Part shown: piece after piece, positions 1-64,000 of the stretch | How the letters are laid out: each line of letters opens with the position of its first letter | How positions within the stretch are numbered: position 1 is the first letter of the stretch | Source of the DNA: Rhodoferax ferrireducens T118 | Lineage (GTDB): Bacteria; Pseudomonadota; Gammaproteobacteria; Burkholderiales; Burkholderiaceae_C | Length of the DNA: 64,000 nucleotides | NCBI RefSeq assembly: GCF_000013605.1 | Contig: NC_007908.1 | Span: forward strand, 3,534,001 to 3,598,000 | Direction: 5' to 3' | The notes under the pieces: generated by a model | Seen by the model: only the letters and a program-made list of their open reading frames with translations | The model's database searches: none | What the model was told of the DNA's origin: nothing | Program-made: the position numbers and the translations under genes

Positions 1-420
1 GCCAACAGGAGGTGACCGTCCCCACCTACCCGCAGACCCGACATCCAGGGATTAATCGCTCTGGGCGAATGAAGTCTCTTCAAGTTAGCCAGGAGACGCG
101 ACACGCGAATTTCCCGGGCGACTCGGTGTTCATCATAGCGATGTGGCGCGATGCCACCCGGAACCATCAACCTTCAACATGGGGAGACCCATCGCCATCT
201 TTGCTCCAAGGCATCTGTGCCACTGCAGGACCAGGGCGTTTTGAGTCCTTCCATGACGTCCTCCATGGACGAAAAGAAAACCTTTTATATCCCAGGGTTT
301 ACCCCAATAAATACCTTGTACTGCACTGTCTGAAGCGCCAAAGAGCCTATCCACCCTTGCCTGGGGCGCAGGTCATGCGCCGGCGCAATGGCGAGACGGC
401 TCGATTGGACGGGCGTGCTG
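1..420. other. unassigned 5' end of window
   Basis: No recognisable gene lies here. A plus-strand frame stays open from 12 to 434, and shorter frames are open on both strands, but none of the translations resembles a family I know. The longest would run into the 3' end of the convergent Bug receptor gene. It could be a gene remnant or plain intergenic DNA. Confidence 0.4.
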
Positions 421-1407
421 TCACTGCGCCTTGAATCCGCTGTCTTTGATGATGCGGGCCCAGGTTTGGGCGTAGGCGTGTTCGCGGCTGGCCAGTTGCG
501 CTGAAGTCATGTAGCCCACGGTCAGACCCATGGCAGTCAGGCGCTCACGCACCTCGGGCAGGGCGATAACCTTGGCCACGGCGGCTGAGAGTTTGTCGAT
601 GGCCGCCTGTGGCGTGCCTTTGGGCGCAAAAATACCGTAGTAAGGCACGTCTTCAAAACCTGCCAAACCAAGCTCGGCAAAGGTCGGTACGTCCGGCAAC
701 GCAGCCTGGCGCTGAGCACCCAGCACCGCCACGATGCGAATCTTGCCGGCTTTCTGGTTCTCAATGAAATCAGGCACCGAACCCACACCGGCGTGGATCT
801 GGTTGCCCAGCATATCGCCCATCATGGGCGCGCTGCCGCGGTAAGGGGCGGCCTGCAAGTCCAGCTTGTATTTTTGTCCAATCACCTTGACCAGAAACTC
901 GGGCACTGAGGCCGGGGCCGGCACGCCCACCGTATCCTTGCCTGCGCCCTCCTTTTGCACCCAGGCCACATACTCCGCCATGCTCTTGGCCGGTGTGCCG
1001 CCTGAGACCGCCAGGCCATTCACAAAGGTGGCAAAACCGGCCACCGGCATGAAATCTTTGCTGGCGTCATAACCCGGATTCTTCAACACCAGCGGCAAAA
1101 TCGTGATGGTGTGATCGTGCGACAAGAACAGGGTGTTGCCATCGGCCGGCGCGGCTTTGAGCGCCTGCGCGGCAATCTGGCCACCGGCGCCGGCTTTGTT
1201 GTCTACCACCACCGTGACACCCAAGGGGTCTTTGAGCTTGTCGGCCAGGATGCGGGCAATGGCGTCGGTGCCACCACCCGGCGGAAATCCCACCATCAGC
1301 TTGACCGGGCCAGTCTGAGCCTGCGCAAGACAAGCGCCCAAAAGCGCAGCGGCCGCCAGGGATTTCAACCAGCCACGCATCAGTTGACGAACCTGAAACT
1401 GAACCAT
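421..1407 (-). CDS. Bug-family tripartite tricarboxylate receptor
   Basis: Periplasmic solute receptor of the TctC/Bug family, 328 residues, which binds small carboxylates for a TctAB-type permease. A signal peptide occupies about residues 1-31, ending AQA. It is followed by the family hallmark KLMVGFPPGGGTD and a typical Bug C-terminus. The reading frame is open further upstream, but the ATG at 1407 has AGGAG seven bases before it, so I start there; another ATG lies nine codons further in. It sits 31 bases downstream of the SDR gene on the same strand and is probably cotranscribed with it. The ligand cannot be read from the sequence. The tctBA genes at 25-27 kb lack their own receptor, but there is no evidence of pairing. 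Confidence 0.9.
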   Translation of the reverse strand: MVQFQVRQLMRGWLKSLAAAALLGACLAQAQTGPVKLMVGFPPGGGTDAIARILADKLKDPLGVTVVVDNKAGAGGQIAAQALKAAPADGNTLFLSHDHTITILPLVLKNPGYDASKDFMPVAGFATFVNGLAVSGGTPAKSMAEYVAWVQKEGAGKDTVGVPAPASVPEFLVKVIGQKYKLDLQAAPYRGSAPMMGDMLGNQIHAGVGSVPDFIENQKAGKIRIVAVLGAQRQAALPDVPTFAELGLAGFEDVPYYGIFAPKGTPQAAIDKLSAAVAKVIALPEVRERLTAMGLTVGYMTSAQLASREHAYAQTWARIIKDSGFKAQ

Positions 1408-1438
1408 TCGTAACTCCTGTTTGAACAACAAAAAAAGT

Positions 1439-2233
1439 CTAAAACGTGCCCGGATAGGCGCCACCGTCAGCCAGCACATTCTGACCGTTGATATAACCGG
1501 CCTGCTGGCTGCACAGGAAGGCACAGATGGCGCCAAATTCTTCCACCGTGCCAAAGCGCCGCGCCGGGATGGTGTTGCGACGTGCGGCCATGACAACATC
1601 AAGGGCTTGGCTGGTTTTTTGCGCTGCGCCCTGCATGACGCCTCTCAGACGATCGGTGTCGAACGCACCGGGCAGCAGATTGTTGATGGTCACACCGTGC
1701 GCCGCAAGTGGGCTGCGCGCCACACCGGCCACAAAGCCGGTCAAACCGCTGCGGGCACCGTTGGACAAGCCCAGGATGTCGATCGGCGCCTTCACCGCGC
1801 CGGAGGTGATGTTGACGATGCGGCCAAAGCCGCGCGCCGCCATGCCGTCCACCGTGGCCTTGATCAACTCAATCGGCGTCAGCATATTGGCATCCACCGC
1901 CCGGATCCAGGCATCGCGGTCCCAATCGCGAAAGTCGCCGGTCGGCGGGCCCCCAGCATTGGTGACCACAATATCAAAGTCGCTGCGCGCGGCAAATACC
2001 GCTTGCCGGCCTTGCGGCGTTGTAATATCTTCAGCAACAAACTGGACTGTAGCCCCCGTGTTACCTGCGTATTCAGCTATTAATTTAGAAGCAGAAGCCT
2101 GCAGCACCGCGGCGCCTCGAGCCACCAGCAGCACGTTCACCCCTTCGCGCACCAGCGCCTCGGCACAACCGAAGCCCAAACCCTTGCTGGCACCGCACAC
2201 CAAGGCCCATTTACCGGCAATACCTAAATCCAT
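1439..2233 (-). CDS. SDR-family protein with altered active site
   Basis: Short-chain dehydrogenase/reductase fold, 264 residues. The nucleotide-binding GASKGLG lies at residues 14-20, TNAGGPP near 91-97, and the usual catalytic Ser region ITSGAV near 142-147. Where classical SDRs have YxxxK this protein has SNGAR (S157, R161), so both catalytic Tyr and Lys are replaced. A similar LSNxxR signature occurs in some proteins annotated as 3-oxoacyl-ACP reductase-like. The C-terminus (YINGQNVLADGGAYPG) is normal. GGAG lies a few bases upstream of the ATG. Residues about 48-62 are encoded by a copy of the window's dispersed repeat. Substrate unknown; probably in an operon with the downstream Bug receptor. 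Confidence 0.85.
   Translation of the reverse strand: MDLGIAGKWALVCGASKGLGFGCAEALVREGVNVLLVARGAAVLQASASKLIAEYAGNTGATVQFVAEDITTPQGRQAVFAARSDFDIVVTNAGGPPTGDFRDWDRDAWIRAVDANMLTPIELIKATVDGMAARGFGRIVNITSGAVKAPIDILGLSNGARSGLTGFVAGVARSPLAAHGVTINNLLPGAFDTDRLRGVMQGAAQKTSQALDVVMAARRNTIPARRFGTVEEFGAICAFLCSQQAGYINGQNVLADGGAYPGTF
2049..2090 (-). repeat. dispersed repeat, copy A (inside SDR gene)
   Basis: Read on the minus strand it contains AATTAATAGCTGAATACGCA followed by GGTAACACGGGGGCTACAG. The right half is nearly identical to copy B at 14.4 kb. It is read in frame as part of the SDR protein (about residues 48-62). Confidence 0.75.
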
Positions 2234-2349
2234 GACAGCTCACTCCCAAGCAATTTGTGAATGCTGGCAATGATACGTGGTGAAAACAACGGCGGCAGGA
2301 AACGTCGCAGAGGCAGCACGCCGCCCGCATCGCCACGCGCAAGGCTGTG

Positions 2350-3384
2350 TCAGCTGCGCTTGAACCGCTGCGCCATACCGGGCGACAGCCAGAGGCTGCT
2401 GTCGGCATCAACGATCAAGGCATCGATTCCCGGTGTGCGGCCGACCCGGGTTCGCCCGGCATCGGCACCCGCCACCATCAGGGCCGCGCCCAGACCGTTG
2501 ATGAGTTCGAGTTGCTCACTGATCAAGGTAACCCCATGGGGACCGGTACTGGGGTAGCCGGTTTTGGGATCAAGGATGTGATGCAAGCGCTTGCCGTCGT
2601 GCATCATGAAACGTTCGTAATCGCCGGAGGCCGCGACAAAACCCTGGGTCAAGGACACCACACCCAATAATTGGCTGGGTTGACGCGGGTCGCGCAGGCC
2701 CACGCGCCAGGGGCGGCCATTCAAACGGCCCATCACCAGCACGTCGCCACCGCCGTTGATCATCGCGTTGGTGACGCCACGGCTTTGAAGTTGCCCCAGG
2801 CCAGCCTGAAGAATGGGCAGTTTGGCAATGCCGCCCAGATCCAGCAGCATGCCTCTTTGGGTCAGATAGGCCGTGCCCGCATGTTCACTGATCACCAGAC
2901 CGGCTTTTTGATCGACCAGCCGCAATTGCGCTGCGATCTGCTGCTTTGAGGGGATGGACGGATGCTCGGGGCTGAAATCCCAGTCCCGCAAAGACCCGAC
3001 CGTGGCATCAAAAGCCCCGCCACTGGCCTGTCCCGCCTGACGCGCCATCAACAGCACGCGCAGCAACTCCGGCGGTACTGGCACCGGTTGCAGACCCGCC
3101 ATCAGGTTGATGGCGTTCAGTGCGCTCGTCACACGGTAGCGGCTCATCATGTCGGCCAACCGGTTCATCTCGGTGAACGCTGCAGTTGCGGCAGCGGCCA
3201 GGGCTGCACTGTCATTGCCCTGCAGCGTCAGGTCGACCCGCGTGCCCATCAGAATTTGCGAGGACTGCTGAACATCCGCCTTGGCGTGCACCGACGGCAC
3301 CACCAGGCCACACGCCAACAGTGGCAAGGCCAATGCAAGCTGACGCCGCCCGTGTTGAATGCGATCAGACGCAGGAGAAGCCAT
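2350..3384 (-). CDS. apbE: FAD:protein FMN transferase (ApbE/NosX-like)
   Basis: Exported flavin transferase of the ApbE family, 344 residues, which attaches FMN covalently to a Thr in target proteins. In nos clusters the ApbE/NosX protein flavinylates NosR. Visible features are an N-terminal signal segment ending near SVHA, the ILMGTRV start of the domain, the central DLGGIAK, INGGGDV, and the C-terminal HHILDPKTGYP motif. After GGIAK the usual GYAVD stretch is replaced by LPILQ, a mild oddity. I start at the ATG 19 bases after the cytochrome c stop; an in-frame start at 3453 would overlap the cytochrome gene. It lies in an operon with that cytochrome, divergent from nosR. Confidence 0.9.
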   Translation of the reverse strand: MASPASDRIQHGRRQLALALPLLACGLVVPSVHAKADVQQSSQILMGTRVDLTLQGNDSAALAAAATAAFTEMNRLADMMSRYRVTSALNAINLMAGLQPVPVPPELLRVLLMARQAGQASGGAFDATVGSLRDWDFSPEHPSIPSKQQIAAQLRLVDQKAGLVISEHAGTAYLTQRGMLLDLGGIAKLPILQAGLGQLQSRGVTNAMINGGGDVLVMGRLNGRPWRVGLRDPRQPSQLLGVVSLTQGFVAASGDYERFMMHDGKRLHHILDPKTGYPSTGPHGVTLISEQLELINGLGAALMVAGADAGRTRVGRTPGIDALIVDADSSLWLSPGMAQRFKRS

Positions 3385-3403
3385 GGTCACGCCTTCAAGC
3401 AGG

Positions 3404-3790
3404 TCAGCGCGCCTGATCTGCCATGTAATTGACGGCGGCCTTGACTTCGTCATCGGTCAGCGTCGCATTGGCCCCGCGCGCGGGCATCTGGCCCTTGGCG
3501 CCGGTGAAGCCCTCAAGCGCGTGCTTATAAAGAACGTCATTGCCTTGGGCGATTCGCGGACCCCAGTCGGCTTTGTCGCCCGGCTTGGGCGCACCAGCCG
3601 CACCCACGGCGTGGCACATGGCACAGACCCTGCCAAAGACCGACTTGCCCACGGTGTTCTCGGCCACCGGAGCGGGTGCAGGCGCAGCCACAGGTGCCGG
3701 CGCTGTGGCAGGTGCGGGGGCGTCTTTTTGTCCGCAAGCGGCCAAAAAGGCCAGGCTCAGTGTCGCCAGCAGCAGGGTGGGTTTGTTCAT
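3404..3790 (-). CDS. c-type cytochrome lipoprotein of nos island
   Basis: Small monohaem cytochrome, 128 residues. A lipoprotein signal ends in LAAC (Cys19), then comes a Pro/Ala-rich linker (about 23-42), the haem site CAMCH at 56-60 and a likely axial Met in KGQMPARG (M102). The C-terminus (LTDDEVKAAVNYM) is typical of the cytochrome c5/c551 group. AGGAG precedes the ATG. The lipid anchor, periplasmic haem and position beside nosR suggest an electron donor toward NosZ; that role is inferred. It is the first gene of the cytochrome-apbE operon and has a TATAAT and an FNR-type box upstream. Confidence 0.92.
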   Translation of the reverse strand: MNKPTLLLATLSLAFLAACGQKDAPAPATAPAPVAAPAPAPVAENTVGKSVFGRVCAMCHAVGAAGAPKPGDKADWGPRIAQGNDVLYKHALEGFTGAKGQMPARGANATLTDDEVKAAVNYMADQAR

Positions 3791-3881
3791 TGTTGATCTC
3801 CTGAAAATCAGTTGAGTGGACCTGTGACGGCATGTTTGGATTTTTTATGCCCCAAAAAAAGTCGACACGCGTTAAAGATGT

Positions 3882-3887
3882 ATTATA
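3882..3887 (-). promoter_or_regulatory. -10 element of cytochrome c-apbE promoter
   Basis: On the minus strand this reads TATAAT, a perfect sigma-70 -10 hexamer. It lies about 35 bases downstream (centre to centre) of the FNR-type box, close to the spacing of class II FNR-activated promoters. The predicted start would be near 3875. Confidence 0.6.
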
Positions 3888-3912
3888 GGCACATCAAATG
3901 TTTTGCACCTTG

Positions 3913-3926
3913 TTGATGCCAATCAA
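3913..3926. promoter_or_regulatory. FNR/Dnr-type binding site
   Basis: TTGATGCCAATCAA matches the consensus TTGAT-N4-ATCAA exactly. It lies in the divergent region between the cytochrome c-apbE operon and nosR. With the TATAAT at 3882-3887 it is placed to activate the minus-strand operon from about -44. No clear -10 is seen at the matching distance toward nosR. Oxygen or nitric-oxide control by an FNR/Dnr/Nnr regulator is the known role of such sites in nos clusters. Confidence 0.8.
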
Positions 3927-4170
3927 ACCAATTGACACGACTTTTGGTCACCATTTGCCGGGGCTAAAAAACACATGCCTGTGCAACCTCCGTCCTCCAT
4001 GGAAAGGGCGGCCATTTTCAGCGAGCATCTTATTTTGAGTCAAGAGCAACTATCGAAGACACCCGAGACCACGCTGGCAACTGGCCGAAGCGAGTGCACC
4101 CACAGCGCCACCCTGACCAGCCCGCATGGGGCATTGCAGACAGCCCGCGCTCATCACGCAGGGTTCAGAT

Positions 4171-6864
4171 ATGTATTCGCAAAGCCAATGTCTGGTGGCT
4201 AGGGTGAATTTCTACCTGGCCGCGTTGTTGATGGTGTTTGCCATGGGCACAGGCGGTGCGCGCGCGGCCACCGGCTCCTACAACGCGGAGCTGCCGCCTG
4301 AACTCAACAGCGCCAAAAATTTGTGCGCCCTCGTGCCCTGTTCAGACGTGTTTCCTGGTGCCAGCAGCTTTTCTGAACGCATGGGCCAGCCGCCTTATGT
4401 TGAGGCCTATGGCGAGCACAAGGACGACAACAAGGACACGAAGAGCACGAAGAAAGATGAGACGCAGTCCCATCGTGGGCCGAACAACGGCAAGAAGGAA
4501 CTGCTGGGCTATGTGATGCTGTCCACCGACATCACCGACATGCCGGCCTACTCGGGCAAGCCGGTCGTCACGCTGATCGGCATGGACCTGAAGGGCCGCT
4601 TCGTGGGCGTGAAGGTGCTCAAGCATTCCGAGCCCATCCTGCTGCTGGGCATCCCCGAATCGGCGCTGCTGAACTTCAACCAGCAATACGTTGGCAAGTC
4701 GGTCGCCGACAAGATTGAGGTCGGCCAGTCCCGGCCTGATGAAGGCGTGCTGGGTGTCGATGCGATCTCGGGCGCTACCGTCACCGTGATCACGCAAAAC
4801 CAGGTCATGATGACAGCGGGCACGGCGGTTGCGCGCCAAGTCGGCATCCTCGCGCCGACGGTGCGCGAGCCGGCCCGCTTTGCAGCGAGCGGCCAGCATC
4901 TGAGTTGGGCGCAGCTGGTCAAGCAGGGCAGCGTGCAGCGTCTGCAGGTGTTACCCCAAGACGTGGGCATGGAGCGCGGCAGCGAGCCCTTTATTGAGCT
5001 GTGGTTTGGCGACCTCAACCACCCTGACATCGGCGCCAGCCTGCTCGGGGAGAACGTCTGGAACAACCTCCACTTGCAGTTCAAGGAAGGCGAGCACGCC
5101 ATCTTCATCATCCGCACGGCGGGCACCGAATCATTCAAAGGCTCGGGCTTTGTGCGCGGTGGCATATACGACCGCGTGCAAGTCAAGCAGGGGGCGGATT
5201 CCTTCACCTTTCGCGACACCGACTACCTCAACCTCTATGGCCTTGCCGCAGCCGGGGCACCGGCCTTTACTGAATCCGCCATCTTCATCATCCGCTCCAA
5301 GACCTTCTCTGCGGCCTATCCCTGGAAGCTGTCATTCTTGGGCAACCGCGTGGACCGTGCCACCGGCAAGCGCAGCTTTGCCACCTTCGATGCCAAATAC
5401 TGGCTGGCCGCCGACCTGTTGCTAGGCGGCCGACCGGTGATGGAAGAAACCGCAGCGCCCTGGGTGCAGGTGTGGAAATCGCGCGCCGTGGGAATTGCCT
5501 TGTTCGCCGCCTTGCTGATCATGGTCACCGTGGTCTATGCCTTTCGTGAAAAACTCACCCGCCGTTCAACCCACAAGAACAAGTGGCCGGTGAATGCCTT
5601 TAAATACAGCGCCTGGGCCCTGAGCATCGGCTTTGTCGGCTTTGGTGTCATGGCGCAGCCTTCCATCACCCAGGTGCTGACCTGGCTGCACACCCTGCTG
5701 TTTCATTGGACCTGGTCTCTTTTTCTCTCCGACCCCTTCATTTTCCTGTTCTGGATTTTTATCATCCTCACCGTGTTTCTGTACGGGCGTGGCCTGTTCT
5801 GCGGCTGGATGTGTCCGTTTGGCTCCCTGTCCGAGGCCCTGTACAAGCTCGGTGGCCTGATCGGCTTGAAGCGCTTTCAGGGTCACTTGCCACGCGTCTG
5901 GCACGACCGGCTCAAGTGGGTGAAGTACGCGGTGTTCTTCGGCCTGCTGACGGTGTCTTTGTTTTCCTTGGGTCTGGCCGAAATGCTGTCCGAGGTGGAG
6001 CCCTTCAAGACCACTTTCCTGGTGGGCATCAGCCATCGCGCCTGGCCTTATGGCCTGTTTGTCTGCGCGATTCTGGGCCTGTCGATCTTCATCGAGCGGC
6101 CCTACTGCAAATACATCTGCCCGCTCGGCGCCGCGCTGGCCATGCCCAGCACCTTCCGCTGGTTCGGCCTGCCGCGCAAGCAGGACTGCAACAGCTGCAA
6201 AGCCTGCGCCGTCGGTTGCGGCTCGCTGGCGATCGACGCCGATGGCCGCATCGACCACCGCGAATGTCTGCACTGCCTGGATTGCCTGGTGCTGTACACC
6301 GATGTGAAAGGTTGCCCGCCACTGGCCAAGGAACGCAAGCGACGCGAACGGGACGGACTGGAGATCACGCCCATTGGGCGCGACGGCTATTTCATTCCGA
6401 TCCACGCCACTCCGATGGATGCCAAGGTCAGCCAGGGCCCCGACCCGCGCATGCCGACCGACCCGGTGCCGCGGCCCCACAAAACACAGGCCCGGTTCGG
6501 GCGGGCACTCTGGCTTGAATTGGTGGACCACCTGTGGCCCTGGAGCGCCGAGGGATGGACGTCGCAACGGGCGCTACAGATCGCCGGCTTGTCGCTGGCG
6601 CTGGCCGCCACCGTGGCTTGGGTGCTGGCGGCGACGGGGCGCCTGTCCGCCAGCGCCATCATTGGCTGGTGGATCGGCTGGAGCGTCTACGAAGTCCTGA
6701 TTCGACTGTCGGGGCGCCGCTATGTGAAGGACGGCCCCTGGTGGCAGGGCCATTACCGCTATGCCAGTGTCATGGACATGCTGAGTTACGTGGGCTTCAA
6801 AAACTTGCTCATCGGTGCCGCGTTGTTTCTGAGCCTCAAAGCAGTGGGGCTGCTACTGGTATGA
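4171..6864 (+). CDS. nosR: NosR, nitrous oxide reductase electron-transfer protein
   Basis: Polytopic flavo-iron-sulfur protein, 897 residues, that passes electrons to NosZ and is needed for nos expression. In order: signal-like helix near the N-terminus; periplasmic FMN-binding domain with SGATVT, whose Thr (about 203) is the ApbE target; a transmembrane section with CGWMCPFGS and CKYICPLGA; two ferredoxin-type motifs, CNSCKACAVGC and CLHCLDC; and C-terminal membrane helices. I prefer the ATG at 4171 over an upstream in-frame ATG at 4126. No strong ribosome site is seen. Residues about 83-109 form a Lys/Asp-rich low-complexity insert. First gene of nosRZDFYL, 53 bases before nosZ. Confidence 0.97.
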   Translation: MYSQSQCLVARVNFYLAALLMVFAMGTGGARAATGSYNAELPPELNSAKNLCALVPCSDVFPGASSFSERMGQPPYVEAYGEHKDDNKDTKSTKKDETQSHRGPNNGKKELLGYVMLSTDITDMPAYSGKPVVTLIGMDLKGRFVGVKVLKHSEPILLLGIPESALLNFNQQYVGKSVADKIEVGQSRPDEGVLGVDAISGATVTVITQNQVMMTAGTAVARQVGILAPTVREPARFAASGQHLSWAQLVKQGSVQRLQVLPQDVGMERGSEPFIELWFGDLNHPDIGASLLGENVWNNLHLQFKEGEHAIFIIRTAGTESFKGSGFVRGGIYDRVQVKQGADSFTFRDTDYLNLYGLAAAGAPAFTESAIFIIRSKTFSAAYPWKLSFLGNRVDRATGKRSFATFDAKYWLAADLLLGGRPVMEETAAPWVQVWKSRAVGIALFAALLIMVTVVYAFREKLTRRSTHKNKWPVNAFKYSAWALSIGFVGFGVMAQPSITQVLTWLHTLLFHWTWSLFLSDPFIFLFWIFIILTVFLYGRGLFCGWMCPFGSLSEALYKLGGLIGLKRFQGHLPRVWHDRLKWVKYAVFFGLLTVSLFSLGLAEMLSEVEPFKTTFLVGISHRAWPYGLFVCAILGLSIFIERPYCKYICPLGAALAMPSTFRWFGLPRKQDCNSCKACAVGCGSLAIDADGRIDHRECLHCLDCLVLYTDVKGCPPLAKERKRRERDGLEITPIGRDGYFIPIHATPMDAKVSQGPDPRMPTDPVPRPHKTQARFGRALWLELVDHLWPWSAEGWTSQRALQIAGLSLALAATVAWVLAATGRLSASAIIGWWIGWSVYEVLIRLSGRRYVKDGPWWQGHYRYASVMDMLSYVGFKNLLIGAALFLSLKAVGLLLV
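4424..4465 (+). repeat. CACGAAG-type short repeat inside nosR
   Basis: The DNA for the hydrophilic insert contains ACACGAAG then GCACGAAGAAAG at a nine-base period. CACGAAG arrays of this kind occur as dispersed repeats in many bacterial genomes. Here it is in frame and encodes a stretch around DTKSTKKDE in the NosR periplasmic domain. Confidence 0.5.
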
Positions 6865-6917
6865 ACTCATATCAAAAAATTTGAACCGTCTTACAACCCA
6901 AGAAAGGAAAATTCTCC

Positions 6918-8870
6918 ATGAACACTCCCAACAATAAAATCGCGATCCCCAGGGATCTGGGTCGTCGCAATTTTCTCAACAAAACGGCAATTGCCGGCCT
7001 TGCCGGGGCTGGCTTGTCGGCCGGCCTGGTGGCCTGCAACAAGACGGCCGGTCCGGCTGCGACCGGCAGCCCGGCTGTAGCGGCTTCGGAGCCGGCCAAG
7101 AGTGGTGCTGTCGATTACTCAGCCTACGAGGTGCATCCCGGCCAACTCGATACTTACTACTCCTTTTCTTCCGGCGGTCACTCGGGCGAAGTTCGTATCT
7201 ATGGCTTGCCCTCGGGCCGCTTGTTCAAGCGCATTCCGGTGTTCAACATTGACTGTCTCGTCGGCTGGGGTATCACCAACGAATCGAAGAAGATCATGGG
7301 CACCAACGCGGACGGCAGTCTGAAATACTTCACGGGTGACACCCATCATGTGCATCCGTCCTACACCGACGGAACCTACAACGGCAAACACCTTTTCGTC
7401 AATGACAAAATCCATGGTCGCATCGCGCGCGTGCGGCTCGATACCATGGAGTGCGACAAGATCACCGAATTGCCCAACGTCCAGGGTTTCCACGGGATTT
7501 TCCCGGACAAGCGCGATCCGGTTGACGAAAAGATCAACTACACAACCCGCGTTTTTTGTGGCAACGAGTTCCACATTCCCCAGCCCAACGACGGCCGCGA
7601 CCTCAACGACCCGACCAAGTATTTCTGCCTGTTCACGTGTATCGATGCGGAAACCCTGGAGCCGCGCTGGCAGGTCAAGGTAGACGGCAACATGGATTTG
7701 GTGGCGACCTCCTACGACGGCAAACTGGCATGTTCCAATCAATACAACATGGAGAATGGCGCCCATTATGAGGACATGATGTCGCTTGAGCGCGACTCCT
7801 GCATCTTCTTCAACATTGCCCGCATCGAGGCAGCTGTCAAGGCCGGAAAAACATTTTTCATCGGCAAATCCAAGGTTCCGGTGGTGGACGGCACCAAATC
7901 CGCCAACGCAGACCCGAAGACCGCGCTGACCTGCTATGTGCCGACACCAAAGAACCCGCACGGCGTCAACGCCAGCCCGGACGGCAAGTACTACGCCTGC
8001 TCCGGCAAGCTCTCGCCGACGGCCACCCTGATTGAGCATGCTTTGGTACTGAAATGGTTCGACGGTGAGCTCAAGGAGCCGCGCGACACCGTGGTCGCCG
8101 AACCTGAAATCGGTCTGGGCCCACTGCACACCGGTTTCGACAACAAGGGCAACGCCTATACGACGCTCTTCCTGGACAGCCAGATCGTCAAATGGAACCT
8201 CGAGGCCGCCATCAAATCCTTCAAGGGTGATAAAGCGGCAAAGCCGGTGGTGGACCGCATCGACGTCCAATACCAGCCAGGCCACGGTTTTACGTCCATG
8301 GGCGAGACCAAGAATGCCGACGGCAAGTTCTTCCTGTCCGACAACAAGTTCTCCAAGGACCGCTTCCTGCCGGTTGGACCGCTGCACCCGGAAACCGCGC
8401 AACTGATTGACATCAGCGGCGACAAGATGAAGCTCGTGGCCGACCACTCGGTGTACTCCGAGCCGCATGACTCCATCATCATTCCACGCGAGCTGATCAG
8501 GACCCGGCAGGTCTATGACATCAACGAGTTCCCCAACGCGGTCAAGGATGCCAAGGAATGTCGTGTCGAACGCAAAGGCAAGAAGGTGACGGTCTACCTG
8601 ACATCTCAGGCGCCAACCTTCGGACTGCGCGAGTGGACGGTCAAAAAGGGCGATGAGGTCACCATCATCCTCACCAACCTGGACAAGGTAGAGGATCTGA
8701 CCCATGGCTTTGCCATCCCGAACTACAACATCAACTTTATTGTCAACCCCCAGGAGACCAAATCAGTCACCTTCAAGGCCGACAAGCCCGGTGTCTATTG
8801 GTGCTACTGCACCAACTTCTGCCATGCACTGCACCTTGAGATGCGTTCGCGCATGCTGGTGGAAGCCTGA
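6918..8870 (+). CDS. nosZ: NosZ, nitrous oxide reductase (clade I)
   Basis: Periplasmic copper enzyme, 650 residues, that reduces N2O to N2. The N-terminus has a twin-arginine signal (GRRNFLNKT) followed by a hydrophobic stretch, which places it in Tat-exported clade I. The beta-propeller His motifs expected to hold CuZ are present: DTHHVHPS, HGIFPDKRD, GNEFHIPQP, NPHGVNASPDG, GLGPLHTGFD, PGHGFTSMGE and SEPHDS. The C-terminal cupredoxin domain carries the CuA site WCYCTNFCHALHLEM. AAGGAAA lies before the ATG. Length and motifs are normal, so it should be active. A hairpin region separates it from nosD. Confidence 0.98.
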   Translation: MNTPNNKIAIPRDLGRRNFLNKTAIAGLAGAGLSAGLVACNKTAGPAATGSPAVAASEPAKSGAVDYSAYEVHPGQLDTYYSFSSGGHSGEVRIYGLPSGRLFKRIPVFNIDCLVGWGITNESKKIMGTNADGSLKYFTGDTHHVHPSYTDGTYNGKHLFVNDKIHGRIARVRLDTMECDKITELPNVQGFHGIFPDKRDPVDEKINYTTRVFCGNEFHIPQPNDGRDLNDPTKYFCLFTCIDAETLEPRWQVKVDGNMDLVATSYDGKLACSNQYNMENGAHYEDMMSLERDSCIFFNIARIEAAVKAGKTFFIGKSKVPVVDGTKSANADPKTALTCYVPTPKNPHGVNASPDGKYYACSGKLSPTATLIEHALVLKWFDGELKEPRDTVVAEPEIGLGPLHTGFDNKGNAYTTLFLDSQIVKWNLEAAIKSFKGDKAAKPVVDRIDVQYQPGHGFTSMGETKNADGKFFLSDNKFSKDRFLPVGPLHPETAQLIDISGDKMKLVADHSVYSEPHDSIIIPRELIRTRQVYDINEFPNAVKDAKECRVERKGKKVTVYLTSQAPTFGLREWTVKKGDEVTIILTNLDKVEDLTHGFAIPNYNINFIVNPQETKSVTFKADKPGVYWCYCTNFCHALHLEMRSRMLVEA

Positions 8871-8935
8871 GTGACGGCGGCACAGCGCTTGGCGCAGAGT
8901 CCTGGGGTGCCGCACACGCTGGATGGCCAGGTGGG

Positions 8936-8970
8936 ACTGAAGTGCCTGCACTGAAGCACTTCAGTGCAGG
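8936..8970 (+). promoter_or_regulatory. overlapping alternative hairpins at nosD start
   Basis: Two perfect inverted repeats share sequence. ACTGAAGTGC (8936-8945) pairs with GCACTTCAGT (8956-8965). CCTGCACTGAAG (8945-8956) pairs with CTTCAGTGCAGG (8959-8970) across a two-base loop. They cannot form together. The first would bury the GTG start of nosD at 8942. It may protect nosZ mRNA or tune nosD translation; function is inferred. Confidence 0.6.
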
Positions 8971-10240
8971 GCTGGCCCTGGCCGTGCGCACCACGGCGCT
9001 GCTGTTCGCTTCGCTGCTGGTGGCGGGCGTCGCAGCGGCCGCAGAGATCCGGGTCCATCCGGGCGATTCCATCTCGGCGGCAGTGGCGCGCGCCAAACCC
9101 GGTGACACGGTGGCGATTGAGCGCGGTCGCTACCAGGACAACTTGCGCATCGACAAGCCGCTGAAGCTTGTAGGAATCGACCGGCCAACCATCAGCGGCG
9201 GCCTCGCGGGCGACACGATCCGCATCGTTTCGCCCGACGTCAGCGTCGAAGGTCTGATCGTCACGGACAGCGGCGACAATCTGACCGAGCAGAATGCGGG
9301 CATCTACATCCAGCCCGGTTCGGACCGTGCAGCCATCAAGCATTGCGACATCGCCTACAGTTTGTTTGGACTTTGGATCGAAGGGGTCAAGGACGTCCAG
9401 GTCATCGGCAACCGGATCACCGGCAAGCGTGACCACGCATCGGCCCAGCGCGGCAATGGCATTCAGCTTTACAACACCACCGGTGCCCAGATCATCGGCA
9501 ACGAAATCAGCTTTGCTCGCGACGGTATCTACGTCGACGTTTCCTATCACGCGATCTTTCGTGGCAACAAGATTCACGATGTACGCTACGGAACCCACTA
9601 CATGAACTCCCACTTCAACACCTGGGAGGACAACGAGTCTTATCACAACCGAAACGGTCTGGCGCTCATGATGACGCGCAACCTGATCGTGCGCAACAAT
9701 CGGACCTGGGGCAATTCAGACGTCGGCATCATGCTGCGCACGATCCAGGATTCGGTCATCGAGGGCAACGTGGTAGCGGGCAACCGCCGCGGTTTCTTCA
9801 TCTATGACGCTGAATACAATGCACTTCACAATAATCTGATTATTGACAACGATGTCGGCGCGCATGTGTGGGCCGGCTCGATTCACAACGAGGTCGAAGG
9901 CAACGATTTCATCCGCAACCGGGAACAGGTGCGTTACGTCGCAGCGAAGGACGTCCCCTGGGGTGTCAAGACCGGCAACTACTGGAGCAACTACGTCGGC
10001 TGGGACCGCGATGGCAACGGCATCGGCGACGTGCCCTATGAAGCCAACGACGTGGTGGACCGTCTGGTTTGGCGCCTGCCGGTGGTCAAGCTCCTGCTCA
10101 ACAGCCCGGCCATTCAAACCCTGCGGCTGATCGCGCAACAGTTTCCCCTGCTGCGCTCACCCAGCATCGTGGACGGCAAGCCGCACATGCAACCCACCCA
10201 CAGCAACTGGAGTCAATGGATTGGCAAACAAAGTAATTGA
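8942..10240 (+). CDS. nosD: NosD, copper-cluster assembly protein
   Basis: Periplasmic NosD of the beta-helix (CASH domain) type, 432 residues, which acts with the NosFY ABC transporter in building the CuZ centre of NosZ. It has a signal peptide (to about VAAAAE), then parallel beta-helix repeats rich in G/N/D turns (for example NRITGKRDHAS, NNLIIDNDVG), and the conserved end GNYWSNYVGWDRDGNGIGD. No early ATG exists. The GTG at 8942 is the best start, with GGTGGG nearby, but it sits inside the alternative hairpins. The 3' end overlaps nosF by 20 bases. Confidence 0.93.
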   Translation: MPALKHFSAGLALAVRTTALLFASLLVAGVAAAAEIRVHPGDSISAAVARAKPGDTVAIERGRYQDNLRIDKPLKLVGIDRPTISGGLAGDTIRIVSPDVSVEGLIVTDSGDNLTEQNAGIYIQPGSDRAAIKHCDIAYSLFGLWIEGVKDVQVIGNRITGKRDHASAQRGNGIQLYNTTGAQIIGNEISFARDGIYVDVSYHAIFRGNKIHDVRYGTHYMNSHFNTWEDNESYHNRNGLALMMTRNLIVRNNRTWGNSDVGIMLRTIQDSVIEGNVVAGNRRGFFIYDAEYNALHNNLIIDNDVGAHVWAGSIHNEVEGNDFIRNREQVRYVAAKDVPWGVKTGNYWSNYVGWDRDGNGIGDVPYEANDVVDRLVWRLPVVKLLLNSPAIQTLRLIAQQFPLLRSPSIVDGKPHMQPTHSNWSQWIGKQSN

Positions 10241-11132
10241 AGCCCACCAGATCACCAAGCACTACGGCTTGATCCAGGCGGTGGACGGCGTGGACCTTGC
10301 GGTCGAGGCCGGCGAAGTGTTTGGCCTGATCGGGCACAACGGTGCCGGCAAAAGCACCTTGTTCAAGATGATGCTGGGCTTGATCCCGGCCACCTCGGGC
10401 GAGATCCGGATTGACGGCACGCCGGTTCGCGGCGAGGAATTCCGCCGCGTGCGCCGCCACCTCGGCTACCTGCCCGAGAACGTGGTCTTCTACGACAACC
10501 TCAGCGGCCTGGAGACCCTCGCCTTCTTCGCCCGCCTGAAAGGGGTTGACCTGGGCGAATGTGCTCCGCTGCTGGAGCGGGTCGGGCTTACCGCTGCGGC
10601 CAACCGGCGCGTCAAGGGCTACTCGAAGGGCATGCGCCAGCGCCTGGGCTTCGCGCAGGCCCTGCTCGGCAAGCCCAAACTGCTGTTTCTCGATGAGCCG
10701 ACCACGGGCCTCGATCCCGAGGGCATTCGCGAGTTCTATCGCATCCTCAAGGAGATGAGGAGCGAGGGGGCGACCATCATCCTGACGTCCCACATTCTGT
10801 CGGAAATCCAGGAACGGGTCGACCGTCTCGCCATCATGAAGACCGGCAAGATTCAAGCCATCGGCACCGTCCAGTCATTGCGGGAGAAGATGGCGCTGCC
10901 CCTGCGGTTCGAACTGCGGCTCGCGCCGGGCGCGGAAATCGAATTGCGGCAGATCGTCGACACGCTGGAGGGTGCCGAGCTCAGCGAAGACGGCGAGCGG
11001 GTCACGGTCCATTGCCAGCGCGAAGCCAAAATGCCGGTTCTCCAGGCCCTGGCAGCGCTCAATGGCCGGATAACCGATTTGCACATCCGCGAGCCCTCTC
11101 TTGAGGACGTGTTTCTAGGCTATTCGGGATGA
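10221..11132 (+). CDS. nosF: NosF, ABC transporter ATPase
   Basis: Cytoplasmic ATPase of the NosDFY complex, 303 residues. Walker A is GHNGAGKST (38-46), the signature is near YSKGMRQRL, Walker B is LLFLDEPTTGLDP, and the switch His is in LTSHILSE. It begins with TTG, chosen because GGAG lies eight bases upstream within the end of nosD; no ATG in this frame fits. Translational coupling to nosD is likely. ATP hydrolysis would drive NosY, supplying a sulfur species or conformational work for CuZ assembly in the known model. Confidence 0.95.
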   Translation: MANKVIEAHQITKHYGLIQAVDGVDLAVEAGEVFGLIGHNGAGKSTLFKMMLGLIPATSGEIRIDGTPVRGEEFRRVRRHLGYLPENVVFYDNLSGLETLAFFARLKGVDLGECAPLLERVGLTAAANRRVKGYSKGMRQRLGFAQALLGKPKLLFLDEPTTGLDPEGIREFYRILKEMRSEGATIILTSHILSEIQERVDRLAIMKTGKIQAIGTVQSLREKMALPLRFELRLAPGAEIELRQIVDTLEGAELSEDGERVTVHCQREAKMPVLQALAALNGRITDLHIREPSLEDVFLGYSG

Positions 11133-11139
11133 GAACATC

Positions 11140-11967
11140 ATGACTTTCGCAATCGAACCCAAACAGATCGGCATCATCGCCGCCAAAGAATTCCGCGAGC
11201 GCATCCGTAACCGCTGGGTGCTCGCGGTGACCACCGTCTTCACCGCCTTCGCTCTGGTCATCGCCTATTTTGGCTCGGCGCAGCAAGGGGCCGTCGGCTT
11301 CAGCAGCATCGAAGTCACCATTGCCAGCCTGGTCAGCCTGGTCATCTACCTGATCCCGCTGATCGCGCTGATCCTGGGCTTTGACGCCATCGTTGGCGAG
11401 CGCGAGCGCGGCTCCCTGGACCTGCTGCTGTCGATGCCGATCACACGCCTCGAACTGCTGCTGGGCAAGTTCCTCGGTCTGTCCGCGGCCCTGGCCTGTT
11501 CCACCGTGATTGGCTTCGGTCTGGTCGGTCTGCTGCTCGGCTTCAAGCTGCCGCCTTCTGCCTGGTATCACTATGCCGGCTTCATGCTGAGTTCAGTGCT
11601 GCTGGGCATGGCCTTCCTCAGCCTGGCGGTCATGGTTTCGGTCTTCGCGGCGGACCGCACCCGGGCCAGCGGCGGCGCCATTGCCCTGTGGTTCTTCTTC
11701 GTCCTGGTCTACGACCTGATCCTGCTGGGCGCGCTGGTCGTCAGCGGCGGTGCGGTCGCCACCGATGCCTTCCCCTATCTGCTGTTGCTCAACCCGGCTG
11801 ACGTCTTTCGCATCCTCAATATCTTCGGGCTTGAAGAGGTTCGAACCCTTTACGGCTTGACCACCGTCTTCCCCGAGCGGCTCGCCAACCCGGGGCTGCT
11901 CGGAGCGGTCATGCTCGCCTGGATCACCCTGCCCCTGGCCGTCGCCAACTGGAAATTTCGCCAATGA
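11140..11967 (+). CDS. nosY: NosY, ABC transporter permease
   Basis: Inner-membrane permease of the NosDFY transporter, 275 residues, with about six hydrophobic helices. The N-terminal AAKEFRERIRNRWV and the loop GERERGSLDLLLSMPI are typical of NosY and related ABC-2 permeases. It follows nosF by seven bases and its stop overlaps the nosL start (ATGA), so the genes are translationally coupled. Confidence 0.95.
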   Translation: MTFAIEPKQIGIIAAKEFRERIRNRWVLAVTTVFTAFALVIAYFGSAQQGAVGFSSIEVTIASLVSLVIYLIPLIALILGFDAIVGERERGSLDLLLSMPITRLELLLGKFLGLSAALACSTVIGFGLVGLLLGFKLPPSAWYHYAGFMLSSVLLGMAFLSLAVMVSVFAADRTRASGGAIALWFFFVLVYDLILLGALVVSGGAVATDAFPYLLLLNPADVFRILNIFGLEEVRTLYGLTTVFPERLANPGLLGAVMLAWITLPLAVANWKFRQ

Positions 11968-12509
11968 AAACATCTCACACCCCCAAGCTGCGTGCTACCG
12001 CTGCCGCATTCACCTTGACCCTGGCATTGACCGGCGCTGCTGTCCTCGCCGGCTGCAGCAAGAACGAACCGGCGTCTCTCCAACCGATCGAGATCAGCCG
12101 CGACACCAGTTGCAGCCTGGACGGCATGACGCTGATGGACTACCCCGGGCCGAAGGCGCAGATGCAATACGCTCATGGCGAGCCTGACTTTTTTTGTGAC
12201 ACGGTCGAGATGTTCTCGATCTACCTGAAGCCCGAGCAGCAACAACGCGTGCGCGCCGTCTTTGTGCAGGACATGGCGCAAGCCGACTGGAACAATCCGG
12301 TGGGCCACTGGATTGATGCCAAGACCGCCTTCTACGTGGCTGGCTCCAAACGCCTGGGCTCCATGGGGCCAACGCTGGCATCATTTGCCAGCGAGGCCGA
12401 CGCCGGCAAATTCGCCGCCAAGGAAGGCGGCAAGGTTTATCGGTTCGATCAGATCACCCCCGACATGGTCGTCCTCGACGGCGGGGTTCTCAAAGATCAA
12501 AAAATGTAA
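11964..12509 (+). CDS. nosL: NosL, copper chaperone lipoprotein
   Basis: Outer-membrane or periplasmic lipoprotein, 181 residues, which binds Cu(I) for NosZ maturation. The signal ends in the lipobox LAGC (Cys31). The core is CSLDGMTLMDYPGPKAQ, FFCDTVEMF, WIDAKTAFYV and LGSMGPTLASF. Where many NosL proteins have CxxCGM this one has CSLDGM; Met and the second Cys (FFCD) remain. It starts with the ATGA overlap with nosY. Confidence 0.95.
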   Translation: MKTSHTPKLRATAAAFTLTLALTGAAVLAGCSKNEPASLQPIEISRDTSCSLDGMTLMDYPGPKAQMQYAHGEPDFFCDTVEMFSIYLKPEQQQRVRAVFVQDMAQADWNNPVGHWIDAKTAFYVAGSKRLGSMGPTLASFASEADAGKFAAKEGGKVYRFDQITPDMVVLDGGVLKDQKM

Positions 12510-12519
12510 GAGGAATTTC

Positions 12520-12792
12520 GTGAGCAACTTTTTTGAAAAACTACCGTTTGAAGCGGCACAGGAGCTGGAGCAGCTGAGCCGCATCGCATTCGAATTGCGC
12601 GAGGGCCGCAAGCGCCTGCTGCAACAACATGATGCCGACAGCGAGGAGGCTTTGCTGGCGCTTGTCAGCAGCGGCGCCGTCGCCGAGCACCCTGGCTACG
12701 ATCACTACCTCGGCGCCCGCATTCTTTCCAAGACGCAGCAAGCGGTGCGTAAGCAGTTGCAGGCGGTCATGGTGGAACTGGGAGGCCAATGA
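12520..12792 (+). CDS. small conserved-looking protein, possible antitoxin partner
   Basis: 90-residue soluble protein of unknown function. It is highly helical and charged (FEAAQELEQLSRIAFELREGRKRLL) with a C-terminal HPGYDHYLGARILSKTQQAV segment. I start at GTG because GAGG lies six bases upstream, right after the nosL stop. Its stop overlaps the start of the next gene (ATGA). Tight coupling to a TumE/DUF6516-like protein makes an antitoxin or regulatory partner possible, but no DNA-binding motif is clear. Confidence 0.7.
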   Translation: MSNFFEKLPFEAAQELEQLSRIAFELREGRKRLLQQHDADSEEALLALVSSGAVAEHPGYDHYLGARILSKTQQAVRKQLQAVMVELGGQ

Positions 12793-13151
12793 TGCTGCAC
12801 AGCGCCCTCAAGGAAGCCATCGACTCTCAATTCGCCCAAGCCATAACCGAACCCGCCGAGCTTTGCCAGGATGCGCTGCTGGTGCGCCTGGACAACGGCG
12901 TGGTCATCGAACTGCGGATCGCCAGCGCCGAGGAATATGCCATCGCCTGGCGTTGGGGCGACACAGAATTGCGCATCGACACAGCCCCCCTGCATCCACA
13001 ACTCTCCACCTACCCCAACCACTTGCATACCGGCGAAGGTCAGCTGCTGCCCGATCCACTCACCCAACCCGGCCGCGATCCTTGGGACAACGTCAACGCG
13101 GTGATCACGGCGCTCATCGGCGATCCCCTGCTGCAGTCACAAGGCAAGTAA
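12789..13151 (+). CDS. TumE/DUF6516-like protein
   Basis: 120-residue protein. The central stretch YAIAWRWGDTELRIDTAPLH then PQLSTYPNHLHTGEG resembles the pattern of the DUF6516/TumE toxin-like family, whose members usually show a W...R.D.APHHP.L.T.PHH.H pattern. Here several of those His are changed (PLHP, PNHLH). The match is from memory of the family pattern, so moderate. It is coupled by ATGA to the upstream 90-residue gene. The pair lies inside the nos operon between nosL and a decayed nosL copy, so a nos-related role is equally possible. Confidence 0.6.
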   Translation: MMLHSALKEAIDSQFAQAITEPAELCQDALLVRLDNGVVIELRIASAEEYAIAWRWGDTELRIDTAPLHPQLSTYPNHLHTGEGQLLPDPLTQPGRDPWDNVNAVITALIGDPLLQSQGK

Positions 13152-13196
13152 GTTCTGCCGCGCGGTGCCGGATCAACTCAATCTCTTGCCGTCGTC

Positions 13197-13508
13197 ATGC
13201 GGTCACCCACACGGCCTGCAACGAGCGCTGCCACCAGTTGCGAACTCGACGGCATGCTGCTGGCCGACTACCCCGGCCCCGAGGCCCAGATTTTTTATGC
13301 CGGGCAAGCAGCCCCGCTCTTCTTTTGTGACACGGTCGAGCTGGTCAACACGCTGCTGCGGCCCGAGCAGGTACGCAAAATGGTCGCCGTCTATGTCCAG
13401 GACATGGGCCAAGCCGACTGGGAGCGGCCGCGCGGCGATTGGATCGACGCCCAAACCGCGCTGTACGTCCTGGGCAGCAAACGCCACGGCTCCATGGGGC
13501 CAACCTGA
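13197..13508 (+). pseudogene. decayed nosL paralogue
   Basis: The 103 codons align along their length with the middle of NosL: CELDGMLLADYPGPEAQ, LFFCDTVELV, VQDMGQADWERP, WIDAQTALYVLGSKRHGSMGPT. It has no signal peptide or lipobox, and the in-frame sequence back to the previous stop cannot supply one. It ends at TGA straight after GSMGPT, where NosL continues for about 50 residues. It therefore looks like a remnant of an old duplication rather than a working chaperone. Confidence 0.75.
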
Positions 13509-13550
13509 GTGTCGGTGCGCTGCACGACACGCGGATGTGGGCGCCAGGCC

Positions 13551-14219
13551 ATGACGCGCAAGGGGCTTCTTTGTCGGTGTCGATCCTTCTTGTCCGGCGC
13601 AACGACAAGTCGGCAGCGCAGCAGCGCGCGCCTGATCGCCGCGGCATTGAGCTTGGCGGCGCTGTTGCTGGTCGCGCTGCTGCTGACCCGCCCAAGCGTC
13701 ACCAAGATTGGCGCCGTGCCCGACGATATCTGTGTGATGGCACCGCCACAAGCTTACGACCCCGCCTCCGGTCAGGCCATGCTGGCCGCGCGTGCCATCC
13801 CGAAAGACGCGCGTTGCCCGGTCTGTGGCATGTACCCGGCGCGCGCCCCGCAATGGGCGGCGCAGCTGATCTTCAGCAATGGTGACGCCCATTTTTTTGA
13901 CTCGCCACTGAGCCTCTACCTCTACCTGAACGCGGTGAGGCGTTATAGCCCGGGGCGCAGCGCCAGCGAGATTGCGGCCACCTATGTCACGGACACCGAG
14001 ACGGGCCAGTGGACGCCCGCCGGGCAAGCCTTTTACGTGCACGGCTCCACGGCACTGGGCCCCATGCGCAATGGCAACTTGCCGGCCTTCGCCAACAAAC
14101 GGGCAGCCGAGCAATTCGCACAGCAGCGCGGCGGGAAAGTGCGGGTCGCCGGGGACATCAGTCCGGCCTTGCTCAATGCGCTTGATACCCGGCCGACCCA
14201 CACGCACAGCATGCAGTAA
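13551..14219 (+). CDS. second NosL-like protein, membrane anchored
   Basis: About 222 residues. One N-terminal transmembrane helix (LIAAALSLAALLLVALLL) is followed by a periplasmic NosL-type domain with CPVCGMYPARAPQWAAQ, GDAHFFDSPLSLYLYL, QAFYVHGSTALGPM and GGKVRVAGDI. Unlike NosL of this cluster it keeps the CxxCGM metal motif but lacks the FFCD Cys. A GTG at 13509, directly after the stop of the nosL remnant, is an alternative start. Neither has a strong ribosome site. It is the last gene of the nos operon and probably delivers or stores copper. Confidence 0.75.
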   Translation: MTRKGLLCRCRSFLSGATTSRQRSSARLIAAALSLAALLLVALLLTRPSVTKIGAVPDDICVMAPPQAYDPASGQAMLAARAIPKDARCPVCGMYPARAPQWAAQLIFSNGDAHFFDSPLSLYLYLNAVRRYSPGRSASEIAATYVTDTETGQWTPAGQAFYVHGSTALGPMRNGNLPAFANKRAAEQFAQQRGGKVRVAGDISPALLNALDTRPTHTHSMQ

Positions 14220-14430
14220 TCAGGAAGAATTCAGGACTGGCCGGCACTGGTTTGGCCTGCGGGCCATTGACAGCGGTGCTGTACCAAGGCGGACTGAGCC
14301 GAAGCTCGAAGCGGCTGATTTCACTGACTTCAACCGTCAACCAGAAGCGTCGCTTACCCAAGCTTGCCGGCCCAAGGCGTTAGCGCATACCTGCATCACG
14401 ACGATAACGGCGATGACCGCAATGCCACTC

Positions 14431-14480
14431 ATATAGCTACTTTTTTTATAGCTACATACGCAAGCAACACGGGGGCTGGA
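14431..14480 (+). repeat. dispersed repeat, copy B (intergenic)
   Basis: Contains TAGCTACTTTTTTTATAGCT, then ACATACGCAAG and CAACACGGGGGCTGGA. It is the clearest copy and the only fully intergenic one. It shares the ATAGCT...ACGGGGGCT core with copies A, C, D and F. Confidence 0.75.
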
Positions 14481-14500
14481 TCGCCAAATTGTTTGTAACT

Positions 14501-14524
14501 CGCAGCGTCATGGACGACGCTGCG
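14501..14524 (-). terminator. hairpin downstream of Nfn-like gene
   Basis: CGCAGCGTC and GACGCTGCG form a perfect nine-base stem with a six-base loop, 30 bases after the stop of the minus-strand oxidoreductase gene. No long U-run follows on either strand, so it may be a weak terminator or an RNA-stability element. Confidence 0.4.
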
Positions 14525-14553
14525 TTGACACATCCAAGCGTCTCCCAGCACCC

Positions 14554-17397
14554 TCAGGCGAACCCGTGCGTGACCCGGCTCGCCTGCTCCTGCGGCTTGA
14601 ACTGGTTGAAGCGCGGCAAAAACTTGTCCCAGTCGATGATGTGGCTGTCGAGCTCGGGGCCGTCAACACAGGCGTGCTTGCGCACCATCTTGCCGTCAAT
14701 CGTCACCGGCACCATGCAGGCGCCGCACATGCCGGTGGCGTCGACCATGATCGAGTTCAGGCTGGCAACCGTCTTGACGCCATAGGGTTTGGTCAGATCG
14801 CTCACGGCACGCATCATCAGCGGCGGGCCAATCGTCACGACTTCGGCAATTTTGCGGCCCTGGCTGGTCTGACCATCCTTGAGCATGGCTTCAAGCGGCG
14901 TGGTGACAAAACCCTTTTGACAGAAGCTGCCGTCGTTGCTGGTGTAGATCACGTCGAGCAAATCGGGGAACTCGGCTTGCAGTTGGCTCACGCGTTCACC
15001 CGCCTTGACCCAGAACAGCAAGTCGGCATTGCGGAAGCCCGCAATCAGCGTGACGTGGTTGCCCAGGCGCAGGTGCGCGCGCATGATGGGGTAAACGGGC
15101 GGCAAACCCAGGCCACCTGCGGTAAACACCACCGTCTGCTGGCCCTCAAAACGGTGCAGTTCACTGGGCAGGCCCAGCGGGCCGGCGATACCGGTAAAGG
15201 CATCGCCCACCAACATGGCGTTGATGGCGATGCTGCTCGCGCCCATGGCCTGCACCACCAGGCAAATGGTGCCGGCTTTGGCATCCCAGTCGGCCAGCGT
15301 GAGCGGAATGAGTTCGCCCTTTTCCCAGGGCAACACGCGCACGAATTGGCCAGCCTGGGCCGCCTTGGCGACCAGGGGCGAATGCACGATGAACTCGACG
15401 ATGCCATCGGCCAAATGAATCTTCTGCAGAATCGTCTGCGGCGCAGCACCCATCTCGGTGTAGTGCGCGGCGTTCCTGACCATGGCAGTGATCTCGTGCG
15501 CCGTCAGGTTGATGTCGCCCACAATCTCGCGCGCCGCGGCCTGGCCGTCGCCGGCGGCGCGGATGGCCGTGGAGCCGCCACGCGCCGCATCGCCACCCGA
15601 ATAAACGCCGGGCAGCGAGGTCTGCTGCGAACCCGGCGCCACATCGATGGTGCCCCACTTGGTCGTCTTGAGGCTGGGCTCGGAGTCTTTGATGATCGGG
15701 TTGGGTGTGTTGCCCAGCGCCATGATGACCAGGTCCACCGTCATCGATTCGGTCTCGCCGGTGCTCACCGGACTGCGCCGGCCGGAGGCATCGGGCGCGC
15801 CCAGCGCGATCACATCGAGCAGGCTGTGGGTCACAAAATGGGTCTTGTCGTCGCCGATGAATTCGCGCGGCGCCCGTAATTCCTTGAGCTCAATGCCTTC
15901 CTCAAACGCGTGGTGCAACTCCTCGACCCGCACCGGCATCTCGGCCTGGGTGCGGCGATAGACGATGGTGACCAGCCCGCCCAGGCGGCGGGCGGTGCGC
16001 GCGGCATCCATCGCCGTGTTGCCGCCCCCAATGACCATGATGCGTTTGCCGCGTGTCTCGGGCAGGGGAGTCTCGTAGTCCGCGTGCAGACCCTGCATCA
16101 GGTTCACGCGCGTCAGGAACTCGTTGGCCGACATGACGTTGAGCAAGTGCTCACCGGGCACATTCATGAAGCGCGGCAAACCCGCACCGGTGCCGACAAA
16201 TATCTTCCAGAAGCCGGCTTGTTTCAGGTCCTCCAGCGTCGCTGTTTTACCGACCACAAAGTTGGCGACAAACTTGCCGCCGAGTAATTTGATTTTGCCG
16301 ACCACATCGTCGATCAGGTCGTTGGGCAGGCGGAACTCGGGAATGCCGTAGCGCAGCACGCCGCCCAGGGCATGAAAGGCCTCGAACACCGTCACCGGGA
16401 AACCCTCGGAGGCCAGCAGGTAAGCGTTGATCAGCCCGGCCGGGCCTGAGCCCACCACCGCCACGGGCGGCTTGTCGGCCTTGGCCCAAGGGTCGGGAAT
16501 ATTGGCAAAGCGCGCCGCAATGCCCTCGGCATTGACCAGCTTTTCGCGTTGCGGCAGATACCACTCGATCTGGCCAATCTCGATCGGCCGCTTCTGGTGC
16601 GTGCAGACGCCCTGGCACTGCAACTCCTGCGGGCAGACGCGCCCGGTCACATTGGGCAAGGGGTTGCAGTTCTCTATCAATTCCATCGCTTCGCGAAAGC
16701 GCCCGGTGCCGAGCAATTCGAGCATTTCCGGGATATGGATCTTGACCGGACAGCCGCCCTTGGGCTCGGCTTGGCCTGCGACACGCAGACCCAGCTCGCA
16801 CGGCTTGTCTTCGCACTGCTTGTCGCGCAGCGCTTCCAGCCACACAAACATCTCCACCTCGCGCGCGCTGTAGCCCTGGCTCATGTAACCCAGGTAACCC
16901 TGGTTGACCAGGCCGAAGTCCTGGGACCTCTCCAGCGGATCGCGCATAGAGGGCGGGATGAAGTTTTCCGCCGGCCAGTTTTGCGACAGGCCCTTGAACA
17001 TCGGGTAGCGCTCTGACAAATGGGTGTCGATGGCGCGCACAAACTTGCGTTTGAGTTTGAGCGGCACGTTCCAGACAAAGCGCATCAGCACTTTGCTGGT
17101 GTCGTCGTCACGCAGCATCAAGGCCCACAGGGTGCGGATGAAATCGGGCCCCAGCTCGTCTTGCTGAAACTCCCAGACCATGGCTTCGGTGCCGTCAGCA
17201 ATAAAGATGTCGCGAAAGGCCTGCGGCTCGCTCAGCAGGCGCCGGCGCAACAACGCCAACTGGCGATGGAAGGTCTCCACCGCTTCGGTCTGCTCCAGGG
17301 CGTCGATCTGCGAGCGCGTGGCATCGAGCGTGCGGCTCGCGCTGACGTAGCGGCCCAGCTCGTCGCCGCTGGCTGGGCTCAGGCTCTCGGTGCTCAC
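14554..17397 (-). CDS. fused NfnAB-like ferredoxin:NADP oxidoreductase
   Basis: 947-residue flavo-iron-sulfur protein. In order: about 200 residues unlike known Nfn subunits; a GltD/NfnB-type Fe-S domain (CNPLPNVTGRVCPQ, CQGVCTH); an FAD Rossmann site GSGPAGL; an NADPH site GGGNTAMDAARTARRLGG; the GltD end GGDAARGGSTAIRAAGDG; then an NfnA-type reductase with FTAGGLGLPPVYP and a C-terminal [2Fe-2S] motif ATGMCGACMVPV...HACVDGPE. NfnAB enzymes couple ferredoxin, NADH and NADPH by electron bifurcation. I start at GTG 17397 (GTGA overlap with the upstream stop, GGAG before it). It is coupled to the PFOR-like gene, whose ferredoxin product it would use. Confidence 0.85.
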   Translation of the reverse strand: MSTESLSPASGDELGRYVSASRTLDATRSQIDALEQTEAVETFHRQLALLRRRLLSEPQAFRDIFIADGTEAMVWEFQQDELGPDFIRTLWALMLRDDDTSKVLMRFVWNVPLKLKRKFVRAIDTHLSERYPMFKGLSQNWPAENFIPPSMRDPLERSQDFGLVNQGYLGYMSQGYSAREVEMFVWLEALRDKQCEDKPCELGLRVAGQAEPKGGCPVKIHIPEMLELLGTGRFREAMELIENCNPLPNVTGRVCPQELQCQGVCTHQKRPIEIGQIEWYLPQREKLVNAEGIAARFANIPDPWAKADKPPVAVVGSGPAGLINAYLLASEGFPVTVFEAFHALGGVLRYGIPEFRLPNDLIDDVVGKIKLLGGKFVANFVVGKTATLEDLKQAGFWKIFVGTGAGLPRFMNVPGEHLLNVMSANEFLTRVNLMQGLHADYETPLPETRGKRIMVIGGGNTAMDAARTARRLGGLVTIVYRRTQAEMPVRVEELHHAFEEGIELKELRAPREFIGDDKTHFVTHSLLDVIALGAPDASGRRSPVSTGETESMTVDLVIMALGNTPNPIIKDSEPSLKTTKWGTIDVAPGSQQTSLPGVYSGGDAARGGSTAIRAAGDGQAAAREIVGDINLTAHEITAMVRNAAHYTEMGAAPQTILQKIHLADGIVEFIVHSPLVAKAAQAGQFVRVLPWEKGELIPLTLADWDAKAGTICLVVQAMGASSIAINAMLVGDAFTGIAGPLGLPSELHRFEGQQTVVFTAGGLGLPPVYPIMRAHLRLGNHVTLIAGFRNADLLFWVKAGERVSQLQAEFPDLLDVIYTSNDGSFCQKGFVTTPLEAMLKDGQTSQGRKIAEVVTIGPPLMMRAVSDLTKPYGVKTVASLNSIMVDATGMCGACMVPVTIDGKMVRKHACVDGPELDSHIIDWDKFLPRFNQFKPQEQASRVTHGFA

Positions 17398-20300
17398 AGA
17401 ATGATCTCCGCGTCGCAATTGGCCGCCACCCGCTTGATGCGGCTCTTGAGCTCAGGCGTGACTTTGATGCGCTCCATGGCGCCGGCAATCAGTTGGCCCA
17501 CATCACGCGACTCGCCATTGACGACGATGCGGGTTTTCTCGAACAGTTCGGGCAGGTCCTGGTAGCAGGTCTTGCAGTCGGTGCATTTGACCTGATCGGC
17601 GATGTCGTAGCGCACCAGCGCTTCGGTCGCAGCGCCAACTACGGGGCTGGCCGCGGCGCTGCCAGCGCCTGCCGATTGCGCCATGATCGGTATCACCCGG
17701 GCGCCGCCGACCGGCGCTTTGCTGGCGGCGGCCAGCTCGGACATGGCACGCGCAAACGAGTCGAGCGAGCTGTCGCGCTGCGTCACCGAATCAAGGTACT
17801 GCGCTTGCAGGGTGGCCATGCCGAGGCGATGGCTCTCGTCCATTTTGGCCACATGCTGGCCGTCCAGGAACTGCAGCAGATGCCAGTATTTGCGCCGTTC
17901 TTCAACCAGCGCCACGATGGCCTCGGCCACCGCTATTTTGATCAGGCGCCTGTTGGCATCGGTGGACCAGATGAACGCGGTCTTGCCCGCACGCTCAGGC
18001 CGGGGCAGCTCAACATAAGCTTCGACCGGCAGCGCAAGCGTGTCGTCGGCGCCGAGCTTGTGAAACTGCTTCTTGAAGCGCACTTCACCCAAGGCAAAGT
18101 GCGCCGGTGTCAGCGCCATGCTCATCAGCTTGAGCTGGCCCTCGTCGTCCTGGTATTCCAGCGTTGTCGTCGCCCAGGTCTGCAGCGGATCGGGGTTGCC
18201 TTCGAGCGAGAACCAGTCGTGCAGCGTGCTGCCACGGCGCGGGTCATGCACAAACACCGGGCTCATGCGGCTCTCGACCGCCAGGCGGGAGCGCTCGGAC
18301 GATGCGCCATCGCCAATGCCCTGCTCACCCTGGCACGGGGTATAGACGTCGAGCACGGCGGGGCCGTCGGTGTAGGACAGGCACTCCATCGTGTTTTTCA
18401 AAAAGTGGCCCTGCAGCGCGGTGCTGGTGGCGCACACAAACACATTGGAGTGGAATGCTGCGATCAGGCCGAGTTCCTTGCGCGACTCGTGCTTGCCCGT
18501 CGCCGTGCTGCCAAAGCGCGCCAGGTCAGAGTCTTGCCCCAGAAAGCTCGAGGTTGAGGCTTGACCGCCGGTATTGGAATAAGACCCGGTGTTGAGCACC
18601 AGGACTTTAAGCGGTGTGCCACTCATCAAAATGCGCGACAGCGCGCCAAAACCGATGTCGTAGGTGGCGCCGTCGCCGCCGATGGTGATCACGGTCGGCA
18701 TCAGGCCCAGCTCGGCCACGCTGAACTGCTCCCACGACAACATGCGCAAGGCGGGGTCGTGGACTTGGGCGTCATAGGCATCCGCCAGCTCCAGCCGCGC
18801 CAGGCGCAGTGCACGCACATCGCCGACGGTCTGCGCCGCAATGCCCTCAAAAATACCTTTGGCCAAAGGCTGTGCATCCTGGAACAGGCTGTTGACCCAC
18901 GGGTCCTTGAAAGCGTTGAACGGGAAGGTGGAGGCGTAGACACTGCTGCAGCCGGTCGAATTGGCCACCACCGTGCCAGCCGGGCCGTTGCCGGTGGGGC
19001 CGCTCTCGTACAAATAGAGCCTCTTTTCCAGCGTGTTGATGAGCGCGCCCAGGCGTTGCTGGCGCTCGGCGTCATGGTCGGCCAGCGCCACTTGCTTGTC
19101 TCGCATGCGGCCAATCAGGTTCTCCAACTCACGAATATGCTCGCGCTGACGCCTGTCGGCCAAGGCGTGGCTGGTGGCCATGACCAGACGGGTGGCAGTC
19201 ACCTCGCCACAGCCACGGCAGGCGCCGTGGCCGCCGGTGGTGCTGTAGTAGTTGGCGCGGTCAAGCAGCAGGCGCTTGATCTCGCCGCCGGGCTGGATCG
19301 CATCAACCACAAAGCGCGCCGGCGTGTTGGGCGTCTTGCTCATGAAATCAAAACGCTGTTGCAGGGTTTGCAACAAGGCCGCATCCTGTTCGCGGGTGAC
19401 CAAGGCACCCGGGCCGCAAACCTCTACACATTCCAGACAGCCGGTGCATTTCCACGGGTCGACCGTGACACCGTAGAGAGCGCCGCTGCCCGGTTTGGCC
19501 TTTTCCATGGCGTCAAAGAAGGGCCGCGTGCGCGCGACCGGATAGAGCGCCAGGGCATCGATCAGCGTGCTGAAGTTGCGCAGCACGGTCACGTTCTCGG
19601 TCTCCAGATGGGTCGCGGCCTCGGCCACCAGCTCATGGAACGGCCGCGCTTCTCTGCTCTGGCGATAAGCCTCCCGCACGCTGGCCGTCAGCGCATAGAC
19701 ATGGCCGCGCATGAGCTCGCGCTGGACGGGCGGGATGTCGAGTTGGCCGATGCCCGTGAGCAGCAGTTCATGAATGTCATGCACGCTGTTGGGGATGGCG
19801 CCGTCCGGACAGACCAGCGCGCACTCCATGCAACCGGTGCACAAGTCGGCCTTGAACTCGGGCACGCTGCGGCGAAACAGCCCTTTGTCCTTGGCACTGG
19901 CGGTACCCGCCGGCATGAACAGACCCGTGCCGGGCAGCACCGGCGCCTCGCCAATCGCCCCTTCGCGGAACGGGTCGAGCACCATGTCGTCGTAATAGCC
20001 GCGGTCAAACATGCCCGCGCAGCCTGAGCTGCCTGCGCTCTGGCACATGGACGCCGACAGCGACACATCGTGAATCGCAATTGGCGCGGGCCTGGCGTCG
20101 ATACGGGCGAACGCATCCAGCGCGTAATCCACTTTTTGCGTCGCCTCAATGCCCTCGCGGATGACCGCCATATTGCCCTCCATCACGGCGCCGCCCTTGC
20201 CCCCAAATTTCTTGGCGATTTGCTGGCGGACTTTTTCCAGGATCACTTCCGGGGCCGCGCCTGCTGCCACCTGACTGACATGACCGGCGACAGCGCCGAT

Positions 20301-22385
20301 GAAGGCAATGCCCATCATGCGGGTCGCCAGCTCCGGCGTTGGCGCATGCTTTTTGGCCACGGCAAAGGCATCCACAATGAAGAAATTGATTTGTCTCTCA
20401 CGGATGGTTTTGCGCGCCTGGACCGGCAGCTCTTGCCAGACCTCTTCGGCGCTCGCATTCGACTGCAGGATAAAGGTGCCGCCCGCGACCAGCCCGAGCA
20501 GCGGATTGGTGTGACTGAACACCTTGTGATCCGGGGCGATGACGACCTCCACATCCTCCAGTTCGGCGTTGGTGATCTTGACCGGCTCCGGGCTCAGGGT
20601 GATGTAGTAGTTGGTCGGTGCCCCGCTCTTCTCGGAGCCGTATTTGGGCGCCGACTTGGAGTGCATCTCCAGCACACCGGCCAGGATGTCGGTCAGCAGT
20701 TTGCCCGATGCAATCGTGCCGTAGCCACCCACCGAGTGAAAGCGCACCCGAAAGCCGGCATCGGGCAGCAGCTTCGGATTGGCCTCGGTTTCAAGCGCCA
20801 TCAGCTCGGTTTCAGGGTAAGCCAGCTTCAGGCGCGCCTGCAGCTCAGCCACACGTGGTGTTGCCGTCTGCGAGAAGAACTGGGAGCCCAGATAAATCAA
20901 GGGCGCCGTGTTGCCGTCGGCCATGTTCTTGAAAGCCGCAATCAAGTGGCGCGGCTGCAGGTCATGGCCGCCCAGACCAAAGATCGCCGTGGTCAGCAGC
21001 GGGCTGGCGCTGAGTGCGGGAATTCCGGGATGACGCAGTTGCGCGGCGTTTTCGCGTGCCTTGAACAGCGCCTGCGTCACCAGGCTGGTGAGCGCCGTCT
21101 GATCGGAGCGTTCCAGCACCGTCACTGCCTTTTTGCCTTGCAAGGCAGCGATCAGCTGGCCTTCCGGAAAAGGTTGCAGCAGTTTGATGGCGATCAAGCC
21201 CACCTTCTGCCCCAAGCCGCGCAGGTGGCTGACCACCGCTTCGACGTCGTCCGTGACCGAGCCCAGACCCACCATCACGGTGTCGGCGTCATCACACATA
21301 AAGGTTTGCACCGGCGCGTACTGGCGTCCGGAAAGTGCCGCGTATTCGTCCATCGCCTGACGCACGAAGGCAGGCACCGCGTTGGCAAAGTGGGTGCGGT
21401 GATCGACGGCACCGGCTTGAAAATCAGCCTGGTTTTGCACTGCGCCGGTCAGTCCCGGGTTATTCACATCCACCAGCGCGGGCACCAATTGGCGCGTGCC
21501 TTTCTCAAAGGCATTGACCCACTGGCGCTGCCATTGGCCCTGCAATTCTTCGGGCAGCCAACCCAGCGTCTGGGCGACCAATTTGCCGACATTGTCTTGT
21601 TCCACTTCAGCGGCGTTGGCATCAAGAAAACTGCTCAGCTTTGACAGACTGTCATCCGTCAGGTCAGCCTGGTGGCGCGCCAGGTAGTGCTGCAACTGGA
21701 CCACCCGGCCTTTGGCACCGTAGAGCATCTCCTGCGCCAGCGTCGGCGCCTTGATGCGCCCGGCCGGGTCGCCCAGATACTCGGCCAGCAATGCGGGCTC
21801 GGGCATCAGCGCTTCACACAGCATGTGGCTGGTGGCAAAACCGTCCATGGCGTTGGCGACCGGAATCAGCGACAGCGACGCGACGCGGTAAGAAATCGCC
21901 GCCAGATCGGCCGCTTCCTGCGGGTTGGCACCAAACAGAATGGTGTAGCCCGAGGACATCAGGGCATAAACGTCGTCATGCCCGGCCATGACGTTGAGCG
22001 AATGTTTGGACACCACGCGCGCGGCGACCTGCAGCACAAAGCCACCGACCTTTTTGCCAACGGTGACGTAATGCGATTCAAGCGCGTACAAAATGCCCTG
22101 GCTCGACGAGGCATTGGAAATAAACTGCCCGCCCGTCAACGCCGCCCCCAGCGCACCGCTTTGCGCCGAATGCTCGCCCTCAGGGCCGAAGAAAAATGGG
22201 TGTTTGCCCCAGACATTGATGCCGCCCTCGGCCCGGAAGGCCTCGTAGATCTCGGCAATCTCGGTCGAAGGCGTGATGGGGTAACCGATGACACCGCCGC
22301 AGACATGGTTCATGACGTAGGCGACCGCGCCGTTGCCGTGGATGACGTTGGGGATGCCGGGGTACTTGGCTATTTGGGTTTTCAT
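17394..22385 (-). CDS. giant pyruvate/2-oxoacid:ferredoxin oxidoreductase
   Basis: Single-chain 2-oxoacid oxidoreductase of 1663 residues; NifJ-type PFORs have about 1170. The alpha region begins GYPITPSTEIAEIYEAF. A gamma-type domain (FHSVGGYGTIASGKLL) is near 550-760, and two [4Fe-4S] motifs follow, CTGCMECALVCP near 847 and CTGCLECVEVCG near 979. The thiamine-diphosphate beta region has CRGCGE near 1055 and GDGATYDIGF near 1234 with LNTGSYSNTGGQAS. A C-terminal extension carries CTDCKTC near 1598 and a final Cys (NCDAE). It would decarboxylate pyruvate or another 2-oxoacid to the CoA ester. ATG at 22385 has no strong ribosome site. Confidence 0.88.
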   Translation of the reverse strand: MKTQIAKYPGIPNVIHGNGAVAYVMNHVCGGVIGYPITPSTEIAEIYEAFRAEGGINVWGKHPFFFGPEGEHSAQSGALGAALTGGQFISNASSSQGILYALESHYVTVGKKVGGFVLQVAARVVSKHSLNVMAGHDDVYALMSSGYTILFGANPQEAADLAAISYRVASLSLIPVANAMDGFATSHMLCEALMPEPALLAEYLGDPAGRIKAPTLAQEMLYGAKGRVVQLQHYLARHQADLTDDSLSKLSSFLDANAAEVEQDNVGKLVAQTLGWLPEELQGQWQRQWVNAFEKGTRQLVPALVDVNNPGLTGAVQNQADFQAGAVDHRTHFANAVPAFVRQAMDEYAALSGRQYAPVQTFMCDDADTVMVGLGSVTDDVEAVVSHLRGLGQKVGLIAIKLLQPFPEGQLIAALQGKKAVTVLERSDQTALTSLVTQALFKARENAAQLRHPGIPALSASPLLTTAIFGLGGHDLQPRHLIAAFKNMADGNTAPLIYLGSQFFSQTATPRVAELQARLKLAYPETELMALETEANPKLLPDAGFRVRFHSVGGYGTIASGKLLTDILAGVLEMHSKSAPKYGSEKSGAPTNYYITLSPEPVKITNAELEDVEVVIAPDHKVFSHTNPLLGLVAGGTFILQSNASAEEVWQELPVQARKTIRERQINFFIVDAFAVAKKHAPTPELATRMMGIAFIGAVAGHVSQVAAGAAPEVILEKVRQQIAKKFGGKGGAVMEGNMAVIREGIEATQKVDYALDAFARIDARPAPIAIHDVSLSASMCQSAGSSGCAGMFDRGYYDDMVLDPFREGAIGEAPVLPGTGLFMPAGTASAKDKGLFRRSVPEFKADLCTGCMECALVCPDGAIPNSVHDIHELLLTGIGQLDIPPVQRELMRGHVYALTASVREAYRQSREARPFHELVAEAATHLETENVTVLRNFSTLIDALALYPVARTRPFFDAMEKAKPGSGALYGVTVDPWKCTGCLECVEVCGPGALVTREQDAALLQTLQQRFDFMSKTPNTPARFVVDAIQPGGEIKRLLLDRANYYSTTGGHGACRGCGEVTATRLVMATSHALADRRQREHIRELENLIGRMRDKQVALADHDAERQQRLGALINTLEKRLYLYESGPTGNGPAGTVVANSTGCSSVYASTFPFNAFKDPWVNSLFQDAQPLAKGIFEGIAAQTVGDVRALRLARLELADAYDAQVHDPALRMLSWEQFSVAELGLMPTVITIGGDGATYDIGFGALSRILMSGTPLKVLVLNTGSYSNTGGQASTSSFLGQDSDLARFGSTATGKHESRKELGLIAAFHSNVFVCATSTALQGHFLKNTMECLSYTDGPAVLDVYTPCQGEQGIGDGASSERSRLAVESRMSPVFVHDPRRGSTLHDWFSLEGNPDPLQTWATTTLEYQDDEGQLKLMSMALTPAHFALGEVRFKKQFHKLGADDTLALPVEAYVELPRPERAGKTAFIWSTDANRRLIKIAVAEAIVALVEERRKYWHLLQFLDGQHVAKMDESHRLGMATLQAQYLDSVTQRDSSLDSFARAMSELAAASKAPVGGARVIPIMAQSAGAGSAAASPVVGAATEALVRYDIADQVKCTDCKTCYQDLPELFEKTRIVVNGESRDVGQLIAGAMERIKVTPELKSRIKRVAANCDAEIIL

Positions 22386-22817
22386 CTTGCAGTGGGTGTC
22401 TGTGAGCGGTCAATCGATCTCAAGTCCCGAGCCCGATGACATGCGCGCGGCTGCCGCGGCAGACGTTCCAGTGGGCTCTGGAAGCTAAATTAATGAGACC
22501 CCCTGCCCGGCGCCTTGGGAGCACCCGGCAGGAAACCTCGCACGGCGCTTGCCGGAGATTTTCCGGCCTACAAAAAGGCAAGTGGCTTAACACTCACCCC
22601 AACTGGTCAAACGGGCAGTTGAGCCGCTCGTCTGATCGTGAGTTTCAAGTATAAGAACTTCACTTCCAGCACAACCGGCATATCAACCTGCTATTACGCA
22701 CAGATCAAAGTTCTGATAAGTAAATGTTGTTTTTGTGCGGCCAACTGGCAAGAAATCCCAACATCCAGACATCAGGCGAGGGCTATCCGGTCTGGCACTG
22801 GATTGTCCAGCGCGTTT
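22386..22817. other. upstream region of PFOR-like gene
   Basis: 432 bases with no gene I can support. It has a small stem (GCCGGA...TCCGGC near 22551-22567) without a T-run. The part nearer 22.7 kb is AT-richer and may hold the promoter. No FNR-type box was found by eye. Confidence 0.5.
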
Positions 22818-23747
22818 TTACGTGGATGCCGGGCGCCCGCTGCGACTGAAGACAAAAATCCCCGCCACCACCAACACCGTGCCCGCCGCCACCCAGGCGG
22901 TGAAGGGTTCGCCCAGAATCACGACACCCATCAAAATGGTGGACATCGGGCCGACCATGCCGGCCTGCGCCGCCAGACTGGGACCAATGCGCTCAATCGC
23001 CATCATCACCATCAACACCGGCGCCGCCGTGCACAGCGTGGCGTTGAGGATGGAGAGCCAGATCACCTCGGGCGCCACCAGCGCGGCACTCCAGGGGCGC
23101 AGCAGCACAAACTGGCCGATGCACAACAGGCAGGCCACGGTGGTGGCCAAGCCGACCAGACGCAAGGAGCCCAGCCGCTGCACCAATTCGCCACTGAACG
23201 TCATGTACAAGGCATAGCTGACCGCACTGAGAAAAACCAGCAAGGCCCCCAACGCCGCGTCACGGCCCAAGAATTGGATCTCGTGGCCAAACACCAGCAG
23301 CACCCCGCAATAACTGATCAGCATGCCCCAGCCCTGCGCACGCTGGATATGGCGCTGGTACAGCAGCAAGCCCAGCAGCAGCACCAGCGTCGGGTTCAGG
23401 TACAGGATCAGGCGCTCCAGCGAGGCGCTGATATAGGCCAGACCGGCAAAGTCGAGAAAACTGGCCAGGTAGTAGCCCGTCACCCCCAAGCCCAGAATGC
23501 CCCGCCAGTCCTGGCGCGTCGGCGCCGGCTTGCCGCGACTGGCCCACCAGGCCATCAACGCAAAAATAGGCAGCGCAAACAGCATGCGGTACATGATCAG
23601 CGTGACCGCGTCCACCCCATAGCGGTAAGCCAGCTTGACGATGATCGCCTTGCCGCTGAAAGCAATCGCACCCAGCACCGCCAGCGACAATCCAAATGCT
23701 ATTTTTTTAGGAGCTATTTGTCCAATAGATACGGGGGCTACAGCCAT
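22818..23747 (-). CDS. EamA/DMT-family exporter
   Basis: Inner-membrane transporter, 309 residues, with about ten hydrophobic helices in two EamA repeats (GAIAFSGKAIIVKLAYR and, in the second half, GALLVFLSAVSYALYMTFSG; end GEPFTAWVAAGTVLVVAG). Members export amino acids, metabolites or drugs; the substrate cannot be read. The first 16 codons (AVAPVSIGQIAPKK) are supplied by dispersed-repeat copy C, so the true start could be further in. Confidence 0.85.
   Translation of the reverse strand: MAVAPVSIGQIAPKKIAFGLSLAVLGAIAFSGKAIIVKLAYRYGVDAVTLIMYRMLFALPIFALMAWWASRGKPAPTRQDWRGILGLGVTGYYLASFLDFAGLAYISASLERLILYLNPTLVLLLGLLLYQRHIQRAQGWGMLISYCGVLLVFGHEIQFLGRDAALGALLVFLSAVSYALYMTFSGELVQRLGSLRLVGLATTVACLLCIGQFVLLRPWSAALVAPEVIWLSILNATLCTAAPVLMVMMAIERIGPSLAAQAGMVGPMSTILMGVVILGEPFTAWVAAGTVLVVAGIFVFSRSGRPAST
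23697..23745 (+). repeat. dispersed repeat, copy C (5' end of EamA gene)
   Basis: Plus strand reads GCTATTTTTTTAGGAGCTAT then TTGTCCAATAGATACGGGGG and CTACAG. Antisense to the EamA gene, whose N-terminal codons 2-16 it provides. Confidence 0.75.
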
Positions 23748-23789
23748 TATTTATATATATTCTTGAAAACCACACTGAGCCAGTGCAGC

Positions 23790-25097
23790 TCAGTTGTTTT
23801 TAAAAACCTTGTGGTGCAAGCGGCGCAGCGACCACCAGACCCCCAGCGCCACCACCGGAATAGCCGCCGCCGCCGTGCTTTCTCCGCTCCAGGGCCAGCC
23901 CAGCTGGGTCGCGCCCTTGGCCAGGTAACTCACCAGACCGACGATGTAATAGGTGATGGCGGCCACCGACAGCCCCTCCACCGTCGACTGCAATTTAAGC
24001 TGCAGGTCTTGCCGCTGATTCATGGTCGCCAGCAAGGCCTGACTGCTTTGCTGCTGTTCGATCTCGACCCGCGTGCGCAATAAGTTGCTGATGCGCGAGA
24101 CCCGCTGCGACAACGCGTCCTGGCGTCGGGTGGCCCACTCGCAGGTGCTGCGTGCAGGGCTCAAGCGCCGGTCCATGAATTCACCGATGGTCTGCATGCC
24201 GGGTAAGGCAGACTCGTTGATTTCTTTGATGCGCTTGTCCACCAGCTCAAAATAAGCGGCGCTGGCCGAAAAACGCGAATGTGTGGCCGCGTGCTGGCTC
24301 TCCACCTGCCCGGCCAGCTTGGTCAGGCGGTCCAGCAGCAGCGGCTCATCCTCGGGTCTGGCACTGCGAATGGCGCTGGCGAGCTCGACCAGCTCACGCT
24401 CGGCGCTGGATAACATGCCAGATGCCTCGCGCGCCGTCGGCAGGCCCAGCAAAGCCGCCATGCGGTAGGTTTCAATCTCCAGCAGGCGCTGTACCAGACG
24501 GCCCAAGCGGCGCGGCGACAAGTTGCCCGCCAGCAGCACCATGCGTGAAAAGCCATCGGCATGCATGGCAAAGTCGGTGTAGACCTCACCACCACCACCG
24601 GCCACGCTGGAGGCCAGCAAGGAATCTTCCAGCAGCACCTGTTTCACCAACGCCGACGTGCCCAGCGTGTGGTTTGAAATCACCCACAGGTGCAAGCTGC
24701 ACAAACACTGCCCCGGCAGACCCGTCAACCAGTCTTGCGGCACGGCGGCCAGGGCGAGCGCGGGCTCGATCTCGCCCAAACGGGCGGTGGACAGCGGGCA
24801 CATGAAGGTCCAGGTGACAAACTCGGTGTGTAACTCCCAGCGAATGTGGAACGGGCCAAAGTCCATCCGGAAGTGACTGGACTGCGGGTCAGGCAGCGGC
24901 AGATGGTGGTCGCGTAAGAGCGCCGACACATGAGCGCGACTGGCATCGCGCTGCGCCGCGTCGCACAGCATGACCACATGGGAGATCGCCAGGGGCGCAG
25001 CCAGCGCCTGCGGCGGGCGGGCGTGAACCTCGTTGTGCAGCGCGGCGCGTTGCGGGTGCTGGGGCAAACGCGATGGCAGAAGCGATTTGAGTGGCAT
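23790..25097 (-). CDS. DUF3422 family membrane protein
   Basis: 435 residues. The N-terminal motif HNEVHARPPQAL identifies DUF3422, a family of unknown function common in proteobacteria. A central helical section (IRSARPEDEPLLLDRLTKLAGQ and following) may form a coiled coil. Two hydrophobic helices near the C-terminus (AAITYYIVGLVSYLAKG and AAAIPVVALGVWW) anchor it in the membrane. It lies 24 bases downstream of tctA on the same strand, perhaps cotranscribed. Confidence 0.85.
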   Translation of the reverse strand: MPLKSLLPSRLPQHPQRAALHNEVHARPPQALAAPLAISHVVMLCDAAQRDASRAHVSALLRDHHLPLPDPQSSHFRMDFGPFHIRWELHTEFVTWTFMCPLSTARLGEIEPALALAAVPQDWLTGLPGQCLCSLHLWVISNHTLGTSALVKQVLLEDSLLASSVAGGGGEVYTDFAMHADGFSRMVLLAGNLSPRRLGRLVQRLLEIETYRMAALLGLPTAREASGMLSSAERELVELASAIRSARPEDEPLLLDRLTKLAGQVESQHAATHSRFSASAAYFELVDKRIKEINESALPGMQTIGEFMDRRLSPARSTCEWATRRQDALSQRVSRISNLLRTRVEIEQQQSSQALLATMNQRQDLQLKLQSTVEGLSVAAITYYIVGLVSYLAKGATQLGWPWSGESTAAAAIPVVALGVWWSLRRLHHKVFKNN

Positions 25098-25121
25098 GGG
25101 ACTTCCTTGCGGCGATTGAGT

Positions 25122-26636
25122 TCAGGCCTCGACAAACGCTTCTTCGCGCTTCTTTTTGATCGACGGCAGCAGCACCGTCAGCAGCAACAGCGCCGCCAGC
25201 GCCAACAGGCTCGCCGACAGGGGACGCGTCAGCAAGACGCTCCAGTCACCGCGCGACAGCAGCAGCGCACGGCGCAGGTTTTCTTCCATCATCGGCCCCA
25301 GAATAAAACCCAGCAGCAGCGGTGCCGGCTCCATGCCGAGCTTGATGAACACATAGCCAATGACCCCAAACAAGCCCACCATCCACACGTCCCAGGTGCT
25401 GTTGTTGGTGGAATAAACCCCAATCGCGCAAAACAGCACGATGGCCGGAAACAGCCAGCGGTACGGCACGCTCAGCAGCTTGATCCAGATGCCAATCAGC
25501 GGCAGGTTCAACACAATCAACATGGCATTGCCAATCCACATGGACGCAATCAGGCCCCAAAACAGCTCCGGGTTGCTGGTCATCACCTGCGGGCCGGGCT
25601 GGATGTTGTGGATGGTCATGGCGCCCACCATCAGCGCCATCACCGCGTTGGGTGGAATGCCCAAGGTCAGCAAGGGAATGAAGGAGGTTTGCGAGGCCGC
25701 GTTGTTGGCCGACTCCGGCGCGGCCACGCCCCGGATATTGCCTTGGCCAAATGGCACTTCACCCGGCTGCAGGCTGGTTTTCTTCTCGAGCGTGTAGGCC
25801 GCGAACGCCGCCATCACCGCGCCACCGCCCGGCAAAATACCCAACACCGAGCCCAGGGCCGTGCCACGCAGGACCGCCGGCACCATGCGCTTGAAGTCCT
25901 GCCGGCTTGGCAGCAAGCCCTGTACACGGGCGATGAATACTTCACGTTCGCTCTCATGTTTGCCCAGGTTGCTGATGATCTCGCCATAGCCAAACAGGCC
26001 CATGGCAATCACGATAAAACCGATGCCGTCGGTCAGCTCCGGAATGTCAAAACTGAAACGCGCCACCCCCGAGTTGACATCGGTGCCGACCATGCCCAGC
26101 AGCAAACCCAGCAAAATCATGCCAAACGCCTTGAGCAGCGAGCCCGAGGCCAGCACCACGGCGCCAATCAGCCCCAGCACCATCAATGAAAAATATTCGG
26201 CCGCGCCAAACATGAAGGCGAGCTCGGTCAAGGGGACGGCAAAGGCGGCGAGCACCAGCGTGCCGACACAGCCGGCAAAAAACGAGCCCAGTCCAGCCGC
26301 CGCCAATGCCGGGCCGGCGCGGCCCTGGCGCGCCATCTGGTAGCCGTCAATCACCGTGACCACCGACGACGCCTCACCCGGCAGGTTGACCAGAATGGCC
26401 GTGGTGGAGCCGCCATACTGGGCCCCGTAGTAAATACCGGCCAGCATGATCAGCGCCGACACCGGGGGTAGCCCGTAGGTGGCGGGCAACAGCATGGCGA
26501 TGGTGGCCAGCGGCCCAATGCCCGGCAGCACACCAATCAAGGTGCCCAGCAGACAGCCGACAAAGGCATACGTGAGGTTGATCGGTGTGAAGGCGACACC
26601 GAAACCGAGCGAGAGGTGGTTGATCAGCTCCATCAT
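25122..26636 (-). CDS. tctA: TctA, tripartite tricarboxylate permease large subunit
   Basis: Large membrane subunit of a TTT-family transporter, 504 residues, about twelve helices. Typical stretches are GVLPGIGPLATIAMLLP, YYGAQYGGSTTAILVNLPGE, GILPGGGAVMAAF and LGIPPNAVMALM. I use the ATG at 26636, which overlaps the tctB stop as ATGA, rather than an earlier in-frame start. It imports a carboxylate using a periplasmic Bug receptor; none is adjacent here. Confidence 0.93.
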   Translation of the reverse strand: MMELINHLSLGFGVAFTPINLTYAFVGCLLGTLIGVLPGIGPLATIAMLLPATYGLPPVSALIMLAGIYYGAQYGGSTTAILVNLPGEASSVVTVIDGYQMARQGRAGPALAAAGLGSFFAGCVGTLVLAAFAVPLTELAFMFGAAEYFSLMVLGLIGAVVLASGSLLKAFGMILLGLLLGMVGTDVNSGVARFSFDIPELTDGIGFIVIAMGLFGYGEIISNLGKHESEREVFIARVQGLLPSRQDFKRMVPAVLRGTALGSVLGILPGGGAVMAAFAAYTLEKKTSLQPGEVPFGQGNIRGVAAPESANNAASQTSFIPLLTLGIPPNAVMALMVGAMTIHNIQPGPQVMTSNPELFWGLIASMWIGNAMLIVLNLPLIGIWIKLLSVPYRWLFPAIVLFCAIGVYSTNNSTWDVWMVGLFGVIGYVFIKLGMEPAPLLLGFILGPMMEENLRRALLLSRGDWSVLLTRPLSASLLALAALLLLTVLLPSIKKKREEAFVEA

Positions 26637-27124
26637 GATCCAACCGTCAAAGCGGGCCACACCACAAACTGCAGTTTGAGCACCAGCACAAAGGCCAGGT
26701 AGCTCAGCACAGCCAACACCGTGGCCAGCACGGCAGCTTCTTTGGCCTTGAAGCGGTCACCCGCCAGACTGGCCATGAAGGTCAGCGCGTAAATGCCGAC
26801 GATCAAGCCCAGGGCCGGCACTTTCAGGCTCGGCAAGCCGCCCAGTGCAACACCGAACACCAGATTGGCCGCGATGATGAACACCAGCGGCCGCCAGGCA
26901 AAGCGGCCCACCTTTTCTCCCTCTGGCGTTTCAATCACCATGGCCTTGAATGTCATGACGGTGCCCAGCAGCGCCAGCAACACCCCCAGCAGCAAGGGAA
27001 AATAGCCCGGCCCCATGCGGGCGCTATCGCCGATCCTGTAATCAGTGGCGCCCCAGGCAAATGCAATGCCCACCACCGTGAACAGGAGACCAGAGAAAAA
27101 GTCTTGCTGACTCTTAACTTTCAT
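26633..27124 (-). CDS. tctB: TctB, tripartite tricarboxylate permease small subunit
   Basis: Small membrane subunit, 163 residues, with four hydrophobic helices and the family motif ARMGPGYFPLLLGVLLALLG. The ATG at 27124 has GAGG about nine bases upstream and is preferred to the TTG just before it. Coupled to tctA by a four-base overlap. Confidence 0.9.
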   Translation of the reverse strand: MKVKSQQDFFSGLLFTVVGIAFAWGATDYRIGDSARMGPGYFPLLLGVLLALLGTVMTFKAMVIETPEGEKVGRFAWRPLVFIIAANLVFGVALGGLPSLKVPALGLIVGIYALTFMASLAGDRFKAKEAAVLATVLAVLSYLAFVLVLKLQFVVWPALTVGS

Positions 27125-27191
27125 CAAAAATTACCTCGAAATAGCTTCACACACGAATGCCTGACGGCAGAGCTGCTGCCTCAGGTCAGAA

Positions 27192-28979
27192 TCAGGTTAA
27201 CGGTGGCGTGCTGGAGAGGACTTCTTCCAGCACCGTCAAACCTTCGGCCACACGCAAGGCACCGGCCAGCCGCAGCGGGCGCATGCCATCAAGCACGGCC
27301 TGGCGCTTGAGTGCATCGGCGTTGGGCTCCCGGGTTATTTTTTCCTTGAAGGCTTCACCGACGACCAGCAACTCATACAGGCCCATGCGGCCCATGAAGC
27401 CGGTCATGCGGCAATCGACACAGCCGACCGGCTTGAACGGTTTGTAGCCGCCGTTGATCTGCCACGGCTTGACCACACCGGCCAGTGCCTCGCGCGTCGC
27501 CGCTGGGTCGGGCACCTTGCAATGCGGGCACAAGGTGCGCACCAGGCGCTGCGCCAGCACACCCAGCAGCGTGGCAGTGATCAGGTAGGACGGCACACCC
27601 AGTTCCATCAAGCGCGTCACCGCTGACGGCGCGTCGTTGGTGTGCAAGGTGGAGAACACCAGATGGCCGGTGAGCGCGGCCTGCACCGCCATCTCGGCGG
27701 TCTGGCTGTCGCGGATCTCACCGACCATGATGATGTCGGGATCTTGCCGCATCAGGGCGCGCAGGCCTTCCGGAAAACCAAAATCGAGCTGCAGCTGCAC
27801 CTGGGTCTGGTTGAACGAAGGCTCAATCATTTCGATCGGGTCTTCCACCGTGCTGACGTTCACCTCCTCAGTGGCGATCCGTTTCAGGGTCGAATACAGG
27901 GTCGTGGTCTTGCCCGACCCGGTGGGTCCGGTGACCAGAATGATGCCGTTCGGCCGCTTGACCAAAGCCTCCCAGCGCTGCGCATCGTGGACTGAGAAAC
28001 CCAGGGCATCGAGGTCCTTGACGGTGGTGTCCGGGTCGAAGATCCGCATCACCATCTTCTCGCCAAAAGCGGTGGGCAGCGTCGAAATCCGCATCTCGAT
28101 TTCATCGCCGCGCGGATTGCGGGTCTTGATGCGGCCGTCTTGCGGACGGCGGCGTTCCACCACGTCCATGCGGCCCAGCAACTTGATGCGCGCCGTCATG
28201 GCGGTAAGCACGCCCATCGGCATCTGGTACACCGGGTGCAACACACCGTCAATGCGAAAGCGGATCACGCCCTGCTCGCGCCGCGGCTCCAGGTGAATGT
28301 CGCTGGCGCGCTGGTCAAACGCATATTGCCAGAGCCAGTCCACCACCTGCACGACACTCTGGTCGTTGGCATCAAGCTGTTTGTTGGTCTTGCCCAGTTC
28401 CACCAACTGCTCAAAACTGGCACCCCCGGCGTTGCCACCGGCCTTGTTGGCGGCACGCACCGACTTGGCCAGCGCAAAAAATTCTGCGGTGTAACGGTGA
28501 ATGTCCTGCGGGCTGGCCACCACCCGGCGCACGCTGCGGCGCGACTGCCGCTCCACTTCAGCCACCCAATCCGTCATGAAAGGTTCGGCGGTGGCCACCA
28601 CAATTTCACTCGGGGTAACTTGCACCGGCAAAATCTTGTGGCGCTCGGCATAGGCCGCACTCATGGTGTCGGCCACTTTGCCCACATCGACCTTGAGCGG
28701 GTCGATGCGCAAATAGTCCAGGCCGGCGCGCCCGGCCAGCCATTGGGTCAACAGCTCAATGTCCAGCGGCTTGCCATCACTGGCACGACGCACCGACACA
28801 CTGGCCAGGCGCACCAGGGGGTGCTGCACACTCTCGGCCTGGGCGCAGCGCGCGTTGATGCGCTGCGCTTCTTCGGTGCTAATGACGCCGTCGCCGTGCA
28901 ACCAGAGCACCAGGCTGCGCCAATCCAGCGGGCCGGCATGGGCCGGGTGGCGGGTCCTGGATGCTGCGGCGCTGTTCAT
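27192..28979 (-). CDS. GspE/PilB-type secretion ATPase
   Basis: 595-residue ATPase of the type II secretion/type IV pilus family. The N-terminal T2SSE/MshEN-like domain (about 40-190) precedes the ATPase core, with Walker A GPTGSGKTTTL, Asp box DPIEMIEP, Walker B DPDIIMVGEIRD, and the zinc motif CPHC...CVDC near the C-terminus. All catalytic parts look intact. The start at 28979 overlaps the upstream stop as ATGA. No pilin, GspF or secretin genes are nearby, so it is a solitary copy whose machine lies elsewhere. Confidence 0.9.
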   Translation of the reverse strand: MNSAAASRTRHPAHAGPLDWRSLVLWLHGDGVISTEEAQRINARCAQAESVQHPLVRLASVSVRRASDGKPLDIELLTQWLAGRAGLDYLRIDPLKVDVGKVADTMSAAYAERHKILPVQVTPSEIVVATAEPFMTDWVAEVERQSRRSVRRVVASPQDIHRYTAEFFALAKSVRAANKAGGNAGGASFEQLVELGKTNKQLDANDQSVVQVVDWLWQYAFDQRASDIHLEPRREQGVIRFRIDGVLHPVYQMPMGVLTAMTARIKLLGRMDVVERRRPQDGRIKTRNPRGDEIEMRISTLPTAFGEKMVMRIFDPDTTVKDLDALGFSVHDAQRWEALVKRPNGIILVTGPTGSGKTTTLYSTLKRIATEEVNVSTVEDPIEMIEPSFNQTQVQLQLDFGFPEGLRALMRQDPDIIMVGEIRDSQTAEMAVQAALTGHLVFSTLHTNDAPSAVTRLMELGVPSYLITATLLGVLAQRLVRTLCPHCKVPDPAATREALAGVVKPWQINGGYKPFKPVGCVDCRMTGFMGRMGLYELLVVGEAFKEKITREPNADALKRQAVLDGMRPLRLAGALRVAEGLTVLEEVLSSTPPLT

Positions 28980-29797
28980 GTCAGCATCGGCTTGAACACG
29001 CGCACCCACTTGCTGGCGGGCAGACCCCATTGCGCCTCGATGATGTCAGCGCGCGCCATCAACACCTCGCGCTTGGGGCGGCTTGGCGTACTCTGCGCCA
29101 GCACCACGGTATTGCCTTCGCGCGTGGGCTTGAAGGCCCAAACAGCTTCCTTGCCAAAAGCGGCCGATATTTTTTCGACACTGCGGGCAAAGCTGGAGGC
29201 GCGGCCGAACAGGTTCACCGTCATGCAGCCCTGCGGTGTCAACATACGCCGGCATTGGTTATAAAACGGCAGGCTGTCGAGCACCGGTGCCGCCGCCTCA
29301 TGGTCATATAGATCGACCTGCAGTGCGTCCACCGTGCCCCACCACTTGGGGTTCTGCATTTCTTGCGCGGCGTCCGCCAGCACCACCTGCAGGCGGGCGT
29401 TTTCAGCCGGCAGCTTGAACCAGCCACGGCAGGCGACAAGCACCTGCGGGTTAAGCTCAATGGCGGTTGTTTTCATGCGCAGCACTTTGTGGCAGAACTT
29501 GGTGAGGGACCCTGCACCCAAGCCCAGCTGCACCGCCTGGCGGTCTTTGACCGAATCGGGCTCCACAAAGAGCAGCCAGGCCATCATGCGCTGGATGTAC
29601 TCATGCACCAGCGCGTTGGGCTCGTCCAGGTACATCGAGCCCTGAATCCATTCGGTGCCAAGATGCAGGTGACGGACCGGGCCGTCGTCAGAGAAATTAA
29701 CTTCGGGGAGGGTGTGTGTGCGTTTTTTCAAGATGGGGCGATTATCCCCAAACGCTGTGCCGAACCGTTGAGAGAGCCCGCCGCCCTGCGCCCGCAC
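28976..29797 (-). CDS. spermidine-synthase-like methyltransferase-fold protein
   Basis: Rossmann-fold protein of the spermidine-synthase-like group, about 273 residues. The nucleotide loop is AVQLGLGAGSLTKF, followed by AIELNPQV and the acidic VDALQVDLYDHEAAAP. Aminopropyltransferase function is uncertain, since many such proteins are of unknown role. The start is unclear: GTG 29797 or TTG 29731, neither with a good ribosome site. It is translationally coupled to the GspE-type ATPase. Confidence 0.75.
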   Translation of the reverse strand: MRAQGGGLSQRFGTAFGDNRPILKKRTHTLPEVNFSDDGPVRHLHLGTEWIQGSMYLDEPNALVHEYIQRMMAWLLFVEPDSVKDRQAVQLGLGAGSLTKFCHKVLRMKTTAIELNPQVLVACRGWFKLPAENARLQVVLADAAQEMQNPKWWGTVDALQVDLYDHEAAAPVLDSLPFYNQCRRMLTPQGCMTVNLFGRASSFARSVEKISAAFGKEAVWAFKPTREGNTVVLAQSTPSRPKREVLMARADIIEAQWGLPASKWVRVFKPMLT

Positions 29798-29803
29798 GGG
29801 CGT

Positions 29804-30421
29804 TCAGAGCAGCCCGGCCGCCGCCACCGCCTTGCGCCAGGCCGCGAGCTTGCGCTCAAAACTCCAGCTGGCATTGGCCGGGCTGGTTGAGGGCAACTTG
29901 AGCACCGGCAGGCCCAAGGTGGCGGTGTATTTGGCGTGCCGAAAGCTCTCGCCGCCGTTGTGGGCAATCAGCTGAAGTTGCGGGCAGCGAAGCCTGAGTC
30001 CGCTGAAATCGTTGACCTGTGGCTGGCGAATGGCCGTGTCCAGACTGCCTTCGCGCTCGCAGGAGGCATAGACATCCCAAATACCAAGACCTTGCGCCAG
30101 CAGCCAGGCGCTACGTTCTTGATAGCTAGCTGCGCTTATTCCACGGGGGCTGGAAGGGAAAATAGCTTGAAGAATTCGCCAAAACTGGTTTTGCGGGTGG
30201 GCGTAATACTGCTGCCGCGCCAGCGAGGTGATGCTTGGGAAACTGCCCAACACCAGCAGCCTGGTGTTCTCGGAGACGAGGGGTGGCAAGCCGAACAGGC
30301 GTGGCGTTTGGGGCGAGATGGCAGCGCTCTGTTGGTCTTTGACCATCAGTCCGGGAGATGGGGATTCAATGGGATCGTCGGGCCGTGTGACGGCTAGAAC
30401 ATTTGTGGACTGGTATTGCAC
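29804..30421 (-). CDS. hypoxanthine/uracil-DNA glycosylase family protein
   Basis: About 205 residues of the uracil-DNA-glycosylase superfamily, closest in motifs to bacterial DNA-deoxyinosine glycosylase: LVLGSFPS, QYYAHPQNQFWRIL, GLGIWDVYASCEREGSLD, HNGGESF and LPSTSPANA. It would remove deaminated bases in base-excision repair. GTG at 30421 overlaps the upstream gene; an ATG at 30346 is an alternative. Repeat copy D is embedded in the middle and encodes ISAASYQ. Confidence 0.85.
   Translation of the reverse strand: MQYQSTNVLAVTRPDDPIESPSPGLMVKDQQSAAISPQTPRLFGLPPLVSENTRLLVLGSFPSITSLARQQYYAHPQNQFWRILQAIFPSSPRGISAASYQERSAWLLAQGLGIWDVYASCEREGSLDTAIRQPQVNDFSGLRLRCPQLQLIAHNGGESFRHAKYTATLGLPVLKLPSTSPANASWSFERKLAAWRKAVAAAGLL
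30119..30170 (+). repeat. dispersed repeat, copy D (inside DNA glycosylase gene)
   Basis: Plus strand has TTGATAGCTAGCTGCGCTTA then TTCCACGGGGGCTGGAAGGG and AAAATAGCTTGAAG. Antisense to the glycosylase gene and read through in frame. Confidence 0.7.
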
Positions 30422-31248
30422 ACTTGCGCGAGTTTGGTTTTTTTGACAAATGCTGGTTTTACGCTGCGCCGCTCAGCCTGCTGAAGCCAGGCAAACAGGC
30501 CTGGATCACGCGCTTCTACTTGCGCTTCCACCTCTTGCAGACTGGCGAGGTAGGGCGCCACGGGTCCATAGTAATCCGTTTGAGGTCCAATGGCCCTGAA
30601 GGCGATGTTCATGCGCATCAGCGAGCGCGCCAGGGGGCGCTCCATGGCGGCGTACCAGTGGCTGATGTCATTGGCGCGGCTGTAGGCGTACATCTGGCGA
30701 TAGAGCGTCAGCAGAACTTGCGAGGCGTCATCGCGCCTCACGCCCGGGGACACCGCGTGCGTCTGCACCGCCGTCACGCCTGCGAGCCGGGTACCCCGCT
30801 GGCGCCGATAGTCACAGCGCAGCATGAGCCGGCTGACCTCTGCGGCGCGGGCCGGCATGGGTAGTTTTGAACCGTCGGCAGAGGTGATGCAATGGCTTTG
30901 AAACGGGAACCGCTGGTCAACATCCGGGCGAACCAGGCGAACATAACCCACCAACTCATCCTGCGAGTCGAAGGCATAAAAATGTTCTGCGGCGTCGTCG
31001 TGTTCGTCGGACTCCACACCATCCGGGTAGTCGTCGGGAGAGAGGTAACTGCACTCCACGCAATAAACCTGGTACCTGAGTTCCATGGCGCTTCTAAAAG
31101 CACGATCCTGGACGCGCAGGCCACGCTGATCCCAATGCGTGGTGCCAACAGATGGCTTCATCAAACGCGCCGCAATGTCAATGTCTCGTGTGGGGTGATC
31201 AAGTCTTCCAAATCGATGGTCTTTGGTCTCAAAACGATGTGTCTTCAT
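30394..31248 (-). CDS. PEP-CTERM/exosortase-associated acyltransferase 1
   Basis: 284-residue protein of the exosortase-associated acyltransferase family, related to autoinducer/N-acyl amino acid synthases. Typical stretches are RYQVYCVECSYLSPDDYPDG, DEHDDAAEHFYAFDS, GYVRLVRPD, FPFQSHC, EVSRLMLRCDYRR, LTLYRQMYAYSRAN and HWYAAMERPLARSLMRM. The family's substrate is not known. It is divergent from the ThiF-like gene. A second member lies at 33583-34308; the two share most of these motifs, but this one has about 30 extra residues at each end. Confidence 0.88.
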   Translation of the reverse strand: MKTHRFETKDHRFGRLDHPTRDIDIAARLMKPSVGTTHWDQRGLRVQDRAFRSAMELRYQVYCVECSYLSPDDYPDGVESDEHDDAAEHFYAFDSQDELVGYVRLVRPDVDQRFPFQSHCITSADGSKLPMPARAAEVSRLMLRCDYRRQRGTRLAGVTAVQTHAVSPGVRRDDASQVLLTLYRQMYAYSRANDISHWYAAMERPLARSLMRMNIAFRAIGPQTDYYGPVAPYLASLQEVEAQVEARDPGLFAWLQQAERRSVKPAFVKKTKLAQVCNTSPQMF

Positions 31249-31493
31249 GGCGTCGCGTGTCAGTAAAAGGATTTGATTCGCGGTGATCCTAAGCCTGATT
31301 GCTTAAAATATGGGCGGGGTTTACAGACTGTTTCGAGTAGCGCACTATTCCAACTGTTTTTTTAAATATGAAGTGACACACTGAGGCCGATTTCGTCACA
31401 GGTTCGTTACAGGTTCATTCGAATACGAGGGTCGTCTGCGCGCTTGGTAAAGTGAAAAAGTATTGGTTTTCTTTGACATGGGAGAGTTGACAA
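31249..31493. promoter_or_regulatory. divergent region with tandem CAGGTTC repeat
   Basis: 245 bases between acyltransferase 1 and the ThiF-like gene. It contains two tandem copies of ACAGGTTC (around 31397-31417) separated by about ten bases, a possible operator. The thiF-side gene has GGGAGAG before its ATG. No unambiguous -35/-10 pair was assigned. Confidence 0.4.
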
Positions 31494-32339
31494 ATGACAA
31501 ACGCTTTTGATTACGAAACATCGGTCACCCGAAATAGCGGCTACATCTCGGCCGAGACGCAAGCAAAGATAAGAAAGACCAGACTACTGATCGCTGGCTG
31601 CGGAATTGGCAGCAGCCCCGCAGTTTGTGCAGCCCGCATGGGCTTCGAAAATTTTGTCTTGGTGGACGGCGATGTGGTCGACGCGCACAACCTGAATCGC
31701 CAGTTCTACGACTTTGCCGATATTGGCAAGCCCAAGGTCGCGGCGCTGAAAGACAAGATCCTGAGAATCAACCCAGAGGCCAAGGTAGAGGCCATTGAGG
31801 CCTATCTGGATGCAGACAACACGCAAGAGATTGTTGGCAAGGCAGATATCGTTTTTGATACGGTTGACTTCCTTGACTTGCCAGCGATCCTGCGCTTGCA
31901 CGACAGTGCGAAGAAACACAAGGCACACATTTTTACAGCCTTGAGCGTGGGCTTTGGCGCATTGGTCTGGTATTTCCCGGCGGGTTCCAGCCTGACATTG
32001 ACCGACATCCTGGCCCCGGACATCGCGGGGTCAAGCGCGGGTGGTACTGTCCCGAGCTACGCCGACGTTTTCGCATCGTTCATACAGCGCCTTGCGCCAC
32101 ATCTCGATGCCGAGGTCGTCGAGCAGGTCAGCAAGGTACTCACCATGATGAAGGATGGCAAGCCCTGCCCGGCCTCGCAAGTTGCCGTCGGCAGCTTTGC
32201 GATCGGCGCCATGGCCATGTCCATGATGCACGACTTGCTGGCGGGCAATCCCATACCCTCGGCCCCCAAATTGGTCCTCCACAGCTTCAGGAGTTATCAG
32301 ACCCAGATAGTGGATGTATCGACCAGCCAGCCGGACTGA
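31494..32339 (+). CDS. ThiF/E1-like adenylyltransferase-fold protein
   Basis: 281 residues of the ThiF/MoeB/E1 superfamily, which adenylate a C-terminal carboxylate of a carrier or peptide. The nucleotide loop is GCGIGSS (35-41), the acidic strand LVDGD (56-60), NLNRQ (66-70) and GKPK (78-81) with the expected Lys. VFDTVDFLD stands at the catalytic Asp region. It lacks the CxxC zinc pairs of MoeB/ThiF, and no sulfurtransferase Cys is evident. The C-terminal half is not assigned. It lies between two PEP-CTERM-associated acyltransferases, so it may activate an amino acid or peptide for acylation; inference only. Confidence 0.85.
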   Translation: MTNAFDYETSVTRNSGYISAETQAKIRKTRLLIAGCGIGSSPAVCAARMGFENFVLVDGDVVDAHNLNRQFYDFADIGKPKVAALKDKILRINPEAKVEAIEAYLDADNTQEIVGKADIVFDTVDFLDLPAILRLHDSAKKHKAHIFTALSVGFGALVWYFPAGSSLTLTDILAPDIAGSSAGGTVPSYADVFASFIQRLAPHLDAEVVEQVSKVLTMMKDGKPCPASQVAVGSFAIGAMAMSMMHDLLAGNPIPSAPKLVLHSFRSYQTQIVDVSTSQPD

Positions 32340-32556
32340 GACCGTCAAAGCGAATTTGGGGTCCTTAGCACGCTGTGTCTCTGTCGGATATTTTTACAAC
32401 TGCCTGAACGGGTGATAAAGCGAAACGCCTTACCTGTCATCTAAGTGTTTGATTTTAAATAAAAAGCAAGAACTTATCGAAGCTCGGCACGGTATGTGCT
32501 TTATTGAATTTAACAGCGGCCGCTTTCTGGTACTGTTACTTTTAAGGAGTTCGAAG

Positions 32557-33450
32557 ATGAAGATGCATATCAAAGCGCTGGCCGTCGCTGCAATGACTGC
32601 GGTGGCGTCGCTGGCAGCAACAGCCGCCCCGCTGGATACTTTGGCGGGCCCTTACAACTGGAAGCTTCAGGGCACGACCAGTGAGTACAGCCCGGTGGCC
32701 TACGGTACTACCCTCGCAGAATCAACGTGGGGCATCGGTCAAATCACCAACATAAACAAAACCAACGGTGATCCTGCTTGGACCAGTGGGCTGGGCGGTG
32801 ATTACCTCTACTTCATGCTCTACGGCATCGCCGACCTCTCGGTCATCCCGGTAAGCTCAGGCTTTAATATCTTCAACGTAGGTTGTACCGGTGGTGTGGG
32901 TTGTGATGGAAAGATTCACGTGGACATCTATCGCATGTCATCACCAATTTCAAGCATTCTCCAGCAGGATCCTGATAATCGTCTCGGCTTCAATGGCTTC
33001 AATGGCCTGACCAACGCCGCGGGCGCCAGCCTGTATTTGGGACTTGAGTTGATGCCGGGCAAAGTGACCGTTGATGATCCTTCGACTCTTGTTGATGAAA
33101 GAACTGCGACGCTGTTCCAGAATGCAAACGCCAATACGCTTCCAACAACGGGTGCCGGTACGTTCTTTGCTGAAGCCACCAGCGGGTCCGGCATGGCCCA
33201 ATGGAATAGCAATGGTTTTGCGCTACCTGGTGGTCTTTTTGCGGATTTCGACTCAAACTTCACACTGAAGCCCAACCTTGTGGCGGCTGGCGGTGCGTGC
33301 CCAAATGGTTCCCTGCCTGATCAGTGTTTCCTCGGACTGATCAACGACCCGGTTCAAAGCAACGCGATCCCTGAACCAGGCAGCTTGGCTTTGGTTGGCC
33401 TCGCATTGGCTGCATTTGGTGTGATCCGTCGCCGGGACAACAAGAAATAA
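32557..33450 (+). CDS. PEP-CTERM sorting-domain protein
   Basis: 297-residue exported protein with a signal peptide ending around ATAAP and a C-terminal PEP-CTERM signal IPEPGSLALVGLALAAFGV followed by IRRRDNKK. Exosortase would cleave this tag, and such proteins usually end up in the extracellular matrix or on the surface. The middle region resembles no named domain; two Cys pairs are visible (GCTGGVGC, and ACPNGSLPDQC). AAGGAG seven bases before the ATG fixes the start. A strong terminator follows. No exosortase gene is in the window. Confidence 0.92.
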   Translation: MKMHIKALAVAAMTAVASLAATAAPLDTLAGPYNWKLQGTTSEYSPVAYGTTLAESTWGIGQITNINKTNGDPAWTSGLGGDYLYFMLYGIADLSVIPVSSGFNIFNVGCTGGVGCDGKIHVDIYRMSSPISSILQQDPDNRLGFNGFNGLTNAAGASLYLGLELMPGKVTVDDPSTLVDERTATLFQNANANTLPTTGAGTFFAEATSGSGMAQWNSNGFALPGGLFADFDSNFTLKPNLVAAGGACPNGSLPDQCFLGLINDPVQSNAIPEPGSLALVGLALAAFGVIRRRDNKK

Positions 33451-33470
33451 GCTCCAAAGCTACCCCCCAA

Positions 33471-33503
33471 AAACTGCCTGGTTGAAGCCAGGCAGTTTTT
33501 TTT
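33471..33503 (+). terminator. rho-independent terminator after PEP-CTERM gene
   Basis: Perfect stem CTGCCTGG (33474-33481) with CCAGGCAG (33488-33495), loop TTGAAG, then eight T. The A-run before the stem means it may act on both strands, also ending transcription of the convergent acyltransferase gene. Confidence 0.85.
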
Positions 33504-33582
33504 GTTTTTGGAGACTTTGGATTTGGAGTCTTTGGAAATAGCCGTCCCGGACAGTCGCGGAATCCGGATCAAACACCCGAGA

Positions 33583-34308
33583 TCAGACGTCCATATTTTC
33601 CGGCTTTTGCATCCAGGCCATCAGCGCCGGATTTCTCTGCTCAAGATGAGCCTCCAGCTCATGCAGAGCGCCAAGGTAAGGTGCCACCACACCGTAATAG
33701 TCGCTCGGCGGTCCGATCTGCCGAAAGGCAAAATTCATCTGGTTCAAGGCGCGGGCCAAAAGACGCTCCATGGCCGCGTACCAGTAATGAACACCGTGGG
33801 CGAGGCTGAAGGCGTACATCTGACGGTACAGACTCAACAGAATCTGGGGCGAATGGTCGCGCAGTTCATGTACGACCCGCGCCGGGTCTTCGTCGACCGT
33901 GACCCCCTCCAGCACATCGCCACGCCGGCGCCGGTAGTCGCTGCGCACCATCAGCCGGCTAATCTCGGCCGCCTGCGAGGGCGGCGCCAGCGCGGCACCC
34001 TCCAGCAAATCGCTGCAATGACTTTGAAACGGAAAAGACTGTGTCAGGTCAGGCGGCACCAGACGCACATAGCCCACCAACTCACGGCGCAAATTGAAGG
34101 CGCAGAAATGCGCCGACGCGGCGTCGTATTCGTCTATTTCGCAGCCGTCCGGGTAATTGGCAGCAGGCAAAAAGCCGCGTTCCAGACAGTAGACCTGAAA
34201 CCGCAGTTCAAACACCCGTTGCATCAGGGCGTTGTCTCGACCCTGAATGACCTCACAGCTGTGAAACAGGGGGGCAAACTCCGCGTGATCGATCAATGAG
34301 GTGGTCAT
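33583..34308 (-). CDS. PEP-CTERM/exosortase-associated acyltransferase 2
   Basis: 241 residues, same family as acyltransferase 1. Shared motifs are FQVYCLERGFLP, YPDGCEIDEYDAASAHFCAF, ELVGYVRLVPPD, FPFQSHC, EISRLMVRSDYRRRRG, LSLYRQMYAFSLAHG, HYWYAAMERLLARALNQM and DYYGVVAPYL. AGGA lies about seven bases before the ATG. It converges on the PEP-CTERM gene. Presence of two copies around a ThiF gene suggests different substrates or duplication. Confidence 0.88.
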   Translation of the reverse strand: MTTSLIDHAEFAPLFHSCEVIQGRDNALMQRVFELRFQVYCLERGFLPAANYPDGCEIDEYDAASAHFCAFNLRRELVGYVRLVPPDLTQSFPFQSHCSDLLEGAALAPPSQAAEISRLMVRSDYRRRRGDVLEGVTVDEDPARVVHELRDHSPQILLSLYRQMYAFSLAHGVHYWYAAMERLLARALNQMNFAFRQIGPPSDYYGVVAPYLGALHELEAHLEQRNPALMAWMQKPENMDV

Positions 34309-34430
34309 GCGATGTCCTGATGATGCAAAGTTCTGAAAGCTGATCCCAGTGGATCATGGGACAGTTTGCGACTTGCCAGCCGATACCAGCTTGCGAAAAA
34401 TCAATCCACCCGGTTGGCTGCCGCCGGGAA

Positions 34431-35282
34431 TTAAAGCGGCAATAAGGCGCGCAGCCGCGGCAGAGCCACCAGCGCGTTGCGCGTCGTCGCCTCAGCCAAT
34501 TCGTCAGCACTGATGCCGCGTAGCGCCGCCAATTCAGCCCCTATGCGCGGCAACTCGCCGGGCTCATTGCGGCCCTGCGCTGCACCCGCGGCGCGCTGCT
34601 CAGCCGTTTTGTACAACCAGTGCGGCGGCATGTCGGGCGCATCGGTTTCCATCACGATGGCGTCTAGGGGCAGGCTGATCGCCAGGCGTCGCAACTGCAG
34701 CGCACGTTCATAAGTCAATGCACCGCCAAAGCCGAGCTTGAAGCCCAGTGCCATGAAGGCGTGGGCCTGCTGCTCGCTGCCATTGAAGGCGTGGGCAATG
34801 CCATGCCACTGCCCGCGAGCGCCAGCGACCTCGCGCAAGCCTTTGAGCACCCGGTCCACCGAGCGGCGTGTATGCAATATCACCGGCAAGTCGTACTTTT
34901 GCGCCAACCTGAGCTGTGCCAGAAAAAAATATTCCTGGCGCTCGCGCAGCGGGCTGACACACAACTCCGGCAGAAAGAAATCCAGCCCTATTTCACCGAC
35001 GGCCACCAGGCGCGGGTCATCCCGGTGCTGCATCAACGTGGCGTCCAGGCGGCTCAGATGAGCGTCCAACGCCGGCTTGACACACAAAGGGTGAATGCCC
35101 AGTGCATAGCTGTCACCGGTTGTGTGCGCCAGCTCCCGCACGACATCAAAGTTGCCAAGCTCGACGGCGGGCAACACACAATGAGCTACGCTATTAATAG
35201 CAGCCCGCGCCCGCACTGCCTGGGCTAGAGGCCTAGACTTTTGTGCATCCAGGTGGCAATGGGTGTCGATCCAAATGGTCAT
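34431..35282 (-). CDS. tatD: TatD-family metal-dependent hydrolase
   Basis: TIM-barrel metallohydrolase, 283 residues. Metal ligands appear in DTHCHLD (N-terminus), VGEIGLDF, ILHTRR, AHAFNG and METDAPD. TatD proteins act as DNA exo/endonucleases or quality-control hydrolases. The ATG at 35282 begins right at the fold; a GTG at 35309 is possible. No clear ribosome site. Repeat copy G encodes part of the region after the first ligand pair (AAINSVAHC). Confidence 0.9.
   Translation of the reverse strand: MTIWIDTHCHLDAQKSRPLAQAVRARAAINSVAHCVLPAVELGNFDVVRELAHTTGDSYALGIHPLCVKPALDAHLSRLDATLMQHRDDPRLVAVGEIGLDFFLPELCVSPLRERQEYFFLAQLRLAQKYDLPVILHTRRSVDRVLKGLREVAGARGQWHGIAHAFNGSEQQAHAFMALGFKLGFGGALTYERALQLRRLAISLPLDAIVMETDAPDMPPHWLYKTAEQRAAGAAQGRNEPGELPRIGAELAALRGISADELAEATTRNALVALPRLRALLPL
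35184..35230 (+). repeat. dispersed repeat, degenerate copy G (inside tatD)
   Basis: Plus strand GAGCTACGCTATTAATAGCA ... GGGCTAGAGG keeps the two ends of the family but is diverged in the middle. Antisense to tatD. Confidence 0.45.
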
Positions 35283-35414
35283 ACAGGGAAAGTACCATAT
35301 CTTCGTCACGACACCGACACCAAAATGTCATTTAGCCGCCGTATGCTCGGTAGACTTTTGGGCGTCATCGTCCAAATTGAATGTTGTCATCCCTTAATTA
35401 GGAAGGAAACCCCT

Positions 35415-36482
35415 ATGAAAGTTATCCACGCTTTTCTCGCCACCAGCGCCCTCGCGCTCGGCCTGGGCACAACGGCCCTGGCCCAGGAAAAAACCCTGCG
35501 CTTGCTAACCTGGGCTGACTACGCGCCAGCCGACGTGGTGGCACAGTTTGAGAAAGAAAGTGGCTACAAGGTCGAATTGACCCTGTCCAACAACGAAGAA
35601 ATGATCTCCAAGCTGCGCGCCACCGGCGGTGCGGGCTTTGATCTGGCGCAGCCGTCGCAGGACCGCATCACCGGGCCGCAACAGGAATTTGGCATTTACA
35701 AGTCGATGGACCTGAGCAAGCTCAAAGCCGAGCTGTTCATCCCGTCCATGCTGGAAGCGACCAAGAAGAACACCACGCTGGGCGGCAAGGTCTATGGTCT
35801 GCCGCATATCTGGGGCACCGACGGCCTGGTGGTCAACACCAGTCTCACCAAGATGGCCGACTATCCGGATTTGTGCCGCGGCGATGTCAAAGGCAAAACT
35901 GCCGTGCGCCTGAAACGCCCGACCCTGCTGGCGTTTGCTTTTGCCTCTGGCAAAGACCCGTTTGCGCTCTACAGCAACCCCAAAGCCTACGGCGCGCTGA
36001 TGGACGACGTGGGCAAAACCATGATCGCCTGCAAAGGCAACCTGAAATTCTTCTGGGACAACAAAGACCAGTTGCTCAACGGCATGCGCACGGGTGAAAT
36101 CGTCGGCGCCATGATGTGGGACACGGGCGGCTGGAAGCTCAATGGCGAGAAGGCTGAAATCCAGTTCATCGCGCCCAAGTCCGGCGCCCTCGGCTGGATC
36201 GACACCTTTGCCATTCCGGCCAAAGGCAAGAACGACGCCGCCGCTTACGCCTGGATCAACTTCAACCTGCGCCCCGAGATTGCGGCACGGGTGGCCAAGT
36301 CGGCGGGTAATTTCACCGCTTCCCAGGGCGCGGATCAACTGATGGACGCCAAGCTGAAAGCCCAGTTTGCCGCCAGCTTCCCTGAAGCAGCGTTGAAAAA
36401 TGTCAAGTGGTACCCGGCGGTGCCCGCTGGCATTGAAGAGATTGAAGGCCGGGTGCTGGACCGCATCAAAGCGGCCAATTGA
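35415..36482 (+). CDS. polyamine-type ABC transporter receptor (PotF/PotD-like)
   Basis: Periplasmic solute receptor, 355 residues, signal peptide ending ALAQ. Family features: LRLLTWADYAPADVVAQFEKESGYKV, DLAQPSQDRI, YGLPHIWGTDGLVVN, WDTGGW and AIPAKGKNDAAAYAWINF. GGAAGGAA precedes the ATG. It heads a complete four-gene operon. Polyamines are the usual ligands; the nearby catabolic genes suggest a related cationic amine or amino acid could be the real one. Confidence 0.9.
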   Translation: MKVIHAFLATSALALGLGTTALAQEKTLRLLTWADYAPADVVAQFEKESGYKVELTLSNNEEMISKLRATGGAGFDLAQPSQDRITGPQQEFGIYKSMDLSKLKAELFIPSMLEATKKNTTLGGKVYGLPHIWGTDGLVVNTSLTKMADYPDLCRGDVKGKTAVRLKRPTLLAFAFASGKDPFALYSNPKAYGALMDDVGKTMIACKGNLKFFWDNKDQLLNGMRTGEIVGAMMWDTGGWKLNGEKAEIQFIAPKSGALGWIDTFAIPAKGKNDAAAYAWINFNLRPEIAARVAKSAGNFTASQGADQLMDAKLKAQFAASFPEAALKNVKWYPAVPAGIEEIEGRVLDRIKAAN

Positions 36483-36494
36483 GCTTGGCTTGCA

Positions 36495-37649
36495 TTGAGT
36501 TCTGACGTATCTGCTGCGCCCACCGCTTCTGGTGCGGCGCAGCCTGACCTGCAGGCCACCCATGTGACCAAGCACTACGGCGCGTTCCATGCCGTGGATG
36601 ATTTGTCTCTCGAAGTGGCGCGCGGCAGCTTCTTCTCTATCCTGGGGCCTTCGGGCTGCGGCAAAACCACGCTGTTGCGCATGATTGCGGGCTTTTTGAG
36701 CCCCGACTCCGGTGCTATTCAGATTGGCGGCCAGGCCATGAACGGCGTACCGCCCAATCGGCGCCCGGTCAACATGGTGTTTCAGCACCTGGCGCTGTTC
36801 CCGATGATGAACGTGGGCGACAACGTGGGCTACGGCCTGGCACGCCGCGGCGTGGCCAAGGACGAAATCAAGCGCCGTGTGGGTGACATGCTGGAGCGCG
36901 TCAGCCTGCCCGGTGCGCAAGACAAGCGCGTCGATCAGTTGTCTGGCGGGCAAAAGCAGCGTGTGGCGATTGCCCGCAGTCTGGTGCTGGAGCCCACGCT
37001 CTTGCTGCTGGACGAACCCCTGGGTGCGCTGGACTTGAAACTGCGCGAGCACATGAAGATTGAGCTCAAGCAGTTGCAAGCCGCCTTTGGCACCACCTTT
37101 GTGTACATCACACACGACCAGTCGGAAGCGCTGGTGCTGTCAGACCATGTGGCGGTCATGAACCATGGGCGCTTTGAGCAGGTGGGCACGCCGCAGCAGC
37201 TTTACTACGAACCGCAGACGCCGTTTGTGGCGGGCTTTGTGGGTGCCAACAACCGCATTGCAGGCCGTGCATCGGACGTGAACGGCAACCTGGTGACCGT
37301 CACCAGCGCCGATGGCATGGTGGTTCCCGCACGGGCCATGGGCCAGGTCCAGCTGGGTGATGCGGTTGAAGCCTTTGTGCGCCCCGAAGTGGCCCGTCTG
37401 GCGCGCCAGAGCGTCACGCTGGCCGATGCCGGCTTGCCTTTTTTCAGCGCCCGCGTAGCCAGCCTGCTGTTTGACGGTGCCAACTCGGCGGTGCTGCTGC
37501 ATGAAGAGAACTCGCACACTGAATTTCGTATCGCCTTGCCCCAGACTGGTCAGTTCGCCGACCTGGCGGTGGGTGAGCGCGTGCACTTCGGCTTTGACCC
37601 GCAACGGGCCGTGTGCTTTGCCCCAAGCCAGGCCGAAAGATCGGCGTAG
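36495..37649 (+). CDS. polyamine-type ABC transporter ATPase (PotA/PotG-like)
   Basis: 384 residues. Walker A GPSGCGKTT, Q-loop MVFQHLALFP, signature LSGGQKQR, Walker B LLLLDEPLGALD, switch THDQ, then a C-terminal TOBE regulatory domain. The start is TTG at 36495, 12 bases after the receptor stop; no ATG fits before the conserved core. It powers import through the two permeases that follow. Confidence 0.92.
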   Translation: MSSDVSAAPTASGAAQPDLQATHVTKHYGAFHAVDDLSLEVARGSFFSILGPSGCGKTTLLRMIAGFLSPDSGAIQIGGQAMNGVPPNRRPVNMVFQHLALFPMMNVGDNVGYGLARRGVAKDEIKRRVGDMLERVSLPGAQDKRVDQLSGGQKQRVAIARSLVLEPTLLLLDEPLGALDLKLREHMKIELKQLQAAFGTTFVYITHDQSEALVLSDHVAVMNHGRFEQVGTPQQLYYEPQTPFVAGFVGANNRIAGRASDVNGNLVTVTSADGMVVPARAMGQVQLGDAVEAFVRPEVARLARQSVTLADAGLPFFSARVASLLFDGANSAVLLHEENSHTEFRIALPQTGQFADLAVGERVHFGFDPQRAVCFAPSQAERSA

Positions 37650-37666
37650 GCCAGCGGTGAGCGTCC

Positions 37667-38554
37667 ATGCCAACTGAATCTACCCGCAGCGCCATGCCGT
37701 ATGCACGGCTGATGCTCATGCTGCTGCTGGCGCCGGCGCTGTTGTGGCTGCTGGGGCTGATTGTGTTGCCCCACGTCGAGCTGGGTATCTTGTCGCTGCG
37801 CGCACGGGTCGCGCCGCGCGTCTACGAGGCCAGCCTGGCGCAGTACCGCACCTTCATTGAAGAGCCGCTCTACTGGCACACCTTTGTGCGCACCGCGCTG
37901 ATGTCCATTTTGGCGACGGCTGTCACTTTGGTCATGGCGTTCCCGATTGCCTGGACCATTGCCAAGCTGGCGCGCGGTCGCAACAAGTCGATGCTGTTTG
38001 TGCTGTGCCTGATCCCGTTTTGGGTCAGCGAAACGGTGCGCACCTTGGGCTGGATGATTTTGCTGCGCGAGTCCGGCGTGCTGCCGCAGTTGCTGGTGTG
38101 GCTGGGCTTGAGCCCCGCGCCGATCGAGATGCTCTACCACGACGCCACCATTTTGGTCGGACTGGTCTACACCTCCATGCTGTTCATGGTGATTCCACTC
38201 ATCAGCGCGCTCGAGAGCCTGGACGACTCACTGATTGAAGCCGCCTACGACCTGGGTGGCAACGGCTGGTCGATCCTGCGCCAGATTGTGATTCCGCACG
38301 CCGCGCCCGGTATTGTGGCGGGCTGCATTGTGGTGTTCATGCTGACCTTGGGCAACTACCTGACACCCACGCTGCTGGGTGGCAAAAACTCGCAGTGGTT
38401 CACCGAGCAGATCTACACCCAGTTCATCACCCGTTTCAACTGGGAGCAGGGGGCCGCCTTTGGCTTTTTGCTGCTGGGTTTATCGACGGCCATCGTGTGG
38501 GCCGGCTTGCGCTTAAGCGGTCAGAAATTTGGCGAAGTGATGCAACGATCATGA
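37667..38554 (+). CDS. polyamine-type ABC permease (PotB/PotH-like)
   Basis: 295 residues, six membrane helices, with the EAA-type loop SLDDSLIEAAYDLGGNGWSILRQIVIPHAAPG. It forms the channel with the next gene, and its stop overlaps that gene's start (ATGA). Confidence 0.92.
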   Translation: MPTESTRSAMPYARLMLMLLLAPALLWLLGLIVLPHVELGILSLRARVAPRVYEASLAQYRTFIEEPLYWHTFVRTALMSILATAVTLVMAFPIAWTIAKLARGRNKSMLFVLCLIPFWVSETVRTLGWMILLRESGVLPQLLVWLGLSPAPIEMLYHDATILVGLVYTSMLFMVIPLISALESLDDSLIEAAYDLGGNGWSILRQIVIPHAAPGIVAGCIVVFMLTLGNYLTPTLLGGKNSQWFTEQIYTQFITRFNWEQGAAFGFLLLGLSTAIVWAGLRLSGQKFGEVMQRS

Positions 38555-39423
38555 TCGCCTCCCTGCCCCGCCCGCTTTGGTTGCGCGCCAGCACCGTGGT
38601 CTACGGACTGCTGTTTTTTGCCTTTTTGTTTCTGCCGCTGGTGGTCGTGGCGGTATTCGCCTTCAACGACGCAGCCTACCCGGCGCCGCCGTGGCGCGGC
38701 TTCACGCTGGACTGGTTTTTGGGTGGTGCCGATACGGCGCGCCGCGGCTTGTTTGCCGACAGCGCCATGCTGGGCAGCCTGTGGACCAGTGTGGTGGTGG
38801 CGTGCTGGGTGACCGTGCTCTCGGTCTTGGTCGGCACGGCCAACGCGTTTCTGATTGAGCGCACGCAGTTTCGGGGCAAACAGGCTTTGTCATTGTTGAT
38901 GCTGGCGCCGCTGGTGATTCCGGGCGTGATTCTGGGCATCTCGATCCTGGCTTTTGCCAGCCGCATTGCCAATCTGGCCGATGACCTGTGGGCGCTGGAG
39001 CTGAATTTTTTGCGCCCCGGCCTGCCACTGGTGGTGTTGGGGCAGTTCTCGTACATCGTGTCCATTGCCACGCTGACCATCACGGCGCGGCTCAAGCGCT
39101 TTGATGTCACGCTGGAAGAGGCCGCCTACAACCTGGGCGCCTCACGCGCAGCGGTGTTTACCACCATCACCCTGCCCTATCTGCAACCCGCGCTGATTGG
39201 CGCGGCCGCTATTTCATTTTTGATGTCGTTCGAGAACTTCAACACCACGCTCATGCTGGTGGGGTCGGACGCGCCCTTGACCGTGATGATGTATGGACGC
39301 ATGCGCGAAGGTGCGACCCCGGTGCTCAACGCGGTGAGTCTGTTTTTGATGGTGGCTTCTGCCCTGTTGGCACTGACGTTGTTGCGGGGTAAGCCATCAG
39401 CGCAGGGGCCGGCAGCGGTGTGA
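38551..39423 (+). CDS. polyamine-type ABC permease (PotC/PotI-like)
   Basis: 290 residues, six helices, EAA loop TLEEAAYNLGASRAAVFTTITLPYLQPA and the typical SFENFNTTLMLVG. The start at 38551 overlaps the previous stop. Its last 98 bases overlap the 3' end of the convergent ornithine-cyclodeaminase-family gene, an unusual arrangement. Confidence 0.92.
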   Translation: MIASLPRPLWLRASTVVYGLLFFAFLFLPLVVVAVFAFNDAAYPAPPWRGFTLDWFLGGADTARRGLFADSAMLGSLWTSVVVACWVTVLSVLVGTANAFLIERTQFRGKQALSLLMLAPLVIPGVILGISILAFASRIANLADDLWALELNFLRPGLPLVVLGQFSYIVSIATLTITARLKRFDVTLEEAAYNLGASRAAVFTTITLPYLQPALIGAAAISFLMSFENFNTTLMLVGSDAPLTVMMYGRMREGATPVLNAVSLFLMVASALLALTLLRGKPSAQGPAAV

Positions 39424-40396
39424 AACCCTGCAGCACATGCTCTGCCGCGATCAAGTCGAGTGCGGCAAAACCCACGGACTTATAGACCGTGATATCTTGC
39501 TCTGAGCTGCGTCCCGTCATGTGGGGTGAAGAAGCCAGCAGCTCAGTCAGTTCCCCGCGCACGTCTGCCTCGGAAATCAAGCCAGCACGCAAGGCCTGCC
39601 AGACCTCACCGCCTTTTTGCAGTACGCCTTCACGGGTGTCGACAAAGAGCCTGACGCCGGGCAGGAGTTGAGGTTCTGCTTCGGCCATGTTGGCGGTGAA
39701 TGCGCCGATCAAACCCAAGTGTGTGCCAGGTTTGACCCACTCGCTTCGAATGAACGGTGCGGTCGCCGTCGTGACCGCAGCCACGATGTCGATGGCGGCC
39801 AGCGTGCTTTCCAGATTTGTCGTCGCGCGTGCCGCAATACCCACCTTGGCCAGTTCATCGACAACGGCCTGGGCCTTGTCGAGTTGGCGCCCCCATATGA
39901 CGGTTTCAGACAACTTAAACACGCTGTGATGCGCCATCGCCATGTGCGCCGAAAGTGCACCAGTGCCCAGCACCGCGAGTCTTGTACTGCCGGGTCGAGC
40001 CAGGAGCCGGGCCGCCAGTGCGGCAGCCGCTGCGGTGCGGCGCAGCGTCAATTCGGTGCCATCGATGACAGCCAGCGTTGTGCCGTCTTCACACGAGGTC
40101 AGCACATAAACGGCAGATACGGCGGGCTTGCCCCTGGCATTGTTTTCAGGCCAGATGGAGACGATCTTGGTGCCCATCATGCGATTGGGTCTCCAAGCGG
40201 GCATGATCAGAACCGTGCTGGCATCGTGGTTGGGATTGAAATGGCTGCGCGGCGGCGACTCAATAGGCTCGCGCAAGCCCTTGGCGAGAGATTGGATCAG
40301 CGCGCCGTAGGGCGTCAGGCGAGCCACTTCGTCTTTGGGGATGAACTGCATGATGGGCGTGTGATGTGAAGAAGACCTCTGTGCCGTCAAAGTCAT
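39326..40396 (-). CDS. ornithine cyclodeaminase/mu-crystallin family protein
   Basis: About 356 residues. OCD/mu-crystallin fold with GTKIVSIWPENN, ELTLRRTAAAAALAARLLA, the NAD loop VLGTGALSAHMA, and the terminal DITVYKSVGFAALDL. Members act as ornithine cyclodeaminase or as NAD(P)H ketimine reductases; the latter reduce cyclic ketimines such as piperideine-2-carboxylate. The last ~30 residues lie beyond the usual family end and are encoded antisense to the permease gene. The start at 40396 overlaps the regulator stop as ATGA; the fold proper begins at Met 40351. Confidence 0.85.
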   Translation of the reverse strand: MTLTAQRSSSHHTPIMQFIPKDEVARLTPYGALIQSLAKGLREPIESPPRSHFNPNHDASTVLIMPAWRPNRMMGTKIVSIWPENNARGKPAVSAVYVLTSCEDGTTLAVIDGTELTLRRTAAAAALAARLLARPGSTRLAVLGTGALSAHMAMAHHSVFKLSETVIWGRQLDKAQAVVDELAKVGIAARATTNLESTLAAIDIVAAVTTATAPFIRSEWVKPGTHLGLIGAFTANMAEAEPQLLPGVRLFVDTREGVLQKGGEVWQALRAGLISEADVRGELTELLASSPHMTGRSSEQDITVYKSVGFAALDLIAAEHVLQGFTPLPAPALMAYPATTSVPTGQKPPSKTDSPR

Positions 40397-40998
40397 ATTT
40401 TTTTCGTCGTGCGTGGGTGGGTGGTGCTGACCCACAAGACTTCTGCATCCTCTGCACTGACGCTGATCACGCGGTGCCCCATGCGGCTGTCGATGTACCA
40501 GGAGTCGCCCGGCCCCAGATACACGGGCTCGTAAAACTCGGTGAAAAGTTCCACGTCACCGGCCAGCACATAAACAAACTCTTCCCCCGTATGACGGCTC
40601 CAGTCTTCAAAATCGTCAAACGAGCGTGCCAGGATTCGGGTCTTGAATGGAATCATGTCTTTGTTCGACATGTCATTGCACAGCAGGGTGTGGTCGTAGT
40701 AAGGCGTGTGGTGACTCTGGCCGGAGCCCTTGCGCGTGATGCTGCGTCGTCCACTGCCTGAAATATTTTTGTTCGGCTCAAACAACTCGCTGATGTCGAT
40801 TTGTAAACCCGTGGCCAATTTGATCAACGCGTCATAGGTGGGCGACATCAGGCCGTTCTCAATTTTGGACAGCGTGGATCGCGCCAGACCGGTCGCCTGA
40901 CTGGTCTGCTCCAAGGTCCAGCCAAGCTGGCTGCGCTGGGCCCGTATGCGTTGCCCCAGCAAAGCCTCACTGCTACTCGGTTCGGATTGATCATTCAT
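40393..40998 (-). CDS. XRE-cupin transcriptional regulator
   Basis: 201 residues. An N-terminal helix-turn-helix (QTSQATGLARSTLSKIENGLMSPTYDALIKLA, shown here only for location near 25-60) is followed by a C-terminal cupin sensor domain (HTGEEFVYVLAGDVELF, LGPGDSWYIDSRMGHR). Such regulators often control amino acid or polyamine catabolic genes, with the cupin binding a ligand. It lies between ALDH7 and the OCD gene in one operon, so it probably controls that operon and the divergent oxidase gene. Confidence 0.88.
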   Translation of the reverse strand: MNDQSEPSSSEALLGQRIRAQRSQLGWTLEQTSQATGLARSTLSKIENGLMSPTYDALIKLATGLQIDISELFEPNKNISGSGRRSITRKGSGQSHHTPYYDHTLLCNDMSNKDMIPFKTRILARSFDDFEDWSRHTGEEFVYVLAGDVELFTEFYEPVYLGPGDSWYIDSRMGHRVISVSAEDAEVLWVSTTHPRTTKKI

Positions 40999-41044
40999 AG
41001 AAGATGTTGTTTTGTCGACAAGCAAAAGCGCGTCCGCCGCAGAC

Positions 41045-42559
41045 CTACACGTCAAAGCGAACACCCTGCGCGAGCGGGAGTTCTTTTGAATAATTGATCG
41101 TGTTGGTCGCACGGCGCATGTAGGCACGCCAGGCATCGGAGCCCGACTCCCGGCCACCGCCGGTTTCTTTTTCGCCGCCAAAGGCGCCGCCTATTTCCGC
41201 CCCGGAAGTGCCAATGTTGACATTGGCAATACCGCAGTCAGAACCGGCGCTGCCAAGGAAGGTTTCGGCCTCACGCAAGTCATTGCTGAAGATGGCGGAC
41301 GACAAGCCTTGCGGCACATCGTTTTGCAGGGCCACGGCATCTTCAAAATGTTCGTAAGCCAGCACATACAAGATGGGGGCAAAAGTCTCATGGCGCACGG
41401 TTTCGGTTTGCGCCGGCATCTCGACAATGGCGGGCTTGACGTAGTAGGCCTTGGGGAACTGCTCATGCAGTACACGCTCCCCACCAAACACCACGCCACC
41501 TTCCTCTTGAGCTTTCACCAATGCTTGTTGCATGGCGTCAAAAGATGCCTTGTCGATCAGCGGTCCGACCAAAGTTCCCGGGGTGAGGGGGTTGCCAATC
41601 GGCAAGGCCTGATAAGCTTTTTTGAGACGTTCAGTCAAGGCTTGGCGCACACTGTGGTGCACGATCAGCCGTCGCGTGGTGGTGCAGCGCTGCCCAGCCG
41701 TGCCCACGGCGGCAAACAAGATGCCGCGTACAGCCAGGTCAAGGTCTGCGCTTGGGGTGATGATCACAGCGTTGTTGCCACCCAATTCCAGCAGACTGCG
41801 GCCAAAACGCCGCGCCACATTCGGGCCCACTTCACGTCCCATGCGGGTGCTGCCCGTCGCCGAGACCAGCGCCACTCTGGCGTGATTCACCAGCGCCTCA
41901 CCCACGTCCCGTGCGCCAATGAGCAGTTGCGACAGACCTTCGGGAGCGTCTCCAAATCGTTTGGCGGCGCGCTCAAACAGGGCCTGGCAGGCCAATGCAG
42001 CCAGCGGTGTTTTTTCGGACGGCTTCCACACGACCGAATCACCACACACCAGGGCCAGCGCGGCGTTCCAGGACCAGACGGCCACGGGAAAGTTGAACGC
42101 GCTGATCACCCCCACAACGCCCAGCGGGTGCCATGTTTCCATCATGCGGTGTCCGGGTCGCTCGGAAGCAATCGTCAAACCATAAAGCTGGCGGGACAGC
42201 CCGACGGCGAAATCACAGACATCAATCATTTCCTGCACTTCGCCCAGGCCCTCAGAGAGGACTTTTCCGGCCTCCAGCGATATCAGCTGACCCAAATCGT
42301 TTTTGGACAGGCGCAACTCTTCGCCAAGCAGGCGAACGAGTTCCCCACGCCGCGGCGCAGGCGTGTTGCGCCAGGTCAGAAACGATTCATGCGCGGCACG
42401 GACGATCTCGGCCACCTCCTGCTGGCCGTGTGTGGGCACGCGACCCAGTTCACTGCCGTCGATCGGCGAGCAAACAACCAGGGTTCCCCCGCTATAAGCC
42501 GAGGACGCAACGCCCAAGCGTTGCATGAGAGACGGAAGAAGTGCATTTGCCGTGGACAT
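41045..42559 (-). CDS. ALDH7-type aminoadipate-semialdehyde dehydrogenase
   Basis: 504-residue aldehyde dehydrogenase. Key parts are GVISAFNFPVAVWSWNAALA, WKPSEKTPL, SATGSTRMGREVG, catalytic Glu in LLELGGNNA, catalytic Cys in GTAGQRCTTTRR, and HETFAPILYVL. The end GGEKETGGGRESGSDAWRAY and RATNTINYS is characteristic of the ALDH7 (antiquitin/AmaB) group, which oxidises piperideine-6-carboxylate/aminoadipate semialdehyde in lysine catabolism. First gene of the operon with the XRE-cupin regulator and OCD protein; divergent from the FAD oxidase. Confidence 0.9.
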   Translation of the reverse strand: MSTANALLPSLMQRLGVASSAYSGGTLVVCSPIDGSELGRVPTHGQQEVAEIVRAAHESFLTWRNTPAPRRGELVRLLGEELRLSKNDLGQLISLEAGKVLSEGLGEVQEMIDVCDFAVGLSRQLYGLTIASERPGHRMMETWHPLGVVGVISAFNFPVAVWSWNAALALVCGDSVVWKPSEKTPLAALACQALFERAAKRFGDAPEGLSQLLIGARDVGEALVNHARVALVSATGSTRMGREVGPNVARRFGRSLLELGGNNAVIITPSADLDLAVRGILFAAVGTAGQRCTTTRRLIVHHSVRQALTERLKKAYQALPIGNPLTPGTLVGPLIDKASFDAMQQALVKAQEEGGVVFGGERVLHEQFPKAYYVKPAIVEMPAQTETVRHETFAPILYVLAYEHFEDAVALQNDVPQGLSSAIFSNDLREAETFLGSAGSDCGIANVNIGTSGAEIGGAFGGEKETGGGRESGSDAWRAYMRRATNTINYSKELPLAQGVRFDV

Positions 42560-42589
42560 GGTTTTTTTACCCGATTTGAAAGAAAAATG

Positions 42590-42603
42590 TTTCCCAAAGG
42601 AAA
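42590..42603. promoter_or_regulatory. candidate operator, TTTCC-CAAA-GGAAA
   Basis: A perfect inverted repeat of five-base arms with a four-base spacer in the 98-base AT-rich region between the divergent ALDH7 and FAD oxidase genes. It is a plausible site for the local XRE-cupin regulator. Confidence 0.4.
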
Positions 42604-42608
42604 TTATA

Positions 42609-42638
42609 TTGACTGATAATAGAATTTGTCCATATTTT
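42609..42638 (+). promoter_or_regulatory. candidate promoter of FAD oxidase gene
   Basis: TTGACT (42609-42614) and TATTTT (42633-42638) are separated by 18 bases. A start near 42645 would leave only a short leader before the ATG at 42658, which has no visible ribosome site. Confidence 0.4.
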
Positions 42639-42657
42639 TATACTTTTGTTGTTCTAT

Positions 42658-43833
42658 ATGAAACAAGTTGACGTCGTCATCGTGGGGGGTGCTGCAGTTG
42701 GCAGCTCGGCGGCGTACTTTTTGGCTTCCCAAGCCGACTTCAAAGGGTCGGTGCTGGTGCTGGAAAAAGACTTCTCGTTTGAAAAATGCGCCACGACGCT
42801 TTCGGCGGCGTCGATACGACACCAGTTCTCGACACCGGGCAATATTGAGATGTCGCAGTTTGGTACGCAGTTCATCCAGCACATTGGCGAGCATTTGTCG
42901 GTAGCTGGCGAGGCCCCGGATGTCGGGTTTCACGAAGAGGGTTATCTGTTTCTGGCTAGCGATGCAGGGCGCGCCATCCTGGAGTCCAACCACCGCGTAC
43001 AACGCAATTTGAACGTCGACGTCACCTTGCTGAGCCCCGCGCGTTTGAGGGAACGCTACCCGTGGATGAATACGAATGACTTGAGCGCGGGTTCGCTGGG
43101 CTTGTCCGGTGAAGGCTGGCTCGACGCCTACAGTCTGATGCACGGTTTTCGACGCAAGGCAATATCTTTGGGCGTGCAGTACCGCCAGGCGCAGGTGCTC
43201 AGCGTCAAGCGCCAAGGTCGCCGGATTCAATCGGTCAGCCTGTCCGACGGCTCCACCGTGAACTGCTCGGTGCTCATCAACGCCGCCGGCACTGGTGCGC
43301 GCACGCTGGCGCAAAGTGCGGGCATTACCCTGCCCGTGGAGTCGCGCAAGCGCTGTGTGTTCCACTTCACCTCGTCAGCCCAGACCCCCCGTTGCCCCAT
43401 GGTCATTGACCCCAGCGGCGCGTATTTCCGGCCGGAGGGCAAGGGCTACCTATGTGGCATTTCGCCCGCGCAAGAACAAGACCCCGAATGTTTTGACTTT
43501 GAGGTGCAGCACACGCTGTTTGACGAAGTGCTCTGGCCCCTGCTGGCGGCGCGTGTCCCAGGCTTTGAAGCCGTGCGCGTGAAAAACGCGTGGGCAGGGC
43601 ACTACGACATGAACACCCTTGATCACAACCTCATCTTGGGCGCACACCCTGAAGTGGACAATTTTTTGTTTGCCAACGGATTCAGTGGTCACGGCCTGCA
43701 GCAATCCCCCGCCGTGGGTCGGGCCTTGTCGGAACTGGTGACCTACGGTGACTACCGAACACTCAATCTCTCGGCTTTTGGCTGGCAGCGAATACTTGAA
43801 AACAGACCTTTGCTGGAAATTAATGTGGTGTGA
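42658..43833 (+). CDS. FAD-dependent amine/amino acid oxidase (DAO family)
   Basis: 391 residues. The FAD Rossmann site is VDVVIVGGAAVGSSAAYFLA, followed by TTLSAASIRHQFSTPGN, INAAGTGAR, and the C-terminal FLFANGFSGHGLQQSPAVGRALSELV. The family includes sarcosine, proline and pipecolate oxidases and FOXRED1. Next to ALDH7 and a ketimine-reductase-like gene, pipecolate oxidation is the best guess. The protein is intact. It is divergent from ALDH7 and probably controlled with it. Confidence 0.85.
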   Translation: MKQVDVVIVGGAAVGSSAAYFLASQADFKGSVLVLEKDFSFEKCATTLSAASIRHQFSTPGNIEMSQFGTQFIQHIGEHLSVAGEAPDVGFHEEGYLFLASDAGRAILESNHRVQRNLNVDVTLLSPARLRERYPWMNTNDLSAGSLGLSGEGWLDAYSLMHGFRRKAISLGVQYRQAQVLSVKRQGRRIQSVSLSDGSTVNCSVLINAAGTGARTLAQSAGITLPVESRKRCVFHFTSSAQTPRCPMVIDPSGAYFRPEGKGYLCGISPAQEQDPECFDFEVQHTLFDEVLWPLLAARVPGFEAVRVKNAWAGHYDMNTLDHNLILGAHPEVDNFLFANGFSGHGLQQSPAVGRALSELVTYGDYRTLNLSAFGWQRILENRPLLEINVV

Positions 43834-44038
43834 TGTTCATTCATTACGTCCCGCACGCCAGCGGCGAAAGCGACAAAAGCACTACCGGCTCGTCGGCGCA
43901 CCACTGGAAACATTTCGTTAAAGGTCATAACGCCACGGCAACCCGTCAAACAGGCGGCCAAATTCTGGTCGATCAGCCCAGGCTAACGTGCCTTGGCCAG
44001 CGGCAAGCCGGCGCTTGTGCATGGCCTGATCGACCCGA
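43834..44038. other. gap between convergent genes
   Basis: 205 bases between the FAD oxidase and the convergent amino-acid receptor gene. No gene, clear terminator or repeat was recognised. Confidence 0.4.
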
Positions 44039-45241
44039 TCAACGCTTGCGCTTCACAATCAGGTTGCGGGTCCGGTCCTGCGGATAGGCGAAGGTCACAG
44101 CGCCGTTTTTCACCATGCCCATCACCAGCATATTGATACTGATGGCGTCCTTGTCATCCTTGCTGAACGGATGCTCGTGGGTGGCGGCAACACCGTAGTA
44201 GATGCGCGGCATGGTCTCCAGCGCGGCTTTGACCGAGGGGCCCGAGAGGTCGCCATTGCGGATCGCCAAAATAGCGTAGGTGAGCAGATAGACCGAGTCA
44301 TAGGCTTGCACCGCCGCCATCGGCACCGTGATCTTGGTCGTCTTGTATTTACGCGCGTAAGCGCTGAGAAACGCACTGCGCCGCTCGTTGCTCGGCTCGG
44401 CAATAAAGGTCTGCGCCATCAGCGCCCCTTCGGCGGCTTCCCTTGCGCCGTCGATGAAAAATGGAAACGACAAGGGCCAGGCCCCGACTTGGGGCACCTT
44501 CCAGCCCAGGGCTTGGCGCCCGCGGGCAATCACGGCATTCTCTTGCCCGACCGTGTAGCTGAAAATCACATCGGCACCGGCCGCCTGCGCCGCCTTGAGT
44601 TCGGTTTGCAGGTCTTTCACGCCGAGCTCAAACCGGGCCACATGCACCGGCTTGAGATTCTTGGCCGCCAGCGCCTTCAGCACGTCCTGCAAGCCCGCCT
44701 CGCCATAGCCGGTGTTGTCGGCAAACACCGCCACCCGGGTCCAGCCACGTGCGACGATATCGTCGACCACGAACGGTGCCTGAATGGCGTCGCGCGCCGA
44801 CGTCCTGAAAACATAGCTGTCGGGTGCCGGATATGTGGTGGTGATGGGGGTCCCGGTGGCGCAGGGCACGATCAAGGGTATCTTGGCGCTCTGGAACACC
44901 TCCAGCGACTTCAGGGCCACGCCCGTATTGCAAAAGCCGATGGTGGCGATCAACTGATCCTTAAGGAACTCTCTGGATCGCTGCAAGCCGACATCTGGCG
45001 TGCCGGCGTCATCCTTGATCACCAGCTCCAGCGGCCGCCCCAGGTAACCACCGGCGGCATTGATTTCATCCAATGCCAGCTTGGCGCCATTCATCATGGG
45101 CACGCCAAAATCCGCCGAAGGCCCGGTGAGCGGGCCAATCAAGCCGATGCGCAGGGGATTGGCCGGCTGGGCCAGCGCGCTGCCCAGAGCGCCAGACAAG
45201 ACCATGAGGCCCATCCATTTTTTGTGCCATTGCTTGTTCAT
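44039..45241 (-). CDS. branched-chain amino acid-type ABC receptor (LivJ-like)
   Basis: 400-residue periplasmic binding protein, type I fold. Signal peptide ends near ALAQP; then RIGLIGPLTGPSADFG, GAKLALDEINAAGGYLGRPL, AVFADNTGYGEAGL and VQAYDSVYLL. It has no permease or ATPase genes beside it, so it is an orphan receptor or works with a distant transporter. I start at ATG 45241, where the signal peptide begins; a further 11 codons upstream are open. Confidence 0.88.
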   Translation of the reverse strand: MNKQWHKKWMGLMVLSGALGSALAQPANPLRIGLIGPLTGPSADFGVPMMNGAKLALDEINAAGGYLGRPLELVIKDDAGTPDVGLQRSREFLKDQLIATIGFCNTGVALKSLEVFQSAKIPLIVPCATGTPITTTYPAPDSYVFRTSARDAIQAPFVVDDIVARGWTRVAVFADNTGYGEAGLQDVLKALAAKNLKPVHVARFELGVKDLQTELKAAQAAGADVIFSYTVGQENAVIARGRQALGWKVPQVGAWPLSFPFFIDGAREAAEGALMAQTFIAEPSNERRSAFLSAYARKYKTTKITVPMAAVQAYDSVYLLTYAILAIRNGDLSGPSVKAALETMPRIYYGVAATHEHPFSKDDKDAISINMLVMGMVKNGAVTFAYPQDRTRNLIVKRKR

Positions 45242-45349
45242 TGTGCTGACGCTCCAAGTTTGAGCTTTCAGCATACGCGACGGTGCAACGTCCGGCGCCC
45301 CATGAAAACCCTTGGAAGGCTTTCGCTTTTCTGACGCAAGCCCCAGGGC

Positions 45350-46135
45350 CTAGAACGCTTCCAGCAGTCGTCCCTGAACCAGCCTGATCCGGCGCGAGCA
45401 CCGCTCCGCCAATGATTCATCGTGGGTCACCATCACAAAGGCGGTGCCTTGCACACGGGCCAGCTCCAGCATCAACTCAAACACCCCGTTGGCGGTGCTG
45501 CGGTCCAGGTTGCCGGTGGGCTCGTCGGCCAGCACGCAGGCTGGGCGGGTCACCAGGGCTCGCGCAATCGCCACACGCTGGCGCTCGCCGCCCGAGAGCT
45601 CTGACGGTCGATGCGCCAAGCGCTCCTGCAAGCCGACTTTTGCTAGCATTTCAGTAGCTGTATGGGTAGATTCTGCGGGGGCTAGACGCCGAATCCATAA
45701 AGGCATGGCGACGTTGTCCAAGGCGCTGAATTCGGGCAGCAGGTGGTGAAACTGATAAACAAAGCCGAGGTACTGGTTGCGCAAGCGACCCTGCGCGGCA
45801 GCGCTCTGGTGCGCCAGGTCCTGCCCGTGCAAGAACACCGAACCACTGGTGGGGGCATCGAGCCCGCCCATCAAGTGCAGCAGCGTGCTTTTGCCAGAAC
45901 CAGAGGCGCCCACGATGGCCAGCGTTTCACCAGCCCGCACGTCCAGGTCCACGCCCTGCAGCACCGTCACATCGAGCCGGCCTTCGGTAAAACGCTTGGT
46001 GATGGCGCGGGCGCTCAAAACAATATCGCCCATAGGAATATCGCCATCGGTGCCGGGCCGCCCCAAACCGATGGCAGCCCCCTCGGGGGGCAGCGCAGCA
46101 CGCGAAGCGGCAAGCGTGGGGGTCATGTTATTCAT
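45350..46135 (-). CDS. lolD: LolD, lipoprotein-release ATPase
   Basis: 261-residue ATPase of the LolCDE complex, which moves outer-membrane lipoproteins from the inner membrane to LolA. Walker [24 protein letters not shown], signature LSGGERQR, Walker [10 protein letters not shown], switch VTHD. GGAGG lies about nine bases before ATG 46135, which overlaps the lolC stop. About 33 N-terminal residues ([20 protein letters not shown]) are not part of the LolD fold and come from a dispersed repeat; Met 46033 would give a standard length. Repeat copy E lies further in. Confidence 0.92.
45640..45685 (+). repeat. dispersed repeat, copy E (inside lolD)
   Basis: Plus strand TTTGCTAGCATTTCAGTAGC then TGTATGGGTAGATTCTGCGG and GGGCTAGA. 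Antisense to lolD, in a surface segment encoding [13 protein letters not shown]. Confidence 0.65.
46029..46130 (-). repeat. GC-rich repeat at lolC-lolD junction
   Basis: On the plus strand it reads GCCGGGCCGCCCCAAACCGA ... GGCAGCCCCCTCGGGGGGCA then GCACGCGAAGCGGCAAGCG. The palindromic CCCCCTCGGGGGG centre and the flanks match a repeat type I recognise from Comamonadaceae genomes. Here it has been read into the LolD N-terminus. It is the only copy I see in this window. Confidence 0.55.
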
Positions 46136-47384
46136 AACGCAGTGCCTCCGCCGGGTTCACCCGGCTGGCGCGCCAGCTCGGGTAGAGGGTGGCCAGAAAA
46201 GCCAGCACCAGGGAAATGACGGCAATCGGCACGATGTCCGCCTGCTGCGGATCGCTCGGCATGCGGCTGATCAAATAGATGTCTTTGGGCAAAAAACTGG
46301 CCTGGAACAGCCGCTCCAACGCGGGCACGATCACATCGATATTGAAGGCCACGCCCAGGCCCAGGGCCAGGCCGGCGAAGGTGCCAATCACGCCCACCAT
46401 CGCGCCCTGCACCACAAAAATCCCCATGATGCTCTGCGGGCTGGCGCCCAGCGTGCGCAGGATGGCAATGTCGGCGCGCTTGTCGGTGACCGTCATCACC
46501 AGCGTACTGACCAGGTTGAAAGCGGCCACCGCCACGATCAGCGTGAGGATGATGAACATCATGCGTTTTTCCATCTGCACGGCGGCAAACCAGGTGCGGT
46601 TCTGGCGCGTCCAGTCGCGGATCAACAGCTCGCCCGTCAAGGTCTTGGCCAGGTCAGCCGCCACCTCGCGCGCCTGGTGCAAATCGCGCAGCTTGACCCG
46701 CACGCCGGTGGGGCCCTCCAAGCGGAAGATGCGCGCCGCATCTTCAATGTGCATCAGCACCAGCGCGGAGTCGTATTCAAAATGTCCGGAGTCAAAGGTG
46801 CCCACCACCGTCATCTGCTTGAGGCGCGGCACGATACCGGCGGGGGTCACCTGGCCACTGGGCGCCACCAAAGTCACCTTGTCGCCCTGACGCACACCCA
46901 AAGATCGCGCCAGCTCGCCGCCCAGCACAACACCAAACTCGCCGGGGATCAGGCGGCTCAGGCCGGTATTTTTGAGATCAATGGCAAGGTCCGTCACCTC
47001 GGGCTCGCGGGCTGGGTCAATGCCCCGCACCATCGTGCCTTTCATGTCCTCGCCCCTCGCCAGCAGGGCTTGAGTAGCTATAAAAGGTGCAGCACCAACC
47101 ACCTGGGGATGGGCCCGCACCTGGCTGAGTGTGAGTGCCGCGTCGGGCAGGGCCGCACCGTTGGGGGCAAAAATCTCAATGTGCGAGACCACACTCAGCA
47201 TACGGTCGCGCACCTCTTTCTGAAAGCCGTTCATGACGCTCAACACGATGATCAGTGCCGCCACACCAAGCGCAATGCCCAGCATCGACACACCCGAGAT
47301 GAAAGAAATAAAGCCGTTGCGCCGGGTCGCGCGGCCAGCGCGCGTGTAGCGCCAGCCAAGAATGAGTTCATAAGGGAGTTGCAT
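46128..47384 (-). CDS. lolC: LolC/E, lipoprotein-release permease
   Basis: 418-residue inner-membrane permease. An N-terminal helix follows [21 protein letters not shown]; there is a large periplasmic domain, then three C-terminal helices with [36 protein letters not shown] and [17 protein letters not shown]. Single LolC/E proteins (LolF type) serve both roles in many betaproteobacteria, and no second permease is here. The start at 47384 is placed by the conserved [15 protein letters not shown]. Repeat copy H encodes FIATQALL. Confidence 0.92.
47050..47087 (-). repeat. dispersed repeat, copy H (inside lolC)
   Basis: Minus strand has CACCTTTTATAGCTACTCAA then GCCCTGCTGGCGAGGGGCGA. The left half matches copies B and F closely; the right end has drifted. 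Read in frame in lolC. Confidence 0.5.
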
Positions 47385-47458
47385 GGACCGCCAAAGTTGA
47401 AAACAGGGGCCATTGTGGCATTGACACCCCGCCACGCCATTTCCCGGACAATCAAGCC

Positions 47459-48406
47459 ATGCACCTCCTGATTCCATTCGCGTTTTGCAGCTCTGAAGGC
47501 TGCCGCCAGGCCCTGACCCCACTCAAACTGCCGAACCTTGAAAAACTGCTGCGCCGCCTGACACCGCAGCCGATGGACAGCGGCGACGAGTCCAGCCTCT
47601 CGCCACCGCACGAACGCGCTTTGGCGCGCGCCCTGAACCTGCCGGTCGCGGATGGCTTGATTCCCTGGGCGGCGCTGCAGGCACAAACCACCCTGGCCAC
47701 ACCCGGGGCCGGCAGTGCCTGGGCTTTCATCACCCCTTGCCATTGGCGAACCGGATCCAAGCATGTCGCCATGGGCGGCGTGCCGCTGCCCGACTTTGCG
47801 GCGCAGGAGTCCCAAGCCCTGCTGGCGGCGATGCAGCCCTATTTCTCGGAAGACGGCATCAGCCTGCACTACGAAAAGCCTGAGCGTTGGCTGGCCCGCG
47901 GCGCTGTGTTCAATGACCTGGCCACGGCCTCGCTGGACCGTGTGATCGGGCGCGACGTGGCGCACTGGCTGCCCGCCGCAAGCAGCGCGATCCCCTTGCA
48001 GCGCCTGCAAAGCGAAATGCAGATGCTGCTCTACCACCACCCGGTCAACGACGACCGCTCGGCGCGCGGCGTGCCCATCGTCAACTCGTTCTGGATCAGC
48101 GGCACCGGCGCTTTACCGGAAATGCCACACCAGGCTGGCACTGCACCGAAGCCCGTGCTCGTGACCAGCTTGCGCGAAGCTGCGTTAGGTGACAACTGGC
48201 CCGCTTGGGCGCAGGCCTGGCAAGCACTGGATGCGACCGAGTGCGCGGCGCTGTTGGCCACGCTGAATCAAGGCGGCAGCGCTGAGCTGACCCTCTGCGG
48301 CGAACGCAGTGCCCAGACCTTCGTGGCCAGGCCACCCTCGATCCTGAAAAATTTTTTGGGCCTTTTCGACTCCCAGCCCCCGTCCCTATTGCTTGAGAAG
48401 CTATGA
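47459..48406 (+). CDS. conserved protein of unknown function upstream of recJ
   Basis: 315 residues, soluble. It begins MHLLIPFAFCSSEGC and contains WAFITPCHWRTGSKHV, LYHHPVNDDRSARG and VPIVNSFWISGTG. I recall proteins of this type next to recJ in Comamonadaceae, often labelled phosphoglycerate-mutase-like, but I cannot see a mutase active site. The last codons and the stop fall in repeat copy F, and the stop overlaps the recJ start (ATGA). Confidence 0.75.
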   Translation: MHLLIPFAFCSSEGCRQALTPLKLPNLEKLLRRLTPQPMDSGDESSLSPPHERALARALNLPVADGLIPWAALQAQTTLATPGAGSAWAFITPCHWRTGSKHVAMGGVPLPDFAAQESQALLAAMQPYFSEDGISLHYEKPERWLARGAVFNDLATASLDRVIGRDVAHWLPAASSAIPLQRLQSEMQMLLYHHPVNDDRSARGVPIVNSFWISGTGALPEMPHQAGTAPKPVLVTSLREAALGDNWPAWAQAWQALDATECAALLATLNQGGSAELTLCGERSAQTFVARPPSILKNFLGLFDSQPPSLLLEKL

Positions 48407-48412
48407 AAATAT
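48371..48412 (-). repeat. dispersed repeat, copy F (spanning recJ start)
   Basis: Minus strand reads ATATTTTCATAGCTTCTCAA then GCAATAGGGACGGGGGCTGG. The ATGA that ends the upstream gene and starts recJ lies within it. Confidence 0.75.
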
Positions 48413-50133
48413 TAGTGCGTGAGATTCCGCCCCGTTCTGCCTGGGCGCTGGAACAAGCCGGCATCCACCCGCTGCTGGCCCAACTTTATGCAGCACGCGG
48501 CGTACAAAGCGTGCAGGAGCTCGACGACGGCCTGACGCGCCTGATTGCGCCCACTGAGATGCTGGGCTTGAGCGCGGCGGCCACGCTGCTGGCCGACGCG
48601 ATTGCGGCGGACCAGACACTCTGCATCGTGGCCGACTACGACTGCGACGGCGCCACCGCCTGCGCGGTGGGCATTCGCGGCTTGCGCCTGCTGGGGGCGA
48701 AACACGTCAGCTACATCGTCCCCGACCGCGTGGTCGATGGCTACGGCCTGACCTCACCAATTTCAGAGCGCGTCAAGGCCAGCGGCGCTGACGTGCTGAT
48801 CACGGTGGACAACGGCATCGCCAGTTTTGAGGGCGTCGCCACCGCACGGGCCTTGGGCTTGCAGGTGCTGGTAACGGATCACCACTTGCCCGCCAGCCGG
48901 GACGGCCAGATCGTGCTGCCCGAAGCGGACGTGATCGTGAATCCGAACCAGCCCGGCTGCACCTTTGCCAGCAAGTCGATCGCCGGTGTGGGCGTGATGT
49001 TTTACGTGTTGCTGGCACTGCGCGCCGAGCTGCGCCAGCGTGGCGTGTTCCATGCGGCCACGCAACCGAAGCTCGATGCCTTGCTGCCGCTGGTGGCGCT
49101 GGGCACGGTGGCCGACGTGGTCAAGCTCGACGCGAACAACCGCCGCCTCGTGGCCCAAGGCTTAAAACGGGTTCGCGCCCTGATGCTTCCTACCGGTTTA
49201 GCTAGTCTTTTTGTAGCAGCTGGGCGCGACGCCCAGGTCGCCACCACGTTTGACTTTGGCTTTGCCTTGGGGCCGCGCATCAACGCCGCCGGGCGTTTGT
49301 CCGACATGACCCTGGGCATTGAATGCCTGCTGACTGACGATGCAGCGCGTGGCCTGGAGCTGGCGAAAGCACTCGACGGCATCAACCGCGAGCGGCGCGA
49401 GATTGAAGGCAGCATGCGCGAACAGGCTTTGGCCGTGGCCGAATCCTTGTTTGACGACAACGAGGAGGCGCCGCCAGCCATCTGCGTGTTCGACCCCGAC
49501 TTTCACGAGGGTGTGGTCGGCATCGTGGCCTCGCGCATCAAGGACAAGCTGCACCGGCCGACCTTTGTTTTTGCGCAAAGCAAAGCGCCGGGGCGCGAGC
49601 ATGAGCTCAAGGGCTCGGGCCGGTCCATCCCCGGCTTTCACCTGCGTGACGCACTCGACCTGGTGGCCAAACGCCACCCCGGCGTGCTGCTGCGTTTTGG
49701 CGGCCACGCCATGGCGGCCGGTTGCACCATTGCCGTGGAGGACTTCGATGCCTTCGAGCAGAGCCTGAGCCAGGTCGCGCGGGAATGGCTCGATGCCGCC
49801 ACGTTGATGCGCCGCCTCGATACCGACGGCCCCTTGAAACCCGAGTACCGCCGGGTCGAACTGGTGGACGCGCTGCACAAGGAAGTCTGGGGTCAGGGTT
49901 TTGCGCCGCCCACCTTCAGCGAAGAAGTCGAAGTGCTGTCGCAGCGTCTGGTGGGTGAAAAACACCTGGCACTCAAGCTCAAGCACCAGGGCCAGCCGGT
50001 GGACGGCATCTGGTTTGGCCACACCGAGCCGTTGCCCGCGCGCGTCAAACTCGCGTTCCGGCTGGATGCCGATGCCTGGAACGGCGTTCGCCGGGTGCGG
50101 TTTTTGGTGGAGGCGGCTCAGGCGGAGCTTTGA
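48403..50133 (+). CDS. recJ: RecJ, single-strand 5'-3' exonuclease
   Basis: 576 residues, DHH-family nuclease used in recombination and mismatch repair. Motifs are VADYDCDGATACAVG, TVDNGI, VTDHHLPA, GVGVMFYVL, LGTVADVVKLDANN and GPRINAAGR, then the DHHA1 region (GSGRSIPGFHLRDAL, RFGGHAMAAGC) and an OB-type end. ATG 48403 overlaps the previous stop. A diverged repeat-like stretch encodes GLASLFVAAG near residue 266. The 3' end overlaps the convergent gene by 16 bases. Confidence 0.96.
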   Translation: MKILVREIPPRSAWALEQAGIHPLLAQLYAARGVQSVQELDDGLTRLIAPTEMLGLSAAATLLADAIAADQTLCIVADYDCDGATACAVGIRGLRLLGAKHVSYIVPDRVVDGYGLTSPISERVKASGADVLITVDNGIASFEGVATARALGLQVLVTDHHLPASRDGQIVLPEADVIVNPNQPGCTFASKSIAGVGVMFYVLLALRAELRQRGVFHAATQPKLDALLPLVALGTVADVVKLDANNRRLVAQGLKRVRALMLPTGLASLFVAAGRDAQVATTFDFGFALGPRINAAGRLSDMTLGIECLLTDDAARGLELAKALDGINRERREIEGSMREQALAVAESLFDDNEEAPPAICVFDPDFHEGVVGIVASRIKDKLHRPTFVFAQSKAPGREHELKGSGRSIPGFHLRDALDLVAKRHPGVLLRFGGHAMAAGCTIAVEDFDAFEQSLSQVAREWLDAATLMRRLDTDGPLKPEYRRVELVDALHKEVWGQGFAPPTFSEEVEVLSQRLVGEKHLALKLKHQGQPVDGIWFGHTEPLPARVKLAFRLDADAWNGVRRVRFLVEAAQAEL

Positions 50134-52637
50134 GGGATATCCGTCAGGACTTCTTTGAGTGCTTCCGATACATCGGATGTTGTCAGCGTGTTCAGGTCCT
50201 TGCTCGCATGCTCCCCGGTGTGCAAAATCCGGTTGGCCTGCACCTCCACGCAGCGCTGAAAGACGTTGCGCGCAAAGCGGCCGTTGTCGGTCGTCTGGCC
50301 GCCATTGAACAGTGTCGTCAGGTTCTCTTGTAGAAAAGCGCGGGCGGCAGCGTCCAGCACGTATTCCGATTCGCGGCAGAAGGACTCGAATATGGCAAGA
50401 AGATCGTCAGGCCCGTAGTCGTCAAACTCAATGTAATGGTTAAAACGCGAACGCAGGCCCGGGTTGCTGTTGATGAAGTTGCGCATGGGTTCCGGGTAAC
50501 CGGCCACGATGACCACCAGTTGATCCCGGTAGTCCTCCATGGTTTTAAGCAGGGTGTCGATGACTTCCCGGCCGAAATCGTTGTTGTTGTCGCCTTGCGC
50601 CAGCGCATAGGCTTCGTCGATGAACAGGATGCCACCCAGGGCAGACTCCAGCACCTCCCGGGTTTTGATCGCTGACTGGCCGACATACCCCGCAACCAGC
50701 CCGGCGCGATCCACCTCGACAATGTGGTTGGACAAGGTGATGCCGAGGCTGAAGTAAATATCCGCAATGATGCGCGAGACCACCGTTTTGCCCGTTCCCG
50801 GATTGCCGGTAAACACCAGATGCTGTGAAAACCCGGCCGCCACCCTGCTGCCCGCTTCGGCGCGCGCGTGTTGTATGCGCACAAAGTCGGACAAACGCTG
50901 CACCTGCTTTTTGACCCGGCCCAGCCCGGCCAGGTCGTTCAGCCGCTTCAGGGCAGCCTCGTAATTGGCCGACAGCCCCTGCCCCTGGTCCGCCGGGAGA
51001 GCTTCCCCCAGCCCCTTTTCCACGTCCGCGGGCAGGATCGTCTGCAAGTCGGACTTCGACGCGTTTTCCAGCGCAAACACACGCTGCGCCTGCGCTTCGA
51101 TCACCCTCTCGAACAGGTTGCGCACGTAGCGTGCATTGCTGAAGCGCTGTCGCTGCACATGAATTTCACGGCTGAAGATCGTCTGCAGACCTGCATGAAT
51201 CGAATCGCTCAGCTCATAAGAGTGCGCGCTGCAAAACTTCAGGAAGATCTCCAGCAACTCAGCGGGGGTGTAGTCTGGAAATCGGATGTAGCGGTTGAAG
51301 CGCGAGGCCAGCCCCGGATTGGAATTGATGAAGTCGTCCATGTCGGCAACATAGCCGGCAACGATCACCACCAGTTCATCGCGATGGTCTTCCATCATCT
51401 TGAGCAGGGTTTCGACGGCTTCCCTGCCGAAGTCCTGTGCACCGGATCTGGCCAGGGCGTAGGCCTCGTCAATAAACAAAACGCCGCCCAGCGCGGACTC
51501 CACGATGGCCCGCGTCTTGAGCGCCGTCTGGCCAATATAGGGGGCCACCAGTCCGGCACGGTCAGTCTCGACGACCTTGTCAGTTTTCAGGATGCCCAGC
51601 CGCTGGTAGAGGCCGGCGATGATCCTGGCAATGGTTGTCTTGCCGGTGCCCGGATTGCCAATAAATACCAGATGGCGCGAAGGCGCGGTTGGCACGCGCA
51701 GGCCCTGCTGTGCGCGCAGCTTTTGTACCTGGATGTAGCTGGCCTGACGAAAGACCTCCTCCCGGACCACGTCAAGCCCGACGAAGCCGGCGAATGCCGT
51801 TTCGAGGTACTCGGTGATGGACTGATCATTGCGCAGAGAGTGTTTGAAAACGGTGTGCAGGTTTGCGCTTCGTTCCCGCAATTTCAACAAACGCTGTTTC
51901 GCCGTTTCAAATTCCTGCCGCGCGGCTACTTCGTACCAATGCCGCGCCTGCTCCAGGTCCTGGGCCACGCCCAGACCGTTCTCGTAGAGCCAGCCCAGGT
52001 TGCTGCAGGATTCGGCATGCGCTTGTTCTGCCGCAAGCCGGTTCCAGTAGACACTTTTTTCATAGTCCACCGGAACGCCGAGCCCGTGCTCATAGGCCAG
52101 TCCCAATGCACACTGGGCCTCGGGCATGCCCTGCTCTGCGGCCAATTGGTACCAGTGGACGGCCTGCGACTGGTCTGTGGGCACGCCTCGGCCGCTGGCC
52201 AGCGCAAAGGCCAGGTTGTACTGCGCGAAGACGTCGTTTTGATCGGCGGCTAAGCGGAACCAGCGCACCGCCTCCTTCTCGTCCGCAGGGACACCATGGC
52301 CGATCGCAAAGTGGTAACCCAACTGGCGCTGCGCGGGCGCGTCCGCCCCGTCGGCGGCAAGACGCAATCTGCGGATGCCTTCGGCGTCGTCCCTGGGAAC
52401 CCCTCTGCCGTGAAAGATGGCAAACGCAAGATTGCGCTGAGCCTCTGCATTGCCTTTGTCAGCAGCCAGGCGAAACCAATGGGCAGCTTCTTTCTCGTCC
52501 TTGTCAACGCCCGTCCCCTTGGCATAGCGCCGTCCGAGGTAGAGCTGTGCAACGATATCAGCCGGGCGAAAAATGTCGCCTTGCGCGAGCTTGCGTAGTT
52601 CCTGAACGGTGAGGGCCTCGTATCGCTTGGATGGCAT
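50118..52637 (-). CDS. Sel1-repeat protein with two CbbX-type AAA+ domains
   Basis: 839 residues. Six to seven Sel1/TPR-like repeats (about 28-250; each ends like AVRWFRLAADQ or GRGVP) are followed by two AAA+ domains of the CbbX/SpoVK type. Both have Walker A GNPGTGKT, Walker B FIDEAYALA, and arginine-finger regions NPGLASRFNR and NPGLRSRFNH, so both should hydrolyse ATP. EccA of type VII secretion also joins TPRs to a CbbX-type AAA domain, but no such system is here. Remodelling chaperone activity is likely; the target is unknown. The ATG at 52637 has no strong ribosome site. Confidence 0.88.
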   Translation of the reverse strand: MPSKRYEALTVQELRKLAQGDIFRPADIVAQLYLGRRYAKGTGVDKDEKEAAHWFRLAADKGNAEAQRNLAFAIFHGRGVPRDDAEGIRRLRLAADGADAPAQRQLGYHFAIGHGVPADEKEAVRWFRLAADQNDVFAQYNLAFALASGRGVPTDQSQAVHWYQLAAEQGMPEAQCALGLAYEHGLGVPVDYEKSVYWNRLAAEQAHAESCSNLGWLYENGLGVAQDLEQARHWYEVAARQEFETAKQRLLKLRERSANLHTVFKHSLRNDQSITEYLETAFAGFVGLDVVREEVFRQASYIQVQKLRAQQGLRVPTAPSRHLVFIGNPGTGKTTIARIIAGLYQRLGILKTDKVVETDRAGLVAPYIGQTALKTRAIVESALGGVLFIDEAYALARSGAQDFGREAVETLLKMMEDHRDELVVIVAGYVADMDDFINSNPGLASRFNRYIRFPDYTPAELLEIFLKFCSAHSYELSDSIHAGLQTIFSREIHVQRQRFSNARYVRNLFERVIEAQAQRVFALENASKSDLQTILPADVEKGLGEALPADQGQGLSANYEAALKRLNDLAGLGRVKKQVQRLSDFVRIQHARAEAGSRVAAGFSQHLVFTGNPGTGKTVVSRIIADIYFSLGITLSNHIVEVDRAGLVAGYVGQSAIKTREVLESALGGILFIDEAYALAQGDNNNDFGREVIDTLLKTMEDYRDQLVVIVAGYPEPMRNFINSNPGLRSRFNHYIEFDDYGPDDLLAIFESFCRESEYVLDAAARAFLQENLTTLFNGGQTTDNGRFARNVFQRCVEVQANRILHTGEHASKDLNTLTTSDVSEALKEVLTDIPQSSA

Positions 52638-52883
52638 GAATATTTGCGCTTAAAGCGGTCTAATCGAGCTTGTATTCCAAGTCTCGCGAAAGCTGGCCCC
52701 GTATTTCCTGAATTCGAGATAAGCCAAGCGGCCCCATAGTTTCCATATATCGCATGGTAACCGCCGCTGCACCCATTTGTTGACCAGTTCCATCTGGCTT
52801 GGCCCCACCGAGCCGCTACCCGCGTGCGGTTTTTGCTGGAGACTGCAAAGCTGAAATCGCCTACCTATGCGAAAATAGTTCTT

Positions 52884-53783
52884 GTGACATCTCCTTTCAA
52901 CGCCGACCTCCATTCCCACTCCACCGTCTCCGACGGCACGCTGACGCCTGAAGAACTGGCCGCACGCGCCAAAACCAACGGGGTTGCGTTGTGGGCGCTC
53001 ACGGACCATGATGAAATTGGCGGTCAGGCGCGCGCCGCCGCGGCGGCCAGGGCACTGGGCATGGACTACCTCACCGGGGTTGAGATTTCAGTGAGTTTTC
53101 TGCACCAGACCGTCCACATCGTGGGCTTGGGTTTTGACGCCGACAACGCGGCTCTTGTCAGCGGCCTGCGGCAAACCCGGGGCGGACGTGAACAGCGCGC
53201 CCGGGAAATGGCGGATAGCCTGGCCAAAGTCGGCATTCAAGGCGCTTTTGAGGGTGCGCTCAAGTACGCGGGCAACCATGACCTGATCTCACGCACGCAC
53301 TTTGCCCGTTTTCTGGTGGAAGCCGGCGTTTGCCGCGACACGCACGAAGTGTTTCGCAAGTACCTGACCGAAGGCAAGCCCGGCTTTGTGGAACACCGCT
53401 GGGCCAAGCTGAAAGACGCCGTGGCCTGGATCACGCAGGCGGGTGGCCTGGCGGTGATTGCGCACCCGGCGCGCTACAAGTTTTCTGCCAATGAGGAATT
53501 TGCCCTGTTTACCGAATTCAAGGGTCACGGCGGACGCGCTGTCGAAGTGGTCACCGGCAGCCACACGCCGGCCGAATACATCAGCTACGCTGACACCGCG
53601 CGCGAGTTTGGCCTGGCAGCCTCGCGCGGCAGCGACTTTCACAGCCCCGACGAGAGCCACACCGAGATTGGCACGCTGCCGCCCTTGCCGGCTGGACTGA
53701 CGCCGGTCTGGGAATTGCTGGCCGACCGGATTCAGGTCACCGCTCGCTTGAGCCTGGGGGCTGCGGCCCTCGCAACTCATTAG
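52884..53783 (+). CDS. PHP-domain phosphoesterase (YciV/RNase AM-like)
   Basis: About 299 residues. Metal ligands of the PHP fold: DLHSHSTVSDG at the start, ALTDHDEIGG, VEIS, SRTHFARFL, VIAHPAR and SRGSDFHSP. Close relatives hydrolyse 3',5'-nucleoside bisphosphates (pAp) and trim RNA 5' ends. GTG 52884 starts at the usual family position; an in-frame GTG at 52824 is possible. Downstream genes are spaced closely on the same strand. Confidence 0.88.
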   Translation: MTSPFNADLHSHSTVSDGTLTPEELAARAKTNGVALWALTDHDEIGGQARAAAAARALGMDYLTGVEISVSFLHQTVHIVGLGFDADNAALVSGLRQTRGGREQRAREMADSLAKVGIQGAFEGALKYAGNHDLISRTHFARFLVEAGVCRDTHEVFRKYLTEGKPGFVEHRWAKLKDAVAWITQAGGLAVIAHPARYKFSANEEFALFTEFKGHGGRAVEVVTGSHTPAEYISYADTAREFGLAASRGSDFHSPDESHTEIGTLPPLPAGLTPVWELLADRIQVTARLSLGAAALATH

Positions 53784-53790
53784 CTCGCCG

Positions 53791-54693
53791 ATGGCATTTT
53801 GGCGCACCCAGCAAGGCGCTGGCATTGCTTTGATTGTGCTGGCGACCCTGGCCTTCGCCATCCTGGACACCGTCACCAAATACGCCGTCACGCTGGTGCC
53901 GGTGTTGATGCTGCTCTGGTTTCGCTATGCGTTTCAGGCGCTGCTGACTTTTGTTTTGCGCTTTCCAGTGCAAAAGCGCCGCTTGTTCAGGACCCCGAAT
54001 CCGCGCTTTCAAACGCTGCGCGGGGTGTTGTTGCTGATCACCAGTGCCTGCTCTTTTTTTGGTCTGCGCTACTTGCCGGTGGGCGAATTCACCGCCATGG
54101 TGATGCTGTCGCCGCTGGTCGCCACGGCCATGGCCGCCTGGGTGCTGAAAGACCATGTCTCGCACCAGCGCTGGTTGCTGATGGCGGCCGGTCTGGTCGG
54201 GGTGCTGCTGGTGGTGCGTCCCGGAGGCCAGGTGTTCAGCTGGGCTTTGCTGTTTCCGGTGCTGCTGGTGACCACCTACGGTTGGTTTCAGGTGCTCACC
54301 AGCCGATTGAGCGGCGAAGAAAACCCCTACACCACGCACTTTTACACCGGTCTGGTGGGTGCGGTGGTGATGAGCCCGATTGTGGTTTTCAATTGGAGCA
54401 CAACGGCCCTGCTGACCTATTGGCCGTGGTTTTTGCTGGTTGGATTTTCGGGCACTTTTGGCCACCTGATGTTGATTCGGGCCTACACCCGCGCTTCGGC
54501 GCCTGTGCTCACGCCTTATCTGTACACACAGATTGCTTTCGCCACGGTCGCGGGTTGGCTGGCGTTCAAGCATGTGCCTGACGCGCTGGCATGGCTTGGC
54601 ATTGCCGTGATTGCGGCCAGCGGCGTGGGCAATGCGTTGTTGTCTGCGCACGAGGTGACCAAGCTGCGCCGGGCCGTTGCCCCTGCGGCCTAA
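53791..54693 (+). CDS. EamA/DMT-family transporter
   Basis: 300 residues, about ten helices in two EamA units (IALIVLATLAFAILDTVTKY; FFGLRYLPVGEFTAMVMLSPL; PYLYTQIAFATVAGWLAFK). Substrate unknown. It starts seven bases after the PHP gene, so is probably cotranscribed. Confidence 0.87.
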   Translation: MAFWRTQQGAGIALIVLATLAFAILDTVTKYAVTLVPVLMLLWFRYAFQALLTFVLRFPVQKRRLFRTPNPRFQTLRGVLLLITSACSFFGLRYLPVGEFTAMVMLSPLVATAMAAWVLKDHVSHQRWLLMAAGLVGVLLVVRPGGQVFSWALLFPVLLVTTYGWFQVLTSRLSGEENPYTTHFYTGLVGAVVMSPIVVFNWSTTALLTYWPWFLLVGFSGTFGHLMLIRAYTRASAPVLTPYLYTQIAFATVAGWLAFKHVPDALAWLGIAVIAASGVGNALLSAHEVTKLRRAVAPAA

Positions 54694-54751
54694 GCAGCGT
54701 TGACCCCGGCCATGCGGCGCTGACCGGCCCAACTTCGCCGACAATACATCC

Positions 54752-55375
54752 ATGCCTCAACTGTTCGAAGTTCACCCCGATAACCCGCAGCCCCGCTTGC
54801 TCAAGCAGGCCATCACCCTGCTCGACCAGGGCGACATCCTGGCGGTACCCACCGACTCCAGCTACGCCCTGGTTTGCCATCTGGACGACAAGGCGGCGGC
54901 CGACAAGCTGCGCCGCATCCGTGGCGTGGACGATAAACACCACCTCACGCTGCTATGCCGCGACCTCTCGGAACTGGCCAACTACGCACAAGTGGATAAC
55001 CAGCAGTTTCGGCGCATCAAATCAGCCACACCCGGGCCTTACACCTTCATTCTGCAAGCCAGCAAGGAAGTTCCGCGTCGCCTGAGCCACCCGTCACGCA
55101 AGACCATTGGCCTGCGCGTGCCCGAGCACAAGGTCTTGCAGGCGCTGCTGGACCTGCACAACGGTCCTCTGCTGGCGACGACCTTGATCCCGCCGGGTGA
55201 GGTCGAACCCATCAATGACGCGCTGGAAATTCGTGAACGTTACAAAAAACAGATTGCGGCCGTGATTGACGCGGGTGCCTGCCCGCGGGAACCAACCACG
55301 GTCGTCGATCTCACCGAGTCCGAGCCCATCGTTATTCGCCAGGGCAGAGGCTCGCTGGCCGCCCTTGGCCTGTAA
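54752..55375 (+). CDS. YciO/YrdC/Sua5-family protein
   Basis: 207 residues. YrdC-fold protein with LAVPTDSSYALVCHLDDK, KHHLTLLCRDLSELANYA, PGPYTFILQA and RKTIGLRVPEH. The relatives TsaC/Sua5 make threonylcarbamoyl-AMP for tRNA t6A. This sequence is of the YciO type, for which that activity is weaker or uncertain. Confidence 0.88.
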   Translation: MPQLFEVHPDNPQPRLLKQAITLLDQGDILAVPTDSSYALVCHLDDKAAADKLRRIRGVDDKHHLTLLCRDLSELANYAQVDNQQFRRIKSATPGPYTFILQASKEVPRRLSHPSRKTIGLRVPEHKVLQALLDLHNGPLLATTLIPPGEVEPINDALEIRERYKKQIAAVIDAGACPREPTTVVDLTESEPIVIRQGRGSLAALGL

Positions 55376-55407
55376 GCCGCTGATCACCCCCATTAGATAT
55401 TGACCCC

Positions 55408-56076
55408 ATGGATATTGCCAACCTGATTCAGACCGTTGCCCTGTACGCGCTGCCGGTGCTGTTCGCCATTACGGTGCACGAGGCTGCGCACGGCTACGTG
55501 GCCCGCCATTTTGGTGACAACACGGCCTACATGCTGGGGCGCGTCACGCTCAACCCGCTCAAACACATCGACCCCGTGGGCACCATTTTGATGCCGCTGC
55601 TGCTGTACTTTGCCACCTCGGGTGCCTTCCTGTTTGGCTATGCCAAACCGGTGCCGGTCCGCTTTGACAAGCTGCGCGACCCTAAACGCCACATGATCTG
55701 GGTGGCGCTGGCCGGGCCGGGCGTCAATTTCATTCAAGCCTTTCTGTGGGGCGCGCTGTTCTATGTGCTCAAAGGCACGGGTGTGACCGAGCCCTTTTTT
55801 ATCAAGATGGCACAAGGCGGCATTCTGGTCAATCTGGTGATGTTTGCCTTCAACCTGTTCCCGCTGCCGCCGCTGGACGGCGGGCGTATTCTGGTCGGCT
55901 TGCTGCCCTACCGCCAGGCCGAACTGGTCTCGCGGGTGGAGCCCTGGGGCTTTTTCATCGTGATGGCGCTGGTGATTTCAGGCATCGTCAGCACGCTGTG
56001 GCTGCAACCCTTGATGACGCTGAGCTACTTTGTGCTCGACATCTTGCTCAGCCCTCTTGCCATGATTTTTGGCTAG
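55408..56076 (+). CDS. site-2 protease family membrane metalloprotease
   Basis: 222 residues, M50 family. The zinc motif is HEAAH in ITVHEAAHGYVARHFGD, and the third ligand region is NLFPLPPLDGGRIL. About five to six membrane helices. It is the short PDZ-less form common next to trpS in betaproteobacteria. Substrate unknown. Confidence 0.9.
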   Translation: MDIANLIQTVALYALPVLFAITVHEAAHGYVARHFGDNTAYMLGRVTLNPLKHIDPVGTILMPLLLYFATSGAFLFGYAKPVPVRFDKLRDPKRHMIWVALAGPGVNFIQAFLWGALFYVLKGTGVTEPFFIKMAQGGILVNLVMFAFNLFPLPPLDGGRILVGLLPYRQAELVSRVEPWGFFIVMALVISGIVSTLWLQPLMTLSYFVLDILLSPLAMIFG

Positions 56077-56118
56077 CCTGCAGCCTCTTTCTTTGGCCCA
56101 TTAAAGTTTCCCTTCTCT

Positions 56119-57417
56119 ATGAGTTCCACGCGTTTTCTGACCGGTATCACCACCTCTGGCACCCCCCACCTCGGCAACTATGTCGGCTCCATCCGGCCTT
56201 CGGTGCGGGCCAGCCTGAGGGCCGATGTCGAGAGTTTTTATTTTCTGGCCGACTACCACGCCCTGATCAAGATTGATGAACCGGCACGCATCCAGCGTTC
56301 CACGCTGGAAATAGCCGCCAGTTGGCTCGCCGCCGGGCTGGACCCCGAGCGCGTCGTCTTCTATCGCCAGTCCGATGTCCCGGAAATTCCGGAACTCACC
56401 TGGCTGCTGACCTGTGTCATTGGCAAGGGCGTGCTGAACCGGGCGCACGCCTACAAGGCGGCGGTCGACAAAAATACCGCCGCAGGTATTGACCCCGAGT
56501 CCGATGTCAGCGCCGGGCTGTTCATGTACCCGGTGCTGATGGGTGCCGACATTCTGATGTTCAACGCACACAAGGTGCCGGTCGGGCGCGACCAGGTGCA
56601 GCACATCGAGATGGCGCGCGACATGGCGCACAGCTTCAACCACCGCTATGGCGATCACTTTGTGCCGCCCGAGGCCGAAATTGAAGACAACGTCGCCACC
56701 CTGCCCGGTCTGGACGGGCGCAAGATGAGCAAGAGCTACGACAACACCATCCCCCTGTTTGCGCCGCGCGCACAACTCAAAAAGCTCATTGCGAGCATCG
56801 TCACCGATTCGCGCGCACCAGGTGAGCCCAAAGACACTGAAGGCTCTGCCCTGTTCCAGATTTACCAGGCCTTTGCCACGCCAGAGGAAAGCAGCACGCT
56901 GCGCCAGGCTTATGCCGATGGCATCGCGTGGAGCGACGCCAAACAAATTGTTTTTGAGCGCATCGACGACGAAATTGCACCGCTGCGCGAGGTCTATCAG
57001 GCGCTGTTGGACGACCCGGCTCGAATCGAGTCCATCCTGCGCGCGGGCGCAGCCAAGGCCCGTCATATTGCCACCCCCTTCATGGGTCGTTTGCGTCAGG
57101 CCGTGGGCTTGCGTGACCTGCGCACGCAAAGCAGCAAAGCCGCCAAGTCCGTCAAATCCGCCTTGCCGGTCTTCAAACAATACCGCGAAAACGACGGTCA
57201 GTTTTACTTCAAACTGTTGGATACGGACGGCCGTTTGCTGCTGCAAAGTACGGGCTTTGCTTCACCCAAAGTAGCAGGCCAAACCATTGCCACGCTGCAG
57301 ACCCAAGGTGCGAGCGCCCTGAATGAACTGAAAGACCAGTTGCAATGGGGCCTGGACGTGCAAACCCAGGACATTGATACTGCCCTGCAAGCGTTGCTGG
57401 ATGCCAAAACCAAGTGA
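56119..57417 (+). CDS. trpS: tryptophanyl-tRNA synthetase
   Basis: 432 residues; class I synthetase that charges tRNA-Trp. The HIGH-like motif is TPHLGNY (about 14-20), KMSKS is in [31 protein letters not shown] is the tryptophan/ATP region. The enzyme is longer than the ~330-residue E. coli form because of a C-terminal extension (about 340-432) with a small beta-rich domain. That form is frequent in betaproteobacteria. Confidence 0.96.
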
Positions 57418-57460
57418 GTGGCAGGCGGGGCCACTGCTACAATCCAACACTTGAGTTCTA

Positions 57461-57548
<88 letters not shown>

Positions 57549-57554
57549 AAAAAC

Positions 57555-57597
57555 AAAGCTCTTTCACCAAATAAAAATTGGTGAAAGAGCTTTTTTT
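57555..57597 (+). terminator. rho-independent terminator after tRNA-Ser
   Basis: A 16-base perfect stem AAAGCTCTTTCACCAA/TTGGTGAAAGAGCTTT with loop ATAAAAA, followed by more T. It ends the tRNA transcript and may also insulate the convergent cyclase gene. Confidence 0.9.
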
Positions 57598-57632
57598 CAT
57601 GGTTAGCTCCTGCATTGATATTGAATGCCGGG

Positions 57633-59351
57633 TCAAGACCCGAAAAGACTGACGCAGTTGCCACCGCTCTCTTTGGCAAGGTACATGGCGGCATCGGCAC
57701 TGCGCGACAGCGTCAGCTCGTCACTACCATGTTCTGGGTAGAGGGCCACACCGATGCTGGACCCAATCAACAAACTGCGGCCATCAAGATCAAAAGGCTG
57801 ACTGAGGGCCTTGCATATTTTTTCAGCGACCAGCACGGCATCCTGGTCCTCCTCGACATGGGTCAGCAGCACGACAAACTCGTCACCCCCCATGCGCCCC
57901 ACCGTATCGGCATGGCGCACACAGGCCTGCATCCGTTTCGCAGCGGCGTTCAGCAGCAAGTCCCCAACGTGATGGCCGCAAGTGTCGTTGATGTCCTTGA
58001 ACGCGTCCAGATCAACAAACAGCAGGGCCATGCGCGTCTTGTCGCGCCGCGCTTGTGAGACCGCTTGACGCAGCCGGTCGTCAAACAGTGCGCGGTTGGG
58101 CAAACCGGTCAGTGAATCATGTTGGGCCAGATGCTCAAGCGCTTGCCGACTCTCTTTCAAATCGCGCATGTTCGCCACAATGATGTTCTGCATGTCGTTG
58201 AGGCTGCTGGCGAGCAGCCCGATTTCGTCCTTGCGGGCGGCCGACAATTCGTTGACCACATGCTCTTTTGAAAAGGCACTCATCGCATCAACCATTTTCC
58301 GCAGGGGGCCGATCACGGCGCGCGAAACCAGCGCCGCCAGAAGTATGGCAAGAACCCCCAGCACAAGAATAATTTGAACGGTGTTCCAACCCAGCTTCGA
58401 CGTTTCCCGCACGACGTTCTCCAGCGGCTGCGACAGTCCCAGAATCACAAAATCCGTCTGGACCGAGCCACCAAAAGGCATGCGGATAAAAGCGGCCACC
58501 AGCCCGTTGCCAGCTTGCTGAACGGCGTCAATATTGGTAACCACACTGGCGCTCGTGCCGTTAATCAAGGCCGCAACCGGCTCGAAAGACTCCTGAATAA
58601 AGATTCTGCGTCCCTGGTCAAAGCCAAAGGCTTCGGCCGGGTTGGGGTGAATCAGAAAGTCGCCCCAATGGTTGCTCAGGTACAACTGGTAGGCGCTTGG
58701 CAGATCGGACTTCAGGCGGTCAAACAGGCCGTTCAGATCCACGTTGATCACGATCAGCCCCAGCACTTTCCCGCTGTCGTCCAACACGGGTGAGGCGACC
58801 CGGACGGTGGGCTTGTGCAACCCGGAATGCGCCCCTTCTTCGTGGTTGATCGTGATGTCCGACAAATAGACTTGCCCCCTGCCCAGTTGCAAGGTGTTGA
58901 AAACATAGGGGTAATGGGCTTTTTCCTGCAGATTGTCTGCTTGTACCGGCACCAGTTTGCCGTCGTCTCGGTCCAACCGAACCAGTTCCAGGCCGTGCTG
59001 GTCAGCACCAATCAGTCGAATCTGGAAATATTCAGGATGCGCCGCCATCATCGCCGCGAAGGTATCGCTCAACCCCTTTGGGTCACGGCCCGCTGGCATG
59101 CTCTCAGGGCTAGTGACCATGGCAGAGCTTGCCGGGAGGCTTGCCAGCAGCAAGGTATCCCTGGCCACTGCGTCGATGCTGGCCTGAAAGTTGCGCCCCA
59201 GCACGTGGGTCGCCGTCAGCAAATCACGTTGCGCGGCCGCCAGCAAGGTGGCACGGCCACTGGCGTACGAGTAGTAACCGACGATTCCCATCGCCACCAG
59301 ACTGAAACTGGCCAGCAAAAGCCCCAGCTTGAAACCGATGCCATAACGCAT
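57633..59351 (-). CDS. membrane diguanylate cyclase (Cache-HAMP-GGDEF)
   Basis: 572 residues. An N-terminal transmembrane helix is followed by a periplasmic double-Cache sensor (about 40-310), a second helix ([17 protein letters not shown]), HAMP ([15 protein letters not shown]) and a GGDEF domain with [17 protein letters not shown] and [11 protein letters not shown]. The active site is intact, so it should make cyclic di-GMP. It starts four bases after the stop of an orphan solute receptor, which may present a ligand to the sensor. Confidence 0.93.
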
Positions 59352-59354
59352 GAA

Positions 59355-60377
59355 CTAGAACCGCCCTGGCAAATCGCCAGAAATAATGCGCCCCCACAGG
59401 GCTGCCCGGCGTTTGTCATCCTCGACCGGTTCGAGCCAGATGATCTTGTCCGCATCCGCCGCGTCGGTGTCGACTTCAATCGTATTGGACAGACCCTGGC
59501 GTCGGGTCAATTCGCTGCTCACTTTTTTGTCCAGCATGAAGTTGATCCAGCTCTCTGCCAGTTCCTTGTTCTTGGCCCCGCGCGTCAGCGCCCAGCAGTC
59601 CAGCCAGGCCAGTGCGCCCTCAACGGGAATGACATAACCAACATCGGCGCCCGCGTCGCGCAACAGTTTGAGTTGTTGGTGACCGTAATTGGCAAACAGA
59701 AGTGCCGCCGAATGACGACGAAACAGCTCGACTGATTCTTCCGGCAAGGTGTAGAAGGTCAACACATTGCGGCGCAAGGCGATGAGGTGGTTGACCACGC
59801 CTTTGAAATCTTTATCTTCAATCCGAAAAGGATTTCCTCCCAGCACCATTGAAGCGATCGAAAAACTGTGGCTACTGGTATCGAAGGCGAGCACCCGCCC
59901 CTGGTACTTGGGATCCCACATCGCAGCAAGCGAGGTGGGCGCTTGCACAAACTGTTTGCGGTCATAGATCAGCCCCATTTCCGAATAGGTGTACGGCACC
60001 GCATAGGCCTCACCCAGACGGGTGATTCCCGGAATGCTCTGCAGGTTGCGAAAGCGGGGTAACTGCTGCGCCGTGTTGGGAATATTGGCAAGCCGCAACG
60101 GCACCACCAGTCGCTCGTTGATGTAGTGCTGCATTTCGGCCGTGTTGGCCGCAAACACATCGAAGTCGCCGCCCTGGTTCGCGCTGATCTTTTGCCGCAG
60201 CACATCATCGGAACTGACGAAGCTCACCTCGACCCGCACGCCGTGTTGCTTCTCAAACAACTTGACCAGATCACTGTCGGCGTAGCCAGGCCACGTCAAT
60301 ACGCGCAAGGTTTCCACTGCCTGGCCTGGCAGACTCAATGTCACTAGGACGATGAGCAGCAGTAGGCGCAGGTTCAT
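59355..60377 (-). CDS. orphan PotD-like solute receptor
   Basis: 340-residue periplasmic binding protein with a signal peptide (to about GQAV). Typical parts are LRVLTWPGYADSDLVKLFEKQHGVRVEVSF, DFDVFAANTAEM, YAVPYTYSEMGLIYD and WINFMLDKKVSSEL. It resembles polyamine or iron-type receptors but has no transporter genes beside it. Its only partner is the diguanylate cyclase directly downstream, suggesting a sensory role (inference). Confidence 0.85.
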   Translation of the reverse strand: MNLRLLLLIVLVTLSLPGQAVETLRVLTWPGYADSDLVKLFEKQHGVRVEVSFVSSDDVLRQKISANQGGDFDVFAANTAEMQHYINERLVVPLRLANIPNTAQQLPRFRNLQSIPGITRLGEAYAVPYTYSEMGLIYDRKQFVQAPTSLAAMWDPKYQGRVLAFDTSSHSFSIASMVLGGNPFRIEDKDFKGVVNHLIALRRNVLTFYTLPEESVELFRRHSAALLFANYGHQQLKLLRDAGADVGYVIPVEGALAWLDCWALTRGAKNKELAESWINFMLDKKVSSELTRRQGLSNTIEVDTDAADADKIIWLEPVEDDKRRAALWGRIISGDLPGRF

Positions 60378-60383
60378 GGCAAG

Positions 60384-62422
<2,039 letters not shown>

Positions 62423-62430
<8 letters not shown>

Positions 62431-64000
62431 GAAGAAACGCCCCCACAGCCACAGCACTTGCCGGTGAGCGCCTGCGATCGTGATGATCGGCCGCCGGCCA
62501 CTCAATCAGCAAGAACGCCAACAAGGCCAACAGCATCAGCAGGCACGCCAGCACCATGGCCTGATCCAGACTGCTCTCCCCCGGGTGACCCAGGCGCTGG
62601 TAAATCAAGGTCGTGAGCGTGGCCCACTCGGGGCGCGACAAGAATAGCGTCACCGCAAACTCACCCAGCGCCGTGGCGGCTGCAAACGCCATGCCCCGGC
62701 GTAAAGCGGGGCGCAACAGCGGCAGGGTGACACGCCAAAAAGTACGCTGCGGACTGGCACCCAGCGTGCGGGCAGCGTGCAGCACATGCGGGGGCAGGCT
62801 GTCCAAACCGGCTGACAAGGATTTGGCGACAAAGGGGTAGGCCAGCACGGCGTAGGCTGCCAGTAGCAGGGGCAAACTGGCCGTCCAACTCGGGTACAAC
62901 AACAGCAGGCCAAACGCCACGGTCACCGGTGACACCACAAACGGCAGAAATGCCGCGGCGCGCCAGGGCACCGAGCGCTCTGCAGCCAGCGCGTGCAGCA
63001 CACCCAACAGCGTCGCCACAGCCAAGGCCAGCGCAGAAAAGCGCAAGGTATTCCAGAGAGCGCCACGCACCTCTGCATCCAGCACAGTGACCCAAGTGGC
63101 CCAACCTGCATCCAGCGCGCGCCAGACGATGGCCAGAACGGGCAGCGCGCAAATCACAAACAGCACCCCGAGCGCCGCCAGCAAGGCCAGCCATTGAGCC
63201 ATGCCGTGGGGCGGCCTGCGCGCAATGGGTTCCACGCGGCCGGGAGCCGCCAGGCGTTTCTCAAGCAGGGCATAGACCAGCGCCACCGTACCCGTCAGCA
63301 GCAGCATCCACAGCGCCAGCACGCTGGCTTGGCCCAGTTGCAGCTCGTGTGCCACCAGGGTGTAAATCTCCACCTCCACAGTGGCGTAACGCTGACCGCC
63401 CAGCACCAGGGCCAGGCCAAAGCCGGCAAAGCAATACAAAAACACCAGGCACAAGCTCGACATCAGCCACGGCGCGATCGACGGCCACTCGACCCGCCAA
63501 AACGCCCGCCACGGCGTGGCGCCCAACGAGCGTGCCGCCGCCACCTGGCGCGCATTCACCTGGCCGAGCGCATCGACCCCGGCGCGCACCACCAGACACA
63601 GGTTGAAAAACAGGTTGCCGTACAGCAGCAGCCAGGGCGTGTTGTGCAGGTTGACACCGAGCCAGCCACCGAGCACGCCGCGCGGACCCCACAGCGCCAA
63701 CACACCCAGAGCCGCCACCAGGGTGGGCACCACAAACGGCAGCATCAACAAGCGCAGCACCAGCGTACGTCCCGCAAACTGAAAGCGGGCCAGCACCCAC
63801 GCCAGCGGCAAGCCCAACGCCAATGCCAGCACGCAGGTGATGCCCGCTTGCGCGAGCGACCAGAGCACGCGCCAGCGCAGGTAATCGTCTTGCCAGGGCA
63901 ACCAAAACGACCATGCCTCGGTAGCGGCTGCACCGGTCAAACTGACATCACCCGCCCACCCGGCCAGCACCAGCCGGCCCAGCGGCGCAATCAGCAGCAC
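62423..64000 (-). CDS. ThiP-like ABC permease, cut by window end
   Basis: At least 525 residues; the 5' end lies beyond 64000. A fused double permease with two sets of about six helices and two EAA-type loops ([49 protein letters not shown]). The layout fits ThiP or FbpB-type proteins. With the short ATPase after it, thiamine import is the best guess. The last ~25 residues are hydrophilic and unusual. Confidence 0.85.

Follow-up and report, generated by a model that had tools for sequence, protein, structure and literature searches.

A synthase/ThiF cassette of Rhodoferax ferrireducens T118, apparently a variation on a known lipid pathway

The four genes lying between positions 30394 and 34308 of the Rhodoferax ferrireducens T118 window, i.e. 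the whole 64,000-nucleotide stretch of DNA analysed here, form a cassette that seems to vary a lipid pathway already described. In our preferred reading, to which we give a probability of roughly 0.55, the cassette is a small lipid-biosynthesis unit, in which the action of synthases is followed by adenylation by a ThiF-like enzyme and then by formation of a cyclic product, most likely an oxazolone. Judging from sequence, the two acyltransferases, AT1 and AT2, probably attach fatty acids to amino acids, and the ThiF-like enzyme probably activates the product of these synthases; the cassette suggests, moreover, that an N-acyl amino acid is not its end product. A carboxylate-activating enzyme of either of two unrelated folds, namely, an E1-like ThiF or a PaaK-like ligase, accompanies one synthase lineage, and the ThiF belongs to a hitherto unnamed clade that is present in several phyla. 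N-acyl amino acids in activated or cyclised form thus become a concrete metabolite target, and congeners that differ by the enzyme swapped at one site lend themselves to comparison.

Organisation of the cassette

The features of the cassette, in window coordinates, are as follows.

30394..31248, minus strand: AT1, N-acyl amino acid synthase-type acyltransferase (TIGR03694/PF13444/FeeM-like), 284 aa, AT1 lineage (profile scores, tree)
31494..32339, plus strand: ThiF/E1-like adenylating enzyme, 281 aa, clade A (profile, tree, residues)
32166..32168, plus strand: Cys225 codon, within a P-C-P motif (mostly PCPA), invariant in clade A (alignment)
32485..32500, plus strand: sigma-54-like -24/-12 box CGGCACGGTATGTGCT, 56 bp upstream of the PEP-CTERM ATG (2 mismatches, conservation)
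32557..33450, plus strand: PEP-CTERM surface protein, 297 aa, with a signal-peptide-like start as judged by eye (PF07589)
33367..33447, plus strand: PEP-CTERM sorting tail IPEPGSLALVGLALAAFGVIRRRDNKK (PF07589, 26.2 bits; sequence)
33472..33503, no strand assigned: hairpin plus T-run, terminator-like by eye, between the PEP-CTERM gene and AT2 (sequence, conservation in G047)
33583..34308, minus strand: AT2, N-acyl amino acid synthase-type acyltransferase (TIGR03694), 241 aa, AT2 lineage, with putative catalytic Glu115 (profile, alignment)

The sequence-only reading had recognised two exosortase-associated acyltransferases around a ThiF-like gene and a PEP-CTERM gene, and profile searches bear this out. 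AT1 and AT2 scored 257.5 and 271.9 bits, respectively, against TIGR03694 (exosort_acyl; curated cut-off 111.95), both thus matching this N-acyl amino acid synthase profile; the ThiF-like protein scored 112 bits against PF00899, and the PEP-CTERM protein exceeded the PF07589 cut-off of 20.7 bits. Since the genes run AT1(-) ThiF(+) PEP-CTERM(+) AT2(-), on both strands, a one-operon pathway was rejected. All four genes are kept in the same order in G047, a genome of the same genus (locus L019), and so is the hairpin plus T-run.

The E-x-SR motif of the acyltransferases (E115, S117 and R118 in AT2 numbering) is present in 40 of 40 homologues. The Glu of this motif is thought to be catalytic in this acyltransferase superfamily, and we take Glu115 of AT2 to be the counterpart of FeeM Glu95. 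The available part of a report on Nas354 describes loss of activity when Glu103 was changed (PMC4897644). AT1 falls in a lineage of seven rows with support of 100/100 in the acyltransferase tree. A single origin for the ThiF-linked synthases was unsupported, as they are mixed with ligase-linked ones in the synthase tree, where L027, L026, L059 and one L023 copy have long branches. The T118 genome (G000) holds a third PF13444 gene, at locus L001.

A separate clade of ThiF-like enzymes

The ThiF of the window belongs to a separate clade (support 99/96), termed clade A, whose placement relative to MoeB and TcdA is unsure. Clade A is not nested among oxidase-accompanied ThiF proteins, and the fate of the adenylate may therefore differ. 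Residues R13, D58, D60, N66, N68, R69, Q70, K81 and D122 are identical in all 29 clade A rows of the alignment. So is Cys225, one of only three cysteines in the protein (with Cys36 and Cys45), which is kept clade-wide, other phyla included, and is found in the window as well as in each of the 19 other loci, 20 of 20 in all (in L032, within a fragment). This invariant residue is left unexplained by simple cyclisation.

Protein-database sources name clade A members ThiF or molybdopterin/thiamine adenylyltransferase, and fold and residues are indeed common to clade A, ThiF and MoeB. These shared features would fit a classical E1 role, in which the enzyme activates an unlinked ubiquitin-like or sulfur-carrier protein. 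However, the window ThiF scores under every curated ThiF cut-off, including those for ThiF/MoeB equivalogs (115.6 of 159 bits for NF006395, 85.1 of 275 for TIGR02356 and 66.7 of 377 for TIGR02355) and for TcdA (46.6 of 304 for NF011696). ThiF/MoeB sulfur-carrier adenylyltransferases carry two CxxC zinc pairs, and the window sequence has no such pair. A classical ThiF/MoeB/TcdA assignment was rejected because of these scores and the missing pairs; with two further E1-like genes away from the locus in the T118 genome, a classical E1 role seems very improbable. Scores were also below cut-off for the curated oxazolone-type ThiF families (107 of 266 bits for NF006077, 68 of 1170 for NF011424 and 41.6 of 476 for NF005901), a class assignment that rests on their printed names (Rv1355c = TrzS) and from an oxidase matching NF011424 and NF005901.

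Pairing of ThiF with synthases

That acyltransferase and ThiF co-occur beyond this strain, as the sequence-only reading would lead one to expect, is borne out by all 19 clade A loci fetched besides the window, the G047 locus being one of them, each with an acyltransferase of the AT superfamily within about 3 kb of ThiF; the scan required exact short peptides, so that locus counts are lower bounds. The synthase-ThiF linkage of the oxazolone-type pathway is thus found in the window and in 19 of 19 other loci. Clade A ThiF is itself rare: it was found only in G000 and G047 among 198 relatives and, among the matches listed, only in G000 of 369 class members (the other 17 matches scored 91-116 bits; in this class-wide search only some first-look candidates were scored per genome, making its count a lower bound). 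Such rarity, and the placement of the genes on different strands, would fit independent genes hitch-hiking by chance in a PEP-CTERM-rich neighbourhood. However, the pairing recurs across genomes and phyla that are unrelated, it involves more than one type of synthase, and the genes often overlap or are only a few bases apart, so that chance is hardly credible and already largely refuted. The labels GspE-like, spermidine-synthase-like, epimerase and Wzb/Wza-like were given to genes by eye.

In two congeners, a PaaK-like AMP-ligase takes the place of ThiF at the same chromosomal site, between AT1 and AT2. We call it PaaK-like because of a fold match to PaaK1 (E 2.7e-17), the sequence search reaching only E 0.025 and the two ligases tested giving no Pfam match. 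A TIGR03694 gene adjoins the ligase gene in 10 of the 11 found, with the G044, G194 and G150 matches, which hold one stop each, scored as present; the exception, in G202 (L103), lacks a synthase within 1.5 kb and so speaks against the pairing. When one locus was taken from each of the 27 genomes that pass the TIGR03694 cut-off, none held both ThiF and ligase. This pattern, and the exchange at one site, would suit a ThiF that supplies the acyl donor, activating fatty acid for the synthases in place of the congeners' ligase. We find this quite improbable, given that the L118 ThiF is adjoined by its own AMP-binding enzyme and ACP, that a clade A ThiF and a ligase coexist in G202, at separate places, and that functionally characterised E1-like enzymes, in what is available of the cited papers, adenylate the carboxylates of peptides or N-acyl amino acids.

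The PEP-CTERM gene and its promoter-like box

The PEP-CTERM gene was listed as an open reading frame starting at 32449 (TTG); the ATG at 32557 has AGGAG seven bases upstream. Its product combines the C-terminal PF07589 motif with an exosortase encoded in the genome, where the single PF09721 match (C2:691077) lies outside the window, 2.9 Mb off, in agreement with the earlier statement that no exosortase is nearby. Scored against what we take to be the sigma-54 -24/-12 consensus, the box upstream of this gene has two mismatches and is identical in G047 inside a diverged spacer; shuffling the upstream region 500 times produced an equally good box in 5 cases. Matches with up to three mismatches numbered 134 window-wide, below the 170 expected by chance, and the sigma-54 claim therefore rests on position and conservation. 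Upstream of 11 PEP-CTERM genes (L021 left out), the box shows 0-2 mismatches in seven and 3 or 4 in the other four. A box serving the whole cassette was rejected, the six ThiF and acyltransferase upstream regions tested having 4-8 mismatches or lacking the required core.

By tail pattern, which was applied to the window and L019-L032, PEP-CTERM genes lie near ThiF in six of ten Pseudomonadota loci (the window and L019-L027, with L024 incomplete at a contig end), and there is no believable tail in L028-L032, where two L031 frames matched and were dropped as chance. The PEP-CTERM protein thus seems dispensable for the pairing of ThiF and synthase. Protein modification, one of the possibilities raised in the sequence-only reading, was not supported.

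Proposed pathway

That reading also had ThiF activating a carboxylate and the acyltransferases adding a fatty acyl group. The grouping is real and conserved, and the pathway has precedent. By analogy, the ThiF step most likely follows acylation rather than preceding it, because ThiF homologues paired with such synthases are described, in the available text, as carrying out an ATP-dependent cyclisation of the N-acyl amino acid (PMC10404671, PMC12856293). Our preferred pathway would proceed as follows. First, judging from their family, AT1 and AT2 would each acylate an amino acid on its amino group, taking the fatty acyl group from acyl-ACP (or acyl-CoA); the two may differ in the substrates they prefer. 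Second, as conserved pairing, residues and precedent suggest, ThiF would bind ATP and adenylate the free carboxylate of the N-acyl amino acid. Third, and least certainly, intramolecular attack on the activated carboxylate, with AMP leaving, would close a ring, most likely that of a saturated 2-alkyl-5-oxazolone. The PEP-CTERM protein, which often accompanies the cassette, would be a surface protein expressed from a separate sigma-54-like promoter, and its sorting would presumably fall to the exosortase encoded elsewhere in the genome; the enzyme pair would not require this protein.

The saturated oxazolone is the likeliest product because a desaturating flavin oxidase was not found. An HMM built from ten relatives' oxidases, which were chosen by eye and match it by construction (three of three run against Pfam were PF00881), gave no match in the window, L019-L032 or L116-L120, so that the adjacent or fused flavin-dependent oxidase of the oxazolone-type pathway is missing there; with one relative's oxidase as query, none was found genome-wide in G000 or in its nearest sister, G047. 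An oxidase match elsewhere was seen in 4 of 14 clade A genomes searched, one of them marginal. Caenimonas sp. SL110, which holds the L026 locus, carries a further ThiF-like gene, accompanied by an oxidase, at another place in its genome. Outside the locus, PF00881 (nitroreductase family) has six matches in G000 and five in G047, which leave room for a distant, unlinked oxidase.

A saturated product, formed where no oxidase acts, would be a reactive acylating species, and this would also suit ligation in place of cyclisation. ThiF would then adenylate the N-acyl amino acid, and a Cys225 thioester, or hand-on of the adenylate, would couple it to an amine, which might be another amino acid, a polyamine, a sugar amine or a protein, for example the PEP-CTERM cargo. 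The clade-wide Cys225 points the same way, AclA (Tenacibaculum discolor, PDB 9EGB), the nearest solved relative of the window ThiF, having an alignment gap at that position (no account of AclA function was found in the literature searched by name), as does the AMP-ligase at the same site in congeners. However, an unsystematic look noticed no conserved amine-supplying or transfer gene beside ThiF, and the four Pseudomonadota loci lacking the tail (one incomplete), like L028-L032, offer no PEP-CTERM acceptor; ligation is thus possible but unlikely. It is tempting to speculate, although we hold it rather unlikely, that clade A ThiF is a stand-alone activator of lipidated amino acids that works without an oxidase partner and passes them from a Cys225 thioester to an amine acceptor carried by a small molecule, a polysaccharide or a surface protein, the congeners' unrelated ligase doing the same step by non-orthologous displacement within a conserved synthase/PEP-CTERM cassette.

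Comparison with known systems

The ThiF proteins of relatives that we termed group B (PRK08223, NF006077 type) resemble the window ThiF in setting, with nitroreductase-like oxidase, PEP-CTERM or EPS-export-like genes nearby, together with a FeeM-type gene in L007 and a TIGR03694 gene in L040. They differ in sequence (31-35% identity) and score far higher against NF006077 (431 bits for L013 and 427 for L040), and by the tests made an acyltransferase lies within 1.5 kb only in L007 of 12 relatives' loci. Group B as a clade of its own was rejected, being mixed with ThiF-oxidase fusions in the tree.

PEP-CTERM/exosortase-linked N-acyl amino acid synthases (TIGR03694) were reportedly treated by Craig et al. 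in 2011. The window cassette is like these in its two acyltransferases over the cut-off, its adjacent PEP-CTERM gene and the exosortase in the genome; it is unlike them in lying 2.9 Mb from the exosortase/EPS locus and in carrying ThiF. The function of such synthases is called unclear in the accessible part of one report (PMC4897644), and disrupting one in a methanotroph altered polysaccharide-band formation, according to the accessible part of another (PMC11072679).

The N-acyl dehydrotyrosine clusters of Stieleria, Massilia kyonggiensis and Thalassotalea likewise combine a synthase with a putative ThiF-like cyclase and, in S. maiorica, four synthase genes with a PEP-CTERM gene; however, as far as the available text goes, they have a nitroreductase-family oxidase (Stieleria also a methyltransferase), and the window has none (PMC12479983, PMC7293339). 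No acyl-oxazolones were seen in the producers of stieleriacine, kyonggic and thalassotalic acids despite ThiF in their clusters, in the part of the report available (PMC12479983).

OxzAB, TyzACB and TrzAS pair an N-acyl amino acid synthase with a ThiF-like cyclase, in the accessible portions of their descriptions (PMC10404671, PMC12856293). The window differs from these in that its ThiF forms a separate clade, no flavin oxidase is linked or fused or turned up genome-wide when a relative's oxidase served as query, and it has two different synthases and a PEP-CTERM gene. It is like them in that its synthases are linked to a ThiF-like enzyme, which in those pathways activates the N-acyl amino acid.

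Conservation of the acyltransferase-ThiF pair

The grouping proposed in the sequence-only reading, namely, a ThiF-like gene and a PEP-CTERM gene between two acyltransferases, was borne out in the window:

30394-31248, minus strand: acyltransferase AT1 (TIGR03694, 257.5 bits; PF13444 and FeeM matches)
31494-32339, plus strand: ThiF (PF00899 match)
32557-33450, plus strand: PEP-CTERM gene (tail over the PF07589 cut-off)
33583-34308, minus strand: acyltransferase AT2 (TIGR03694, 271.9 bits; PF13444 and FeeM matches)

Both acyltransferases score more than two-fold over the TIGR03694 cut-off of 111.95 bits, and they are the only such genes in the genome at E 1e-10. The ThiF protein does not reach the cut-off of any of the 20 NCBIfam families that it was compared with, including ThiF, MoeB, TcdA and fusions. 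That no exosortase lies nearby also held, the sole match in the genome (C2:691077) being within an EPS-type locus 2.9 Mb from the cassette; the reading frames picked in the 37 kb around it gave no match to the window-type acyltransferases or ThiF.

The window-type ThiF, which belongs to a clade with an invariant Cys225 (clade A), is rare. Among 198 relatives it was found in the window genome and in G047, of the same genus, both above 500 bits, with 12 further genomes matching at 76-84 bits; among 369 genomes across the class it occurs in the window's own genome only, the 17 other matches scoring 91-116 bits. A one-genome-per-species scan from an alignment of 23 ThiF homologues, which requires exact short peptides and is not a census, gave 14 loci in 13 genomes, all with an acyltransferase of the same superfamily close to ThiF. 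First, in L019-L027 this neighbour is TIGR03694-like (weakly so in L026 and L027, where Pfam confirmed it). Second, L028 (Bacteriovorax) has two FeeM genes, each with a sub-threshold PilZ match. Third, FeeM genes lie near ThiF in L029 (Kiritimatiellae), L030, L031 and L032, those of L030 and L031 also matching TPR weakly; a single Planctomycetota genome holds both L031 and L032. An intervening gene was noticed in just one of the 14 loci, L020, where 2.5 kb holding other reading frames separate acyltransferase and ThiF.

Among 294 genomes related to that of L031, six matched. Two of these were already in the set above, and the remaining four provided five new loci (L116-L120), in which the acyltransferase abuts ThiF, except for L117 (about 3 kb apart). 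Altogether, an acyltransferase lies within about 3 kb of ThiF in 19/19 loci (17 genomes), with no gene noticed between them in 17, so that the co-occurrence on which the sequence-only reading turned extends beyond one strain. The L032 ThiF (7282-8814) is broken over several frames, its FeeM neighbour being open. The FeeM-type synthases of L028 (1304-3818), L030, L031 and L119 have C-terminal regions resembling PilZ or TPR, each under the Pfam cut-off, hinting at control by c-di-GMP or a partner.

Association with PEP-CTERM proteins

Ten loci, the window and L019-L027, are from Pseudomonadota; their titles mostly read beta or Burkholderiales, and simply Proteobacteria or Pseudomonadota for L020, L023 and L027. 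Six have a PEP-CTERM tail near ThiF (window, L019, L020, L021, L023, L025), a lower bound for L024, whose contig stops 0.3 kb past ThiF; all six except L020 have two acyltransferases. The tail pattern, applied to the window and L019-L032, matched within L028-L032 two L031 frames alone, discarded as chance. An exosortase match is absent from seven of 13 clade A genomes, the window's own excluded and several being MAGs. The enzyme pair is thus probably more widespread than its PEP-CTERM link.

Sigma-54-like boxes precede the PEP-CTERM genes of the window (32485-32500), L019, L020, L023, L025, L091 and L092, perfect in L020 and L023; none was found upstream of the window ThiF and acyltransferase genes.

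Replacement of ThiF by a ligase-like protein

TIGR03694 was over its cut-off in 27 of the 198 relatives. Two of these, G044 (L091) and G056 (L092), share the window's site, with the order GspE-like and spermidine-synthase-like genes (labelled by eye), AT1, AT2 and a TatD-type gene; between AT1 and AT2, a protein of roughly 481 residues and other PEP-CTERM genes replace ThiF. Pfam matched neither of the two copies submitted to it; the protein gave weak PaaK/FlxY-type sequence matches, and its AF2 model (pLDDT 81.6) has a PaaK fold (Foldseek 2.7e-17 to PaaK1), hence its designation here as a putative PaaK-like AMP-ligase. The ligase is present in 11 of 35 genomes searched, and in all but G202 a TIGR03694 gene is no more than about 0.3 kb away; the window and L019-L032 have no match to the ligase. 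G202, the source of L024, holds both clade A ThiF and the ligase, in different places. In L106, a window-type PEP-CTERM protein sits next to a ligase (E 2e-34).

Taking one locus from each of the 27 genomes, and leaving out second copies such as that of G180, two have clade A ThiF, ten the ligase and one (G139, L040) the PRK08223-type ThiF (group B); the remaining 14, some near contig ends, have none of these within 1.5 kb, and no locus of the 27 has both clade A ThiF and the ligase. In G006 (L094, 3143-9572) the set AT1, PEP-CTERM, ligase, AT2 lies inside an EPS-type locus, flanked by epimerase-like and Wzb/Wza-like genes (labelled by eye). Since G044 and G056 hold their set at the window's site, the two-acyltransferase set has moved in the course of the evolution of the genus.

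A tree of 40 acyltransferases contains a group (support 95/94) that unites 14 of 15 ThiF-linked and all ten ligase-linked proteins with the G052 protein, whose contig is truncated; 14 further rows fall outside, including the ThiF-linked L027 and L040. Inside this group AT1 and AT2 belong to distinct lineages: the neighbours of AT2 are G044 and G056 (ligase type), and those of AT1 are G006 (ligase type) and G052 (nothing seen). The ligase may be the counterpart of ThiF, acting after the synthase, or of an acyl-activating enzyme such as that of L118, acting before it; the swap alone is compatible with both.

Implications for the pathway

In L118, an AMP-binding enzyme (PF00501, 234 bits), which we take to be a fatty-acyl-AMP ligase, an acyl carrier protein (PF00550 match), an acyltransferase (TIGR03694-like, 213 bits with a custom profile; PF13444, 41 bits) and clade A ThiF lie consecutively on one strand (5339-9092); an additional FeeM-type gene is at 1342-2298. 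The gene row of this compact, complete-looking pathway suggests that acyl activation comes first, followed by the carrier, N-acylation and finally ThiF.

In published pathways, a nitroreductase-superfamily flavin oxidase adjoins or is fused to ThiF (PMC10404671, PMC12856293, PMC12479983). Twelve relatives of the window genome carry the group B ThiF, 31-35% identical to the window protein (L013, 431 bits to NF006077), and in ten of their 12 loci (L007-L018) a nitroreductase-like frame, identified by eye, lies within 1.5 kb; Pfam agreed for the three frames submitted to it. A PEP-CTERM tail (L008, L009, L012, L015) and a Wza-like EPS-export tail occur near ThiF in 4/12 and 6/12 of these loci, respectively, mostly by eye, and an acyltransferase was seen in one (L007). 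These neighbourhoods hint at an oxazolone-type module within EPS loci, a combination for which we found nothing in the open literature.

An HMM of the ten oxidases had no match in the window, L019-L032 or L116-L120. One of the ten, used as a query against 14 clade A genomes (E 1e-5), found nothing in ten, including the window genome and G047. In G200, G202 and G204 it clearly matched a gene at another site, which has a ThiF-like gene of its own nearby; in G199 the match was marginal. Because all 14 hold other PF00881 genes (six in the window genome, none in the window), a more distant, unlinked oxidase may exist. A 107-aa nitroreductase-like frame elsewhere in the window genome (L063, 7778-8101; C2 about 902.8 kb), short for a whole enzyme, adjoins genes resembling by eye a molybdenum hydroxylase.

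The analysis establishes the gene families, their linkage and conservation, the syntenic swap and the lack of a homologous oxidase in these searches. Judging by family, the synthases would make N-acyl amino acids, which ThiF, judging by precedent and residues, would adenylate. The adenylate may then cyclise, most likely to a saturated oxazolone, as the precedent minus its oxidase would predict; the main rival is transfer of the activated group to an amine, perhaps via Cys225.

Comparison with known pathways

Nothing combining exosortase, acyltransferase and ThiF was found in the open literature. Burroughs, Iyer and Aravind, in surveying E1-like families, may have noted such neighbourhoods. Within the accessible parts of the sources, reports on N-acyl amino acid synthase with ThiF concern oxidase-containing pathways, and a genome-mining study may touch on both oxazolone and exosortase. 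In the network of PMC12856293 many ThiF genes have an acyltransferase, an oxidase or the two together as neighbours, and its data set may include acyltransferase-only neighbours, clade A possibly among them. We therefore regard the clade A cassette as a variant on the already known synthase and ThiF pathways.
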